Source: an uncultured Porphyromonadaceae bacterium
GTDB lineage: Bacteria; Bacteroidota; Bacteroidia; Bacteroidales; Muribaculaceae
NCBI GenBank assembly: GCA_947175215.1
Contig: CAMWLR010000003.1
Coordinates: forward strand, 1 to 64,000
DNA: 64,000 bases
Direction of reading: 5' to 3'
The position numbers and the translations under genes are program-made. This document shows, piece by piece, positions 1 through 64,000 of the stretch. A model generated the notes under the pieces. That model saw only the letters and a program-made list of their open reading frames with translations, did not search any database and was not told the origin of the DNA. Position 1 is the first letter of the stretch; every line of letters begins with the position of its first letter.

Positions 1-32
1 CTGATACCCCGTAAATTTGGATCATGGGAAAT

Positions 33-61
33 AAAAAAGCTGCCCGTAAGGCAGCTTTTTT
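33..61. terminator. Bidirectional intrinsic terminator hairpin
   Basis: AAAAAAGCTGCC-CGTAA-GGCAGCTTTTTT perfect inverted repeat with flanking A/T tracts. Confidence 0.85.
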
Positions 62-63
62 AG

Positions 64-148
64 CGGAAGGAGAGGGATTCGAACCCCCGGAGGTGTGACC
101 CTCAACGGTTTTCAAGACCGCCGCAATCGACCACTCTGCCATCCTTCC
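64..148 (-). tRNA. tRNA-Ser (anticodon TGA)
   Basis: Reverse complement GGAAGGATGGCAGAGTGGTCGATTGCGGCGGTCTTGAAAACCG...GGTTCGAATCCCTCTCCTTCCG: matching 7-bp acceptor stem, T-loop GGTTCGAATCC, long variable arm, anticodon loop CTTGAAA. Confidence 0.93.
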
Positions 149-203
149 AATATTTTTATTTTCATTAGGCGGGTTATTTGAGATACCCCCCTGTTTTCGG
201 ATG

Positions 204-234
204 CAAAGTTACTACTTTTTTTCATAACTGCAAA
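204..234 (-). promoter_or_regulatory. Bacteroidetes-type -33/-7 promoter for tRNA-Ser
   Basis: Reverse strand TTTG-N19-TAACTTTG (CAAAGTTA 204-211, CAAA 231-234). Confidence 0.7.
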
Positions 235-351
235 CTCTGAGGGCGAAAAATTTCAGATTTTACGTGCCTGAGCCATAAAAAATTCAAAAAAGTCTAACCT
301 GATCGACATAATCTCCTCTTAAAGGAGGGAGTTGCACCTCTTAGAAGTGAG

Positions 352-2733
352 CTATCTCAGCGGCTCGTACACCCTCTCGCCGATCTTGGTGGCGAGCTCG
401 GCACAGAATTGTTGCCAACGGCGCTGTTGTGACATCATCTCGAGGATGGCGTCAAGGTCATAATCGGGCTGTTGCTGCATCTGTTGGATTTTTTGTGACA
501 GTTCGTGGAAGAAGCAACGAGCGATATCATATTTGAGTTCGAGCAATGCCCGTGGTATCAATTCGTCGAGGCGATCCTCCTCTGTCTCCACTTTGGTATT
601 GTTCTTGAAATAGATCTTGCTCAGCTGATGCTTGTCAACAACGAGATTTGTGGCTATACGACGTATCGTGTCATCGGGATGTGACAAGAGTTGCCGCTGA
701 AAGAAGTCTTTAGCAAACGTATTGAGCGACAAACGATAACTCTCGTCAACGCGCTCCTTAAGAAGCAGTTCGCGCTGCTGTATCTCCTGTAAAGTCTTTG
801 CCTCGCGGGCGATCTGCTCTATCCCCTCCTTGAGCTGTTTATCACGCCGACGGGCAGCTGTGACAAGATATGCAGCATAATCATCATCCCATTGCGTATC
901 GCGCATCTGCAATACACACTCATAAACTTTAAGCAGGTCGGGGTTCTCAAAAGTCAATCCGTCTTGCTCAAGATCCTCAGCTACATAATCAATAACCTTG
1001 ATCAATGACTCGCTGTCATCAGTACCGTAATCTTCGCCCAGATCAAGCATACCATACTTGATGACGAGCCTCAACAATGAACGCTCTTGCGGGGCGAGAA
1101 TCATGGCACGGTGAGATTGCCGGTCTTTACCAATAAAAACAGCATAGTCACTCTCAGTTATCTCATCTTGCGAGCCATGTGCATCCGGTTTAGAGGATGT
1201 CGGCGCCGTTGATTCACCTTGAGCCGTCTCACTGCCTTGGCCCGAAGGGTCTCCTGCATTTGCCGCCCCCTCTTGCGTTGCCGTGGGGGTCTGCGCTGCC
1301 CCTGCGGCTGACAAGGGATTACTGCCGGCTGCTTCACCGCCATTGCCACCGGGGGGATTGGCGACGCTGTCACGCGCAGCCTGACGGCGAGCTTCATCGG
1401 CCTGCTGCTCGATGCGCTTTGTGCGGGCCACAGCAACCTGCCGGGTGAGCAGAGACTCATCCATAGCGAAACGCTGCGAGCACTCGCGTATATAGACATT
1501 GCGGGTAATCTCATCGGGTATGACCGAGATTGATCTGACTATGTCGGCCACCGCCTTGGCACGGGCGACGGGGTCACCTGCGGTATCCTTGAGCAAAATA
1601 TCGGTCTTGAATCTTATGAAGTCTACCGAATTATCTTCAAGATATTTCTCGACCTCTTCAAGCGTATGTGACTGGGCAAACGAGTCGGGGTCATCCCCCT
1701 CAGGCAGCAGACACACCTTGATATTCAGCCCCTCGGCAAGCAACAGGTCAATTCCTCGCAGGGATGCCTTGATACCCGCGGGGTCTGAGTCATATATCAC
1801 CGTGACATTCTCCGTAAAACGGTGGATCAGCCTAACCTGCCCGTTGGTGAGCGATGTGCCCGACGATGCCACGACATTCTCTATACCACTCTGGCTCATC
1901 GAGATCACATCCATATATCCCTCGACGAGTATGCAGCGGTTTTTCTTGACTATCGATTGTTTGGCCTGATAGAGACCGTATAGCTCGCGGCTCTTTGAGT
2001 ATATCATACTCTCGGGAGAGTTGACATACTTGGCGAGTTTCTTGTCATTTGAGAGGATACGGCCACCAAATGCCACTACTTTACCGGCGATAGTAAAAAC
2101 GGGGTATATCACACGCTCGCGGAAACGGTCGCGCAATTCTCCATTCCCTATGGCGAAACATAGGCCGGTCTTTTCGAGAGCCTCCTTGGTATAACCAGCC
2201 TTGAGGGCGGCAGCCGCCAGATCATCATGTCTGTCAAGCGAAAACCCCAGGTGAAATCTGGCAATGGCGGCATCATTTATGCCACGGTGGCGAAAATAAC
2301 TCAGGCCTACATCACGCCCCTGGTCAGTGTCGCGCAGACGTTCCTCAAAGTGCTTCATCGCAAACTCGTTGAGTGACAGTAACAGCTGTCGCTCACCTTG
2401 CTGTCGTCGCTCCTCATCGGTCAGCTCATGTTCCTTTATCTCGATATGATACTTACGTGCGAGATAACGCAGAGCCTCCCAGTAGGTCATCTGCTCATGC
2501 TCCATGATGAAGTTGACCGGACTACCCCCCTTGCCGCAGCTGAAACATTTGCATATCCCCTTGGCAGGAGATACAGAGAAAGATGGAGTGCGCTCATTAT
2601 GAAACGGGCAAAGGCCGATATAGTTGGCTCCGCGACGCTTAAGGCTCACGAAGTCAGAGACTACCTCGACGATATTAGCCGTATCTATAATTCGCTGTAC
2701 GGTCTCGCGGTCTATGACAGATTTCTTCATCAT
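352..2733 (-). CDS. dnaG: DNA primase DnaG
   Basis: CHC2 zinc finger CPFHNERTPSFSVSPAKGICKCFSCGKGG, TOPRIM region LVEGYMDVISMSQSGIENVVASSGTSLT; start placed at ATGATGAAGAAATC rather than the longer ORF. Confidence 0.95.
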   Translation of the reverse strand: MMKKSVIDRETVQRIIDTANIVEVVSDFVSLKRRGANYIGLCPFHNERTPSFSVSPAKGICKCFSCGKGGSPVNFIMEHEQMTYWEALRYLARKYHIEIKEHELTDEERRQQGERQLLLSLNEFAMKHFEERLRDTDQGRDVGLSYFRHRGINDAAIARFHLGFSLDRHDDLAAAALKAGYTKEALEKTGLCFAIGNGELRDRFRERVIYPVFTIAGKVVAFGGRILSNDKKLAKYVNSPESMIYSKSRELYGLYQAKQSIVKKNRCILVEGYMDVISMSQSGIENVVASSGTSLTNGQVRLIHRFTENVTVIYDSDPAGIKASLRGIDLLLAEGLNIKVCLLPEGDDPDSFAQSHTLEEVEKYLEDNSVDFIRFKTDILLKDTAGDPVARAKAVADIVRSISVIPDEITRNVYIRECSQRFAMDESLLTRQVAVARTKRIEQQADEARRQAARDSVANPPGGNGGEAAGSNPLSAAGAAQTPTATQEGAANAGDPSGQGSETAQGESTAPTSSKPDAHGSQDEITESDYAVFIGKDRQSHRAMILAPQERSLLRLVIKYGMLDLGEDYGTDDSESLIKVIDYVAEDLEQDGLTFENPDLLKVYECVLQMRDTQWDDDYAAYLVTAARRRDKQLKEGIEQIAREAKTLQEIQQRELLLKERVDESYRLSLNTFAKDFFQRQLLSHPDDTIRRIATNLVVDKHQLSKIYFKNNTKVETEEDRLDELIPRALLELKYDIARCFFHELSQKIQQMQQQPDYDLDAILEMMSQQRRWQQFCAELATKIGERVYEPLR

Positions 2734-2914
2734 TGCTAATGCAAAGTTACACTTTTTCCGGCTAATCACCATCCCGATAACTGTACCGTAATGTTAAAAA
2801 TTCACACTAATATTAAACGAGTCGGCCCAAACTGATGTTATAATTATGTGAAAGTAAATCTCTCATCGTGCGAGAGACAACACGTTATCAACTGTTTATA
2901 TTCAGACGCTATCA

Positions 2915-4339
2915 ATGACAACCTCGCTAAAACGACTGATTTTCAGCGCAGCATCAATTATTGTTGCCCTTATGTCGGTGTCAATATCACAAGCCCAACA
3001 ACCACTGTCGGCTGACAGCCTGCCGCAGGCCTGGAGCTATACCTCTGACCGCTTACAGGAGATTCCCGGCGGCAGCAATGACCATTGGTGGAGTCGTTTC
3101 TCAGATCCGACTCTCGATTCTCTTATAGTGCTGGGTATCGAGCGTAACTATGACCTGAAAATCGCTTCTCGTCGTCAGGAGATGGCTCGCGCGGCAATGA
3201 ATCAGGCCCGCGCGACATGGTATCCGACCATAGGACTATCAGCCGGGTGGACAGCAGCGCAGTCATCAGGAGCAAACAACCGAGGGGCAAAGTCGTCAAT
3301 ACCGTCAGAGTCATACTTCAACGCCGGGCTCAACGCCAGTTGGGAGATAGATATCTTTGGTAAAATCGCATCAGGTGTCAAGGCCAAGAAAGCGCAGTAT
3401 AACGCCACACGGGCCGAATATGCCGGCGCAATGGTATCTATGACGGCTCAGATCGCATCGACATATTTCACTCTGCGCAGTCAGCAACGTCAGTTGCAGG
3501 TCGCCAAAGCCCACTGCGAAAGTCAGATGAAGATTGTCAACATCGCCAAAGCCCGCTATGAGGCATCGCTCGCCTCTAAACTCGATGTAGCTCAGGCCTG
3601 GCAAACTTATTACACAACGGCCTCGACCATCCCGATGCTTGTGAGTTCGATACACGCATCAATTAACTCTCTGGGTATATTGATCGGGGAGTTTCCTCCC
3701 GAGGCTGCCCGCATGCTTGCCCAACCCGGTCCGCTCCCTAACTGGAAAATAAATGTAAACACCGGTGTCCCCGCCGACCTGTTGCGACGTCGCCCTGATA
3801 TTGTCGAGGCTGAGATGCAACTGGCTGCTGCGGCTGCCAATCTCGGTGTGGCTAAAAAAGATTTTCTCCCGACCCTGACAATCGAGGGTAGTATCGGCAC
3901 GGCTGCGCGCCGGCTTGACAATCTGTTTGGCAGCGATTCGTTTACCTGGTCGGTTGCCCCTACCCTCTCATGGACTCTCTTCGACGGGTTTGCCCGTAAA
4001 TATAGCGTGGTGTCAGCTCGCGAAGAGATGCAGTCGGCCATCGACAGCTATAATCTGTCGGTGCTCAACGCCGTCGGGGAGACCGAGAGCGCCCTCTCAA
4101 CCTATGATGCTTCGCTCAGACATATAGATCTGACTCAGCAACTGTGCGTGCAAAACCAAGAGGCCCTGCGTCTGGCGATCGAGCGATATAAAGATTCTCT
4201 CTCACCGATGACCGATGTGGTCAACGCTCAGGTCAACGCTCTCGCCGGCGAGACCCAGCTGATTGAGGCACAGGCCTCGGCCCTTACATCCCTTGTCAGC
4301 CTCTATGAGGCTCTCGGCGGAGGTATAGACCCGCAATAA
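2915..4339 (+). CDS. TolC/NodT-type outer membrane efflux protein
   Basis: Signal peptide, OEP repeats (RRPDIVEAEMQLAAAAANLGVAKKDFLPTLTI); first gene of an RND operon. Confidence 0.92.
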   Translation: MTTSLKRLIFSAASIIVALMSVSISQAQQPLSADSLPQAWSYTSDRLQEIPGGSNDHWWSRFSDPTLDSLIVLGIERNYDLKIASRRQEMARAAMNQARATWYPTIGLSAGWTAAQSSGANNRGAKSSIPSESYFNAGLNASWEIDIFGKIASGVKAKKAQYNATRAEYAGAMVSMTAQIASTYFTLRSQQRQLQVAKAHCESQMKIVNIAKARYEASLASKLDVAQAWQTYYTTASTIPMLVSSIHASINSLGILIGEFPPEAARMLAQPGPLPNWKINVNTGVPADLLRRRPDIVEAEMQLAAAAANLGVAKKDFLPTLTIEGSIGTAARRLDNLFGSDSFTWSVAPTLSWTLFDGFARKYSVVSAREEMQSAIDSYNLSVLNAVGETESALSTYDASLRHIDLTQQLCVQNQEALRLAIERYKDSLSPMTDVVNAQVNALAGETQLIEAQASALTSLVSLYEALGGGIDPQ

Positions 4340-4393
4340 CCTGATATTTAAGATAATCAACACTCATATTCATCAGTCAAAACGTATCTTACG

Positions 4394-5512
4394 ATGAAAA
4401 AGAAATATATCCTCCTCGCTCTTTCTTGCGTTTCGTTCTGCTTTCTGGGTATCCTCACCGGCTGTGGTAAAAAAGATGCCAAAACCGTCGAGACCCAACC
4501 GGAAGTGTCAGTCGCACTACCCCTCACCGACTCTATCACTCTCACTCAGACTTACCCCGCTACACTCTCGGCCAGCCAGTCGGCTGATATTGTCGGACTT
4601 GTCAACGGCACCTTGCAGAAGATTCTCTTTGAGGAGGGTGATTACGTCACCGCCGGACAGCCTCTGTTTATCATCGACCCGTCGACCTATCGCGATCAGG
4701 TCAACGAGGCCCAGGCCGCTCTTGAGACCGCCTCGGCAGTATATGAGTACTCGCAACGTCAGAATGAGGCGATGCAGAAAGCTCTCGAGGCTGATGCAGT
4801 GTCACGCCTTGACGTCATACAGGCTGAGAGTAATCTCAAACAGAGCGCCGCATCAATCAAGAGAGCAAAGGCCGAACTCGCTGCCGCCAACACCAAGCTC
4901 GGCTACTGTACTGTCCGCGCCCCCTTCTCGGGTTATATAACCAAGGCGACCGTGAGCGAGGGTGCATACATCTCGGGCGAAAGCGCACCGGTCAAATTAG
5001 CTGCCATCTATGCCAATCAGACCATCTACGCCAACTTCTCAATCAGTACCGATAAGTATATTTTGATCCGAGACACCTCCTCGGGCAAAGATCTCGATCT
5101 CGATCATATACCGGTCTTATTCGGCGACTCAGTCGTCGGGAAATATTACGGTAAGCTCGACTATACCGCCCCCAACGTCAGCACCTCGACCGGAACTGTC
5201 AATCTGAGATTAATAATCGATAACAGCAAGGGAGAACTGCGTGACGGTATGTTTGCCACCGTCAGACTCCCATATACCGTAGAACCGCACGCCTTACTTG
5301 TCAAGGATGCTTCGCTCAGCACCGATCAGCTCGGTAAATATCTATACACCGTCAACGACTCTGACAAAGTCATCTACACCCCGGTAGAAGTAGGCGGACT
5401 GTATCAGGATACGCTCAGAGTCGTCACCAAAGGATTGACCCCCAACGACCGTTATGTGACCACCGCCCTGCTCAAAGTGCGTGACGGCATGAAAGTTAAA
5501 CCGATCAGATAA
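4394..5512 (+). CDS. RND efflux periplasmic adaptor (membrane fusion lipoprotein)
   Basis: Lipobox LTGC, HlyD/AcrA-like biotinyl-lipoyl and alpha-hairpin regions; 14 nt upstream of the RND pump gene. Confidence 0.93.
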   Translation: MKKKYILLALSCVSFCFLGILTGCGKKDAKTVETQPEVSVALPLTDSITLTQTYPATLSASQSADIVGLVNGTLQKILFEEGDYVTAGQPLFIIDPSTYRDQVNEAQAALETASAVYEYSQRQNEAMQKALEADAVSRLDVIQAESNLKQSAASIKRAKAELAAANTKLGYCTVRAPFSGYITKATVSEGAYISGESAPVKLAAIYANQTIYANFSISTDKYILIRDTSSGKDLDLDHIPVLFGDSVVGKYYGKLDYTAPNVSTSTGTVNLRLIIDNSKGELRDGMFATVRLPYTVEPHALLVKDASLSTDQLGKYLYTVNDSDKVIYTPVEVGGLYQDTLRVVTKGLTPNDRYVTTALLKVRDGMKVKPIR

Positions 5513-5526
5513 ATTACACCGCGCCT

Positions 5527-8500
5527 ATGTTCTCGAGATTTTTTATCGACCGTCCGATTTTTGCGACGGTGCTCGCTATAATAATGATTCTTGCGGGTGT
5601 GCTGACCGTCAAAACACTACCTATCGCACAGTATCCCGATATAACCCCTCCGACCGTCATGGTCAACGCAACCTATCCCGGTGCTGATGCCAAGACGGTC
5701 GCCGAGACTGTCGGCGTTCCTATCGAGGAGAGTGTCAACGGTGTCGAGGGTATGATGTATATGAGTTCAAACTCAGGCTCTGACGGCTCATATAATCTAA
5801 CCATCACCTTTCAGAATGGTGTGGACGTAGATGACGCTACCATCAAGGTGCAGAATCTTGTCAATCAGGCCGAACCGCAATTGCCCTCGGCCGTCACACA
5901 GCAGGGTGTCGACGTGATGTCGAAATCATCTAACATCCTGCTGTTCGTCGCCCTGCAAGGTGATGAACGTTATGATGCACTCTATCTCACCAACTATGCC
6001 AAGCTGCATATTGTCGATGCCCTAAGCCGTCTTGATGGTGTGGGAGGTGCAAGCGCGTTTGGCGGAGGAGACTACTCGATGCGCGTCTGGCTCGATCCTG
6101 ATGCCATGATGGCCAGAGGTATCACACCCTCTGACGTCAAGGCCGCCATCGAGGCACAGAATATGGAGGTCTCGGCCGGGTCGGTCGGAGCGCCCCCCGC
6201 CTCGACTATCTCGGCATTCCAGTTCACCCTATCTTCGCCGGGCCGGCTCACCACCGCCGAGCAGTTTGGCAATATCATCCTGCGCACGGGTGAGGATGGC
6301 GCGATCCTCCGTCTCAAAGATGTTGCGAGGGTCGAACTCGGCAGTAACTCTTACTCATCCATGAGCCGCGTATCGGGTAAACCGGCCGGACTGATCGGCG
6401 TTTACCAGCGTCCACAGGCCAATGCCCTCGATGTAGCGCATGAGGTGGAGAAAGAACTCGAGAATCTTGCCCCCTACTTCCCGCCGGGTATCCATTACCG
6501 CGTACTGATGAACACCACCACCTTTATCTCAGCCTCGGTTGACGAGGTGCTGGTCACCTTTGCCGAGACAACACTGATTGTGATGGTCGTCATTCTATTC
6601 TTCTTGCAGAGTTGGCGCGCCGTGATCATACCGATGCTTACCATTCCCGTATCGTTGATCGCCACCTTCGCGGTCATGAAGTTGATGGGGTTCACGCTAA
6701 ACACACTTACGCTGTTTGGCCTCGTGCTGGCCATCGCGATAGTGGTCGACGACGCGATAGTGGTGGTGGAGGATTGTGCCCGACTGGTACAACAAGGCAC
6801 GTTGTCTCCGCGACAGGCTGCCCGTAAGGCGATGGTCGAGCTGCAAGGGCCGATTGTCGGCGAGGTACTCGTGCTGCTGTCGGTATTTATCCCCACCGCT
6901 TTCATCTCCGGTATTACCGGCGAACTATACAAACAATTCGCGTTGACCATCGCCGTCTCGACAGCGTTCTCAGGATTCAATGCCCTCACATTCACCCCCG
7001 CGATGTGTGCCCTCTTCCTGCGCAAGAAATCAGGGCAGACAAATTTCTTCCTGTTCAAGTGGTGGAATACCGCATGGGGTAAGACAGTCAAGGGTTACAC
7101 TGCCGTTATCGGCCGCCTGCTGCAACATCCCTGGGTAGCTATCGGCATATACGGTACACTCTGTTTCCTGGCTTTCTGGGGCTTTGCCAAGTGGCCGACC
7201 AGTTACATCCCCGAGGAGGATATGGGGTATTTCATGGCATCTGTCGAACTCCCCACCGGTGCATCACTCGAGCGTACCGACAAGATGGTTTCGCAAGTAT
7301 CGGATATCATCCGCGAGATGCCCGAGGTAGAGGATGTCATCGAGATGTCAGGATTCTCGTTCATGGGAGGGTCGGGCAGCAACACCGGCTCGATGTTCGT
7401 CACCCTCAAACCCTGGAGCGAACGCAAAAAGAAAGGTGAGTCAGTCTCGGCTGTCATCGACCGCATCAACGAGAGATGCGCAGGATTGCAGGAAGGCATC
7501 GTGTTCGCCATCAATCCCCCTGCCATCCCCGGTCTGGGTAGCACCTCAGGTCTGTCTATGCAGTTGCTTGACATCAACAACCGCGGTGCCGGTCAGATGG
7601 CCGTCGCCCTGCGTGAGATAGAGGAAGCCGCGGCCAAAGATCCCCGCATCGGGTCGATACAGTCACTTTATGAGGGACTTGTGCCACAGTACAGCATACA
7701 TATCCAACGCGACCGCATCGAGATGCTCGGACTTGATCTCAACTCGGTATACTCGACATTGAGCAGTTATCTCGGCGGTTCATACGTCAACGACTTCGTC
7801 GAGTTTGGCAACGTCTATGAGGTGAATATCGGAGCCGAGGACACCGCCCGTGCCAACGTCAACGACATCATGAAACTGTCGGTGCGCAATAGTGCCGGCG
7901 AGATGGTACCCTTCTCATCATTCTCCACCATCAATCCCGTCATGGGTTCATCGACCATCAGCCGATATAACATGTATGAGACTGCGGCTCTCACAGCCAC
8001 CGCTGCCAAAGGAGTCAGCTCATCTGTTGCCATCAAGGCTATGGAGGAGATTGTCAAGAAAGCTACCGGAGATAGCTACGGCTACGCATGGACCGGCGAA
8101 GCCTATCAGGAATCGCAGGCCGGAACAACCGTATCGACCGTACTTCTCTTTGCCATCATCATCACCATCCTTGTACTCGCCGCCCAGTATGAGAGCTGGA
8201 CTGACCCGCTCGCCGTCGTCATCTCGATGCCCACAGCCATCCTCGGCACAGTCTTCGGCTGTATCTGCATGAACCAGTCGATAAGCATATACACTGAGAT
8301 CGGTATCATACTGCTGCTCGGACTGTCGGCCAAGAACGCCATCCTCATCGTCGAGTATGCCATGGATTACCGTAAACAAGGTATGTCTGTACGTCAAGCC
8401 GCCTTTAACGGCGGTATGGTCAGATTCCGCCCCATCATGATGACCGCTCTCGCCTTTGTCTTCGGAGTCATGCCGATGCTCTTCGCGACCGGAGCCGGAG

Positions 8501-8712
8501 CAGCAAGCCGCATCAGTCTCGGCTCGGCCGTCGTCTTCGGTATGGCCGTCAACGCCATCATCGGCACCCTGTTTGTCCCCAACTTCTGGGAACTGTTCCA
8601 GAACTTCCAGGAAAAATACCTCTCGCGCCTCTTCGCCTCAGCCGACGCCCCGACACAAACAACGGACGATAACGCAGGTGATACAACTAAGGCTCATGAC
8701 AACGATGTCTGA
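5527..8712 (+). CDS. RND (HAE1 family) efflux pump permease, AcrB/MexB-like
   Basis: 1061 aa, MFSRFFIDRPIFATVLAIIMILAGVLTVKTLPIAQYPDITPP N-terminus, VVDDAIVVVED TM4 motif, repeated RND halves. Confidence 0.96.
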   Translation: MFSRFFIDRPIFATVLAIIMILAGVLTVKTLPIAQYPDITPPTVMVNATYPGADAKTVAETVGVPIEESVNGVEGMMYMSSNSGSDGSYNLTITFQNGVDVDDATIKVQNLVNQAEPQLPSAVTQQGVDVMSKSSNILLFVALQGDERYDALYLTNYAKLHIVDALSRLDGVGGASAFGGGDYSMRVWLDPDAMMARGITPSDVKAAIEAQNMEVSAGSVGAPPASTISAFQFTLSSPGRLTTAEQFGNIILRTGEDGAILRLKDVARVELGSNSYSSMSRVSGKPAGLIGVYQRPQANALDVAHEVEKELENLAPYFPPGIHYRVLMNTTTFISASVDEVLVTFAETTLIVMVVILFFLQSWRAVIIPMLTIPVSLIATFAVMKLMGFTLNTLTLFGLVLAIAIVVDDAIVVVEDCARLVQQGTLSPRQAARKAMVELQGPIVGEVLVLLSVFIPTAFISGITGELYKQFALTIAVSTAFSGFNALTFTPAMCALFLRKKSGQTNFFLFKWWNTAWGKTVKGYTAVIGRLLQHPWVAIGIYGTLCFLAFWGFAKWPTSYIPEEDMGYFMASVELPTGASLERTDKMVSQVSDIIREMPEVEDVIEMSGFSFMGGSGSNTGSMFVTLKPWSERKKKGESVSAVIDRINERCAGLQEGIVFAINPPAIPGLGSTSGLSMQLLDINNRGAGQMAVALREIEEAAAKDPRIGSIQSLYEGLVPQYSIHIQRDRIEMLGLDLNSVYSTLSSYLGGSYVNDFVEFGNVYEVNIGAEDTARANVNDIMKLSVRNSAGEMVPFSSFSTINPVMGSSTISRYNMYETAALTATAAKGVSSSVAIKAMEEIVKKATGDSYGYAWTGEAYQESQAGTTVSTVLLFAIIITILVLAAQYESWTDPLAVVISMPTAILGTVFGCICMNQSISIYTEIGIILLLGLSAKNAILIVEYAMDYRKQGMSVRQAAFNGGMVRFRPIMMTALAFVFGVMPMLFATGAGAASRISLGSAVVFGMAVNAIIGTLFVPNFWELFQNFQEKYLSRLFASADAPTQTTDDNAGDTTKAHDNDV

Positions 8713-8734
8713 TATCACACCACTCACAAAATAT

Positions 8735-8774
8735 CAAGATGTCGCGTCTGCACATTGACAGACACGACATCTTG
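8735..8774 (+). terminator. Intrinsic terminator after the efflux operon
   Basis: CAAGATGTCGcGTCTG-loop-CAGACaCGACATCTTG followed by a T-rich tract. Confidence 0.8.
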
Positions 8775-8826
8775 TTGTTTTATTGTTATAATTCTCTTTT
8801 ATTATCTTAGTTGAGGTGACAGCTTA

Positions 8827-9618
8827 TTAGAAAGCATAGCCGATGCTCAATTTAAGTGCCTGAGATTTCATGCTGTTATCCATGTCATACATATTGATGA
8901 ATCCTTTCTGCCAGGTTAAATCAATATTGAAATGTCCATACCAATAACCTATACCTAAGTTGAGACCGGCATCAAAACGACGATATTTATCTAAATCGCC
9001 GATAGATACTGAGGTTGACTCTTCCTTGGTACGGGGCTGACCTGATGAGGTTTGCCAGTCATAATTGTCTATCTTATAGGTACCGGCAAAGTCAAATGAC
9101 ACAAAACCACCGAGATGCACGTCTACTGCCATCCGCTTGAGGAATGTGTATTTATAGCCGAGCTTAAACGGGGTGAAGTTAACATTATATGCAGTCAGTG
9201 ACACGTCCTCTTTGATGCGATGACCAATGTAATCGCCGAAGGTGCTTGAGACTTTACCGCTATACCACTCAGCTGCACTCTTATATCCTCTTGTAGCTAT
9301 ACCGAGATCCATACCCCAATAAAGAGGCATTGCCCCGAATGATTTGTTAAAACCCACGGTTACGTCAAAACCTGTTGAACCGGGAAAATCAGATTTGATA
9401 AGATCGATTTTATGCGACTTTTCCCATGCGTCTCTCTGCATATCTTTCCAATCACCTGTTGCGCTGTTAAAATCAACACCAACACGAACGATCCACACAG
9501 TCTTTCCACTATTGAAATCAGGCAATTCGAGAACTTTTGACTGCGCATTTCCATTGAAAGAGCACAATCCTGCAACGGCAACTAAAATTCCAAAAATTTT
9601 TTTCATAATATTAATCAT
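8827..9618 (-). CDS. Outer membrane beta-barrel protein
   Basis: Signal peptide MKKIFGILVAVAGLCSFNGNAQ, alternating beta-strand pattern, C-terminal aromatic (GYAF); start adjusted to MINIMKK. Confidence 0.72.
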   Translation of the reverse strand: MINIMKKIFGILVAVAGLCSFNGNAQSKVLELPDFNSGKTVWIVRVGVDFNSATGDWKDMQRDAWEKSHKIDLIKSDFPGSTGFDVTVGFNKSFGAMPLYWGMDLGIATRGYKSAAEWYSGKVSSTFGDYIGHRIKEDVSLTAYNVNFTPFKLGYKYTFLKRMAVDVHLGGFVSFDFAGTYKIDNYDWQTSSGQPRTKEESTSVSIGDLDKYRRFDAGLNLGIGYWYGHFNIDLTWQKGFINMYDMDNSMKSQALKLSIGYAF

Positions 9619-9725
9619 TATAATGAGATTTCGTTCCTTTATTCTCAGCATATACTCTAATCTCAGCAACGTATGATTACACGTCCTGAGCTAACAATGG
9701 CTACTTTGTCATCACAAAGCCCCGG

Positions 9726-9756
9726 CAAAGTTAATAATAATGGTTGAAATCACAAA
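9726..9756 (-). promoter_or_regulatory. Bacteroidetes-type -33/-7 promoter
   Basis: Reverse strand TTTG-N19-TAACTTTG (CAAAGTTA 9726-9733, CAAA 9753-9756) upstream of the beta-barrel gene. Confidence 0.65.
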
Positions 9757-9762
9757 ATCAAA

Positions 9763-9798
9763 CGAGGCTGATACGCCAGGGGTAGCGGATCAGCCTCG
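9763..9798 (-). terminator. Intrinsic terminator hairpin
   Basis: CGAGGCTGAT-N16-ATCAGCCTCG inverted repeat downstream of the minus-strand lipoprotein gene. Confidence 0.7.
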
Positions 9799-9842
9799 TA
9801 TACGGTATATTTTTGAGTCAGAGTGGGATGTCAAATGTCTGA

Positions 9843-10721
9843 TCAGTCGTTCTTGATGATGAGGAAGTTTGACTGATTCCAGAACTTGGCGGGATTGGTG
9901 ATCTTGAGGATCTTCATGCCGTTGGCACCGTCAACGATCTCGTATGAGTCTGAGGGCTGGTTGGTAAGCACTTTGGCTTTCTTAGAGCCGATATTGATGC
10001 TGCGCAGGGTGCGTTTGTCACCGGTGGTGAAGTATGACTGATCAAAGTTCTCAGGCATGATCTTGGTCTTGCGCAGGAATCCCGACTCCATCAGGTTATG
10101 AGCCTTGAGTTCCTTGCCGGTGCCGATTGCATAGTAGCAAAGGTTCATCTCGTTATTGAGCTCGACTGCGCGGCGCTCGGCCTCCTGACGGGCGTTAGCC
10201 TCGACTTCGGCAACGGCTGAGATCGAATCTTTCTCCTGACCTAAAATGGTAACCGAACGGCTCAGGCCCTCGATCTGGATGTTTGCGTTGGCAAGCTGTT
10301 CGCGCAGCCCGTTGATGGTCTTCTCTTGCTCGGCGATCTGAGTCTTGAGGTTAGAGATGGCACGTTGCAGGTTGGCATTATTCTGGTTGCTGGCAGCGAG
10401 CTGTGCCTCAAGCTGTTCGAGACGCTGGCGACGTTGCTCGAGGGCGTTCTGTATCTGCTCCATATCCTCACGTATCTGTCGGCGCTGATCGGGAGTCTCA
10501 GCACCGAGACCGCCGGTGCTGAGAATGTTCTCCATCTGCTTGATCTGGGTCATACCCTCGGTAATATCGTTGAGAAGCACGAGCAGCGAGTCCTGGTTGG
10601 CAAGCGCCACGTGGAGTGAATCAGATGTTGTGGGGAGCGATCCGTCTTCACCCTTGTTCTGACAAGCTGTAAAAAGGGCCGTCGTCGTCAGGGCAGCCAC
10701 GCATAATTTGATGAGTTTCAT
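9843..10721 (-). CDS. Coiled-coil lipoprotein, conserved Bacteroidales type
   Basis: Lipobox LFTAC, long heptad-rich central region, compact C-terminal domain. Confidence 0.75.
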   Translation of the reverse strand: MKLIKLCVAALTTTALFTACQNKGEDGSLPTTSDSLHVALANQDSLLVLLNDITEGMTQIKQMENILSTGGLGAETPDQRRQIREDMEQIQNALEQRRQRLEQLEAQLAASNQNNANLQRAISNLKTQIAEQEKTINGLREQLANANIQIEGLSRSVTILGQEKDSISAVAEVEANARQEAERRAVELNNEMNLCYYAIGTGKELKAHNLMESGFLRKTKIMPENFDQSYFTTGDKRTLRSINIGSKKAKVLTNQPSDSYEIVDGANGMKILKITNPAKFWNQSNFLIIKND

Positions 10722-10777
10722 AAACGTAAATTTTAACGTTGAGAATTATATTTTTCTGTATTACGTACCCGACCGGT

Positions 10778-11530
10778 TTACTCTTCCAAATCACCGGGTC
10801 GATATTTATTACGGTGAACCTTACGCTCCTGGCGGAGAGCCCGATTTCCCGATACAACAACAACAATCTCTCCGCGTGGATTGTTCACCGTAAAATACTC
10901 GACCAGCTCGGCCAGTGTACCGTTATGGGTGGTATTGTGCAACTTTGAGATTTCGCGCGAAACCGATGCCTCACGCTCAGGGCCACATACATCCGCCAGT
11001 TCCTTGAGTGTCTTGAGCAACCTCAGGGGCGACTCATATATTATAAAGGTGCGCTCATCGGCGGCAAGTTGTGCCAGTCGCGTTGCCCTCCCTTTTTTAG
11101 GCGGCAGGAAACCCTCGAAGCAGAAACGTTCGCAAGGGAGGCCCGAATTGACCAGGGCCGGCACAAAAGCCGTAGGGCCGGGCAGAGTCTCAACCTCGAC
11201 ACCGGCCTGACGACACTCCCTGACCAGCATGAATCCCGGATCAGAGATAGCCGGTGTACCCGCGTCTGATATAAGTGCCATCACCTCGCCGCCGAGCATA
11301 CGGTCGACTAACGGTTTGACCGTCTCGTGTTCGTTGAATTTATGATGTGAGGCCAACGGGGTAGTTATCTCAAAACGGCGGGTGACGACAGATGACGTGC
11401 GCGTATCTTCAGCCAATATCAGGCTGACGGTTTTAAGTATCTCGATGGCCCGCGGTGCCATATCATCAAGATTCCCTACCGGAGTAGGTACGACAAAAAG
11501 TTTACCGGCACTCCTTAATTTCTCGGTCAT
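10778..11530 (-). CDS. rsmI: 16S rRNA (cytidine(1402)-2'-O)-methyltransferase
   Basis: LFVVPTPVGNLDDMAPRAIEIL, EDTRTS, ISDAGTPAISDPG, LPGPTA motifs. Confidence 0.95.
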   Translation of the reverse strand: MTEKLRSAGKLFVVPTPVGNLDDMAPRAIEILKTVSLILAEDTRTSSVVTRRFEITTPLASHHKFNEHETVKPLVDRMLGGEVMALISDAGTPAISDPGFMLVRECRQAGVEVETLPGPTAFVPALVNSGLPCERFCFEGFLPPKKGRATRLAQLAADERTFIIYESPLRLLKTLKELADVCGPEREASVSREISKLHNTTHNGTLAELVEYFTVNNPRGEIVVVVSGNRALRQERKVHRNKYRPGDLEE

Positions 11531-11556
11531 GGTCTGTTGGTTAGAAGTGAGTGGTT

Positions 11557-12336
11557 TTATCCGAAGAATACTGACAGGGCTTGAGAGAACTCCTTTCCCG
11601 GCGACTGATCTAATGACAGACCGAGATCGGTGGTGAGATAATTCTGCACGGCAGCCATATCGGGGAGACTACCTATATAATCGAGCACCTCCATCATCAA
11701 TGGCTTTGAGCCGTTAAAGATCTCCCTGCGGTAGAGAAAGGCATCGTTTATCGTAAAAGACCTGTATATAGTTTCGCCTGATATTGTCGGTGCTGTGGTC
11801 TCGTCTGCATCAGCCTGCTCCTCAAACTCAGCGGCTACGGCCTCAGCAGCGATGTCATCGGCTGATTGTGATGATTGGTCTGATTGGGGAGATGGGTCTG
11901 ATTGGGGAGATGGGTCTAATTGGTCTGATGAGACTAATTGGTCTAATGAGGCCGGTTGATCAGTAGTGACCGGGGTATCTGAGGGGGTAGCGATAGTGAC
12001 ATCAGGGGTGTTGTCATCAGTGACAGACTCAGCTATTGCCTCAGACTCCATCTCCTCGATCTCCTCAGGGGCGACTGTGTCGATTGTGTCTGATGCGGCT
12101 GCTTGCTCGGGCTCGGGCTTGGTCGCTTGATCGGTCGCTTGGTCGGTATCGTCCGGTGACTCGACTGTGGCGGCCAACTCGGCAAGTGATATTATCTTGA
12201 GTTTGAGGTCGTCTGACAGATGATCACTATCAGTGTCCTTTACTATGAGTAACTCCTCGGCAATTTCGGCCGTCAAGCCAAGCATCCGGTCTATTTTAGG
12301 ATTCATATCTTTGTTAATCAATACAGTATTAATCAA
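11557..12336 (-). CDS. Hypothetical protein with acidic/Ser-Gln low-complexity repeats
   Basis: Long ORF overlapping the dacB stop by 4 nt (ATGA); central SDPSPQSDPSPQSDQ/DQATDQAT repeats. Confidence 0.65.
   Translation of the reverse strand: MINTVLINKDMNPKIDRMLGLTAEIAEELLIVKDTDSDHLSDDLKLKIISLAELAATVESPDDTDQATDQATKPEPEQAAASDTIDTVAPEEIEEMESEAIAESVTDDNTPDVTIATPSDTPVTTDQPASLDQLVSSDQLDPSPQSDPSPQSDQSSQSADDIAAEAVAAEFEEQADADETTAPTISGETIYRSFTINDAFLYRREIFNGSKPLMMEVLDYIGSLPDMAAVQNYLTTDLGLSLDQSPGKEFSQALSVFFG
11879..11914 (+). repeat. Perfect 18-bp tandem repeat (2 copies plus degenerate extension)
   Basis: TCTGATTGGGGAGATGGG x2, followed by TCTAATTGG/TCTGATGAG variants; in frame within the minus-strand CDS. 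Confidence 0.9.
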
Positions 12337-13649
12337 AACTGCCGTTGCAGAAAGCCGCTGATCGCGTTGCGGACATCACTGCGCTTGCAGAAGAAATCGT
12401 TGATAAGTATGACAACGGCATGTGTCGGATGCCCATCGGTATCAAGTTTATATCCGGCATAACAATGCACGCCGTTCATGCTGCCGCTCTTTAGGGCAAG
12501 TTTCCCCTCGAGCCGGGTTCCTTTAAGCAGGGTCTTGACTGTCCCCTCTTTACCGACGATAGGAAAAAGCGAAACGTAAGACCCGTCCTTACCCTCACGG
12601 TGTGCCATCTGTTGCAGAAGGTCGGCCATAAAGGCAGCAGTGACACGGTTGTTGCGCGACAACCCCGACCCATCATAGATGTCGGTGATGTCAAGAGTTA
12701 TCCCACGGTCAGCCAGAAGCCGCTTCTCTCGGGCGATAGCCACTGAGCGCGGTTGACCGGGTGCTAACAACCTGAGCATCCCCTCGGCGAAGAGATTGTC
12801 AGAGCGCTCCATGAGATTGTCGAGAATTTCACGCCCGCGCGGAGAGTAATGTACCAACAACTGCCGGCTCTCACTGTCAGTTGTGTCAATATCATCCCAG
12901 TCAAAGGTTATCCCTGCGGATGCGAGCCGGTTTTCCAGAGCTTCGCCAAATGCCTCTGAGGGTGAGTCCATAGCCTTATCCCCCACACGGTTATCTCGAT
13001 AATTCAGGGCATAGAGCCCGGCACCATATTCATAGCGGGTATCAGACAATTCCCAACGGTCACACGGGCCGTTGTCGGGGAAGGTAGAAGTATCCACTAC
13101 GATGCCGCCCTCAAACCGTGTGATTCCCGACTCCTTAAGTGCCGAGAGTATTTCACTTATAAATGAGGTCGCGCCTCTGAATTGGGCACTTTCTATCGTC
13201 GGATCTCCGCTCCCGACGATAACAAGATCACCCGCCACCACCCCGTCACGGATAGTTCCACGGATATATACCCGGGTCTCGAAACGCGCCGTATCGAGGC
13301 CGGCCTCGATTGCCGCCGCCGAGGTAACACACTTCATCGTACTGGCCGGCAACATCGCCTTGTGAGGATTAGACGACACGACATCCCTGCCTGTCGAGAG
13401 ATCTCTGACAATAACGGCGACCGATGACGCGCGGTCGCGCGGGAATGAGATCGGCCCGTCGGCCACTGCCCGCGGTGAGATTAGCGCCAGCAACATGATG
13501 TAAGCCAGCAACCTCGCGGCCATGACAGCCATACCGCCACGGCCTGCGGGTCTATATGTGATTGCTTTATATGATAATAGTCTGTCCATTTCAATCCACG
13601 AATTTACAAACAATATATCTTTCGCCCAACTTTCGGCCTTAAAAACCAT
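12333..13649 (-). CDS. dacB: D-Ala-D-Ala carboxypeptidase/endopeptidase (PBP4, DacB family, S13)
   Basis: SxxK in PASTMK, SDN in MERSDNLFAEGM, KSG in LALKSGSMNG; true start may be 13589 or 13532. Confidence 0.9.
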   Translation of the reverse strand: MVFKAESWAKDILFVNSWIEMDRLLSYKAITYRPAGRGGMAVMAARLLAYIMLLALISPRAVADGPISFPRDRASSVAVIVRDLSTGRDVVSSNPHKAMLPASTMKCVTSAAAIEAGLDTARFETRVYIRGTIRDGVVAGDLVIVGSGDPTIESAQFRGATSFISEILSALKESGITRFEGGIVVDTSTFPDNGPCDRWELSDTRYEYGAGLYALNYRDNRVGDKAMDSPSEAFGEALENRLASAGITFDWDDIDTTDSESRQLLVHYSPRGREILDNLMERSDNLFAEGMLRLLAPGQPRSVAIAREKRLLADRGITLDITDIYDGSGLSRNNRVTAAFMADLLQQMAHREGKDGSYVSLFPIVGKEGTVKTLLKGTRLEGKLALKSGSMNGVHCYAGYKLDTDGHPTHAVVILINDFFCKRSDVRNAISGFLQRQF

Positions 13650-13770
13650 CCCTATTTTTGACTAAAGAGGTAATTTTTATGACATTCGCCGATTTTCTCC
13701 TGTTTTTTTCGTAACTTCGCCACCTGAATCAACCGGTCGCACTTCATATTACCCTCTCGCTCCCCGGCAC

Positions 13771-14361
13771 ATGACACTTAAAACCCGCGACAAACTGATC
13801 GAAGTAGCAAGGCAACTCTTCGCCCGCAAGGGTGTTGAGAATACCACCATGCTCGATATCGCCAACGCTTCAGAGAAAGGGCGGCGCACAATCTATACCT
13901 ACTTCAAGAACAAGCGCGAGATACATCAGGCCGTTATTGAGCATGAGAGTGACCAGATAGTCACCCGTCAGCGCGAGATACTCGGCTCTGAGGAGAGCGC
14001 CATACAGAAACTCAGACAGTTTATGGAGGCGCGCTTCAATATCATCATCTGCCCGACAGGGCGTCGTGAGCGTTCTGACGGTTTCCAGTTGCTGATGAGG
14101 TTTGACATGAGCCGCGCCGACAAGACACGGCGCATGGCCGCCAAAAAGGAGATCGAGATACTGCGCGCCATCCTCGACGAGGGTATGCGGGCAGGCGAGT
14201 TCTCGCCGGCACAAGCAGCCAGGGCTCAGGTGATGATCGTCACAATCATGAAAGGTTTTGACACCCCCGGATATGCGCCGCTGCTTGATGACTGTCATAC
14301 AGACCTCGATCAGGCACGACGCGACCTGATAGAGTTTACAATCGCAGGAATAAAGAAATAA
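13771..14361 (+). CDS. TetR/AcrR family transcriptional regulator
   Basis: N-terminal TetR HTH: RDKLIEVARQLFARKGVENTTMLDIANASEKGRRTIYTYFKNKREI. Confidence 0.93.
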   Translation: MTLKTRDKLIEVARQLFARKGVENTTMLDIANASEKGRRTIYTYFKNKREIHQAVIEHESDQIVTRQREILGSEESAIQKLRQFMEARFNIIICPTGRRERSDGFQLLMRFDMSRADKTRRMAAKKEIEILRAILDEGMRAGEFSPAQAARAQVMIVTIMKGFDTPGYAPLLDDCHTDLDQARRDLIEFTIAGIKK

Positions 14362-14387
14362 ATCAAAATATCCAACAATTTTCAATC

Positions 14388-15134
14388 ATGAAATTACTCG
14401 AAGGAAAAACAGCGCTTATCACCGGCGCCGCCCGCGGTATCGGTAAGGAAATAGCGCTCCGCTTTGCCAAAGAAGGCGCAAACATTGCATTTACAGACCT
14501 TGTAATAGACGAAAACGGTAAAAAGACCGAGGAGGAGATCGCAGCCCTCGGTGTCAAAGTCAAAGGTTACGCCTCAAACGCCGCCGACTTCGCCCAGACT
14601 GAAGAGGTTGTCAAGGAGGTACATAAAGATTTCGGATCAATCGACATCCTGGTCAACAACGCAGGTATCACCAAAGACGGCCTGATGATGCGTATGACCG
14701 AGGCTCAGTGGGACGCCGTTATCGCTGTCAACCTCAAGAGCGCATTCAACTTTATCCACGCCGTTCTCCCCATCATGCTGCGCCAGCGTAGCGGTTCGAT
14801 CATCAATATGGCCTCGGTTGTAGGTGTTCACGGCAACGCCGGTCAGAGCAACTACGCCGCATCAAAGGCCGGCCTGATCGCCCTCGCCAAGAGTATCGCA
14901 CAGGAGGTGGGCTCTCGCGGCATCCGTGCCAACGCCATCGCTCCCGGCTTTATTGAGACAGCCATGACTGCTGCTCTCCCCGAGGAGGTACGCAAAGAGT
15001 GGGCGATGAAGATACCCCTGCGTCGTGCCGGTAAGGTAGATGACATCGCCGATGTCGCTACATTCCTTGCATCAGATATGTCGTCATACGTCACCGGTCA
15101 GGTTATCCAGGTTGACGGCGGTATGAATATGTAA
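14388..15134 (+). CDS. fabG: 3-oxoacyl-[acyl-carrier-protein] reductase
   Basis: SDR fold TGAARGIGKEIALRFA, NNAGITKDGLMMRM, YAASKAGL, FIETAMTAALPEEVR. Confidence 0.95.
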   Translation: MKLLEGKTALITGAARGIGKEIALRFAKEGANIAFTDLVIDENGKKTEEEIAALGVKVKGYASNAADFAQTEEVVKEVHKDFGSIDILVNNAGITKDGLMMRMTEAQWDAVIAVNLKSAFNFIHAVLPIMLRQRSGSIINMASVVGVHGNAGQSNYAASKAGLIALAKSIAQEVGSRGIRANAIAPGFIETAMTAALPEEVRKEWAMKIPLRRAGKVDDIADVATFLASDMSSYVTGQVIQVDGGMNM

Positions 15135-15141
15135 TATCGGC

Positions 15142-15210
15142 TATAATCCCTGCAGGGATTATAACCGTAACTCCGCGGGTTATCGCCACCCCCCGGGATA
15201 ATCACCGTAA
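15142..15210. repeat. Three imperfect ~21-bp repeats, the first containing a perfect 22-bp palindrome
   Basis: TATAATCCCTGCAGGGATTATA at 15142-15163; units CCCTGCAGGGATTATAACCGTAA / CTCCGCGGGTTATCGCCAC / CCCCCGGGATAATCACCGTAA. Confidence 0.75.
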
Positions 15211-15254
15211 AATATTGAAGGTGTGTCAAGAACGTTTGGCACACCTTCGATATT
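15211..15254. terminator. Bidirectional terminator between convergent fabG and ATPase genes
   Basis: AATATTGAAGGTGTGTC-AAGAACGTTT-GGCACACCTTCGATATT, 17-bp stem with wobble pairs. Confidence 0.85.
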
Positions 15255-15291
15255 TAATATTGGTCAGCTCCCGGATATTTTTTATAGTCGG

Positions 15292-16893
15292 TCACACCGT
15301 GGGGATTTCATCGGATGGTAGACCGAAGCAGCGGATGATGGCCCGGCGCATCCGGCGGGATGGTTCACTGTCGTGCCTGAGGATAGTAATGATTGCGGCT
15401 ACGTATGCCTCCTTTGAGCCGTTTAGCCCGCACAGGGTCGAGACGTTTGAGTTGGGGAGCATCGACTTCTGGTTATATACCTTGAGTATTGAGGCGTAAT
15501 CCTCATGATTGACATAGTTTGAAAATTCGCGGCATAGTTTTTCGTATAACCCGCGCGGATTCAACTCCTTGGCTAATCCGGCCAGATGATTTTCAAAGTC
15601 GTTGATATTACTGAATTTCCCGTCTACACGCCGCTCCATCAGTCGTTTTATGCGGTGACGGGTATGCAGCATCGCCTGGGCGCGCAGATCGTGGCTAAAC
15701 ATCGATATGATCGACTTCTTGACCGATTTGAAAACCCTGTTCTCGTCACGTCCGTTGTATGTGGCCACACTCCTGACCACCTGCTCGAGCATCAGAATAT
15801 TCTCTATCTCTGCTACATCAGGTACAAATATATTCTTACCCCTGAGATACGCCACCTCACCGTCATCACGGCGATCCCGATCGACGATACCGCGGCTCTC
15901 GAGATTGTGCAGCGACCGCTGATCATTAAAGGCGCGTGTCGACTCTATCACCTTGTCGCAACTACCAAGCGATTTGACCGTAAAGTCGCGGAACACTAAC
16001 GGATATAACTTGGCATCTATCGAGTGCGCAGCATCCCCCTCGATAAACAGCAGAGGTTTGCGTGACCCTATGATAGCCATATAAATCTCATCAGAGATAC
16101 CCGCTCCGCGCGGCAGTATGGTGTAATCCCAACCTTCAGAGGCGGTGTCATACCCTTTTACCCACAGCAGAATGTCACGATTGCGTGTAGCTGTGAATCC
16201 TAAATCGTGGGTAGTATAGATAAACCGACAGTCGGGCCTGAGTGTCTCGATCATCTCCCATGCGCGCTGTTGCAGCGAGGGATGCAGGAATGTCTCGGGC
16301 GCATCGACAAACACTACACCATCTTTTGGCGCATACAAGACCGCACCAAAATAATAGAGCAATGCCTTCTCGCCGTCAGACAGCCTTTTCTGGGCATACC
16401 TGTCATCCTGACCCTCGCGGGCGAACATAAGTCGGCCGCCATCGCGGAGTACCTGATTCCCGGGGAATAGCTCTTGCCACCGGGCTATCACCAGATCAAG
16501 TTTGGTGGCGGGTATAAAGACTGCCTCGCGTCTGCCGGCCATGACCTCAGTCTGAGCCATCTTATATTCAACCAGAGCGCTTATCTCCTCATTGAGCAAC
16601 ATCGCCATCAGACGGTCAAAGGGTGTCGCAGCGGCATTTGTCAGGAATGACGGCGACCTGGCGGCCTCGATATATAATCTGTCGGTAGTGGCCTGAACAT
16701 CGTTGGGCTCACCTGTGGCGTAGATCGCTTTAAGAGCCGACAGACGCAGAGCGTTATCGCCGAGACTATCGGCGAGATAAGAGGTAAACCGTGTTTTTCC
16801 GGCACCGTTGGCACCGATAATGGTCAGATGGCGTGTGCCAGCGGGTAAAGTACGCCGCTCACCTGTCGGATCAGGAGGGAGAAGTATGGCCAT
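15292..16893 (-). CDS. ATPase (OLD/AAA_15/21-like) fused to TOPRIM/DUF4435-like domain
   Basis: Walker A GANGAGKT, ABC-like signature LSDGEKA, Walker B VVFVDAPETFLHP, switch His TTHD; C-terminal TOPRIM-like LLFIEGDAAHSIDAKLYPLVF ... GIVDRDRRD ... VPDVAEIENILM. Confidence 0.85.
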   Translation of the reverse strand: MAILLPPDPTGERRTLPAGTRHLTIIGANGAGKTRFTSYLADSLGDNALRLSALKAIYATGEPNDVQATTDRLYIEAARSPSFLTNAAATPFDRLMAMLLNEEISALVEYKMAQTEVMAGRREAVFIPATKLDLVIARWQELFPGNQVLRDGGRLMFAREGQDDRYAQKRLSDGEKALLYYFGAVLYAPKDGVVFVDAPETFLHPSLQQRAWEMIETLRPDCRFIYTTHDLGFTATRNRDILLWVKGYDTASEGWDYTILPRGAGISDEIYMAIIGSRKPLLFIEGDAAHSIDAKLYPLVFRDFTVKSLGSCDKVIESTRAFNDQRSLHNLESRGIVDRDRRDDGEVAYLRGKNIFVPDVAEIENILMLEQVVRSVATYNGRDENRVFKSVKKSIISMFSHDLRAQAMLHTRHRIKRLMERRVDGKFSNINDFENHLAGLAKELNPRGLYEKLCREFSNYVNHEDYASILKVYNQKSMLPNSNVSTLCGLNGSKEAYVAAIITILRHDSEPSRRMRRAIIRCFGLPSDEIPTV

Positions 16894-16904
16894 GGTTAAG
16901 AGAT

Positions 16905-17801
16905 TTAATCAAGATAACGCTTGGTCAATCCGTGGTAAAGGTCTATACGGCGATCGCGCAGGAATGGCCACCAACGGCGCACCTGCTCGCTGCGTTGCAT
17001 GTCCACCTCGACCACCGCGGTCTCCTCGCGGTCTGTCGGGCCTGCGTATATGATTTCACCCTGCGGACCGGCAACGAAGCTCGACCCCCAGAAAGTGATA
17101 CCGTCAGTTACACCCGAGGGATCGTCCTCATGCCCTACCCTGTTGACGGCTATCACAGGGAGACCGTTGGCAACGGCGTGACCGCGCTGCACCGTGATCC
17201 AGGCATCGCGCTGCCGCTGTTTCTCATCCTCTGTATCACTGTCTTGCCACCCGATAGCCGTAGGATAAATCAACATCGACGCACCTTGCAGGGCCATAAG
17301 ACGGGCAGCCTCGGGATACCACTGATCCCAGCAGACCAGAACGCCGATCTTACCCAATGAAGTCTCAACCGGCCGGATGCCGAGATCACCCGGGGTAAAG
17401 TAAAATTTCTCATAAAACCCGGGGTCATCGGGTATATGCGTCTTGCGGTATCTCCCGGCCTCACTACCATCGGTGTCAAACACGACAGCGGTGTTATGAT
17501 AGAGGCCGGGGGCCCGGCGTTCAAACATAGAGGTGATTATCACCACACCCGCCTCGCGTGCCAGGCGCGAATAAAACTCAGTGGCCTCAGAGTCGAGATC
17601 GACAGCGAGGTCAAAAGTGTCGACATTCTCATCCTGACAGAAATATAGAGAGTCATGCAGCTCCTGGTTGACGATAAGCTGCGCGCCTGAGGCCGCAGCT
17701 GCTGCTATCTCATCGGCCAGACGGCGACGATTCTCTGTGATATCGGCACTCTTGGTCATCTGTATGAGTGCGATATTTATCTTTTTAGGGGTATTCTCCA
17801 T
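16905..17801 (-). CDS. aguB: N-carbamoylputrescine amidase
   Basis: Carbon-nitrogen hydrolase with Glu (NQELHD), Lys (YRKTHIP) and Cys (LVCWDQWYPEAAR) triad; adjacent to agmatine deiminase; start set at MENTPKK to avoid overlap. Confidence 0.93.
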   Translation of the reverse strand: MENTPKKINIALIQMTKSADITENRRRLADEIAAAAASGAQLIVNQELHDSLYFCQDENVDTFDLAVDLDSEATEFYSRLAREAGVVIITSMFERRAPGLYHNTAVVFDTDGSEAGRYRKTHIPDDPGFYEKFYFTPGDLGIRPVETSLGKIGVLVCWDQWYPEAARLMALQGASMLIYPTAIGWQDSDTEDEKQRQRDAWITVQRGHAVANGLPVIAVNRVGHEDDPSGVTDGITFWGSSFVAGPQGEIIYAGPTDREETAVVEVDMQRSEQVRRWWPFLRDRRIDLYHGLTKRYLD

Positions 17802-17824
17802 CGTTAATAATATTCTAATTCTCA

Positions 17825-18892
17825 TCAGATCGCGAGCCAGGTCGAGGGTATCTGCATTGTGGCGCAATGCAACGACCCGTGCTGCCTGATCAGTTCGAGA
17901 CAGTCTACGGTGATAATCTCATGGCCGGGGAAAGCTATCGCCAGCATACGTGCGGCCATATCGTCATTACGGGGCTGACGGTATACCGGCATCACCACCG
18001 CCCGCGGAGTAATGAGGAAGTTGGCGTATGTCGCCGGCAGTCTCTCACCCTCATCATCATACTCGGGCGACGGCAACGGCAATCCGATGAGGTTATAAGG
18101 ATTTCCCTCGGGAGTCACAAACTGTTTGAGTTGCTCCTCCATCCGCTCAAGGTCGGGGGTGTGAGAGTCAGCGGGGTCATAAGACTTTACGTATAATATT
18201 GTGTCATCGGGGGCGAGACGTGCCAGTGTGTCGATATGGCTGTCGGTGTCGTCACCCGCAAGAGCTCCGTGGTCAAGCCATAAGACACGACGCGCGCCGA
18301 GACCTGCAGCCAACTCTTTCTCAACCGCCTCCTTTGTGATGAATCCGTTGCGGTTGATCGAGAGCATACACTCTGAGGTTGTCAATATCGTGCCGCGACC
18401 GTCTGTCTCTATCGACCCACCCTCGAGGACATACCGTTTGCGCACCGAGACGGATGTGACGATACCCTTTGTAGCCACGAGATTGAGAAAAGCGAGGTTA
18501 TCCCTGTCAGAAGGGAATTTCAGACCCCAGCCGTTAAACTTATATGAGACAGCCGATAGCTCATCGGTGTCACCGCTGCTGACGGTAAGGGGGCCATAGT
18601 CACGTGTCCAGGTATCGTTTGTCTGACAGGCAATGATCAGCACTTTGTCAATCTCCCTGACATCAGCCAGTTTCTCCCTGACACGGTCTGGCTCGGGGGT
18701 GGCGATCACAACTTTCTGCCCGGCTTTGAGCAGAGCGACCGTCAGATCCTTGTAACACATGTCTACCTCAGCGAGTCGCTCAGCCCAGTCAGTATCACGG
18801 TGAGGCCACGCGATGAGTGTAGCGTCAAAGCGGACATCCCACTCGGCGAGCATTATCGGCGAGGCTATATCCTGTGGCGTCTTATCTGTCAT
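17825..18892 (-). CDS. aguA: Agmatine deiminase
   Basis: Porphyromonas-type peptidylarginine deiminase/AguA family: TNDTWTRDYGPL, LEGGSIETDGRGTILTT, DSHIDTLARL, GSLHCATMQIP. Confidence 0.94.
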   Translation of the reverse strand: MTDKTPQDIASPIMLAEWDVRFDATLIAWPHRDTDWAERLAEVDMCYKDLTVALLKAGQKVVIATPEPDRVREKLADVREIDKVLIIACQTNDTWTRDYGPLTVSSGDTDELSAVSYKFNGWGLKFPSDRDNLAFLNLVATKGIVTSVSVRKRYVLEGGSIETDGRGTILTTSECMLSINRNGFITKEAVEKELAAGLGARRVLWLDHGALAGDDTDSHIDTLARLAPDDTILYVKSYDPADSHTPDLERMEEQLKQFVTPEGNPYNLIGLPLPSPEYDDEGERLPATYANFLITPRAVVMPVYRQPRNDDMAARMLAIAFPGHEIITVDCLELIRQHGSLHCATMQIPSTWLAI

Positions 18893-19131
18893 TTGTCGTA
18901 GTCATTATCAAGTGTGTCCCAGATAGATTCCTGATTGTCGAGATACTCCTCGCAATAATCAAGAAACCCGTTGCGCTCTGAGCTGCCTACCTCATGACAC
19001 CATTGGCGGTAAGCCTTATGCAGGTCATCATCTTCGCCGATCATCTTCTTGAACTCAGACTCGGCGACATCGATGCTCCCTGCCTGACTAATCACCTGGC
19101 GAAAGAGTTCGGTTATATCGTTGTTATCCAT
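18889..19131 (-). CDS. Small acidic protein, first gene of the agu operon
   Basis: 80-aa ORF overlapping aguA start by 4 nt (ATGA coupling); Asp/Glu rich. Confidence 0.75.
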   Translation of the reverse strand: MDNNDITELFRQVISQAGSIDVAESEFKKMIGEDDDLHKAYRQWCHEVGSSERNGFLDYCEEYLDNQESIWDTLDNDYDK

Positions 19132-19185
19132 TATTTGAATTGCTTGTCAGGGCAAAGATAACTATTTTTGCGAATAATCTCCCTA

Positions 19186-19217
19186 TTTGTCAAAATTAAA
19201 AACGTTTGTTAACTTTG
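19186..19217 (+). promoter_or_regulatory. Promoter copy 1: TTTG-N20-TAACTTTG
   Basis: TTTG 19186-19189 and TAACTTTG 19210-19217. Confidence 0.7.
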
Positions 19218-19261
19218 TGAGCATCTTTATAGAAGTTAACTTTGTAAGCATCTTAATAGAA
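19208..19261 (+). repeat. 27-bp tandem duplication (25/27 identical)
   Basis: gttaactttgtgagcatctttatagaa / gttaactttgtaagcatcttaatagaa. Confidence 0.95.
19214..19244 (+). promoter_or_regulatory. Promoter copy 2, overlapping copy 1: TTTG-N19-TAACTTTG
   Basis: The TTTG of the first -7 box (19214-19217) is 19 nt from the second TAACTTTG (19237-19244). Confidence 0.6.
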
Positions 19262-19268
19262 CAAATAA

Positions 19269-20291
19269 GTGATGAAACGTAACGTCACCATATTGCTGCC
19301 CGCACTGCTGATACTGCCGATGCTGCTCTCTTGGGTCACCGATCCTTTGCTCGGCAAGTCGGGCTATGAGTCAGAGACCGTCAATCAGCCCGATGATTAT
19401 TCGGGCAAAGTTGTATCGACAGTCATACGGCGGTTACCTGACGGAGAGAAACCACACAAGGCCGTGCTGTACATTCACGGCTATAACGATTATTTCTTTC
19501 AGGACTCATTAGGGCGCGAGTTTAATGACTCGGGATATGGATTCTATGCGGTTGACCTGCGCAAATACGGGCGGTCGCTGTTGCCCGGACAGCGCCGCTA
19601 TGAGGCCCGCGACCTCAGCGAATATTTCGCCGACATCGACTCGGCCATCGCACGTATGCGCCACGACAGTGTCACCGACATCGTGCTGATGGGGCACTCT
19701 ACCGGCGGTCTGATCTCATCTCTCTATATGGAAGATAAACCTGTGCCCGAGATCAAGGCGTTGATACTCAACAGCCCTTTTCTCGACTGGAACTTCACCG
19801 GGCTGACGCGAAAACTCATACCCGCCGCCGCTGCCGTGGGGAAACTCCTGCCGAATATTTCCATCCCCCAGGGCGATAATCCGGCCTACGGCGAGAGTCT
19901 GCTCAAATCAAAACATGGTGAATGGGAGTTTGACACCACCCTCAAACTGCTCCACGCCGCCCCTGTCACCACCGGCTGGGTACGTGCCATTGATCAAGGA
20001 CAGAAGAAGCTGGTTAAAAACGGACGCACCATAAAAATACCCGTCTACCTGATGCGCTCGCGTCGCAGCGTATACCCTGATGGCTGGAGTCCGATGGCCA
20101 ACAGCGGCGATGCGGTGCTCAACGTCGACTCTATATCAGCCCGTGGGCGGCGCATGGGTTACAACGTGACTGAGGCTATAGTTGACAGCGGCCTGCATGA
20201 CCTTATACTGTCAGCCCCGCGCATCCGTCGCGCCGTCTATAAATCGATGTTTGACTGGCTCGACCGTCAACCCGAGTTTGTCAGTAAATGA
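19269..20291 (+). CDS. Alpha/beta hydrolase (monoacylglycerol lipase/lysophospholipase-like)
   Basis: KAVLYIHGYNDYF, nucleophile elbow GHSTGG, Asp/His C-terminal region (DSGLHDL). Confidence 0.88.
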   Translation: MMKRNVTILLPALLILPMLLSWVTDPLLGKSGYESETVNQPDDYSGKVVSTVIRRLPDGEKPHKAVLYIHGYNDYFFQDSLGREFNDSGYGFYAVDLRKYGRSLLPGQRRYEARDLSEYFADIDSAIARMRHDSVTDIVLMGHSTGGLISSLYMEDKPVPEIKALILNSPFLDWNFTGLTRKLIPAAAAVGKLLPNISIPQGDNPAYGESLLKSKHGEWEFDTTLKLLHAAPVTTGWVRAIDQGQKKLVKNGRTIKIPVYLMRSRRSVYPDGWSPMANSGDAVLNVDSISARGRRMGYNVTEAIVDSGLHDLILSAPRIRRAVYKSMFDWLDRQPEFVSK

Positions 20292-20354
20292 CAAGTGACC
20301 CTATCTATCTGACAACTCATAAATAAATAGCCTCCATTTTTTCGCCGCAAATTG

Positions 20355-20384
20355 TTGTTGATTCCAAAAAGTTTAGTAAATTTG
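20355..20384 (+). promoter_or_regulatory. Promoter upstream of mutAB
   Basis: TTG-N19-TAAATTTG (20355-20357, 20377-20384). Confidence 0.6.
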
Positions 20385-20390
20385 TGGCAT

Positions 20391-20583
20391 TGAACTGCTT
20401 TTGGAAATTTTAATATCACAAGTCAGGAAAACGGTTAAAACCACACTCCTCAGACAAGGATATTTACGGAATCTGTTACCATGACGGTATCCGCTTAGTT
20501 CTGAAACTCAATACCTGCTGTCGGGCGCGCCACGTCCGGTAGCAGATCTTTATGCAAATATATTGTTAACCTCTTTATATATC
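20391..20583 (+). promoter_or_regulatory. Long structured 5' leader of mutAB with a 13-bp hairpin
   Basis: Hairpin CTGCTGTCGGGCG-cgcca-CGTCCGGTAGCAG at 20515-20545 (all 13 pairs formed, 3 G-U); about 190 nt between inferred TSS and ATG. Confidence 0.55.
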
Positions 20584-22485
20584 ATGGCAGAAAATAAAGA
20601 AAAACTGTTCTCTCAGTTCCCTCCCGTCTCATACGAGACCTGGAAGGCCAAGGTTGACGCCGATCTCAAGGGCGTACCTTTTGAGAAGAAACTGGTGTGG
20701 AGAACTAACGAGGGATTCTCAGTGCAGCCGATGTACCGCCGCGAGGACATCGCCGATTTCAAGACTACTGACTCCCTCCCGGGCGAGTTCCCCTACGTCA
20801 GAGGTACACGCGACAACAACCATTGGCTCATCCGTCAGGAGATACTCCCGACTGATGCCGCCGAGGCTAACAAGGTAGCCCTCGACGTGCTCGGCAAGGG
20901 TGTCAATTCTCTCGGATTCACCGTTAAGGAGCCGTCAGTCGAGAACCTTGACATCCTCCTCAAGGATATTGACATCAAGGAGGTGGAGATCAACCTCACC
21001 ACCTGCCCCCGCAAGGCCCTCGATCTGGCCGCCGCGCTGGTTGAGTGGCTCAAGGCCCGCAATCTCGAAAAAGAATTCAAGGGTTCGATCAATTATGATC
21101 CGCTCAAACGAGCATTCCGTCACGGTGCTGACATCGACCTCAAGGCTGTCGCCGCCGAGGCTGTCGGCATGATTGATATGGTGGCTGACGTGCCCGGCCT
21201 GCGCTGCCTCGCCGTCAACTCTGACGTGCTCAACAACGCCGGTTGCTATATCTTCCAGGAACTCGGCTACGCCCTGGCTTGGGGTGCACAGTGGATGACC
21301 CTGCTCACCGAGGCCGGCGTTAAACCTGCCGTAGTGGCCGAGCGGATCAAATTCAACATGGGCGTAAGCTCAAACTACTTCATGGAGATCGCCAAGTTCC
21401 GCGCTGCCCGTATGCTTTGGGCTCAGATCGCCGACCAGTATCAGCCCATCAGCAAGGCTGACTGCAAGATGGCCCTCCATGCTGTCACCTCACGTTTCAA
21501 TCAGACTCTCTATGACGCACATGTCAACCTGCTGCGCAGCCAGACCGAGGCTATGTCGGCCGCTCTGGCAGGCGTTGACTCGCTGACAGTGACCCCGTTT
21601 GACGTCCCCTACAAGACTCCCGATGAATTTTCAGAGCGTATCGCCCGCAATCAGCAGCATCTGCTCAAAGAGGAGAGCCACCTCGACAAGGTGGCTGACC
21701 CAGCCGGCGGTTCATATTACGTCGAGACCCTCACCGTATCGATCGCCAAAGAGGCCTGGAAACTCTTCCTCGAGGTTGAGGAGAATGGCGGATTCTTTGC
21801 CTGCGTAAATGACGGCGAAGTACAGAAAGCCGTGAACGCATCGGCCGTTAAACGTCACGAGGATATGGCTCGCCGCAAAGAGATTTTGCTCGGCACAAAC
21901 CAGTTCCCCAACTTCAACGAGTTTGCTCAGGAGAAGATCGAGGTCGGCTCATCGGCTGCTGCCGAGGAGGCTACCGTCAAGGGTGAGGAGACAGCCGCAT
22001 CATGCGGGTGCGCGTCAGGCTGCGCCGCCAACCCCGACAAGGCCCTCAACACCGAGCGCATGGCCAGTGCATTCGAGGTACTGCGTCTCTCGACCGAGGC
22101 CGCAGCAAACCGTCCCAAAGTCTTCATGCTCACAATCGGCAACCTGGCCATGCGTCTGGCACGCGCCCAGTTCTCGTCAAACTTCTTTGGCTGCGCCGGT
22201 TATGAGATCATCGACAACATCGGCTTTAACACGGTCGAGGAGGGTATCGACGCCGCCGTCAAGGCTAACGCTGACATCGTCGTGCTCTGCTCGTCAGATG
22301 ACGAATACGCACAGTATGCCCCCGAGGCTTACAAGCTGCTCGACGGCCGTGCCGAGTTTGTGGTGGCTGGCGCACCGGCTTGCACCGACGACCTCAAGGC
22401 CGCAGGTATCGAGAACTTTATCCACGTCAAGAGCAACGTGCTCGAGACCCTCAGGGAATTTAACAGCCGTCTTCTCAAAAAGTAA
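20584..22485 (+). CDS. mutA: Methylmalonyl-CoA mutase small (beta) subunit
   Basis: MMCM family TIM barrel ([42 protein letters not shown]), degenerate C-terminal B12-like domain; start at ATGGCAGAAAAT. Confidence 0.95.
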   Translation: MAENKEKLFSQFPPVSYETWKAKVDADLKGVPFEKKLVWRTNEGFSVQPMYRREDIADFKTTDSLPGEFPYVRGTRDNNHWLIRQEILPTDAAEANKVALDVLGKGVNSLGFTVKEPSVENLDILLKDIDIKEVEINLTTCPRKALDLAAALVEWLKARNLEKEFKGSINYDPLKRAFRHGADIDLKAVAAEAVGMIDMVADVPGLRCLAVNSDVLNNAGCYIFQELGYALAWGAQWMTLLTEAGVKPAVVAERIKFNMGVSSNYFMEIAKFRAARMLWAQIADQYQPISKADCKMALHAVTSRFNQTLYDAHVNLLRSQTEAMSAALAGVDSLTVTPFDVPYKTPDEFSERIARNQQHLLKEESHLDKVADPAGGSYYVETLTVSIAKEAWKLFLEVEENGGFFACVNDGEVQKAVNASAVKRHEDMARRKEILLGTNQFPNFNEFAQEKIEVGSSAAAEEATVKGEETAASCGCASGCAANPDKALNTERMASAFEVLRLSTEAAANRPKVFMLTIGNLAMRLARAQFSSNFFGCAGYEIIDNIGFNTVEEGIDAAVKANADIVVLCSSDDEYAQYAPEAYKLLDGRAEFVVAGAPACTDDLKAAGIENFIHVKSNVLETLREFNSRLLKK

Positions 22486-22494
22486 CCCACAGCA

Positions 22495-24633
22495 ATGAAA
22501 CCCGATTTCAAGAACATAGATATAATGACCGACGCCTTTGGCGCGCCGGTTGCGGCTCCCGCCCACGATGCCGCCCAAGACTGGCTTACACCCGAACTTA
22601 TCCCCGTCAAGCCCGTCTACACCAAAGAGGATCTTGAAGGGATGGAGCATCTCGACTATGTCGCCGGTCTCCCCCCGTTCCTCCGCGGCCCGTACAGCGG
22701 TATGTATGCCATCCGCCCCTGGACTATCCGTCAGTACGCCGGATTCTCGACAGCCGCCGAGTCAAATGCTTTCTATCGCCGTAACCTCGCTTCGGGCCAG
22801 AAAGGTCTCTCTGTGGCCTTTGACCTGGCTACACACCGCGGCTATGACGCTGACCATCCCCGCGTAGTCGGTGACGTCGGCAAGGCCGGTGTGTCGATCT
22901 GCTCTATCGAGGATATGAAAGTGCTCTTTGACGGTATACCCCTCAACAAGATGTCTGTGTCAATGACCATGAACGGCGCCGTACTGCCCGTACTGGCCTT
23001 CTATATCAACGCAGGTCTCGAGCAGGGTGCCAAACTCGAGGAAATGGCCGGTACCATCCAGAACGACATCCTCAAGGAATTTATGGTACGCAACACCTAT
23101 ATCTATCCCCCCGAGTTCTCGATGCGCATTATCGCCGACATCTTTGAATACACCTCGCAGAATATGCCCAAATTCAACTCGATCTCTATCTCGGGCTACC
23201 ACATGCAGGAAGCCGGAGCTACTTGTGACATCGAGTTGGCCTACACCCTCGCCGACGGTCTCGAGTACCTCCGCGCAGGTGTCAACGCGGGGATGGACAT
23301 CGACACGTTCGCTCCCCGTTTGAGCTTCTTCTGGGCTATCGGCATGAACTTCTTTATGGAGATCGCCAAGATGCGTGCCGCCCGTATGCTCTGGGCCAAA
23401 ATCGTCAGCCAGTTCAACCCCAAGAACCCCAAATCGCTGGCCCTGCGTACCCACTCACAGACATCCGGTTGGTCGCTCACCGAGCAAGATCCGTTTAATA
23501 ACGTCGGCCGTACCTGCATTGAGGCTATGGGTGCAGCCCTGGGTCACACCCAGTCGCTCCACACCAACGCCCTCGACGAGGCTATCGCCCTGCCGACCGA
23601 CTTCTCGGCGCGTATCGCCCGTAATACACAGATCTACATTCAGGAGGAGACCAAGGTCTGCAAGGAGATAGACCCCTGGGCCGGCTCATACTACGTTGAG
23701 TCTCTGACAAATGAGATCGCCCACCGTGCCTGGGAGCATATCCAGGAGATCGAGAAACTCGGCGGTATGGCCAAGGCTATCGAGACCGGTCTGCCCAAGC
23801 TCCGCATCGAGGAGGCTGCCGCCCGTACACAGGCCCGTATCGACTCAGGTCGTCAGACAATTGTCGGCATCAACAAATATCGCCTCGATCACGAAGACCC
23901 CATCGACATTCTCGAGATCGACAACACCGAGGTACGCAACGAGCAGGTAGCCCGTCTGGTCGAGCTCCGCAAAGACCGCGACGAAGAGGCTGTCAAGAAA
24001 GCCCTCGCCGCCATCACAGAGTGTGTACGCACCGGTGAGGGTAACCTCCTCGACCTGGCTGTCAAGGCTGCCGGTGTCCGCGCTACTCTCGGCGAGATCT
24101 CAGATGCCTGCGAGGATGTCGTAGGCCGTTATAAAGCAATTATCAGAACTATTTCAGGCGTGTACTCTAACGAAACCAAGAATGACCCCGACTTCCTCAA
24201 GGCCCGCAAGATGGTCGAGGAGTTTGCAAAACGCGAAGGCCGCCAGCCACGTATCATGATCGCCAAGATGGGTCAGGACGGCCACGACCGCGGTGCCAAA
24301 GTTGTCGCCACCGGTTATGCCGACTGCGGTTTTGACGTCGACATGGGTCCGCTCTTCCAGACCCCCGAGGAGGCTGCCCGTCAGGCAGTTGAGAACGATG
24401 TGCACATTCTCGGTGTATCGTCACTCGCCGCCGGCCACAAAACTCTTATCCCTCAGGTGATCGCAGAGCTCAAGAAACTCGGCCGCGACGACATCATGGT
24501 TACTGCCGGCGGTGTGATCCCCGCTCAGGACTATGACTTCCTCTACCGCGCCGGTGTCGCAGCTATCTTCGGTCCCGGCACACGCATCCCTGCCTCAGCC
24601 ATCCGCATGCTCGAGATCCTCGAGGGTGAGTGA
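22495..24633 (+). CDS. mutB: Methylmalonyl-CoA mutase large (alpha) subunit
   Basis: Cobalamin-binding DGHDRG in [26 protein letters not shown]; full-length MMCM domain. Confidence 0.97.
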
Positions 24634-24670
24634 CACCCTGTGCGATACGACGCATGACCGATAATAACGA

Positions 24671-24711
24671 CGAGACCGTCAGCGACGTCAATGGCGTCGC
24701 CGGCGGTCTCG
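24671..24711 (+). terminator. Terminator hairpin after mutB
   Basis: CGAGACCGtCAGCGACG-tcaatgg-CGTCGCCggCGGTCTCG inverted repeat. Confidence 0.75.
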
Positions 24712-24843
24712 GTCATTTTAACTTTTGCCTGGGGTTCCTATCATTTTATCCCTCTTATATCTGACAACAATAACTAAACAGAGATAATTCCGCGCAGCTG
24801 ATATTTCAACTTACCGATCTTTTGAGTAACTTTGTCACAGACT

Positions 24844-25629
24844 ATGGGATACCGTAAACTCGAAGTAAAAAAAGGCGCTATGGTGGCTTATACCATCCTG
24901 CTGGCCGTCGCAGTGGGCATGATGCTCTGTGCACGTCAGTGCTCTGTGCAACGTATCGGAGCGCGCCCTGACACCGTTGCCGGAGGAGACACCATCAATG
25001 TGGCAATTGAGATCTCACCGACCGGCCTGAGTCTCGTCGGTGACACACTCTCAGGCGAATATTACAACCTGCTGCGTGACGTGTGCCGTCATCACGGACG
25101 TGCCGTCAAATTCCACCCCTACACTCGCCTTGAGGATGCTCTTGAGTGGCTCAACACCGGCCGTTGCCGACTGATCGTGGGTGACCTCCCTGTCACGGCT
25201 GAGATGCGCGATCGGTTGATATTCATTAATCCCGTCGGGGTAGACAAACAAGTGTTGGTGCAGTTGCGCGACTCGGCAGCAGTCAAGACCCAGTTTGATC
25301 TCGGGGGCAAAACCGTATACGTTCCCGCCGGATCACCCTATATCTCACGTCTGCGCAATCTGTCACACGAGATCGGCGACACTATCTATATCATCGAAGA
25401 CCCAGAATATTCGAGCGAACAGCTCGCCATTCTCACCGCTATCGGCCAAATCCCCCGAGCCGTGGTCAACCGCGCGACAGCCGAGACCCTGACCACACGC
25501 TACCCCGACCTCGACCTGTCGGTCGACATCTCCTTTAACCAGTTCCAGTCGTGGGCCCTCGCCCCCGCCGACTCGCTTCTGCGCGACAGTCTCGACCTCT
25601 GGATCAGCACCTACCCCCACCACAAATAA
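24844..25629 (+). CDS. Periplasmic solute-binding-like (SBP_bac_3/MltF N-domain-like) protein
   Basis: N-terminal TM/signal, then IEISPTGLSLVGDTLSGEYYNLLRDVCRHHGRAVKFHPYTRLEDALEWLNTGRCRLIVGDLPVTAEMRDRL, typical of family 3 binding proteins. Confidence 0.75.
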   Translation: MGYRKLEVKKGAMVAYTILLAVAVGMMLCARQCSVQRIGARPDTVAGGDTINVAIEISPTGLSLVGDTLSGEYYNLLRDVCRHHGRAVKFHPYTRLEDALEWLNTGRCRLIVGDLPVTAEMRDRLIFINPVGVDKQVLVQLRDSAAVKTQFDLGGKTVYVPAGSPYISRLRNLSHEIGDTIYIIEDPEYSSEQLAILTAIGQIPRAVVNRATAETLTTRYPDLDLSVDISFNQFQSWALAPADSLLRDSLDLWISTYPHHK

Positions 25630-25661
25630 CGCATTGCTGACAACCTGCAAGTATAATGAGC

Positions 25662-26036
25662 TCAGGAGATCTGCATTGAGCAGAAGTAAGGTTTGTATGA
25701 GAGGAGGAGAGAAACCAAACGCCCTACGTGATATTGCTGTTGCTGTATGTCGGGGCTGGCGCACCAATTAGACAGTAATCCCATTCTGACAAGTAACGCC
25801 GAGTGCCCCTCAGCCGGGGTTACTATAAACCCGAAGCAAACATCTTTGCCAGGCTCGTCACACTGCCCCGAGGCCGGAGAATGAAAAATCACCGATTTCT
25901 CACCCATATTAGGTATTGCAATCTTCTTGATATCCCATGTCGGGCAGAACCCCCTCGTTACGTCATTCATGATTTTACTTACTAACGTTTGAGGCGAAAC
26001 CGGCTCCTCTAATTTCAACTTTATCTTATATTCCAT
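25662..26036 (-). CDS. Uncharacterised small protein (possibly C-terminally frameshifted)
   Basis: 124-aa ORF in an otherwise empty intergenic region; no recognisable family. Confidence 0.4.
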   Translation of the reverse strand: MEYKIKLKLEEPVSPQTLVSKIMNDVTRGFCPTWDIKKIAIPNMGEKSVIFHSPASGQCDEPGKDVCFGFIVTPAEGHSALLVRMGLLSNWCASPDIQQQQYHVGRLVSLLLSYKPYFCSMQIS

Positions 26037-26175
26037 GATCTTATAAGTAACTATTATTATATTGAAAAGTTACTCTAATTATAGAGACTCCAGAGAGTGG
26101 CTCAGGTTTAATCTCAACTAAGAATTTAGTGATATCGCACTTTCATTCCGACACTAAAATTTAACACGCTAACCT

Positions 26176-26206
26176 TTTGCCGTTCAACCATAAATCGCTA
26201 ACTTTG
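26176..26206 (+). promoter_or_regulatory. Bacteroidetes-type promoter
   Basis: TTTG-N19-TAACTTTG (26176-26179, 26199-26206). Confidence 0.68.
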
Positions 26207-26290
26207 CGCCATGCTAACTAACCGGCCATTCTAATAATGGGCTCCAAATCTTCTACCGATTATATCAAAAAACTTTCAAATATACTACTT

Positions 26291-28708
26291 ATGAAAAAAC
26301 TGCTACTCTTGATGACCCTCATGGTCACAATGGTTGGTGCTATTCACGCTCAAAATCAAGCTGATTTTGATACGATGAACAACGGCACAGCAAATTCCGG
26401 CTATTCTTCTTACACCTCAAAAGACGGTTGGAAGACTGTCAATTGCGCTCTTGTGAAGAGCGCTGATACTGAGAATTGCCTCGCACCCACTCTAAACGGT
26501 AAGACATCCGCTGTTGGTAAAGTAACTTCACCGACACTCTATAATGGTATCGGGACAATCTCATTTGATTACACCAATACTTTCTCAGAAAGCAAAGGTG
26601 TAAAACTTGAGATCTCAATCATCCAAAACGGAGAAGTCGTATCTTCTACTCAATTAGTAAACACCAGCGTCACTCAGAAACAAAAATACAGTTTCTCAGC
26701 AGACTTTAACATCGAAGGTGAATTTACTATCGAGATAAAGAACCTTTCACCCTCTTCTAACGCTAAATCAAACAAAGACCGTGTCTCAATCTGGAATCTG
26801 ACTTGGACCAACTACCCCAACGGCGGTGATGAACCTCTGCCTCTGGGTGAGCTCATTGCATATACCGGCGATGAGTATTATGCCGAGTATATCCATGACG
26901 GAGAAGATGTAACCTTCTCTCCCGGAACAACACTTAACATTTCTTGTGAAAATGCAAAGTATATCAGTCTCTACGAAATGTCTCCGGAAATAAACGGCGT
27001 GCTAACTTATGCTGAAGCTTATGACTCTAAGCTCTCGTATACCTTCCAAGAATCTTTTTTTGGCAAGAAAGATTTATACATTGTAGCTACAAATATGGAA
27101 CCCGAGGAGACCGCAGAGAAGAAAGAATTATTCTTCCGTGTCGAAGTACAGGAACCTTATCGTCCGTTCGATGATATATTCGGCATGTATGAAATACCCG
27201 GTGAAGATTCACAGCCTATCAATAATGGCGATACCCTTATCGACATCCCGGTCGGGACGGTGTTCACATTCACCAACGAAACTGCTGACCTCATTTCGAT
27301 ATCCGGAGAGTCTGTATCTGAGAGCGCCCTACATACTGTAACTTGGAGACCGGACTACCCTATTGACAAACAAAAGGTTACAGTAACAGCCTCTCGAATG
27401 ATGGAACAAGACAAGGTACTGGAATTTTGGGTTAATGTTATTGAACCGGTTCCCGTCCTCGGCAATGTTCATGCTACCTATATTGGACCGGATGAAGTTC
27501 TCCATCTTTTAACCGTCAATGAGGTTGAGGTTGAGGTCAATACTGAGTTTACATTCCATGCAGATAATGCCGCCTATATCTCGGTGTCTTCTAAATTAGA
27601 TAATGACGGAATGTTAACTATCGCAGAGGCTGATGGTGACACTGTTTCTTATACATTTACTGAGGGGGGCGAATATAATATAATCGCTGAGGCAACTGAT
27701 GCTGATTGGGAGAATTTCACCTCGCTCGAATTCCACGTATCAGTAATTGTTCCGCCGGTGCCCGCAACCGATACCTATGTAAAGATTTCCTCAATGGATG
27801 AATTTACCGCAGGTTATAAATATATACTTGTCGGTAAATCAGCTAACAAATTCGGCATTATGGGAAAGAGCGAAGGCAAATACCGTGCTGCCGTATCAGT
27901 TAACTCTTTTGATGACTCATATCTTATAACAGAGGATATGGAGGTTTCTCCTTTCGTAATCGAGGAATACGACGGCGCTTACTCTCTCAAGTTAGAAAAT
28001 GATAAATATATCTCGGTAGCGAGCACCACTGCCACAGGTAACACAGATCTCAGCGAAACATCCACTCTATCTGACAATACTAAATTTTCCATCACTTTTG
28101 AGGAGAATGAGGGTAACGTCAAAATCACCAACAATGTGAATTATATTCAATATAACGCCACTAACCCTCGTTTCAAAACATATTCATCAAAACAATCTCC
28201 CGTATATCTGTATAAGTATACTGTCAATCAACCCATCTTTGATCAGATTATAGAAGATCCCACAAAGGTATCTCTGATGGTCACATCAGGAGAACTGCAT
28301 GTCTGGACTATCGAATATGACGTTGACGGCAACGTTGTAAAAGAGAATGATCATGAATACGATGCAGATGCCGCTACTACCAATAGCCTGCTGAGAGCGC
28401 CCGCAACCGGCTGGACTAACAAGGTTAAAGATGCTAATGAGCCCCACTATATCGCTGTACCGACCACCGAAGACAATATCCTTGAAATCCGTTCAAAAGC
28501 AGTTGTTAACGGGTATCACTCAGAGGAGGTCGTTACGCGTGTCAATGCTCTCGGCGATTTGATCTCAGGGGTAACAGATGTGGCAGCTGATGATATTAAC
28601 GCATCCGTTGAATACTACAACCTGCAGGGTATGCGCGTTAACGCCGATCAGCCAGGTCTCTACATCCGTCGTCAGGGCAATCAGGTATCTAAAGTTGTCA
28701 TCCGCTGA
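26291..28708 (+). CDS. Large secreted multidomain protein with T9SS-like C-terminal tail
   Basis: Signal peptide MKKLLLLMTLMVTMVGAIHAQ; repeated beta-rich segments; C-terminus YYNLQGMRVNADQPGLYIRRQGNQVSKVVIR. Confidence 0.75.
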   Translation: MKKLLLLMTLMVTMVGAIHAQNQADFDTMNNGTANSGYSSYTSKDGWKTVNCALVKSADTENCLAPTLNGKTSAVGKVTSPTLYNGIGTISFDYTNTFSESKGVKLEISIIQNGEVVSSTQLVNTSVTQKQKYSFSADFNIEGEFTIEIKNLSPSSNAKSNKDRVSIWNLTWTNYPNGGDEPLPLGELIAYTGDEYYAEYIHDGEDVTFSPGTTLNISCENAKYISLYEMSPEINGVLTYAEAYDSKLSYTFQESFFGKKDLYIVATNMEPEETAEKKELFFRVEVQEPYRPFDDIFGMYEIPGEDSQPINNGDTLIDIPVGTVFTFTNETADLISISGESVSESALHTVTWRPDYPIDKQKVTVTASRMMEQDKVLEFWVNVIEPVPVLGNVHATYIGPDEVLHLLTVNEVEVEVNTEFTFHADNAAYISVSSKLDNDGMLTIAEADGDTVSYTFTEGGEYNIIAEATDADWENFTSLEFHVSVIVPPVPATDTYVKISSMDEFTAGYKYILVGKSANKFGIMGKSEGKYRAAVSVNSFDDSYLITEDMEVSPFVIEEYDGAYSLKLENDKYISVASTTATGNTDLSETSTLSDNTKFSITFEENEGNVKITNNVNYIQYNATNPRFKTYSSKQSPVYLYKYTVNQPIFDQIIEDPTKVSLMVTSGELHVWTIEYDVDGNVVKENDHEYDADAATTNSLLRAPATGWTNKVKDANEPHYIAVPTTEDNILEIRSKAVVNGYHSEEVVTRVNALGDLISGVTDVAADDINASVEYYNLQGMRVNADQPGLYIRRQGNQVSKVVIR

Positions 28709-28813
28709 CAAGCGATGATTAACGGTTAACACGTATCTGACGACTACTGCTCTAAGTATCTGACAATATTTTATTGTCAACATAGAGATCACTGACCTCT
28801 CTACAACAATAAG

Positions 28814-28845
28814 TCACCCCGCTGCCGACATCGACAGCGGGGTGA
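28814..28845. terminator. Terminator hairpin
   Basis: TCACCCCGCTG-ccgacatcga-CAGCGGGGTGA followed by TTTATTT. Confidence 0.82.
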
Positions 28846-28887
28846 TTTATTTAATGGTTTATACGTAAATATAGTTTAAGAATCGGG

Positions 28888-30948
28888 TTAGCGGTATAGG
28901 ATGAGGGCGGAGCGGGGCTCAACCAACGTTTTACCACCACGGAGGGTCTGCACGGTGCCATCGGCGTTGAGCAAGCCGGTATGATTGATCTTGCCGTCAC
29001 GGGCAACGACGGTCCACTTTCCTTTGGGGAGCTTTACCTCGGCGGCTTCATCTCCACCGTTAAAGATAACCTTTATCTCTTTCCAATCGTCGCCGTTGGC
29101 GTTGTCAAGAAGCGAGTATGAGATGAGGTTGGGGGTGGTGACATTGTCAAACTTGAGGTGGCGGGCGATGTCATCGGCGGTGGTCATGCGGAACGCCGGA
29201 TGAGCCTTGCGCAGCGCGATAAGTTCTTTGTAGTAATTAAACTGCTCGGCGTTGAGGTGCTTGAGATTCCAGTCGATGGCGTTGATCGAGTCGGGCGATT
29301 TGTATGAATTATGTACACCTTTCTTGTTGCGGAAGACCTCCTCGCCGGCAAACATAAAGGGTGTCCCCTGTGAGGTAAACACGATCGTCTGTGCCAGACG
29401 GGCTGCACGCTGACGCTCGGCCTCGGTAGAGTTGGGCATAGACTTGGCAAGCTTGTCGGTGAGGGTCAGGTCGTCGTGACAGCTGACATAGTTAATCACC
29501 TGTGAGGGGCTTGACGCATAAGGGAATTTTGAGTTGTTACCCTTTGAGTAGTCGACTTGGGGATGGGCTGTCGAGGCTACGATACCGATCTTTACAGTCT
29601 CCTCATTGCCGGGTTTACCGGTGGCGAAACCGCGGTCGGCAGCGTCTGAGTAATGACCCTTTACGGCATCACGGATATCGTCAGAGAATACAGCGATACC
29701 CTGCATTTTTGCTACATTCTCCTTAAGGGCGCGGGCATCGGCGGGGAGGGGAGATCCCCCGGCTGTCCAACCCTCACCATAAACAAATATCGAGGGGTTG
29801 ATCTCTTTGAGGGCTGCGGCTACACGGCTCATTGTCTCGGTGTCGTGGATAGCCATGAGGTCAAAACGGAATCCGTCGATATGATACTCCTTGGCCCAGT
29901 ACTTAACCGAATTAACAATGAAGTCACCCATCATGTGACGCTCTGAGGCGGTCTCGTTACCGCAACCCGAGGCATCGCTGTATGTGCCGTCTTCGTTGTG
30001 ACGGTAGAAATAACCGGGAGCGGTGAGCGAGAAGTTAGACTTATCGTTGTCGGCAGTGTGATTATACACAACATCCATCACCACACCGATGCCGGCGTCA
30101 TGCAACGCCTTGATCATCTGTTTCATCTCGGTGACACGGGTGGCGGGATTGGTGGGATTGGTCGAGTAAGAACCCTCGGGAGCGTTATAGTTATAAGGGT
30201 CATAGCCCCAGTTATACTGATTGGCGGGGAGATTAGCCTCATCGACCGAGTTGTAGTCGTATGAGGGGAGGATATGCACGTGTGTCACACCCAACTCCTT
30301 GAGGTGGTCGATACCGGTCTTGTCGCCCAGCGGAGTGACTGTGCCCTCCTCGGTCATAGCCAGAAACTTACCTTTGTTGGCAATACCCGAGTTAGGGTGT
30401 ACCGAAAAATCGCGGTGGTGCATCTCATAAAGCACCACATCATTAATATGCTTTACTTCAGGGCCTTTGTCACTGCTCCATCCCTCGGGATCGGTGGCTG
30501 CAAAATCAATGATCGCGGCACGATGACCGTTGACACCGACTGCCCTGGCCCATATTCCGGGGGTCTCATCGAGCAGTCTGCCGTTGATCTCGACCTGGAA
30601 AGTATAGAATTTACCGTATGGGACGGGGGTCACGGCGGCTGTCCAGGTGCCGTTGACATCTTTTTTCATCTTGATCGTCTCAAAAGCTTCGCCACCGCGT
30701 CCCTGCTTGTAAAGGCGCAGTGTGACAGACTGAGCCTCGGGCGACCACAGACGGAAACGGGCAGTGCTGCCATCAATTGTCAACCCGAGGTCATCACCAT
30801 GATATACAGGATAATCGAGGAAACGGGCATCAACTTTACCGGCAGCGGCGGCAGCCACATCACCGGCGGCGAGGCCGGTCTGCGGAGCAAGCAAAGCTCC
30901 AGCCACAAGCGAACCCACACAGAGGTCAAACATGAAGTTTTTCATCAT
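28888..30948 (-). CDS. pulA: Type I pullulanase (GH13)
   Basis: N-terminal CBM48, VVMDVVYNHT, DGFRFDLMAIHD, FVYGEGW, SCHDDLTL GH13 motifs. Confidence 0.93.
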   Translation of the reverse strand: MMKNFMFDLCVGSLVAGALLAPQTGLAAGDVAAAAAGKVDARFLDYPVYHGDDLGLTIDGSTARFRLWSPEAQSVTLRLYKQGRGGEAFETIKMKKDVNGTWTAAVTPVPYGKFYTFQVEINGRLLDETPGIWARAVGVNGHRAAIIDFAATDPEGWSSDKGPEVKHINDVVLYEMHHRDFSVHPNSGIANKGKFLAMTEEGTVTPLGDKTGIDHLKELGVTHVHILPSYDYNSVDEANLPANQYNWGYDPYNYNAPEGSYSTNPTNPATRVTEMKQMIKALHDAGIGVVMDVVYNHTADNDKSNFSLTAPGYFYRHNEDGTYSDASGCGNETASERHMMGDFIVNSVKYWAKEYHIDGFRFDLMAIHDTETMSRVAAALKEINPSIFVYGEGWTAGGSPLPADARALKENVAKMQGIAVFSDDIRDAVKGHYSDAADRGFATGKPGNEETVKIGIVASTAHPQVDYSKGNNSKFPYASSPSQVINYVSCHDDLTLTDKLAKSMPNSTEAERQRAARLAQTIVFTSQGTPFMFAGEEVFRNKKGVHNSYKSPDSINAIDWNLKHLNAEQFNYYKELIALRKAHPAFRMTTADDIARHLKFDNVTTPNLISYSLLDNANGDDWKEIKVIFNGGDEAAEVKLPKGKWTVVARDGKINHTGLLNADGTVQTLRGGKTLVEPRSALILYR

Positions 30949-30953
30949 TTATT

Positions 30954-30985
30954 AAGGTTGGTAATATATAAGGTTGGTAATATAT
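30954..30985. repeat. Perfect 16-bp tandem direct repeat in the pulA 5' region
   Basis: aaggttggtaatatat x2. Confidence 0.95.
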
Positions 30986-31065
30986 ATGTGTCAATCTGAA
31001 TAATCTATAATGAAACGGAACAATCGTCGGGAATATTGTGTTATATCATTGTAAAACTCAATGTT

Positions 31066-31776
31066 ATGAAACGTCTATATCAATTCATCGGCATCCTGTC
31101 GGTCGTCATCCTCTTAGGGGGATGCTCACCTTTCGCGCTGGTCAACAGCGAGGTCTATAACGACGCTAATCTGGCTGAGTACAAAACATTCAGAATCGTC
31201 ACCCCCGACATGGGTAAACTCCCCGAAGGGATGCAGATGGTAACATATTATAACATCGCCGCGGCTATAAGGCAGGAGATGGTGATGAGAGGATATTCCG
31301 AAGACCCCTCTTCTCCCCTGCTGATCAATATCGCCGTGACTACTCACCGTGAAATCGCCACCGAACCGCTCGTACAGCCCGGATACTTCCCCTACTACGG
31401 TGCTTATTATCCCTCATATATCTGGCCGCGCAGCAATTACGGGCCTTATTGGGGAGCGCGTCCACTACCGGGTGCACCCGTGCCTCCTCCCGGTCGCCCC
31501 GGCGCTCCTGTGCCTCCTCCCCCCGCACCTCTTCCGCCTGCCCCCGCACCTGTGATTAATCCCAATGTGCAGGTTATCACCGGCATATATAAAGAGGGGG
31601 TCTTGACAATGGACTTTGTCAACACCGAGACTAAACTGCCGCTATACTCGGCCTCTGTCGCCACAATTATCGACAACGGCAGCGGACAGTACCGCAACCT
31701 CAAAAGCATCGCCGAGGCTGTCAACACCCTCTTCTCTAAATTCCCCGTCAAGGTATTGCCACAGTATCGCGACTAA
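31066..31776 (+). CDS. DUF4136-type lipoprotein with proline-rich insert
   Basis: Lipobox LLGGC, DUF4136-like DANLAEYKTFRI...IAAAIRQEMVMRGY; APVPPPGRPGAPVPPPPAPLPPAPAP. Confidence 0.82.
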   Translation: MKRLYQFIGILSVVILLGGCSPFALVNSEVYNDANLAEYKTFRIVTPDMGKLPEGMQMVTYYNIAAAIRQEMVMRGYSEDPSSPLLINIAVTTHREIATEPLVQPGYFPYYGAYYPSYIWPRSNYGPYWGARPLPGAPVPPPGRPGAPVPPPPAPLPPAPAPVINPNVQVITGIYKEGVLTMDFVNTETKLPLYSASVATIIDNGSGQYRNLKSIAEAVNTLFSKFPVKVLPQYRD

Positions 31777-31783
31777 GGCGTAA

Positions 31784-32857
31784 TTACAGCTTGATGCCGC
31801 GGGCATCGAGGGCTCGCCTGAACGCCGCTGCGTTACGCTGATGCGTAGCATAGTCTGACGTAAAGTCGTGATAACCCGAGAAATCTGATTTGGCGCACAT
31901 ATAGATATAATCGTGAGCCGGAGCATCGAGCACAGACTTAATCGTCTGACTGTCAGGGATACGTATCGGGCCAGGGGGCAGACCCATGTAACGATAGGTA
32001 TTGTAAGGCGAGTCGGTATCGAGCATCGCACCCCCGACACGCCGTATACTGAAATCTCCGACGGCATATTTTACAGTCGGGTCTGCCTGTAACTTCATCC
32101 CCTTTTGCAAGCGGTTGATATACAGGCGGCCCACTTTGCCACGTTCATCAGTCTTGGCTGTCTCCTCCTCAGCAATCGAGGCAATGATACCAACCTGGTC
32201 AGGCGTAAGCCCCAAGGCGGCAGCCTTTGAGACCCGTTCATCATTCCAGAATTTCTCATAATTCTTGAGAATTTTCTGTATGACCGTACCGGGGTCAGAA
32301 GTCCAGTATACCTCATACGTGTCGGGTAACATACGGCCGAGCAAAATCTCGGGAGAAACACCTAAAGACGCCGCCTCAGCCTCAAAGGCCTTGCGGAACT
32401 CACCCGGCTCCCAGTCCATTCTCGATGTCAGACGCTCGTCGAGCTGGTCGAGTGTACGTATATTGTTAAAGGTCAGTTTGACAGGGGTCTGCCGACCGTT
32501 CTCTATATTGCGCGCTATATCTATCGCCTTTTGGTCAGGCAAGATCTGATAAGCACCGCGACACTTGGCCGGTTGAGTATCGAGATAGCGTAACACCTGC
32601 GACCCGTAATCATCACCGAGCGCCGACTTAATCGAGTCGGCCACATCTGCCTCTGACGCATGATGAGGAACTTTAACCCATACAGGGTCACCGTCATAGC
32701 GGCTCGCCATCGAGGTAAATTGCCATACTCCCCACCCCATTACGGCCAGACAGACCAGGGTGATAAGCCACTTGCCCGACCTTGATGAGCCTTGCTTGTT
32801 GGATGATGATTGGGTGTTTACGCCTTTTTGTGAGGCGTTATTTTTTTTATTGTCCAT
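31784..32857 (-). CDS. mltG: Endolytic murein transglycosylase MltG
   Basis: YceG fold: IIASIAEEETAKTDERGKVGRLYINRL, LQADPTVKYA, YNTYRYMGLPPGPI. Confidence 0.95.
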   Translation of the reverse strand: MDNKKNNASQKGVNTQSSSNKQGSSRSGKWLITLVCLAVMGWGVWQFTSMASRYDGDPVWVKVPHHASEADVADSIKSALGDDYGSQVLRYLDTQPAKCRGAYQILPDQKAIDIARNIENGRQTPVKLTFNNIRTLDQLDERLTSRMDWEPGEFRKAFEAEAASLGVSPEILLGRMLPDTYEVYWTSDPGTVIQKILKNYEKFWNDERVSKAAALGLTPDQVGIIASIAEEETAKTDERGKVGRLYINRLQKGMKLQADPTVKYAVGDFSIRRVGGAMLDTDSPYNTYRYMGLPPGPIRIPDSQTIKSVLDAPAHDYIYMCAKSDFSGYHDFTSDYATHQRNAAAFRRALDARGIKL

Positions 32858-32953
32858 GATAATTGCTTTCAGGGGGTCAAATTTAACAATTTTCCTGCAT
32901 GAAAATACCGCTCATACGCGAAAAATAGTTAAATTTGCAAAAATTTTTATCCT

Positions 32954-33604
32954 ATGAAAATCAATAAGATTCTCTCAGCATTATTTTTTGCTGTGGCTCT
33001 GACAGCCTCAACCTTCAGCGCTCAGGCAGGTGGCCCCCTCAAATTCGGTATCAAGGGTGGTGTGACAGTCAATGACCTCAAATTCAGCGAGGACATCCTC
33101 AAGGCAGACAACCGTTGTGGTTATACCGTCGGTCTGATGACCAAATTCACCGCCCCGGTGATCAACATCGGTTTTGACGCATCGGTGATGTTTACCCACC
33201 GTGTTAGCAAGCTCGAGGGATTCTCAGTGACCGATCCCAACGGGGTCGCCATGGAGGTTTTTGACGGCACAATGAAGAGCGATTATATCGAAATTCCCAT
33301 CAACTTCCGTTGGGACATCGGTCTCCCCGTTGTAGGTAAATTCGTCACCCCGTTCCTTACCACCGGTCCTGACCTTTCGTTCCTGGTGTCTAAAGAGAAT
33401 GCCAACGAGGCATGGAAGAAGCATACATTTGACTTCGCCTGGAACTTTGGTGTCGGCGTGATGTTTGTCAACACCGTTCAGATCCACGCATCATACGGCC
33501 TCGGTCTTAATAATGCCGCTTCATCTGATGCAGCACTCTACGGCAAGAATATTTTTGACGGCAAAAACCGTTTCTGGACTGTTACCGCAGCCGTTCTCTT
33601 CTAA
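32954..33604 (+). CDS. PorT-like/outer membrane beta-barrel protein
   Basis: Signal peptide, GIKGGVTVNDL start, beta-strand alternation, C-terminal LF. Confidence 0.82.
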   Translation: MKINKILSALFFAVALTASTFSAQAGGPLKFGIKGGVTVNDLKFSEDILKADNRCGYTVGLMTKFTAPVINIGFDASVMFTHRVSKLEGFSVTDPNGVAMEVFDGTMKSDYIEIPINFRWDIGLPVVGKFVTPFLTTGPDLSFLVSKENANEAWKKHTFDFAWNFGVGVMFVNTVQIHASYGLGLNNAASSDAALYGKNIFDGKNRFWTVTAAVLF

Positions 33605-33618
33605 GCACAGCTGAGTAA

Positions 33619-34398
33619 ATGGGTAAAAAAAACATATTTGACGCTCTACTCATTAGCTCGCGCGATCTCTCGGAGCGTTATTCGATGCTCACTCTTCGTC
33701 TCCCCGACTCTATCGGGGAGATGGAGGTATTACCCGGTCAGTTTGTCGAGATCAGAGTCACTGACTCACCATCGACTTATCTGCGTCGCCCCATCTCTAT
33801 CTGCGACTATGACGCGGCCGAGCGCATGATGACCTTGCTGATCAGACGCGCCGGTGAGGGGACAGAGCATCTGTGCAATCTCCCCATCGGCGCAAAGGTT
33901 GATATCTTAGGCCCGCTCGGCAACGGATTCACTCTCCCAGCAGCCGGCACATCGGCCCTGTTGGCCGGCGGTGGCATTGGTGTCGCTCCCCTGATGCTGT
34001 TGGGGAAACGGATGCGCCAAGCTGGCGTGAATGTCACTCTGCTGCTGGGGGCACGTACCGCCGACGAGATCCTGCTGCTCGACGAATTCAAGGCTATCGG
34101 CAATGTAGCCGTGTCGACCGATGACGGGTCGCTCGGCGAAAAAGGTTATGCCGCCGACAACAGCGTGCTTAACCGCCGTTATGACCTGGTCTGCACCTGC
34201 GGCCCCAAACCTATGATGGTCGGCATTGCCCGTAAGGCTCATGCCACCGGCTCACCCTGCGAGGTGTCGCTCGAGAACCTCATGGCCTGTGGCCTCGGGG
34301 CCTGCCTGTGCTGCGTCGAGCCCACGTTAAAGGGTAATCTGCGCGCCTGTGTCGAGGGCCCGGTTTTCGACACCTCACAATTGCTGTGGGAACTCTGA
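33619..34398 (+). CDS. pyrK: Dihydroorotate dehydrogenase electron transfer subunit
   Basis: FAD/NAD ferredoxin reductase-like fold, YLRRPISICD, Cys cluster CGLGACLCC. Confidence 0.93.
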   Translation: MGKKNIFDALLISSRDLSERYSMLTLRLPDSIGEMEVLPGQFVEIRVTDSPSTYLRRPISICDYDAAERMMTLLIRRAGEGTEHLCNLPIGAKVDILGPLGNGFTLPAAGTSALLAGGGIGVAPLMLLGKRMRQAGVNVTLLLGARTADEILLLDEFKAIGNVAVSTDDGSLGEKGYAADNSVLNRRYDLVCTCGPKPMMVGIARKAHATGSPCEVSLENLMACGLGACLCCVEPTLKGNLRACVEGPVFDTSQLLWEL

Positions 34399-34432
34399 TT
34401 TTATAAAAAATAATCTATCGAATCATAGAGAT

Positions 34433-35371
34433 ATGGACAACCGTCATCATACTCAGCCGGCCACCTCTGTAAAGATGGAGGTCGAAATCGCAGGTATGAA
34501 GATGAAGAACCCGATGCTCACAGCATCGGGTACTTTCGGATTCGGCGAGGAATTTGCCGATTTCATTGACCTTGAGAAACTCGGCGGGTTTATCGTAAAA
34601 GGTACTACCCTCGAGCCTCGCGAAGGTAACCCCTACCCGCGCATGGCCGAGACCCCCTCGGGGATGCTCAATGCCGTCGGGTTGCAGAACAAAGGTGTTG
34701 ATCATTTTGTCAACGAGATATACCCGCGCCTCAAAAGACTAAACACCAATGTATTGGTCAATGTCTCCGGCGCCAAGATTGATGACTACGTGGCCGTGGC
34801 CGAGCGTCTTGCGCCGTTGGCAGCCATCCCCGCCATTGAGGTCAATATCTCATGCCCCAACGTTAAGCAGGGAGGTATGGCCTTCGGCACCACCACTGAC
34901 GGGGCGGCAGCTGTGACAGAGGCGATACGTAAAGTCTGGCCCCGCACGTTGATCGTCAAACTGTCACCCAACGTCACCTCGATAAGCGACATCGCCATGG
35001 CCGTCGAGGATGCAGGTGCAGACTCTGTCTCTCTTATCAACACCATCATGGGTATGGCTATCGACGTTGAGCGCCGTCGCCCCTGTCTGTCGACAATAAC
35101 AGGAGGATTGTCAGGTGCAGCCGTCAGACCCGTCGCCGTCAGGATGGTATGGCAGGTGGCAAAGGCTGTCGATATACCCGTCATAGGTCTTGGCGGCATA
35201 TCGTCGGGCCGGGATGTTATCGAGTTTATGCTCGCCGGAGCACGCGCCGTGCAGATAGGCACGGCCAACTTCATCGACCCGCAGGTGACAGTCAAGGCGA
35301 TTGACTGGATGGAGCAGTGGTGTAGCCGTCACGGTGTAACCGACATCAATGAAATCGTCGGTGAAATCTGA
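34433..35371 (+). CDS. pyrD: Dihydroorotate dehydrogenase, class 1B catalytic subunit
   Basis: MKNPMLTASGTFGFGEE, EVNISCPNVKQGG, LIVKLSPNV, GLGGISSGRDVIEFMLAGARAVQIGTANF. Confidence 0.95.
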   Translation: MDNRHHTQPATSVKMEVEIAGMKMKNPMLTASGTFGFGEEFADFIDLEKLGGFIVKGTTLEPREGNPYPRMAETPSGMLNAVGLQNKGVDHFVNEIYPRLKRLNTNVLVNVSGAKIDDYVAVAERLAPLAAIPAIEVNISCPNVKQGGMAFGTTTDGAAAVTEAIRKVWPRTLIVKLSPNVTSISDIAMAVEDAGADSVSLINTIMGMAIDVERRRPCLSTITGGLSGAAVRPVAVRMVWQVAKAVDIPVIGLGGISSGRDVIEFMLAGARAVQIGTANFIDPQVTVKAIDWMEQWCSRHGVTDINEIVGEI

Positions 35372-35435
35372 CCGGACGCGACTATACCCCTCAACTCAAA
35401 CACCGATACAGTCACATTAATATAATAACGCATTA

Positions 35436-36410
35436 ATGGGATTTTTCAATAAACTATTTTCTAAAGAAAAGAAAGAGACCCTCGACAAAGGACTCGACCG
35501 CACCAAGCAGGGGCTGTTTGCCAAGATTTCGCGCGCTATCGCCGGCAAGTCAAAGATCGACGATGATGTGCTCGACAATCTTGAGGAGGCTTTCATAACC
35601 TCAGACGTTGGTGTAGACACCACTCTTAAAATCATCGAACGCATCCAGGACCGTGTGGCCCGCGACAAATATGTCAATTCGTCAGAACTTAACCGCCTCC
35701 TCTGTGAGGAGATCTGCGAACTTCTGGCCGAGAATAACAACGAGTCGTCTGATGAAGATTTCACCGTACCCAAAGATCACCATCCTCACGTGATAATGGT
35801 TGTGGGCGTCAACGGTGTAGGCAAGACAACTACTATCGGTAAACTTGCGGCACAGTTCAAAGGCGCCGGTAACAAGGTGATGCTCGGAGCTGCCGATACA
35901 TTCCGCGCCGCCGCCGTCGAGCAGCTCGACATCTGGGGTGAACGTGCCGGCGTACCTGTCGTCAAGCAGGGACTGGGCGCAGACCCGGCTGCCGTGGCAT
36001 TCGACACCCTGCAGTCAGCCAAAGCCAATAACGTCGATGTCGTAATCATCGACACCGCCGGACGTCTGCATAACAAGAAAGGTCTTATGGACGAGCTGTC
36101 AAAGATCCGCAATGTCATGCAAAAAGTCGTGCCGGATGCTCCACATGAGGTGCTTCTCGTTCTTGACGGATCGACCGGACAGAATGCCTTTGAACAGGCT
36201 CGTCAGTTTGTAGCTGCCACCAGTGTCAACGAGCTGGCCATCACAAAACTCGACGGCACCGCCAAGGGTGGCGTTGTCATCGGCATATCAGACCAATTCA
36301 AGATTCCCGTAAAATATATCGGACTCGGCGAGGGTATCAACGACCTGCAGGTTTTCCATAAAAAGGAATTTGTCGAGTCTCTATTTAACGAGGAGGCACT
36401 CAAGGCATAA
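35436..36410 (+). CDS. ftsY: Signal recognition particle receptor FtsY
   Basis: SRP GTPase GVNGVGKTTTIGKLA, DTFRAAAVEQLDIW, DTAGRLHNK, TKLDGTAKGG. Confidence 0.97.
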   Translation: MGFFNKLFSKEKKETLDKGLDRTKQGLFAKISRAIAGKSKIDDDVLDNLEEAFITSDVGVDTTLKIIERIQDRVARDKYVNSSELNRLLCEEICELLAENNNESSDEDFTVPKDHHPHVIMVVGVNGVGKTTTIGKLAAQFKGAGNKVMLGAADTFRAAAVEQLDIWGERAGVPVVKQGLGADPAAVAFDTLQSAKANNVDVVIIDTAGRLHNKKGLMDELSKIRNVMQKVVPDAPHEVLLVLDGSTGQNAFEQARQFVAATSVNELAITKLDGTAKGGVVIGISDQFKIPVKYIGLGEGINDLQVFHKKEFVESLFNEEALKA

Positions 36411-36412
36411 CG

Positions 36413-37729
36413 ATGGCTAAAAAGAGAAGTGTCAATGTCGTCACGCTCGGATGTTCTAAAAATCTGGTTGACTCTGAGCGTATTATCGCCATGCTCGGCG
36501 AGGCAGGGTTTGATGCCGCCCATCAGACTGATGAGCCTACTGACATCGTGGTGGTAAATACCTGCGGATTTATCGGGGACGCCAAAGAGGAGTCTGTAAA
36601 TACCATTCTTGAGTTTTGCGAGGCCAAACAGCGAGGCCAAATCTCCGAACTATACGTAATGGGATGTCTCTCAGAGCGCTATCGCGACACTCTCAAGACC
36701 GAAATCCCCGAGGTAGACCGATACTACGGTAAATTTGACTGGCCCGGGCTTATCGGTGATTTGACCGGAAATGTCAAAAAGGCCGATGACGCAAGTGACC
36801 GACGGCAACTCACCACTCCCTCTCATTATGCTTACGTCAAAATCTCTGAGGGATGTAACCGATTCTGCGCTTTCTGCGCCATTCCGCTCATAACCGGCAG
36901 ACATCACTCACGCCCGATAGAGGAGATAGTGGCTGAGGTGAAAGAATTGGTCTCACAAGGGGTGAGCGAGTTTAACATCATCGCCCAGGACCTGTCGAGC
37001 TATGGCCTCGACCTCTACGGCTCTCACCGGCTTGCCGAGCTGGTCGACCGGCTTGCCGATATCCCCGGTGTAGGACGCATAAGACTGCACTATGCCTACC
37101 CTGCTGACTTCCCGCACGACCTGCTCGATGTGATGGCCCGTCACGACAATGTCTGCAAATATCTCGACATTGCCCTGCAACATATCTCTGATCCGGTACT
37201 TAAAAATATGCGCCGTCATATCACCGCCGATGAGACCCGTCAGCTGCTTGCAGAGATACGCAAGCGTGTGCCCGGTATACATATCCGCACCACACTGATG
37301 GTCGGATTCCCCGGCGAGACAGACGAGGCCTTTGAGGAACTGATGGAGTTTGTCAGGGAGCAACGTTTTGAGCGTATGGGCGCGTTTGCCTACTGTGAAG
37401 AGGAGGGAACATTTGCCGCCAACAATCTCCCCGACAGCATCCCCGAGGATGTCAAGCAAGAGAGACTCAGCCGACTGATGACCTTGCAAGAAGAGATCTC
37501 TATGGAGATACAGCAACAGAAAAAAGGCAAGATACTTAAAGTCCTTATCGACAGCGAGGAGGAGGATTATTACGTCGGCCGTACCGAGTTTGATTCGCCC
37601 GAGGTAGACCCCGAGGTACTTGTCAACAAGACACGTACACTCTCGCCCGGTGATTATGTCGATGTGAAGATTACCGAAGCTCTCCCCTTTGAACTGATCG
37701 GCGAGCCGGTTGAGCATACCCGCCAATGA
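36413..37729 (+). CDS. rimO: Ribosomal protein S12 methylthiotransferase RimO
   Basis: MTTase N-domain VVTLGCSKNLVDSE, radical SAM ISEGCNRFCAFCAIPLITGRHHSR, TRAM domain. Confidence 0.96.
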   Translation: MAKKRSVNVVTLGCSKNLVDSERIIAMLGEAGFDAAHQTDEPTDIVVVNTCGFIGDAKEESVNTILEFCEAKQRGQISELYVMGCLSERYRDTLKTEIPEVDRYYGKFDWPGLIGDLTGNVKKADDASDRRQLTTPSHYAYVKISEGCNRFCAFCAIPLITGRHHSRPIEEIVAEVKELVSQGVSEFNIIAQDLSSYGLDLYGSHRLAELVDRLADIPGVGRIRLHYAYPADFPHDLLDVMARHDNVCKYLDIALQHISDPVLKNMRRHITADETRQLLAEIRKRVPGIHIRTTLMVGFPGETDEAFEELMEFVREQRFERMGAFAYCEEEGTFAANNLPDSIPEDVKQERLSRLMTLQEEISMEIQQQKKGKILKVLIDSEEEDYYVGRTEFDSPEVDPEVLVNKTRTLSPGDYVDVKITEALPFELIGEPVEHTRQ

Positions 37730-38841
37730 TACCGACTGCTGATACAGACACTGATATCATCATCATTGAGGCGGCCTCACGGTGTCTCTCACACCTGATA
37801 CCGTTTGCTGTCTGTCATCTTCCCGGAGCCGGGAATCTCGAGTTTTTCTGCGGTATACTCCCCGTTGATAAGAGAGAAAGCTATGCAGGCCTAAGTTTTG
37901 AAATCGGGCCATGGCTTGCTCCATGGAGTGAACGCATTACTCTCGGGCAGCAACAAACGCCGTTTGACATCCTCTCGTCAGTCGAGAGCGGACAACCTAA
38001 GACAGAGCCGTTTATCCCCAACCGACAGATCAGCAAAGAGGAATATCTAATGGCGGTGGCATCCATTACCGACCACTGTCGCAACCGTGACGGCAAAACC
38101 GTATATTCACGCGTAATAAGCGGTTGTAACCCCGACCTTAACATAGCAGAGGCAGCCCGTCGCCTTTTTGCCCAGTTTCCTGACAGTTTCGGCTTTCTCT
38201 ACTATACGCCTCAGACCGGTTGCTGGCTCGGTGCGACCCCCGAGACACTTCTTGATTACGAATACTCGACTCGTATGCTCTCGACCATGGCGTTTGCCGG
38301 GACGAGAAAAATTGCCAAGCGCAATACCCCGTGGGACGACAAGAACCTTCGAGAAAATCAGTTTGTTGCTGATTACATCAGTGAGCGGATGGCCCAGACA
38401 GGTATCATCCCCTCAATCAGCATCCCTTATACAGTTAATTACGGTGTGATCCAGCACCTGCGCCGTGACATCATAGCCACACTACCTGGGAACGTAAGAT
38501 TTTGGGCTGTCCTTGATCTGATAAATCCCACCCCGGCTCTGTGCGGCTATCCCCTCAAAGATGCCATAGAGGATATCAACCGCCACGAGTTACACACGCG
38601 AGGGTGTTACGGCGGTTTTTTAGGTGTATTACAATCCGTCGACAGGTATCAAGAACAGCACGTATCGAGCTTCCGCAGTTTTGTAAATCTGCGCAGTGCA
38701 CGTCTGTCACTCGCGGGTGACGGGATGTTCGAGCTATTCGTCGGCGGCGGTATTCTCTCAGGATCTGACCCACAATCAGAATGGGATGAGACCCGCGCCA
38801 AAGCTGCCCGGCTGATGGCGATACTCTTGCAAGGCGAGTAA
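37726..38841 (+). CDS. menF: Isochorismate synthase (chorismate-binding enzyme)
   Basis: Chorismate-binding C-terminal motifs: GATPETLLDYE, MAFAGTRK, NPTPALCGYPLKDA, YGGFLG, VGGGILSGSDPQSEWDET. Confidence 0.88.
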   Translation: MIPTADTDTDIIIIEAASRCLSHLIPFAVCHLPGAGNLEFFCGILPVDKRESYAGLSFEIGPWLAPWSERITLGQQQTPFDILSSVESGQPKTEPFIPNRQISKEEYLMAVASITDHCRNRDGKTVYSRVISGCNPDLNIAEAARRLFAQFPDSFGFLYYTPQTGCWLGATPETLLDYEYSTRMLSTMAFAGTRKIAKRNTPWDDKNLRENQFVADYISERMAQTGIIPSISIPYTVNYGVIQHLRRDIIATLPGNVRFWAVLDLINPTPALCGYPLKDAIEDINRHELHTRGCYGGFLGVLQSVDRYQEQHVSSFRSFVNLRSARLSLAGDGMFELFVGGGILSGSDPQSEWDETRAKAARLMAILLQGE

Positions 38842-38985
38842 CGTAGAAAGAGACTTCCCCTTTTACAATTCGATGTCTGAGATAGCTAACCCAAGCGGTT
38901 TTTAATGATATTTATGGTTGAGGGTAAGGGAAATTAGCAGGATATGTTGTAACTTTGCACACTAAGTGGATCTGAACTATATCCT

Positions 38986-40014
38986 ATGACTGACAATCTG
39001 ATTGAACGAGATAAAGTAGACGCTCTCAAGCGATATATCAATACCTCAAGACGCATGGTGATCACCTGCCATATCTCACCCGACGGTGATGCCATGGGGT
39101 CGTCGCTTGCTCTTTGCAGAATACTCCGAAATGCAGGTAAAGAGGTTAAGGTCATCACACCTGACACCCCACCTAAATACCTGATGTTTCTCCCTGGCGC
39201 CGAGCATATCGTGGTGTACTCGCGTTTTGAGAACTTTGCCAACAAACTGCTGGCTGAGACTGACCTCATATTCTGTCTCGACTACAACGACCCCAAACGT
39301 GTCGATCTTGTCTCGCCCGGGCTACTCGCTTCACCCGCTCCTAAGGTGATGATCGATCATCACCTCTACCCTGACACATTCCCTGACCTTGTAATCTCTC
39401 ATCCCGAGGTGTCATCGACATCGGCCCTGATCTATAAAGTGATATCTGCCGTCGGGATGCAACGTTTCATAGATTTCGAGGCAGCGACAGCCATTTATAC
39501 CGGTATGATGACCGATACAGGTAACTTCTCATACAACTCCAACGACCCCTCTCTCTACCGCATCATTGCACGTCTGCTCGAGAAAGGTATTGACAAAGAC
39601 TGGATTTATAAGAAAGTTTACTTTAACAATTCAATAAACCGCCTGAGACTCAACGGGTATGCCATGTCGCAGAAGTTAGAGCACTTTGCCGAACATAAAG
39701 CTGCCCTCATCACCCTTACACGCAAGGAACTCAACGAGTATCATTATCAGAAAGGTGATACCGAGGATCTGGTCAACCGTCCCCTCACCTGCCCTGATAT
39801 TGTTTACTCGATCTTCCTGCGCGAAGAGACAGATTACATCAAGGTCTCGACACGTAGCAAAGGCTCATTCCCTGTCAACAAGATGTGCAGCGAGTACTTT
39901 AACGGCGGAGGCCATCTCAACGCTGCCGGCGGAGAGTTTTATGGCACTCTCGACGAGGCGGTCGCCCGTCTGCATGAAGCCATGCCGGAATTTGACCATT
40001 ATCTCCCTGAATAA
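38986..40014 (+). CDS. DHH-family phosphoesterase (NrnA-like oligoribonuclease/pAp phosphatase)
   Basis: HISPDGDAMGSSLAL, LDYNDPKR, DHH in MIDHHLYPD, DHHA1 GGGHLNAAG. Confidence 0.93.
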   Translation: MTDNLIERDKVDALKRYINTSRRMVITCHISPDGDAMGSSLALCRILRNAGKEVKVITPDTPPKYLMFLPGAEHIVVYSRFENFANKLLAETDLIFCLDYNDPKRVDLVSPGLLASPAPKVMIDHHLYPDTFPDLVISHPEVSSTSALIYKVISAVGMQRFIDFEAATAIYTGMMTDTGNFSYNSNDPSLYRIIARLLEKGIDKDWIYKKVYFNNSINRLRLNGYAMSQKLEHFAEHKAALITLTRKELNEYHYQKGDTEDLVNRPLTCPDIVYSIFLREETDYIKVSTRSKGSFPVNKMCSEYFNGGGHLNAAGGEFYGTLDEAVARLHEAMPEFDHYLPE

Positions 40015-40053
40015 AATCACAACATTCACCGACATTAATACACCCCAATCATA

Positions 40054-40629
40054 ATGACACTTAAGAAAATATTGTGTCTCTCACTTAGCTCTGCCCTGCT
40101 GCTTATCCTGGGCTCATGCAAAGACACAAAAAGTTATGCCGAGTTGCTGACTGACGAAACCAAGGCAATCAATGTATTTCTGTCAGATCAGAATGTAATC
40201 CTCGACATTCCGGCCGACTCGGTATTTGTCTATGGCGAAGATGCGCCCTATTACCGTATCGACGAGGACGGCAACGTGTTTATGCAGGTCATAGACCCGG
40301 GCGAGGATAAGAAAGTGGCTGACGACACCCTTGTATTCTTCCGCTTTACCCGCTATAATCTCAGCGAATATGCCGTCACCGGCACACTCGGCGCAGGCGC
40401 GGGTAACTCAGAGAATATCGGCATGGGGTCTGCCTCATTCAGATTCAACAACTATACCCTCTCTACTTCATCACAATGGGGTTCAGGCATCCAGTTTCCC
40501 CTCAACTTCCTGGGGCTTAACAGCCATGTCAGACTTGTGATCAAATCGCAATTTGGTCTGACAAGCGAGATTGCCCAGGTCATCCCCTATCTCTATGACA
40601 TCCGCTATCTGCCGGCTGTCAGCGAGTAA
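40054..40629 (+). CDS. DUF4827-type lipoprotein
   Basis: Lipobox LILGSCKD; KSYAELLTDETKAINVFLSDQNVI. Confidence 0.8.
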   Translation: MTLKKILCLSLSSALLLILGSCKDTKSYAELLTDETKAINVFLSDQNVILDIPADSVFVYGEDAPYYRIDEDGNVFMQVIDPGEDKKVADDTLVFFRFTRYNLSEYAVTGTLGAGAGNSENIGMGSASFRFNNYTLSTSSQWGSGIQFPLNFLGLNSHVRLVIKSQFGLTSEIAQVIPYLYDIRYLPAVSE

Positions 40630-40663
40630 ACATCAACCTAAAAGCTGTAAAAAAAACTTTTTC

Positions 40664-42055
40664 ATGTCTCTGATTAAATCTATTTCCGGTATCCGCGGCA
40701 CTATCGGCGGAAAACCGGGTCAAGGGCTCAGCCCCATTGATGTGGTGAAATTTACCGCAGCCTACGCCACTCTTATCCGTAAGACCACAACACGCGACAC
40801 CAACCTTATCGTTGTCGGCCGTGACGCACGTCTGTCGGGCAAGATGGTCGACTCTCTGGTGGTGTCAACCCTTTGTGCAATGGGGTTTGACGTAGTCAAT
40901 ATCGGTCTGGCCAGTACCCCCACTACCGAGGTAGCCGTTGTCGGTGAAAAAGCCTGCGGAGGGATCATCCTCACAGCCTCACACAACCCCGTGCAGTGGA
41001 ATGCGCTCAAGCTCCTCAACGAGAACGGTGAGTTCCTCAATGACGCTGAGGGTAAAGAGGTACTGCGTATCGCCAACGCCGAGGAATTTGAGTTTGTCGA
41101 TGTTATGGCTTTAGGTCATGAGATGACCAACACCACCTGGAATCAGCGTCATATCCGTCAGGTACTCGATCTGCGCCTCGTCGATGTCGATGCTATCCGC
41201 AAGGCTGACTTTACAGTCGCTGTCGATGCCGTCAACTCGGTCGGTGGTATCATCATCCCTCAGTTGCTGCGCGCTTTAGGCGTAAAGAATATCGTCGAAC
41301 TCAATTGCGAGGCCACCGGAAAATTTGCCCATACACCCGAACCTATCCCCGAAAATCTCACACAGATCGCCGATCTAATGAAAGAGGGTAAAGCTGATGT
41401 AGGTTTTGTCGTTGACCCGGATGTAGACCGTCTTGCCATCGTAATGGAGAACGGTGAGATGTTTGTCGAGGAATATACTCTCGTGGCAGTGGCCGACTAT
41501 GTGCTCCGTCATACCCCCGGCGCAACTGTCTCTAATCTCAGTTCGTCACGCGCATTGCGCGATGTCACCGAGGCGTTAGGCTGCAGCTATTCACCTGCAG
41601 CTGTCGGTGAGGTAAACGTTGTCACAAAGATGAAGGAGACAAACGCCGTTATCGGCGGCGAGGGTAACGGTGGTGTGATTTATCCCGAAGCACATTACGG
41701 CCGCGACGCCCTCGTGGGTGTAGCCCTCTTCTTGACCCTTATGGCCAAGAGCGGTAAAAAGGTGACCGAACTCAAAGCCGGATATCCCGCATACGCTATC
41801 GCCAAGAACAAGATCGAGCTGACACCCGAGATTGATGTCGATGCTATTCTCGAGGCCGTTAAAGAGCGTTATAAATCAGAGAAAATCACAGATATCGACG
41901 GTGTCAAGATAGACTTCGCCCAATCATGGGTACACCTGCGTAAATCAAATACCGAGCCGATTATCCGCATTTATGCCGAGGCTCACACGATGGATGAGGC
42001 TGATGCCCTCGCCAACGACATAAAGGGTGTGATTGCTTCGATCTGCAAGGTATGA
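40664..42055 (+). CDS. glmM: Phosphoglucosamine mutase
   Basis: SISGIRGTIG start, catalytic TASHNPVQWNALK, DPDVDRLAI metal loop, EGNGGVIYP, RKSNTEPIIRIYAEA. Confidence 0.93.
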   Translation: MSLIKSISGIRGTIGGKPGQGLSPIDVVKFTAAYATLIRKTTTRDTNLIVVGRDARLSGKMVDSLVVSTLCAMGFDVVNIGLASTPTTEVAVVGEKACGGIILTASHNPVQWNALKLLNENGEFLNDAEGKEVLRIANAEEFEFVDVMALGHEMTNTTWNQRHIRQVLDLRLVDVDAIRKADFTVAVDAVNSVGGIIIPQLLRALGVKNIVELNCEATGKFAHTPEPIPENLTQIADLMKEGKADVGFVVDPDVDRLAIVMENGEMFVEEYTLVAVADYVLRHTPGATVSNLSSSRALRDVTEALGCSYSPAAVGEVNVVTKMKETNAVIGGEGNGGVIYPEAHYGRDALVGVALFLTLMAKSGKKVTELKAGYPAYAIAKNKIELTPEIDVDAILEAVKERYKSEKITDIDGVKIDFAQSWVHLRKSNTEPIIRIYAEAHTMDEADALANDIKGVIASICKV

Positions 42056-43035
42056 AGATTTCAGCCCTGATACGCACAACCCTGTTGATATTGGTGGCCG
42101 CTGTGACAGGTTTCACGGCGGCTGCCGAGCAATGGGCACAGCCCAAGGTCTCTGTAGCTATACTCCGCAGCGAGCCTCGGCATGCCGCCGAACAGGTGTC
42201 ACAGGTCGTGATGGGTACACCGCTTAAAGTAATCAAATCAGGCCGTGAATGGTGGCAGGTAGAGACCCCCGAGGGTTATACCGGATACATCCGCAACAAC
42301 ACTTTGACACCACTCTCTGACGGTGAGATGGCACAATGGCGTAAATCGAGACGTGGTGTAGTGACAGCAGACCGCACGATTTACGTCACCGTCACTCCCA
42401 CCGCCGATGAGTTGGCCGACCGTGTTACAGATATAGTCAGCGGCTCAATTGTGAGAATCGGAGATGTTACTCCCGCCTCTACAAGCGGCATAATATCAGG
42501 TGACAACGCCGGCGATGTCATAACATTGATAATTCTGCCCGACGGGCGCAAAGGTTATTTACCTGCACGCTATCTGAAGCCGATCGAGCAGTGGGCCGAT
42601 CAAAACTGGGATGCCACTAAGCTCCCATCCTATGCCAGTCGCCTTATGGGTACTCCTTACGTATGGGGTGGCACATCAACCAAGGGAATGGATTGCTCGG
42701 GGCTGACACAGATAACCGCCTACCGCTACGGGGTATTATTACCTCGTGATGCATCTCAGCAAATCAAAGTAGGTGCTGTCGTTGACAAATCTCGTCCGGC
42801 TGACTTCAAAGCGGGTGATCTGCTTTTCTTTGGCAACGTCAACACCGGGCGTGTCACCCATGTGGCAATATCTCAAGGCGGGTATGACTATATCCACAGT
42901 TCGGCACGTGTACGCCAAAGTTCTCTCGACCCCGCTTCGCCTTTATATGAGAATCCGGGATTGATCGGTGTCAGGAGAATTGATGAAACAACCGCCGGCA
43001 AACTCGCGTTAAAGTCTCACCCCTGGTATTTCTGA
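42052..43035 (+). CDS. C40 family (NlpC/P60) peptidase with SH3b domains
   Basis: GTPYVWGGTSTKGMDCSGLTQ catalytic motif, GRVTHVAI; 4-nt overlap with glmM. Confidence 0.93.
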   Translation: MKISALIRTTLLILVAAVTGFTAAAEQWAQPKVSVAILRSEPRHAAEQVSQVVMGTPLKVIKSGREWWQVETPEGYTGYIRNNTLTPLSDGEMAQWRKSRRGVVTADRTIYVTVTPTADELADRVTDIVSGSIVRIGDVTPASTSGIISGDNAGDVITLIILPDGRKGYLPARYLKPIEQWADQNWDATKLPSYASRLMGTPYVWGGTSTKGMDCSGLTQITAYRYGVLLPRDASQQIKVGAVVDKSRPADFKAGDLLFFGNVNTGRVTHVAISQGGYDYIHSSARVRQSSLDPASPLYENPGLIGVRRIDETTAGKLALKSHPWYF

Positions 43036-43066
43036 AATATATTATTAACTCTCTGACTATCACAAT

Positions 43067-43546
43067 ATGATAAAGACCACTCCCCGACAAGGTTTCATGG
43101 CGCGTAACATACTCTTTTTAGCTATGTTTATGATGACACTGTCAGGCCTGAGTCTGTCATCATGCGGTCATGACGAGACGAGCCAATTGCCACGCGAGAT
43201 ACAGCAATTCATCAGTAAGTATTTCGCCGGACAAGGAGTATCCTCATACGACGAATCTGCCGGTAGTTACACTGTCAATCTCGACAACTCTGCCACGCTT
43301 GTGTTCAACTCATCTCTCGTATGGATAGCTGTTGACGGTAACGGAGGCACACTGCCACAGCAATTTCTTTATGACGAGTTCCCCGCGATTCTCTATGACT
43401 ATATCGTCACAACCGACAATCTGGCCAACGTCTATTCGGTGACACGTGACAATAAAGTCTATACGGTGACATTCCACAATAATATAATCAGTTACAGTAT
43501 TGCCAACGGCGAAATCAAGCCTGTCGTCACCGGCTCGGGGGAATAA
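43067..43546 (+). CDS. PepSY-like (DUF2874-type) periplasmic lipoprotein
   Basis: Signal/lipobox LSSCGHDET; QLPREIQQFISKYFAGQGVSSYDES. Confidence 0.75.
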   Translation: MIKTTPRQGFMARNILFLAMFMMTLSGLSLSSCGHDETSQLPREIQQFISKYFAGQGVSSYDESAGSYTVNLDNSATLVFNSSLVWIAVDGNGGTLPQQFLYDEFPAILYDYIVTTDNLANVYSVTRDNKVYTVTFHNNIISYSIANGEIKPVVTGSGE

Positions 43547-44498
43547 GACTGAATCTCAGGCGCGATTTATCTCGCGGGAAGTGTAGGTCTAATATCGGAC
43601 CGTTGAGTTCGCCCCACAGATCTGTCGCCTCGACGATACCATCGGCATATCGCCACACCAAGTTATAATGATTCTGAAAGATTGTCGGTATAAGACGACC
43701 TTTAAGCATACCCTTGTGCCATACGTCACAATTCTCGTCGGCACCCGATAGATAGATGATGTCAAAACCGCCATCATCACGTGGTGACAGTCCGATGCGG
43801 TAATAGCCGCCCAAACGCACACCGGTCAGTAATGTCTCCCGGTCGAGATATTCATATTCGTCATAACGGACCGTCTCGGCGGTCATCAACGGCAATATTG
43901 ACTCGTAAGATTCTGCACACTTGATATTCACAGATAAAATCTTTAGCGGGGAGTCACCCGCAGTCACTGAGAGGGAGACAGGGACACCTTTACATAAGAA
44001 ACTACCCACCTGGGAGAGCGTCGTATTACCCGCGCTTATCGCGATAGTCCCCTTCGCATCAGACTCAAAAGAGACAGTAAAAGCAGTTGATTCATCAACA
44101 TCTGTTATAACCGTCCTACATACTGATTCATCGGGCATATATATTGACTCATCATACGCACTGATTTCAAAGTAAAGTCTACGTGGTGAATCTTCGGTCA
44201 TTGCCGGTGCGCCCGCGCTCACTATGACACATATCACCCGCCGTCCCTCCTGATCAGACAGAATAAACTCAGGCATTCTGCCTGACTCTTTATTACCATA
44301 TTTACTAATTGACAACTCGCATCGTACCTCACACGATATAATTGCAGAGGAATCTGTCGGTGATAGCCATTGCTCACCTGCCTCTAAATTTACATCTGCG
44401 GCCTCCAAACGTCCCACGGCGGCGTGCGCAGTCATCATCAATGGCATCATAGACGCCATCAAACAGATATTCAAAAGGATATAGCGCCCCCACGTCAT
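43527..44498 (-). CDS. Uncharacterised secreted protein
   Basis: Signal peptide; 323 aa; overlaps miaA stop by 4 nt. Confidence 0.7.
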   Translation of the reverse strand: MTWGRYILLNICLMASMMPLMMTAHAAVGRLEAADVNLEAGEQWLSPTDSSAIISCEVRCELSISKYGNKESGRMPEFILSDQEGRRVICVIVSAGAPAMTEDSPRRLYFEISAYDESIYMPDESVCRTVITDVDESTAFTVSFESDAKGTIAISAGNTTLSQVGSFLCKGVPVSLSVTAGDSPLKILSVNIKCAESYESILPLMTAETVRYDEYEYLDRETLLTGVRLGGYYRIGLSPRDDGGFDIIYLSGADENCDVWHKGMLKGRLIPTIFQNHYNLVWRYADGIVEATDLWGELNGPILDLHFPRDKSRLRFSLIPPSR

Positions 44499-45454
44499 CT
44501 GTCAGGAAATTGAGAATGATAGAGTTCGATAGCCTGGCGTGCAAAATCCTCCGGAGTGAGCATCCCCGAGAGCCAGTTGATTTTCATGCCACGCTTCTCA
44601 GCCCCCCTGAACCATGTCATCTGACGTTTTGCAAACTGATGTATGGCCATCTCGAGCCGCAAGCGCATTTCGGCATAGCTCATCTTTCCAAGCAGATGTT
44701 CGGTCAGAAATTTATACTCAAGGCCGTAATATATCAGATTCTCAGGAGGGATACCACTGTCAAGCAGATTCCTGACCTCATCAAGCATCCCCTCCTGCAA
44801 CCTCGCATCGAGCCTGCGTGTAATACGCTCGCGTCTCAGTTCCCGGCTTATATCTACACCGATCACGGTTGCCGGGCGTGGTTTTGGATTACGGGCCTCC
44901 CGCGCCTCATCAGGGTGCGAAATATAATATTCCTCAATCTCGATCGCCCTGATCGCCCGCTGACAGGTATCTACATCAGTCGTGTTATGGAGCGACTTCA
45001 TCTTTGCGAGGATTGTCGTCAGGTCATCCAGAGATTTACCGGCCAATGACTCGCGCAGAGGCGGATTCTCCGGTACCGGTGGTAATCTCAGTCCTTTTAT
45101 GAATGACTCAACGTATAAGCCTGACCCACCGCACAACACAGGCAACTTACCGCGCTTAGAGATATCGGCAAGCGCACTGTCGGCATCACGAAGATACTGA
45201 AACAGATTATATTTATCGCCGGCGGGGACTACATCTATAAGATGATATGGTATATCTCCATAATCGCCGAGATCTTTCCCCGTGCCGATATCCATGCCAC
45301 GGTAAACCTGCCGCGAGTCTCCGCTTAGTATCTCGCCTCCGGCGATACGGGCTATCTCGACCGCAAATCGGGTCTTACCCGAGGCCGTAGGGCCTACCAC
45401 GGCAATCAATGACGCGCCGGCTACAGCAGTCTCTTTACCCGATAACTCAGTCAT
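44495..45454 (-). CDS. miaA: tRNA dimethylallyltransferase MiaA
   Basis: VVGPTASGKTRFAVEIAR, SGDSRQVYRGMDIGTGK, HLIDVV, CGGSGLYVESFIKGL, RQMTWFR. Confidence 0.96.
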   Translation of the reverse strand: MTELSGKETAVAGASLIAVVGPTASGKTRFAVEIARIAGGEILSGDSRQVYRGMDIGTGKDLGDYGDIPYHLIDVVPAGDKYNLFQYLRDADSALADISKRGKLPVLCGGSGLYVESFIKGLRLPPVPENPPLRESLAGKSLDDLTTILAKMKSLHNTTDVDTCQRAIRAIEIEEYYISHPDEAREARNPKPRPATVIGVDISRELRRERITRRLDARLQEGMLDEVRNLLDSGIPPENLIYYGLEYKFLTEHLLGKMSYAEMRLRLEMAIHQFAKRQMTWFRGAEKRGMKINWLSGMLTPEDFARQAIELYHSQFPDR

Positions 45455-45460
45455 CGCCTG

Positions 45461-46825
45461 TCAGGTAAACAGATGAAACGTTGGGGTATGCTGCCTGAAC
45501 TTCTTCTCAAGCTGTTTGAAAAAACGGCGGATGCGATAGAAGTGGCTGTCTTCATTAAGATGCCCGACAAACAGCCAGTGACCGTCATTATAGTCAACAT
45601 CCCATGTACGGATATCCTTGAGACGGAATGTAGGTCGATAATGCTTGAATTTGTATAATCGCTTCCCCTCGCGGTCATAGGTCTTCCATGCCATCGCGAT
45701 ATGGTAAATGCGTGATAATTCAGAATTCAGCTCGGCTCCCACAAGGCGTTGGATGATAAGCTGGCGCAACTCACCGAGCGAGAACCATTCTCCGCGCAAT
45801 TTAGACTCTATGATCTCGTCGGGATTCTCGATGAATGCAAAGAAATGGAATATATTCCTGAAAGTTACGTTATCCGGACTTTCATACAGCGGTTTTATCT
45901 CGGCATCTTTTATGCCCGTAATCTGCTTGAACAGTTCGGCCGCACGGTTCTTATCGATTCTCTCCTGATACGGCAGTTTGACAATTGCAGGGGTATCGAA
46001 GCGTTTGATTATCTGACCGTTGCTGTAGTTCTTATCAGTCTGGCGTATATCAAGAAGCATACGATCCTTACAGATAACTATAAATCTGACCGTAGACGAA
46101 CTCGGATTCTCTATAAAATACCCCTCGTCATTCTGGCAATTATAAACCCATAGCGAGTAATAACGCCACCCGAGATATATCAGTGACAGCACATACAGCG
46201 CCAAAGGCAGCCATATAAAGAAGAAATAATCGGCCCTGTTGAGATTGACATTAATATAGACTCTGAGATAATATACCCAGTCGACCACCGATAGTCCGGC
46301 GGTTATAAACATGATCAGGCGTGTCTGGAATCGCCATTCACGATGATACAGACGACCGATATAACCATTTTTAATTACACTGCCATAGCGCAAGTGGCAA
46401 AGCTGACACACCAGCGGTTCACGCTTTTGCGCCAGAAAGCAAGCGGCCACAATCGCCGTTACCGGCGCACTGATCAAAATACCCAGCAGCGGAGCATGCT
46501 CTTGCACGGGCTGGCCGGTAATCTCAAACGCATTATCTCCGGTTAGGAAATAACGCAGTATCACGATGCCCGTGATTATTAATAGTATCACCGAAACCTC
46601 TTTGTACAGGCGCGAGCATACAGGCACTTTCTGGTCTTTCATCACCGCCCTCACGCCTTGTAACGAGAAGAACAATATGATGCAGACCGGTCCCAGCCAC
46701 TCCTGGGGGATAAGCGGTGAGACAAAGGATAGTATCGCGAGGAATCCTATAGCGATGGCCCAATTGCGCCATAAACTGAATATGGCGCTGCTGAGGCCCT
46801 CTCTGCGTTGATCTTTATGGAACAT
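45461..46825 (-). CDS. Multi-TM membrane protein with C-terminal degenerate Nudix-like domain
   Basis: N-terminal half with several TM segments; C-terminal RFIVICKDRMLLDIRQ ... NRAAELFKQITGIKDAEIKPLYESPDNVTFRNIFHFFAFIENPDEIIESKLRGEWFSLGELRQL. Confidence 0.72.
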   Translation of the reverse strand: MFHKDQRREGLSSAIFSLWRNWAIAIGFLAILSFVSPLIPQEWLGPVCIILFFSLQGVRAVMKDQKVPVCSRLYKEVSVILLIITGIVILRYFLTGDNAFEITGQPVQEHAPLLGILISAPVTAIVAACFLAQKREPLVCQLCHLRYGSVIKNGYIGRLYHREWRFQTRLIMFITAGLSVVDWVYYLRVYINVNLNRADYFFFIWLPLALYVLSLIYLGWRYYSLWVYNCQNDEGYFIENPSSSTVRFIVICKDRMLLDIRQTDKNYSNGQIIKRFDTPAIVKLPYQERIDKNRAAELFKQITGIKDAEIKPLYESPDNVTFRNIFHFFAFIENPDEIIESKLRGEWFSLGELRQLIIQRLVGAELNSELSRIYHIAMAWKTYDREGKRLYKFKHYRPTFRLKDIRTWDVDYNDGHWLFVGHLNEDSHFYRIRRFFKQLEKKFRQHTPTFHLFT

Positions 46826-46827
46826 AA

Positions 46828-49050
46828 TCAGAGATTTTTAGTGAAATAGTCGACCATGCGGCCATAAACAAGGGCACGAGCCCCGCATCCGTTGATCGAA
46901 TGATTCATATTGGGGAACAGGAGCATATCGCAAACCCGACCGTTCTCCTGCAGTCGGCTTACATACTCTATGGTGTTAGACAGATGGACATTATCATCTG
47001 CCGTACCGTGCATTATCAGTAACGAGCAGTTGACATCAGCCACACGCTCGATGGGGGCACTCGCCCGATATCCTTCCTCATTTTCACCCGGTGTAAGCAT
47101 ATAACGCTCGGCATATACCGTGTCATAATATCGCCATGAAGTCACGGGGGCGATAGCCACTGCCGCCTTAAACGGAGCAGAGGGGGCGGAGATCGCCATA
47201 AGGGTCTCATAACCGCCATAGCTCCATCCGGCTATACCGATACGCTTGCCGTCAACATATGGCAGTGAGGCAGCATAGCGCGCAACCGCCAACTGGTCAA
47301 TAGTCTCGTAGTGACCAAGATGACGGTATACGATGTCACGGAACGAATTGCCTCGGCCTCCCGTACCGCGACCGTCAACACATATCACGACAAAGCCTTT
47401 GAGGGCAGCATAATAGTCCCAGTCCATGCGCCAGCGGTTGACAACCTCCTGTGAGCCGGGGCCACTGTACTGCCACATTATAACCGGATATTTGCGAGTG
47501 GCATCAAAATTAGCGGGTTTGATAATATACCCGTTGAGCTGCACGTCCCCGTCAAAGATAAAGAACTCCTTACGGGGGAGCGTTGTATAGCGGGCGGCAT
47601 ATTCCGAATTGTCGATCAGTACCCTCACCTCTTTATCTTTAATATTGAAAAGCGTGTGCCGGGGAGGAGTCTGCTCGTTGCTGTAATTTACAACATAGTA
47701 ATTCATCGCCGGCGAGAATGAGGCCACTGCCCACCCTTTGGCCGGGGTGAGAGCCGCTACCTTTTTACCTGTCTTGTCTATCTTGCTGATAACGCGGCTG
47801 ACGGCACCCGAGAGTCCCTGGATGTCAACCTCCTGAGCTGTCGATTGGTAATAGGAATTGCCTTGAGCATCAGCACCGTAATAATCAGTCACATCAAACT
47901 CTCCCGAGGTGATCTGACGTATCTGCTGACCGGCGTATGAGTATTCATAGAGATGATTCCACCCGGTACGTTCGGATGCAATCACAAAACTCTCATCACC
48001 CCAGTGGATATTCTCGTATGCCATAGGGTTGAGCCACGCCTTGCTCTCCTCGACAAGTACCGAGCGTGCAACCGTCGACTTGGGGTTGACTGATAAAATT
48101 TCCATACGGTTCTGCGCACGGTTGAGAGTGACGGTCATAAGTCTCTCTGAAGAGATACCGCCGTAGGCGATGCGTGGAATGTACTCTATCTGACGTCTGT
48201 CAAGATCTATATCCTTGATTTTGCGGGTCTCGACGTCATAGCTGTGGAGGGTCACGACCGAGTTTGGACGCCCTGCAACGGGATACTTATATGTAAATGT
48301 GCCCGGGTAATAAGCAAATTGCACGTCGGCGTTGCAGTATCCGCCGTAGAGAGGGAAACTATACAGAGGTACCATCTCCTCGTTATATCTCAGATAGCAG
48401 AGAGTGGTATTGTCTGGCGACCAAGCCATCGAGCAGTCGGTCGAGAACTCCTCTTCGTAAGTCCAGTCAGGTATACCGTTGATAATCTTCCCGGCAGACC
48501 CGTCTTTGGTGACCGCCACCTCTGAATCATAATCTATCTTCTTAATATATATATTGTTATCGGCGACAAAGGCGACCATACGGCTGTCAGGTGAGAAGAC
48601 CGGGGCCTGCTGCTTGTCAAACTGCTTTGAAAGGGGACGCAGTATATTACGCTTTATTTCGAAAACATACCAGTCAGCCTTAAATGAACGGCGATAAACC
48701 GGGCTTTTGGTTGTGTATAGCAACAGTTTTGACCCGTCAGGACTGAGAATGAAATCAGAGACCGAACCGACCGTGTTCTCGCGGGTGTGAGTAACATCAA
48801 GTATCATCTCGATCTGACGGCCCGTCGCCGTTTCATAACGCGAAATGGTTTTCCCCTCGGTATCGAGCAACAGATAGCTCGCTCCGTCAGGAAGATAAGT
48901 AAAACTCCGCGGAGACTCGGGGAGATTGCCGGGATAGACATATTTGGCTATCCCGTCTATATCGATCACGGCTTGCGCGTCAGCTGTCACTGCATTATCT
49001 GCGATGACGAGCACCGACATCAGGGCCATTGTCTTGAATATACTCTTCAT
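46828..49050 (-). CDS. Dipeptidyl peptidase IV family (S9B) serine protease
   Basis: DPPIV N-terminal propeller (PDWTYEEEFSTDCSMAWSPD), nucleophile GWSYGGY, D in HGTADDNVH, H in NMNHSING. Confidence 0.95.
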   Translation of the reverse strand: MKSIFKTMALMSVLVIADNAVTADAQAVIDIDGIAKYVYPGNLPESPRSFTYLPDGASYLLLDTEGKTISRYETATGRQIEMILDVTHTRENTVGSVSDFILSPDGSKLLLYTTKSPVYRRSFKADWYVFEIKRNILRPLSKQFDKQQAPVFSPDSRMVAFVADNNIYIKKIDYDSEVAVTKDGSAGKIINGIPDWTYEEEFSTDCSMAWSPDNTTLCYLRYNEEMVPLYSFPLYGGYCNADVQFAYYPGTFTYKYPVAGRPNSVVTLHSYDVETRKIKDIDLDRRQIEYIPRIAYGGISSERLMTVTLNRAQNRMEILSVNPKSTVARSVLVEESKAWLNPMAYENIHWGDESFVIASERTGWNHLYEYSYAGQQIRQITSGEFDVTDYYGADAQGNSYYQSTAQEVDIQGLSGAVSRVISKIDKTGKKVAALTPAKGWAVASFSPAMNYYVVNYSNEQTPPRHTLFNIKDKEVRVLIDNSEYAARYTTLPRKEFFIFDGDVQLNGYIIKPANFDATRKYPVIMWQYSGPGSQEVVNRWRMDWDYYAALKGFVVICVDGRGTGGRGNSFRDIVYRHLGHYETIDQLAVARYAASLPYVDGKRIGIAGWSYGGYETLMAISAPSAPFKAAVAIAPVTSWRYYDTVYAERYMLTPGENEEGYRASAPIERVADVNCSLLIMHGTADDNVHLSNTIEYVSRLQENGRVCDMLLFPNMNHSINGCGARALVYGRMVDYFTKNL

Positions 49051-49102
49051 TTGCTTCTCTTTATATTATACGCCTTGACGATAACAACCGGGCCGACGAG
49101 TC

Positions 49103-50923
49103 TCACCATAACAACATCTGGGCGGGATTATCGGGCGGTTCCTGACGCACAGGTTCTTTATAGCCGAATGCATCATCACCAGTGTCGTTTTTAGGCTTGC
49201 GCTGTCTCTTTGGCTTGGCGGTTGCTGCTTCTGCAGGCGGAGTTGCGATCAACCAGTCAGTCACATCAAGGCCGGCAAGAGCGGGGTTGTCTTCTTCGTC
49301 AGTTTTCTTTTTATCCGGTTGCTTTTTCTCAGGGATCTCATCCTCGACAGGTTTGCGAGGTTTAGGCGGTCTCCCACGGCGCGGTCGCGGGGATGTTATG
49401 GATGCACCCTCAGGTGTTACCAGCTCAGGGAGATCAAGAGTCAGATCTATCGAATTATCATCCTCAGCGACAGGGATCTCGATCTCAACCGCCGCTTCGC
49501 TTTCCACTTTGCTTTCGACAATGGTCTCAACCGGGCCTCCGTTAAGTGATCGCAACCTCTCTATCTCAGATCTGAGCGCGCTCTCGGTCTGAGCTTTCTC
49601 AAACTGAGCAGCCTCGACTGCTTTTCTCAGCGAATCGGCCTGATCCTCAAGTCGCCTTATGGTCTCATCCTTAAAGCGCAGAGAGGTGTTCTTAGCCAGC
49701 AGATCAGAATCTTTGGCGCGCAGCAACTCATCTTTCTCCATCAGTTCATCTTTCTGACGGCGGTTCTCAGCCTCTCCTGCACGTTGCCGGGCCTCAAGTT
49801 GCTCAACCTGAGACTGCACCTCTCTAACCACTTTAAGATCTTCCTGGGCTTTAGAGAGCTTTGAGGTCAGCTGATTTACCTGATCTATGCTCGCGTCGAG
49901 TTTACAGCGCAGAGTCTCTGCCTCTTGCGTCTTGTCAGCAGCGGTCTGACGTGCCTTAGCCGCGCGGCTGTTGAGGTCATTGACCATTGCCTGAGACAGT
50001 TCATCCTTGGCGGCAGCCTGCAGCAACGCCTCTTTAAGAGAGGCTATCTCTGCCTCAAGATGGGCGATACGGTCGTCTGTCTCGGCCTTGTCGGCTGTCT
50101 CTCGGGCAGACCCGGCCTCGATCTGTGCGATGCGTGCGACCTCGAGACTCTCAAGTTCTGACAGTCGCTTTTCGAGATTCTCCTCCTTAACCTTTATCGC
50201 CTCCTCTCGGGCAGTCAGCTGTGACTCTCTGTTGAGAATCTCCTGGCATGACTCATCTATATCACTATCTGCCATAGATGCAAGTCTCAGCTTATTGGCC
50301 ATCGATTTGTTCTCGAGGATATACTGCTCATTCTCAGCCTCAATGGTGGCAAGTTGTTTCTCGAGCTCATGCACTCTCTCAGAGAGAGCACGCTTCTGGC
50401 GCTCGGCACTCAGTTGCAGATTCCTGGCATTGGAGTTACCCTCCTCCTCCTTGCGGGCCTTTATACGCAACTCCTCGATCTGCTCATGCAGACGGTTGCT
50501 CTCACTCTGATACCTTATCGACACTTTGCGCTCGACATTCTTCTCAAGCCGGTCGAAATATTGCTTGACCGACGAATCCAGCGAATCATAGAGCAGTTTG
50601 CGCTGGCGACCCGGGTCGACACTATCACTGAGAAATGCGGGTAACGCTTCGTTGAATATCCTGACGACCCCATCGAATATCATGGAGACGTCAGTCCCCT
50701 CTGAGACTTCGACATCATGGGCCACGGCTATCTCAGGCGTCTCTCTCCGCTCCGGGCTGCCGGCATTATCGGCAGACCGGTCAGAGGCAACATTCTGCGG
50801 TGCAGACATGTGTACTCTCTGACGTATCGGAGTGACAGTGGCATCGATGCCGTCAACCTCCAATTCGTCATTGTCGGCGTCAGAGAATCCCATCGCCTTC
50901 TTTATGCTATCAAAGAAACCCAT
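49103..50923 (-). CDS. Coiled-coil protein with AT-hook-like C-terminal tail
   Basis: Long Glu/Lys/Gln heptad region; SPRPRRGRPPKPRKP and KPKRQRKPKN basic segments. Confidence 0.78.
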   Translation of the reverse strand: MGFFDSIKKAMGFSDADNDELEVDGIDATVTPIRQRVHMSAPQNVASDRSADNAGSPERRETPEIAVAHDVEVSEGTDVSMIFDGVVRIFNEALPAFLSDSVDPGRQRKLLYDSLDSSVKQYFDRLEKNVERKVSIRYQSESNRLHEQIEELRIKARKEEEGNSNARNLQLSAERQKRALSERVHELEKQLATIEAENEQYILENKSMANKLRLASMADSDIDESCQEILNRESQLTAREEAIKVKEENLEKRLSELESLEVARIAQIEAGSARETADKAETDDRIAHLEAEIASLKEALLQAAAKDELSQAMVNDLNSRAAKARQTAADKTQEAETLRCKLDASIDQVNQLTSKLSKAQEDLKVVREVQSQVEQLEARQRAGEAENRRQKDELMEKDELLRAKDSDLLAKNTSLRFKDETIRRLEDQADSLRKAVEAAQFEKAQTESALRSEIERLRSLNGGPVETIVESKVESEAAVEIEIPVAEDDNSIDLTLDLPELVTPEGASITSPRPRRGRPPKPRKPVEDEIPEKKQPDKKKTDEEDNPALAGLDVTDWLIATPPAEAATAKPKRQRKPKNDTGDDAFGYKEPVRQEPPDNPAQMLLW

Positions 50924-51049
50924 CGGTTGATAAATCCTATATTTGCAACGTTATCTCTTGCCGTGGGGCAAGCATGGTATTCAGCACACAAAGTTAGTAA
51001 AATAAATCTGTTTTTCAACGCGTTTGTCTGTTTTTTAGAGCAATTTTAT

Positions 51050-51057
51050 TAACTTTG
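51050..51057 (+). promoter_or_regulatory. Candidate -7 box TAACTTTG
   Basis: TAACTTTG 27 nt before the WG-repeat gene start; no strict TTTG at optimal spacing (TCTG at 19 nt). Confidence 0.45.
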
Positions 51058-51083
51058 CAGCTATCAATACCAAACATAACGCT

Positions 51084-52331
51084 ATGACTCACAAACTACA
51101 CAACAAAAACCGACAACTGATCTTATCACTACTGCTCACACTGATGATGATACCGCTGACCGGACGGGCTCAGGGAGCGGCCAACGAGCGCGTAAAAGTC
51201 GATGCCGTCTATCTCGACCCCAACGACCTCACAGCGCAGCGCAATCCGGTCAAAGACCTTAACGGAGATCCCACCGCTCTGATTATAATCAATGTCATGA
51301 CTGACGACCTGACATTTGCCGGAGACACCGTCAAAGTCAATAAGGGTGTCAACGAATACCGTGTGTATATGCCCGGCGGCACCAAGTATCTCACTATTGC
51401 GAGCTCTAAATTCAAACCTCACCGGTTCTATTTCCCCGACTATAATATCTCACAGCTCGACCCGGGGTGTGTCTACAAGATTGATCTGACTATGCCCTCG
51501 ACACAGACATACATTGTCACCATCAGAGTGCTTCCTGTCGAGGCAACCGTACTGATCGACGACAAGAAAGTCGACAATGTCGACGGGGTGGCCATGAAAC
51601 TGTGCGAAATAGGCAAACACACATACACGGTCGAGGCCCCCGGATATGAGTCAGCCACAAATCAGTTTACGGTCACCGACAAAAAGGTAGTCATGAATGT
51701 GCGTCTCAAGGCTGTGGGGGCGGTCAAGGTTTCACCCTTCCGTGGCCCTAACGGCAAGATGGGATTCCGCGATCAGAACAACAAGACGGTCGTTAAGCCC
51801 GAGTTTGACAAGGTTATGCCATCAGGAAATCTCTTCTGGGTAACCAAAGCCGGAAAATTCGGCATGGTGGACGAGCAGGGCACTATCCTGGCCAAATGCA
51901 CATACGATAACGTGCTGACATCTAAGGTCGGCGGTCTATTCATCGTCAGCAAGGATGGCAAATATGGCGTTGTAAATTCAACCGGATGGGAGACTATCCC
52001 ATGTATGCTCGACAAAATCTCAACGACCTCGGCCGACGTGATGGTCGGTGTGATGGATGGTCTGTTCGGGCTTATCAGCCGTGACGGCAATCTGGTGATT
52101 CCCTGTGTTAATGAGGAGATTACCGACTTTCACGACGGTCTTGCCGGAATACGCCGCGACGGTAAGTGCGGATTTATCAACACAGACGGTGATGTCGTCA
52201 TCGACCTCATATATGACGGCGTGTCACACTTCTCCGGTGGTATAGCCCGCGTGATGCGCGACGGCGGTCAGGAGTATATCGACAAGCAGGGCAAACCTGT
52301 CGATCCGCGCATCTCTCACATGCTGGAATAA
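51084..52331 (+). CDS. PEGA and WG-repeat protein
   Basis: PEGA-like VEATVLIDDKKVDNVDGVAMKLCEIGKHTYTVEAPGY; WG repeats AGKFGMVDEQGTIL, DGKYGVVNSTGWETI, DGLFGLISRDGNLV, DGKCGFINTDGDVV. Confidence 0.88.
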   Translation: MTHKLHNKNRQLILSLLLTLMMIPLTGRAQGAANERVKVDAVYLDPNDLTAQRNPVKDLNGDPTALIIINVMTDDLTFAGDTVKVNKGVNEYRVYMPGGTKYLTIASSKFKPHRFYFPDYNISQLDPGCVYKIDLTMPSTQTYIVTIRVLPVEATVLIDDKKVDNVDGVAMKLCEIGKHTYTVEAPGYESATNQFTVTDKKVVMNVRLKAVGAVKVSPFRGPNGKMGFRDQNNKTVVKPEFDKVMPSGNLFWVTKAGKFGMVDEQGTILAKCTYDNVLTSKVGGLFIVSKDGKYGVVNSTGWETIPCMLDKISTTSADVMVGVMDGLFGLISRDGNLVIPCVNEEITDFHDGLAGIRRDGKCGFINTDGDVVIDLIYDGVSHFSGGIARVMRDGGQEYIDKQGKPVDPRISHMLE

Positions 52332-52350
52332 ACCGTGCCGTAAAAAGCTC

Positions 52351-55236
52351 TCAAAGATTTGCCAGATAATCTGAGAGCGAACGCTCGCCGACAATCCCCA
52401 TCTTTTTACGCAATCTGTATCGCGCCATTTCGACTGATTTATACGATATATTCAGCAATGGCGCGATCTCTTTGCTTGACAACCCCATCTTGATATAACA
52501 GCACATGCGTTTATCCGATGCGCTGAGATTGGGGTGGAGTTCCATCAGACGCTTGGTATAGTTCTCATAGACAATATCAAAGTTCTGATTGATGGTCTTC
52601 CACTCATCGTCATGACTGATATTATCCTCGATCGAATTCTGTAACTTGACCAAATGCCGCTGAGCCACACTGTCAAGTCCCGGCAGTGCCTGCAGACGTG
52701 ATATTTTAGATGCGATCTCGCGAAGCATCTCGTTTTTACGCACGAGGTTCATGGTAGTGCTGCTCAACTCCTGACTCTTATGCAGGATGTCATGTTCGAG
52801 TTGCTCTGATTTGAGGGTCGCGATCTCATAATCTTTCACGAGAGCTTCCTGCTCAGACTTGCGGCGCAGGTCGTCTAGCTCGCGGGCACGCTTCTGGTCT
52901 ATCTGTTTCTTGGTTTGACGTATCCAACGTTTGACCAGCATCCACACACTGACACATAACATTACGCCAAATAGTACATATATGATCTTGGCCGGCAGAC
53001 TCCGGTACCATGGCGGAAGAATCTCAAACGAGTATTCTGACTCAGACACTTGACCTGTCTGTTTATTGCGTGCCCTGAGCTTAAACTTATATCTCCCTTC
53101 TGACAGCTTGGCATATTCGCGGGTGGATTCACGGGAATAAGGTGTCCAGTCCTCGTCATAGTTCTCAAGAAAGGAACTGAACTCTATATTTTTGGCGCCT
53201 GAATACTCTGGACACCCAAACTCAAATCTCACCGCATTGAGCTCGTATGGGAGTCGCAAGGGCACATCATCGCGCATCAATGACGGGGCCTGATAGACCA
53301 ATGAGTCATGATTGGCGTACACGGTGTTTACAAACGGACGTGGCATAACCCCGTGAGCCGGCGGTGTATTCAACGACATATCCCAAAAACCATCCTGATT
53401 AGAGACAATCAACTCGCCCGGACTGATCTCATTGATATTGACATATCCGGGCATCAGTTTGTCTTCGAGCCACTTGAATGTCATATCATCAAAGACAAAC
53501 CTGCCGTCAGGATTTCGTCGGGCTATATCAATGCCTGATGATGCCGCCACAGCAAGCGACCCACCGGGAAGCACCGTCAGCGGGCCATGCACAGGCACAG
53601 GTATTACGGCCGAGAGTGATTCGTCACGGCTAAGTCGCATTGTCGCATTGTCAAAGTTATAATAGCCGTCCTCGGCAGCTATTATCAGCCGCCCGCCGTA
53701 TAACGTAACGGTGTTGTTATGAGCCGTAGGCAACCCGCAGGTAGTGTCGACGAGTATCTTCTCCTCAAAACGGCGCGTATCGCGGTTTAACCTTAGACGA
53801 TAAACCCCTTTACGCCAATGGGGCATCCATATATATCCGTCCAAGTCCTCGACAAATTTACCCCCGATATCATCATATCCCTCTATTCGGCCGAGGTTGT
53901 GCCATTGTGCGCCCGTTTTTCCTAACATATAGAATCCGTCATAAGATGACACCAATGCCAGCGAGCGGTCATTTCTTAATACCGAGACGCTATACGTACC
54001 GGGGACGTTGGCAACGCGAGAAAACCCGCCACCTGATAAGACAAACAGGCCGGCGTCTCCACCGACAAACAGATCGTCACCAATACCGTCAATTGACCAT
54101 ATCTGACCATGCAGCTCTCGTTTGAGAGAGACGGGTGACGGGGATGAACCAAAAGGATATGCCGCCGAATAGAGTCCCTGATTTGTACCGAAAAAAACTT
54201 TATCACCTTTTCGCTGTGACACATACCCTGCACCGACAGCATTTTGAGCCCCGACGAGTATCGATACGGGTGAATTATACAGGACATAATCAAGACCGTT
54301 ATCGAGCGACAGCCATATATTATGAGTGTTGTCAAACATTGCGCCCAACACGGTATTGTTCTGCAACCCGGTCTCTTTATTTATATAGCTTACGCGCCCG
54401 GTGGCAAGATTTTTCACCACAGCCCCGCGGTTGACTGTCCCGAATATATAGTCATCACCGTCACTGGCTGCACAAAACACCTGATTTTCACGCAGAAAAT
54501 CGCTGATATCAGTATCCAACAGAGTGACACTGCCGCCGTCATAAGTATATAGCCCGTTGACCGAGGTTGCAATCAACAGGTCGCCCGATGATGACAACGG
54601 CAACAATGCCGCAATCTTCTTGCCGTGCAGCCGTTCAGTTCCGGGCAACCGGTCAAATGCCGTGCCGTTAAATCTGTATAAGTTACCATCCTCGAGTGCA
54701 ACATATATCACCCCCGCGATGGCAGCCGAACGAGCTATGCGGCCTGGGGCCTCATAGCTCACCACATCACTCCCCTCATAACAAAAAAGATGATTGTCAC
54801 TCTGAAAGTATATCCTCTCTCCGCGCTTGAAGATGTTCCACACCTCGGTGAAAGAGGGACGCATACCCCTGAATTTATCGGTAAGTGTCGTATACCTGAA
54901 ATCAGAGCACAATGAGTCTGTACTGAAATATCCAAATTCCTCAGACCCGCCGGCATATATCCTGCCGGTCGTGGGATCAAACATCATCGATCTGACCGTT
55001 GTATAATTTGAGAGCATGAACTTATGCCATCTCTGGCCGTCAAATCTCAGCATACCGTCTCGGTTGGCTACATAAATTCTGCCAATCGAATCCTGAACCA
55101 CACTCCAGTTCTGCGCGCCTCCCCGGTAAAAATCCCTGCCGAAATTTCTCACCGGCAGAAAACCGGCAGCCTCGGCGGCCATCCCTGACAGAAATATGAG
55201 CGTAAAAACCAACAATATCAAGTGCCGCAATTTCAT
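52351..55236 (-). CDS. Transmembrane one-component PUL regulator (Reg_prop propeller, Y_Y_Y, TM, coiled coil, LuxR-type HTH)
   Basis: Repeated Reg_prop-like blades, ENYDEDWTPYSRESTREYAKLSEGRYKFKLRARN (Y_Y_Y), TM AKIIYVLFGVMLCVSVWMLV, HTH LSSKEIAPLLNISYKSVEMARYRLRKKMGI. Confidence 0.88.
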   Translation of the reverse strand: MKLRHLILLVFTLIFLSGMAAEAAGFLPVRNFGRDFYRGGAQNWSVVQDSIGRIYVANRDGMLRFDGQRWHKFMLSNYTTVRSMMFDPTTGRIYAGGSEEFGYFSTDSLCSDFRYTTLTDKFRGMRPSFTEVWNIFKRGERIYFQSDNHLFCYEGSDVVSYEAPGRIARSAAIAGVIYVALEDGNLYRFNGTAFDRLPGTERLHGKKIAALLPLSSSGDLLIATSVNGLYTYDGGSVTLLDTDISDFLRENQVFCAASDGDDYIFGTVNRGAVVKNLATGRVSYINKETGLQNNTVLGAMFDNTHNIWLSLDNGLDYVLYNSPVSILVGAQNAVGAGYVSQRKGDKVFFGTNQGLYSAAYPFGSSPSPVSLKRELHGQIWSIDGIGDDLFVGGDAGLFVLSGGGFSRVANVPGTYSVSVLRNDRSLALVSSYDGFYMLGKTGAQWHNLGRIEGYDDIGGKFVEDLDGYIWMPHWRKGVYRLRLNRDTRRFEEKILVDTTCGLPTAHNNTVTLYGGRLIIAAEDGYYNFDNATMRLSRDESLSAVIPVPVHGPLTVLPGGSLAVAASSGIDIARRNPDGRFVFDDMTFKWLEDKLMPGYVNINEISPGELIVSNQDGFWDMSLNTPPAHGVMPRPFVNTVYANHDSLVYQAPSLMRDDVPLRLPYELNAVRFEFGCPEYSGAKNIEFSSFLENYDEDWTPYSRESTREYAKLSEGRYKFKLRARNKQTGQVSESEYSFEILPPWYRSLPAKIIYVLFGVMLCVSVWMLVKRWIRQTKKQIDQKRARELDDLRRKSEQEALVKDYEIATLKSEQLEHDILHKSQELSSTTMNLVRKNEMLREIASKISRLQALPGLDSVAQRHLVKLQNSIEDNISHDDEWKTINQNFDIVYENYTKRLMELHPNLSASDKRMCCYIKMGLSSKEIAPLLNISYKSVEMARYRLRKKMGIVGERSLSDYLANL

Positions 55237-55424
55237 CTTTTAACAGTTGATTTTAGAGATTACGACACAAATTTCCGAAAAAATACGTTGTAGCACCCCT
55301 TGTAATTATATGTTATAAAACATAAAAACGCTATTTTATTGATTATCATGCATTTCTAATCTTTGTGTATAGTGTTTGTAGAGGTTAAATCTTGCATTGT
55401 AGAGTTAATATAGCTCAAAAAGAC

Positions 55425-55455
55425 TTGCGAAGCGCTATATTTTAGAGTAATTTTG
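55425..55455 (+). promoter_or_regulatory. susC promoter
   Basis: TTG-N20-TAATTTTG (55425-55427, 55448-55455); leader hairpin ATCGGGC...GCCCGAT at 55463-55488. Confidence 0.6.
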
Positions 55456-55598
55456 CGATGTAATCGGGCGACCACGGTGCAGCCCGATAATTGACAAACT
55501 TAACCTACGGCCCGCGAGCCATGCTTTTTCTAACCTTATTAACAAATTTTGAGACCAATCAACAAGAGTAAAAAACCCTAATACCATTCATAATTCCT

Positions 55599-58500
55599 AT
55601 GAATAAATTCTTTATCTCATTCCTTTTGTTTCTGTCGGCTTTGACCGGCATGACCGCCTCGGGGCAGGGATTCACCGTCACCGGTACTGTTACATCGGCC
55701 GAAGACGGAGAACCCCTGATCGGGGCTACCGTCAGAGTCAAGGGAGCCTCGACCGGCGTGACAACTGATATCGACGGTAACTATACTATTAATGTAAAGA
55801 CCGGTGCTATCCTGCTATTTTCATACGTTGGTTATGACCCCCAGGAAAAAACTGTCGGCACAAGCACAACAATCGATGTAGCAATGACCCAACAGAGCAA
55901 TATGCTTGACGAACTGGTGGTTATCGGTTATGGCGCGGTAAAGAAAAGTGACCTCACCGGCTCGGTTTCGAGCGTAAGCTCTGACAAACTGACCAAGACC
56001 CCGGCCGCATCACTGTCTAACGCCCTGCAGGGCCAGGTTGCCGGCGTCACGGTCAACTCGCTCAGTGGTCGCCCCGGTGCATCTGCCGAGGTGCGTATCC
56101 GTGGTGTCGGGACCATCCACGGCGCCTCACCTATATATGTAGTCGACGGCGTCATCTGTGACGACATCAATTTCTTGTCAACCAATGACATCGAGCATAT
56201 CGAGGTACTCAAAGACGCATCCGCCACAGCTATCTACGGTTCACGTGGTGCCAACGGTGTTATCATCGTCACCACCAAGGGCGGCAACCTCAACAAGCCT
56301 ACCACCATCACTTTCAACGGTTATGTAGGTCTGCAACAGCGTTGGAAAAAACTTGACGTGATGAACGCCAAAGACTTTGCCGACACATACGTTGCCATTA
56401 ACGCCAATGCCTCGGCAAAGAAAGTATATAACGAGCAGGGATTCAACCAATGGCTGGCTCTCTATCAGGGTGTACGCAACTCAGACTTCTACCCCACTGT
56501 ATATAATCCTGACACAAACCCCACCGGCTTTGACTATTCGGCAGTCGATACCGACTGGCAGGATGAGGTGTTTCGTAACGGGATGATACAGAACTATCAC
56601 CTCGCTGTCGACGGCGGTAATGATCGTCTGACCTACTCAATGTCAGGCAGCTGGTTTAAGCAAGAAGGTATCATCATCGGCTCGGATTACAGCCGCTTCA
56701 CCGCCCGACTCAACACCGCTTTCCAGGCATTCCCATGGATGAAGATCGGCGAGAACATCTCATTCATGGCCTCTGTCGCCAAGAACGCATACGAGAGCGG
56801 AGACAACAGCGAGAGTGCCGGTGCCAACATACTCTCGGCAGCATTTGCCATGGCCCCCTGGGATCCCACCCACTATCCCGACGGTTACTATAACCGTAAG
56901 GGTAAGGACATGAGCGGGCTTATCGCCGCCGGCTCAAACTTTAAGAACGTTACCAACCCGTTCTCGATGGTCGAGTATTCTCACCCCAAGACACGCAACG
57001 AGCGCTTTGTCGGCAACGTGTTTATCGACCTCACCCCGGTCAAGCACTTTGACTGGCGCACCAGCTATAGTTTTGACTACCGCATCACTACCGACAAGAG
57101 CTTTGCAGACGCTTATCAGGTATCATCTTACGACAAACGCGACAAAAACTTCCTGAGCTCGTCGATGGCCCGCAACTATTACTGGAACGTTGACAATATC
57201 CTCACCTACAATAACTCATTCGGTAAGCACGACATCACGGCGATGGCCGGCTTCACCGTTGAGGAATACAACTACTACTCGATCGGCAACTCAGGATCAA
57301 ACATCCTCAATCCTGACGAACGCAACTGGTATCTGTCACAGACAACCGAAGACCCCGGCACACCCAGTGACGGTGTTGCACGCAACCGCCGCCAGTCTTG
57401 GCTTGGCCGTGTAAACTACTCATACGACAGCCGCTACCTGCTTACCGTCAACTTCCGTGCCGACGGGTCGAGCAAATTTGCCGAGAACCGCTGGGGTTAT
57501 TTCCCCTCATTTGCAGCCGCCTGGCGTCTGAGCCGCGAGAGCTTCATGAAAGATTTCACAAACATCGACGACCTCAAGATCCGTCTGGGCTGGGGTAAGG
57601 TCGGTAACGACAATATCGGCAATGATGCCTTCGTGCTCAATATGTTCTCTAACGGTCCGACATTTGTCGACTATGTATTAGGAGCCAACCAGACACTCGT
57701 CAACGGTGCAGCCGTACTGACATGGATAAACAACGGCGGTCACTGGGAGAACACCGAGCAGTGGAGCGCCGGTGTGGACATCTCGCTCTGGAATGGCAAA
57801 CTGAGCGGATCACTTGACGGATTTATCCGCAACACCAACGATATGCTCATGGGTGTCAATGCCCCCGCTCATGTCGGCAACCTCTACTCGGCCATGGCCA
57901 ACGTAGGCAAGGTGCGCAACAAAGGTATCGAAATCAATATCGATCACCGTAACACTATCAATAGCTGGTTGCGTTACTCGGTCGGCGGCAACATCTCGTT
58001 TATCGACAACAAACTGGTGTCGCTCAACGGCGGTTCGCCCGTCTACACCAACTATGCTAACGTGCAGGTTGTTGACGAGGGATACCCCCTCTACTACTTC
58101 TGGGGCTACCAATATGACGGCATATACCGCACCGACCAGGAGGCCCTCGACTACCTCACCGGTTACAATGCTGCCAACATCCCCTTCCATGCCGGCGATG
58201 CCAAATATATCGACAACAACGGTGACGGTGTGATTGATGACAAAGACCGTGTGCAGCTCGGTTCATCAATCCCCAAAGTCAGCTACGGTATCAACCTCGG
58301 TCTCTGGATAAAAGACTTCGACCTGCAGCTCTTCTTCCAGGGTGTTGGCGGCTCAAAGATCTACAACCAGATGCGCCACCGTCTCGAGAGCAACGGTTCG
58401 ACCTCAGTACTCTCACCCGTCATGGCAGATGCCTGGACAGTCGACAACCCCGACGGCTCAATCCCCAACCCCAAGAACACCGTCAACTATTATGTCTCAG

Positions 58501-58739
58501 ACCGGTTCCTCGAGAGTGGCAACTACTTCCGCCTCAAAGACCTGCAGATCGGTTACACGCTGCCCAAGTCGATTCTCGGCACCAAAGGGATAAAGAGCTG
58601 TCGCTTCTATGCTCAGTGCTCAAATGTGTTCACTATCACCAACTACTCAGGATTTGATCCAGAGGTAAGCGGTGGTGTTGACTACGGCAACTATCCTCAG
58701 AGCCGCACATTTATCTTCGGTGTCAACCTGACATATTGA
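55599..58739 (+). CDS. SusC/RagA family TonB-linked outer membrane protein
   Basis: CarboxypepD_reg N-domain, plug motif ASATAIYGSRGANGVIIVTTKGG, C-terminal TFIFGVNLTY. Confidence 0.97.
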   Translation: MNKFFISFLLFLSALTGMTASGQGFTVTGTVTSAEDGEPLIGATVRVKGASTGVTTDIDGNYTINVKTGAILLFSYVGYDPQEKTVGTSTTIDVAMTQQSNMLDELVVIGYGAVKKSDLTGSVSSVSSDKLTKTPAASLSNALQGQVAGVTVNSLSGRPGASAEVRIRGVGTIHGASPIYVVDGVICDDINFLSTNDIEHIEVLKDASATAIYGSRGANGVIIVTTKGGNLNKPTTITFNGYVGLQQRWKKLDVMNAKDFADTYVAINANASAKKVYNEQGFNQWLALYQGVRNSDFYPTVYNPDTNPTGFDYSAVDTDWQDEVFRNGMIQNYHLAVDGGNDRLTYSMSGSWFKQEGIIIGSDYSRFTARLNTAFQAFPWMKIGENISFMASVAKNAYESGDNSESAGANILSAAFAMAPWDPTHYPDGYYNRKGKDMSGLIAAGSNFKNVTNPFSMVEYSHPKTRNERFVGNVFIDLTPVKHFDWRTSYSFDYRITTDKSFADAYQVSSYDKRDKNFLSSSMARNYYWNVDNILTYNNSFGKHDITAMAGFTVEEYNYYSIGNSGSNILNPDERNWYLSQTTEDPGTPSDGVARNRRQSWLGRVNYSYDSRYLLTVNFRADGSSKFAENRWGYFPSFAAAWRLSRESFMKDFTNIDDLKIRLGWGKVGNDNIGNDAFVLNMFSNGPTFVDYVLGANQTLVNGAAVLTWINNGGHWENTEQWSAGVDISLWNGKLSGSLDGFIRNTNDMLMGVNAPAHVGNLYSAMANVGKVRNKGIEINIDHRNTINSWLRYSVGGNISFIDNKLVSLNGGSPVYTNYANVQVVDEGYPLYYFWGYQYDGIYRTDQEALDYLTGYNAANIPFHAGDAKYIDNNGDGVIDDKDRVQLGSSIPKVSYGINLGLWIKDFDLQLFFQGVGGSKIYNQMRHRLESNGSTSVLSPVMADAWTVDNPDGSIPNPKNTVNYYVSDRFLESGNYFRLKDLQIGYTLPKSILGTKGIKSCRFYAQCSNVFTITNYSGFDPEVSGGVDYGNYPQSRTFIFGVNLTY

Positions 58740-58780
58740 TTCCTCATTCTCCAACACTCTAAAGATTTTCAAAAGACTCC

Positions 58781-60391
58781 ATGAAACTCAATATAAACAA
58801 ATATCTGCTCGCTGCCGGCGTACTATCAGCCGCGATGCTGACCACCGGTTGTAACGACTGGCTCGGCGAGGACAGCCCCGGCTCGACCAAACTCAAGGAT
58901 TTCTATGTCAACGGCACAGCCTACATACAGAATGTCAATGGCTGCTACACCCCGCTTGCATGGGAATATAAAAACGCCTATTTCTCTGAGTGGTATTTCG
59001 GCGACATCGCTTCTGACGACGCTCTCAAGGGTGGCCAGAATCTCGCCGACGGCCCCGATGCCTACGACATCGACAACTTCAAGACCAACGCCAACAACGG
59101 CATCGTGCTACAATATTACCGCGCCAAATATGTAGGCATCATCCGCTGTAACCTCGCTATCGCCCAGCTCGAGGAATTTGAGGGTGATGACATCGTCAGC
59201 CCCGAGCGCCGCGACTGTCTGTTAGGTGAGGTTTACTTCCTGCGCGGATTTTACTACTTCCAGCTCGTGAGACTCTTTGGCGGTGTACCTCTGGTACATG
59301 ATGTCCTGGACTCGTCAAACAGATGGCAACAGCCCCGCGCGACAGCCGATGCGGTATATGAGTCTATCATCTCAGACTTCACCAACGCCGAGAAACTTCT
59401 TTATAAGAAAAGCCAGTACACCGCCGACGATCTCGGTCGTGCCACCAAGGGCGCTGCCACCGCGATGCTCGCCAAGGCTTACCTCTATAATCACGACTAC
59501 GAAAACGCTTACACATGGGGTAAGAAGTTTGTAGACGAGTATTACAAGGCCGGTGAATACTCTCTCTGCGCCAATTATGCCGACAACTTTACCCTCGCCG
59601 GCGAGAACGGCCCCGAGAGTGTCTTCGAGATACAGTATGCCGCCGACCCCACCAGCGACTACGGTGACAACTTCGGCTTCACCCGCGGAACATTCACCAC
59701 CATCCTCACCCGTCCGCGCATGAGCTCGCTCGCCGACAAGAGCGGTTGGGGCTGGGATCACCCCACACATAACCTCTATAACGAGTTTGAGCAGGGCGAC
59801 GTGCGCCGCGAGGTAGCTATCGGTATCCCCGATGAGCAGTGTCTCGATGAAATCGAGGTGACCTATCTCGGCAGCTATTATTACAACAACAAGATCTCAT
59901 ACAGCGAGGGGGGCACATTCCCCGCTATCGATCACCACTCGCGCAGCCCGCTGAACTATCGTCTCGTCCGCGCTTCAGACGTGCTTCTGCTTTACGCCGA
60001 GGCAGCTCTCGAGAGTGGTAAAGACCTCAACGGCGCCAAGTGGGCACTCGAGGAGGTACGCGGCCGCGCCCGTGCCAACGCCACCGAGACCAATGCCCTC
60101 CCCTCATTCCCCAACTATCGCGGTTACTCTGACAATCCCGAGTCACTGCGCGAAGCCATCCGCCACGAACGTCGTGTCGAACTGGCCATGGAGGGTCACC
60201 GCTGGTTTGACCTCGTCCGCTGGGGCATCGCCGCTCAGGTGATGGATAAAGACACCGGCAGCTACGGCAAGACGGAGTCCGCCGAGGCCCGCGCAGAGAT
60301 GGCCTCGTTTATCCCCGGCAAACATGAGCTCTTCCCCATCCCCTCTGAGGAACTCAACCTCAACCCGATGGAACAGAATCCCGGATACTAA
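58781..60391 (+). CDS. SusD/RagB family nutrient-binding lipoprotein
   Basis: Lipobox TTGCNDW, LRGFYYFQLVRLFGGVPLV, RHERRVELAMEGHRWFDLVRWG. Confidence 0.97.
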   Translation: MKLNINKYLLAAGVLSAAMLTTGCNDWLGEDSPGSTKLKDFYVNGTAYIQNVNGCYTPLAWEYKNAYFSEWYFGDIASDDALKGGQNLADGPDAYDIDNFKTNANNGIVLQYYRAKYVGIIRCNLAIAQLEEFEGDDIVSPERRDCLLGEVYFLRGFYYFQLVRLFGGVPLVHDVLDSSNRWQQPRATADAVYESIISDFTNAEKLLYKKSQYTADDLGRATKGAATAMLAKAYLYNHDYENAYTWGKKFVDEYYKAGEYSLCANYADNFTLAGENGPESVFEIQYAADPTSDYGDNFGFTRGTFTTILTRPRMSSLADKSGWGWDHPTHNLYNEFEQGDVRREVAIGIPDEQCLDEIEVTYLGSYYYNNKISYSEGGTFPAIDHHSRSPLNYRLVRASDVLLLYAEAALESGKDLNGAKWALEEVRGRARANATETNALPSFPNYRGYSDNPESLREAIRHERRVELAMEGHRWFDLVRWGIAAQVMDKDTGSYGKTESAEARAEMASFIPGKHELFPIPSEELNLNPMEQNPGY

Positions 60392-60426
60392 ACCCTAAAC
60401 TAATCCTATAATGCAGCCTTACTTGC

Positions 60427-60452
60427 GGCAAGCCTGTCTAAACGGGCTTGCC
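60427..60452 (+). other. Intergenic hairpin between susD and the downstream secreted protein gene
   Basis: GGCAAGCC-N10-GGCTTGCC perfect stem with no strong U tract. Confidence 0.55.
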
Positions 60453-60591
60453 CGGGTAAAGGTCCCCGATCCCCCTCTAAACACTCTCCTCCTGTCTCTC
60501 AATAACAGTCTCTCTCAACAATACCCCGAAAGTCAAATAGACCCAGATATCTAAACCTATTAACCTATCAATTTAACAAATTCTTTTAAAC

Positions 60592-61515
60592 ATGAAAAAA
60601 TTTACTCTCATCGCAGCCACCGGTCTCGTGGCCATTGCTGCTAAGGCCCAGTACACCTGTGACCCTTCGACCTCTGTTGTTGCCACCCAAGAGCCCAAGA
60701 CAGTAGAATACATCACACTGTCTGAGGACGCTATCAATGATCTTAAGACAGCCGGTGCAACTGTTACATACATTGGCCCCGATGCCGACAACGGCCGTAA
60801 CCTCTGGTACTGGGAAAACACTCTCATCCCCGGCGATGAGTCATATCCCCGCGTAGATATGGCAGAGGGTGGTTATATCTCAGTTGTAGTCACAAATGTA
60901 GGCTGGTCAGGTGCCGGTCTCGCAATTTCCGCTCCCGGTCTCGACCTCTCAATGCTTAACGATGACACTCACTTCCATCTGGCATACATGACTCCCACCG
61001 GCAACGGTCCCGCCTCAATCGCGTTGATAATCCTGGATGGTGACGGCGGGTCCCCCGCCAAGGTTGCTCTCGGTGACTCTTTCAACGACAATGGTGCTAT
61101 CTTCCCCACCATCGCTCCTAAAATCACCGATGACTGGCAGGGTATCGACATCACCCTCGGTCAGCTCAAGAAGATCTATCCCACTTTCTCACCCGCCAAT
61201 CTCAACGCATGGACCGGTAACCTCTTCTCTTTCCTCGGTGGTGGCGTACAGGGTCAGAGTTTCGCATTCGATGCCATCTACTTCTACAACACCTCAGGCG
61301 CAGGTGTTGAGAGCGTAATGGCCGATGATGCAGTTGATTTCGTTGTCACAGCCAACACTATCAATGTCACAGGTGCTACCGGCATCAAGGTTTACAACCT
61401 CAACGGTCAGCTCGTAAAAGCTACCGCAGGCACCACCCTCGGTCTGGGCTCACTGCAGCCGGGCGTATATGTAGCCAAGGCCGGCAACAAGGCTCAGAAG
61501 ATCGTTGTCCGCTAA
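60592..61515 (+). CDS. Secreted PUL protein, putative carbohydrate-binding, T9SS-like tail
   Basis: Signal peptide, beta-rich domain, C-terminus IKVYNLNGQLVKATAGTTLGLGSLQPGVYVAKAGNKAQKIVVR; between susD and GH16. Confidence 0.78.
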   Translation: MKKFTLIAATGLVAIAAKAQYTCDPSTSVVATQEPKTVEYITLSEDAINDLKTAGATVTYIGPDADNGRNLWYWENTLIPGDESYPRVDMAEGGYISVVVTNVGWSGAGLAISAPGLDLSMLNDDTHFHLAYMTPTGNGPASIALIILDGDGGSPAKVALGDSFNDNGAIFPTIAPKITDDWQGIDITLGQLKKIYPTFSPANLNAWTGNLFSFLGGGVQGQSFAFDAIYFYNTSGAGVESVMADDAVDFVVTANTINVTGATGIKVYNLNGQLVKATAGTTLGLGSLQPGVYVAKAGNKAQKIVVR

Positions 61516-61586
61516 TCAATACCTCACGATTTTTCCTTACCAATAGCTCTCAATTTCAAGACCGTAAGATTGTCTTAGGTTAATTA

Positions 61587-61628
61587 CAGCGGGGTGTCGT
61601 CACCATCCCGGCAACCGACACCCCGCTG
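61587..61628 (+). terminator. Terminator hairpin
   Basis: CAGCGGGGTGTCG-loop-CGACACCCCGCTG followed by T-rich tract. Confidence 0.85.
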
Positions 61629-61699
61629 TTTATGTTTTTACTGCTACCCCACTTTATCATACTAACCATCATTCCATCATTTTCTCTACCCACCACCCC

Positions 61700-62860
61700 A
61701 TGAAACTCCTCTTACCCGCTACCATATTATTCTCGTTAGCTACCCTCACAGCCAATGCAGCCGATCATCAGAACGGATCAGGGGAGACTGACGGTTACAC
61801 ACTCGTGTGGCAAGATCTCTTTGATGCAGATGAGCTAAACCCACTCAGATGGGATATTGAGGTCAACGGATCGGGGGGTGGCAATAACGAACTGCAATAT
61901 TATACCGACCGTCCTGAAAACGTCCGCCTCGGTGATGACGGCCGGGGCAATCACTGCCTGATACTCACCGCCCGTCGCGAGAGTTACAAGGGCCGTAATT
62001 TTACCAGCGGCCGCGTTAACTCAAAAGGACGAATAGCCTTTACCCACGGCAAGATGGAGGCCTCCATAAAATTCCCCTCGACCGCTAACGGCCTCTGGCC
62101 GGCATTCTGGATGATGGGTAACGACTATGACGATGTCGGCTGGCCGCGCTGCGGAGAGACCGATATAATCGAGATGGGGCATATCGACGGCATCAATGCC
62201 GGAGCGCAAGACCGATACTTCAACGGCGCATGTCACTGGGGCCCCGCTTGGCCTAACGCCTCTTACGCAAAGCATACCACAAAATCTTATAGTCTGCAAG
62301 ACGGCGAGTTCCATCTCTTTACAATAATTTGGGATGAGAACGGCATAAAGATGTATGTCGATCTCGACAAACATCCCGTCCAGAATCCCTACTATAAATT
62401 TGATTGCCCGCAGGATGACCCCGGCAACGAGTGGTCAGCCGGCAATTACTTCCACAAAGACAACTTCATCCTCTTTAATCTCGCTATCGGCGGCAATTTC
62501 CCCTCAATACATACCCCCGAGGGGATCACTGCCCTCAATAGCGCCAACGACAACCAGGCCTCGATGTATATCAATTATGTACGCATCTATCAAAAAGGCC
62601 TGACATCTGAGAACACTGACTTTCTCGATCTTGGCGATGACAAGTCGGGAATCGAGACCGTATCAACCGAGACAAAAGAGGACACCATAAAATATGACGG
62701 TCACACCATCCTCTCTCACGACCGCAACCTCACGCTCTACACCCTGTCTGGCCGTCAGGTCGCCGCCACAGACACCGGCAGACTTTCGACGTCGGGGATT
62801 ACCCCGGGACTCTACCTTGCCACCAGCCCATCAGCTTCGCTCAAGGTAGTGATACGATAA
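61700..62860 (+). CDS. GH16 family endo-beta-glucanase (laminarinase/lichenase-like) with T9SS-like tail
   Basis: GH16 core WPAFWMMGNDYDDVGWPRCGETDIIEMGHIDG, SGRVNSKGRIAFTHGKMEASIKFP; C-terminus LYTLSGRQVAATDTGRLSTSGITPGLYLATSPSASLKVVIR. Confidence 0.92.
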   Translation: MKLLLPATILFSLATLTANAADHQNGSGETDGYTLVWQDLFDADELNPLRWDIEVNGSGGGNNELQYYTDRPENVRLGDDGRGNHCLILTARRESYKGRNFTSGRVNSKGRIAFTHGKMEASIKFPSTANGLWPAFWMMGNDYDDVGWPRCGETDIIEMGHIDGINAGAQDRYFNGACHWGPAWPNASYAKHTTKSYSLQDGEFHLFTIIWDENGIKMYVDLDKHPVQNPYYKFDCPQDDPGNEWSAGNYFHKDNFILFNLAIGGNFPSIHTPEGITALNSANDNQASMYINYVRIYQKGLTSENTDFLDLGDDKSGIETVSTETKEDTIKYDGHTILSHDRNLTLYTLSGRQVAATDTGRLSTSGITPGLYLATSPSASLKVVIR

Positions 62861-62976
62861 GGTCACTTACACTATAAGACTAATCTTCAAACCATTACAA
62901 ACCGCACTGTAACAGTAAGGGTATATATCCCCCTACTGCTGCAAGCTATCTTATTATCATATACAACCCTAAAAAC

Positions 62977-64000
62977 ATGAATAAATTACTCATATCCGCC
63001 TTAATGTCAGGATGCTGTCTCTCGACCATGGGGGCATCGATGACAGATGCACAGATCGACAGCTGTGTCGTTGATATGATCGGCCGCATGACTCTCGCCG
63101 AGAAGATCGGTCAGCTCAATCAGTTGTCAGGTTATGGCTACGCACCCGATATGATCGGCTCTATCCGTGACGGGGCTGTCGGCTCTATCCTAAATGAGAC
63201 CGACCCCGAGGTTGTCAATAAACTCCAACGCGAGGCAGTCGAGAACACCCGCCTGGGGATACCCCTGATTTTTGCACGTGACGTTATCCACGGCTTCCGC
63301 ACTATCTTCCCTATCCCTCTGGGTCAGGCTGCATCATGGAACCGAGACATGGTCGAGGAGGGAGCCCGGGTAGCTGCCGATGAGGCCTCGTCAGTCGGTA
63401 TCCGCTGGACATTCTCTCCTATGCTCGATATCGCACGCGATGCCCGCTGGGGACGCATGGCCGAAGGCTTTGGCGAAGACACCTATCTCACCTCAGAGCT
63501 CGGCGTGGCTATGGTCAAGGGGTATCAGAGTGACGATCTCTCAGCCCCCAACACCATGGCGGCATGTGCCAAACATTTTGCAGGATATGGCGCAGCTGAG
63601 AGCGGCCGCGACTACAACACCACATGGATCCCCGAGATACAGTTGCGCGAGACTTACCTCCCCCCTTTCAAGGCAGCCTCTGATGCCGGAGCGGCAACAT
63701 TCATGTGCTCATTTAATGACATCTGCGGCGTACCCTCGTCAGGCAACCGTCACCTGCTTCAGGAGATACTGCGCGATGAATGGGGATTTGACGGTCTGAT
63801 GGTAAGCGACTGGGGCTCGATACAGCAGATGATTCCTCACGGATATTCCGCCGATCTCAGTCAGGCAGCCGCACAGGCAGCTGATGCCGGCGTCGATGTC
63901 GATATGGAGAGTTATGCCTACATCTCTCATCTCAATGATCTCGTGACTGCCGGTAAGGTATCTGAGGCACGCGTAGATTCGCTCGTCGCCAATGTGTTGC
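62977..64000 (+). CDS. GH3 family beta-glucosidase (BglX-like), truncated by window end
   Basis: Open frame from ATG 62977 to window end: MTLAEKIGQLNQLSG, IPLIFARDVIHGFRTIFPIPLGQAASWN, FSPMLDIARDARWGRMAEGFGEDTYLTSELGVAMVKGYQ, CAKHFAGYGAAESGRDYN. Confidence 0.93.
   Translation, partial: MNKLLISALMSGCCLSTMGASMTDAQIDSCVVDMIGRMTLAEKIGQLNQLSGYGYAPDMIGSIRDGAVGSILNETDPEVVNKLQREAVENTRLGIPLIFARDVIHGFRTIFPIPLGQAASWNRDMVEEGARVAADEASSVGIRWTFSPMLDIARDARWGRMAEGFGEDTYLTSELGVAMVKGYQSDDLSAPNTMAACAKHFAGYGAAESGRDYNTTWIPEIQLRETYLPPFKAASDAGAATFMCSFNDICGVPSSGNRHLLQEILRDEWGFDGLMVSDWGSIQQMIPHGYSADLSQAAAQAADAGVDVDMESYAYISHLNDLVTAGKVSEARVDSLVANVL

Follow-up and report, generated by a model that had tools for sequence, protein, structure and literature searches.

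A single gene in the window (the whole 64,000-nucleotide stretch of contig CAMWLR010000003.1 that was analysed) encodes an ABC-type ATPase joined to a TOPRIM nuclease domain, and throughout the family Muribaculaceae the catalytic glutamate of its Walker B motif has been lost alongside fully kept TOPRIM residues, a combination that is new and unexpected. Sequence comparison establishes the fused architecture, the core status of the gene, the retention of the nuclease residues and the loss of the catalytic glutamate from an ATPase that still has its ATP-binding residues. The explanation we favour, with moderate confidence, is that the protein is a single-chain, ATP-gated TOPRIM (ribo)nuclease which shares its ancestry with the fused PARIS proteins (AriAB) and is fixed in the chromosome; as part of the same explanation, this fixation would predate the split of several Bacteroidales families. 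The gene may thus have become a resident host enzyme, not a swappable defence gene.

Domain architecture and predicted structure

The preliminary description of this DNA proposed a single 533-aa ATPase-TOPRIM/DUF4435 fusion of the AriAB kind. Its open-reading frame proved real and lies on the minus strand, a detail which that description omitted, with an ATG start and a stop codon inside positions 15292-16893, whilst the plus-strand reading of the same positions is full of stops (Table 1). Pfam recovered both domains, AAA_21 (PF13304) at E=9.5e-12 and 46 bits and DUF4435 (PF14491) over residues 278-479 at E=4.8e-22 and 79 bits (cut-off 27 in each case), and the ATPase region spans ~245 aa. The PADLOC AriAB profile PDLC02982 matched the protein at E=2.6e-92 and 308 bits; the profile match to AriA was weak (E=5e-4). 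Fused AriAB proteins are defined as an AAA_15/AAA_21 ATPase plus DUF4435 within one polypeptide (PMC9122126), and this protein carries AAA_21 and DUF4435 on one chain. It is "fused AriAB-like" at family level, because of the 308-bit PADLOC score and because AriB is its best, albeit weak (E=0.05), PDB match; Pfam, PADLOC and the C-terminal fold match thus all support the fusion as proposed. The gene is present once in its own genome (92% complete), where it is the sole DUF4435 gene found, and its GC content is similar to that of the surrounding DNA (0.50-0.54).

Table 1. Positions in the window of the fusion gene, its motifs and the two genes upstream.
Feature	Residues	Positions	Strand	Basis or remark
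AAA_21 + DUF4435 (fused AriAB-like) protein gene	533 aa	15292..16893	-	ORF, Pfam, PADLOC
Walker A GANGAGKT	27-34	16792..16815	-	Homologue alignment; Lys33 invariant 121/121
ABC signature LSDGEK	171-176	16366..16383	-	Ser172 and Glu175 invariant 121/121
Degenerate Walker B VFVDAPE	194-200	16294..16314	-	Glu198 in 0/95 Muribaculaceae vs 8/8 patchy/plasmid
Ala198 codon, position of the ABC-ATPase catalytic glutamate	198	16300..16302	-	S/N/D/T/A across Muribaculaceae
H-loop TTHD	227-230	16204..16215	-	His229 invariant
DUF4435 / AriB-type TOPRIM nuclease domain	278-479	15457..16062	-	Pfam, AF2 model, PDB match
TOPRIM motif FIEGD	283-287	16033..16047	-	Glu285 invariant 121/121
TOPRIM DxD motif DRDRR	338-342	15868..15882	-	D338 and D340 invariant 121/121
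E[IV]EN	362-365	15799..15810	-	E362, E364 and N365 invariant 121/121
aguB-like carbon-nitrogen hydrolase (N-carbamoylputrescine amidase type)		16905..17867	-	Pfam CN_hydrolase; 11 bp upstream of the fusion gene
aguA-like agmatine deiminase (PAD_porph)		17825..18892	-	First in the aguA-aguB-fusion gene run

An AlphaFold2 model of the whole protein reached a pLDDT of 90 and a pTM of 0.57, a value that leaves the placement of the domains uncertain. A fold search of the PDB with this full-length model returned PtuA, OLD and GajA through the ATPase part, which bears out, for the ATPase half, the suggested resemblance to OLD. The C-terminal 266 residues (268-533) were also modelled (pLDDT 90.8, pTM 0.86), and among 350,542 PDB chains the top match of this model was AriB (8ux9_A) at probability 0.89, a weak match (E=0.05, TM 0.33), the ranks below it having probabilities close to 0.2 (next-best 0.21). 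A profile sequence search of the C-terminus against the PDB gave chance matches only and no AriB, which was found by the fold search alone. The preliminary description would have been refuted by a C-terminus lacking the TOPRIM fold; the predicted model is instead closest to the AriB TOPRIM, at that weak score.

The order of domains, AAA_21 followed by a DUF4435/AriB-type TOPRIM in one protein with all nuclease residues kept, is the same as in the fused AriAB of PARIS (PDLC02982; Rousset et al. 2022, PMC9122126). Split PARIS (PDB 8ux9, 8v45-8v49) places the same two domains on two proteins, AriA and AriB, and AriA, at 464 aa, is longer than the ATPase region here. The ABC ATPase-TOPRIM fusion is also shared with the OLD family (class 1 OLD, GajA of Gabija, YbjD/OldB, Cran1), and class 1 OLD is likewise an isolated single gene; however, the TOPRIM half here is DUF4435/AriB-like, whereas the ATPase half accounts for most of the match to GajA, OLD and PtuA.

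Nuclease residues kept, catalytic glutamate lost

Residue conservation was scored over 121 non-redundant homologues with identity down to 27%. All motifs quoted in the preliminary description were located in the protein (VDRDRRDD at residues 337-344, VPDVAEIEN at 357-365), and they stand far beyond chance, because the Walker-A Lys, the signature Ser and Glu, the H-loop His and the TOPRIM acidic residues are invariant in the 121 homologues and close pairs show a dN/dS of about 0.05-0.13. The catalytic-looking nuclease residues were rightly described as retained: TOPRIM E285, D338, D340, E362, E364 and N365 are without exception in the 121 homologues, as are the Walker-A Lys, the signature Ser and Glu and the H-loop His.

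The key feature is the Walker B motif, correctly called atypical. In ABC ATPases the Glu next to the Walker-B Asp serves as general base, and with Ala at this position the protein departs from the canonical ABC ATPase site expected of the sensor part of PARIS. Among 95 Muribaculaceae sequences residue 198 is S in 57, N in 22, D in 11, T in 3 and A in 2, with motif variants including DSPE, DNPG and DAPE, so that the catalytic Glu of fused AriAB is missing from all 95, whereas all eight patchy, plasmid or distant relatives keep it (DEPE). Sister families are intermediate, with DEPE in f23 and f3, EEPE in f84 and EDPE (once QDPE) in f17, f48 and f88. By analogy with other degenerate ABC sites, stable ATP binding with slow turnover is predicted. 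The loss is compatible with remaining hydrolysis and is no proof of its absence, because Cran1 tolerates Walker-B changes, as some OLD proteins do (E246/E247 to Ala had no effect; PMC12796447), and because GajA, described as ATP-restrained (PMC12796447; PMC13261556), was measured as an active ATPase (PMC10822852).

Distribution, neighbourhood and inheritance

The gene was found in 13 of 14 genomes of the genus (11/11 good ones) and in 341 of 397 genomes of the family (200/222 good ones; 29 of 30 genera), which is Muribaculaceae by its named matches (Paramuribaculum, Duncaniella, Heminiphilus and others). It is nearly always single-copy, and a few copies among the genus and family genomes carry in-frame stops. 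Within the order it is concentrated in a few sister Bacteroidales families, present in 4/4 genomes of f48, 9/9 of f88 and about 39/67 of f84 (for which a Parabacteroides affinity is inferred), where whole subclades are without it, and it is sporadic in the remainder of the phylum. Its absence from some genera or species (e.g. g3, g26 and part of g4) means that it is not universally essential. Of the near-complete family genomes, about 109/118 score strongly on the PADLOC AriAB profile, one of these ~109 (genus g3) through a longer DEPE-type protein. The patchy, mobile or defence-island distribution that is typical of PARIS, though not strictly defining, is not what we found: in contrast to fused AriAB of PARIS, this is a vertically inherited core gene with conserved housekeeping synteny. 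The suggestion that it would behave as a defence gene therefore found no support in the genomic data, and vertical inheritance as a core gene, half of what the preliminary description named as grounds for refutation, was found across the family and several sister families. None of the open-access papers found reports the gene as core in these families; subscription journals and preprints were mostly outside reach.

The linkage of aguA and aguB upstream (Table 1) is retained across the genus wherever the contig extends far enough. Outside the genus, every sampled genome of f23, f48 and f88 has menA directly downstream on the same strand, as do 48 of ~90 Muribaculaceae (f1) loci with room for it, a count in which a few genomes appear twice, making four families in total; menA lies beside the gene in none of the distant homologues. 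A functional link to polyamines (aguAB) or menaquinone (menA) was considered and dropped, because the partner gene varies among lineages. As stated previously, no other defence genes appear to be nearby: a PADLOC scan of 10 neighbours gave no credible defence match, the one weak match (E=1e-5) being a putative coiled-coil protein. At 19 of 111 loci (L135, L063, L104 and 16 other Muribaculaceae) a Sua5/YciO/YrdC-family gene (tRNA t6A-type, Pfam E=3e-43) lies directly upstream on the same strand, usually with a gap of a few bases; the known tRNA targets of AriB have U36-A37-A38 in common, a context bearing t6A. At nine of the 111, including L129, L064 and L065, the directly upstream gene is an LPG_synthase_C gene (phosphatidylglycerol lysyltransferase C-terminal, MprF-type).

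Vertical inheritance and strong purifying selection are both established at the level of sequence. In trees built from 37 genomes, the fusion protein and RpoB yield the same monophyletic families in nearly the same order, and their distances correlate at r=0.78 across the 37 genomes (0/2000 permutations as high) and 0.79 within the family. Divergence relative to RpoB is 9.4x for the fusion gene and 9.2x for menA (16 genomes with adjoining menA), so the gene evolves like an ordinary neighbour, and arms-race acceleration was rejected as its rate equals that of menA. The median dN/dS was 0.12 over 48 pairs, with most close pairs at 0.05-0.13. Recent horizontal acquisition was rejected on family-wide presence, the rpoB comparison and synteny.

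Conjugative plasmids of Campylobacter and Paraburkholderia, and a plasmid of Synechocystis, carry fused homologues with 27-33% identity, some of them in defence-like surroundings. For example, the Campylobacter homologue lies near HicAB and a DNA methyltransferase, whilst the Paraburkholderia homologue adjoins a split ATPase+DUF4435 pair, with EAD/GASH genes; at L177 (Paraburkholderia sabiae plasmid, 1351-5626) the split pair beside fused AriAB places two PARIS forms next to each other. The plasmid-borne fusions tested score 378-582 bits on the AriAB profile, against the lower 308 bits here. Two f84 genomes hold a core copy plus a divergent second copy of ~640 aa (DEPE in L082), which suggests different roles. 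In genus g3, mostly without the core gene, L227 (G043) carries a ~635-aa AriAB fusion of the DEPE type that may be a PARIS gained independently. Phage cargo was rejected, as IMG/VR holds three relatives only: one at 31% identity and two (L171 and L172) in which the gene adjoins bioA, bioF and mnmE in what seems to be host sequence at the edge of a prophage contig. At L172:4986-6557 (IMGVR_UViG_3300006167_000179) the gene sits between small phage-like genes and these host genes, a flank apparently counted as viral. Similarly, a Parabacteroides 'plasmid' match (H1) was set aside, as the presence of uvrA, gadC and tldD makes it look like a mislabelled chromosome contig; the 219-kb Parabacteroides distasonis plasmid record at L174 (NZ_OY725834.1 16766-28301) is chromosome-like, with uvrA, gadC and tldD around the gene.

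Possible roles and competing explanations

If the protein is an ATP-gated nuclease, its ATPase domains would dimerise around ATP with slow or no hydrolysis, the bound ATP may act as a lock or energy sensor restraining the TOPRIM domain, and the nuclease would be freed upon loss of the bound nucleotide or by a binding partner. The substrate would most likely be RNA, and probably tRNA, judging from homology to AriB, here a weak fold match, which is a tRNase that cuts tRNA with two metals (PMC12409363). Tentatively, its job may be intrinsic, either RNA processing or the control of translation in response to stress or nucleotide state, or it may be that of a permanently installed infection response, and tentatively it would not be an exchangeable arms-race module. 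We regard as plausible, though short of probable, a more specific history in which an ancestor common to several gut Bacteroidales families domesticated a PARIS-type AriAB as a resident ATP-restrained host ribonuclease; its ATPase would have been disabled step by step (from DEPE through EDPE/EEPE to D[S/N/A]P[E/G]) and its nuclease frozen, and much gut-metagenome PARIS would be this gene. Profiles for fused PARIS derive from AAA_15/AAA_21+DUF4435 proteins and use a permissive score cut-off, which for the AAA_21 form is 20 (PMC9122126), so the core gene would be called PARIS by construction, and with strong AriAB matches in nearly every Muribaculaceae genome it would be counted as one-gene PARIS. 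Lineage inheritance of a core gene is a likely contributor to the PARIS reported in gut metagenomes and offers a simpler account of at least some of it. The family also offers a natural experiment, a fused sensor-nuclease in which the nuclease is kept and the ATP-hydrolysis residue lost, through which the role of ATP in AriAB/OLD enzymes can be tested directly. Cran1, an OLD protein that is essential and does not serve defence (PMC12796447), and YbjD are precedents for such proteins as resident chromosomal genes, and alongside Cran1 this may be an instance of an ATPase-nuclease of the defence type that has become fixed in its hosts' genomes.

Vertically inherited genes can still be defensive, and a doubtful but serious alternative is a working PARIS-type abortive-infection system passed down vertically, in which the ATPase restrains the TOPRIM until a protein of the phage, for instance a DNA mimic, sets off tRNA cleavage. 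The fused AriAB architecture and PADLOC score, the AriB-like predicted fold with intact nuclease residues and the homologues in mobile or defence-like contexts (Campylobacter, Paraburkholderia plasmids) would all fit such a system; against it weigh the core status, the mostly single copy, a clock-like inheritance that keeps pace with menA, the strong purifying selection, the absence of defence neighbours in the window (PADLOC, 10 neighbours) and a Walker-B Glu that is lost family-wide yet kept by mobile relatives. An OLD-like (class 1) DNA nuclease for DNA repair or chromosome maintenance, not an RNase, is unlikely: whilst the full-length fold search gives PtuA, OLD and GajA, and Cran1, an OLD relative that nicks DNA, has a role in its host (PMC12796447), AriB ranks first for the isolated C-terminal domain (next-best probability 0.21), and this domain carries DUF4435. 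An ordinary mobile PARIS gene recently gained by the present genome, as the preliminary description implied, is very improbable: the AriAB label from annotation tools speaks for it, but family-wide presence, tree congruence, synteny and a GC content like that of the surroundings contradict it. Least credible of all is a decaying remnant without function, which would suit the Walker-B degeneration and the few copies with in-frame stops and is contradicted by the low dN/dS of close pairs and by nuclease residues that are 100% kept in 121 sequences.
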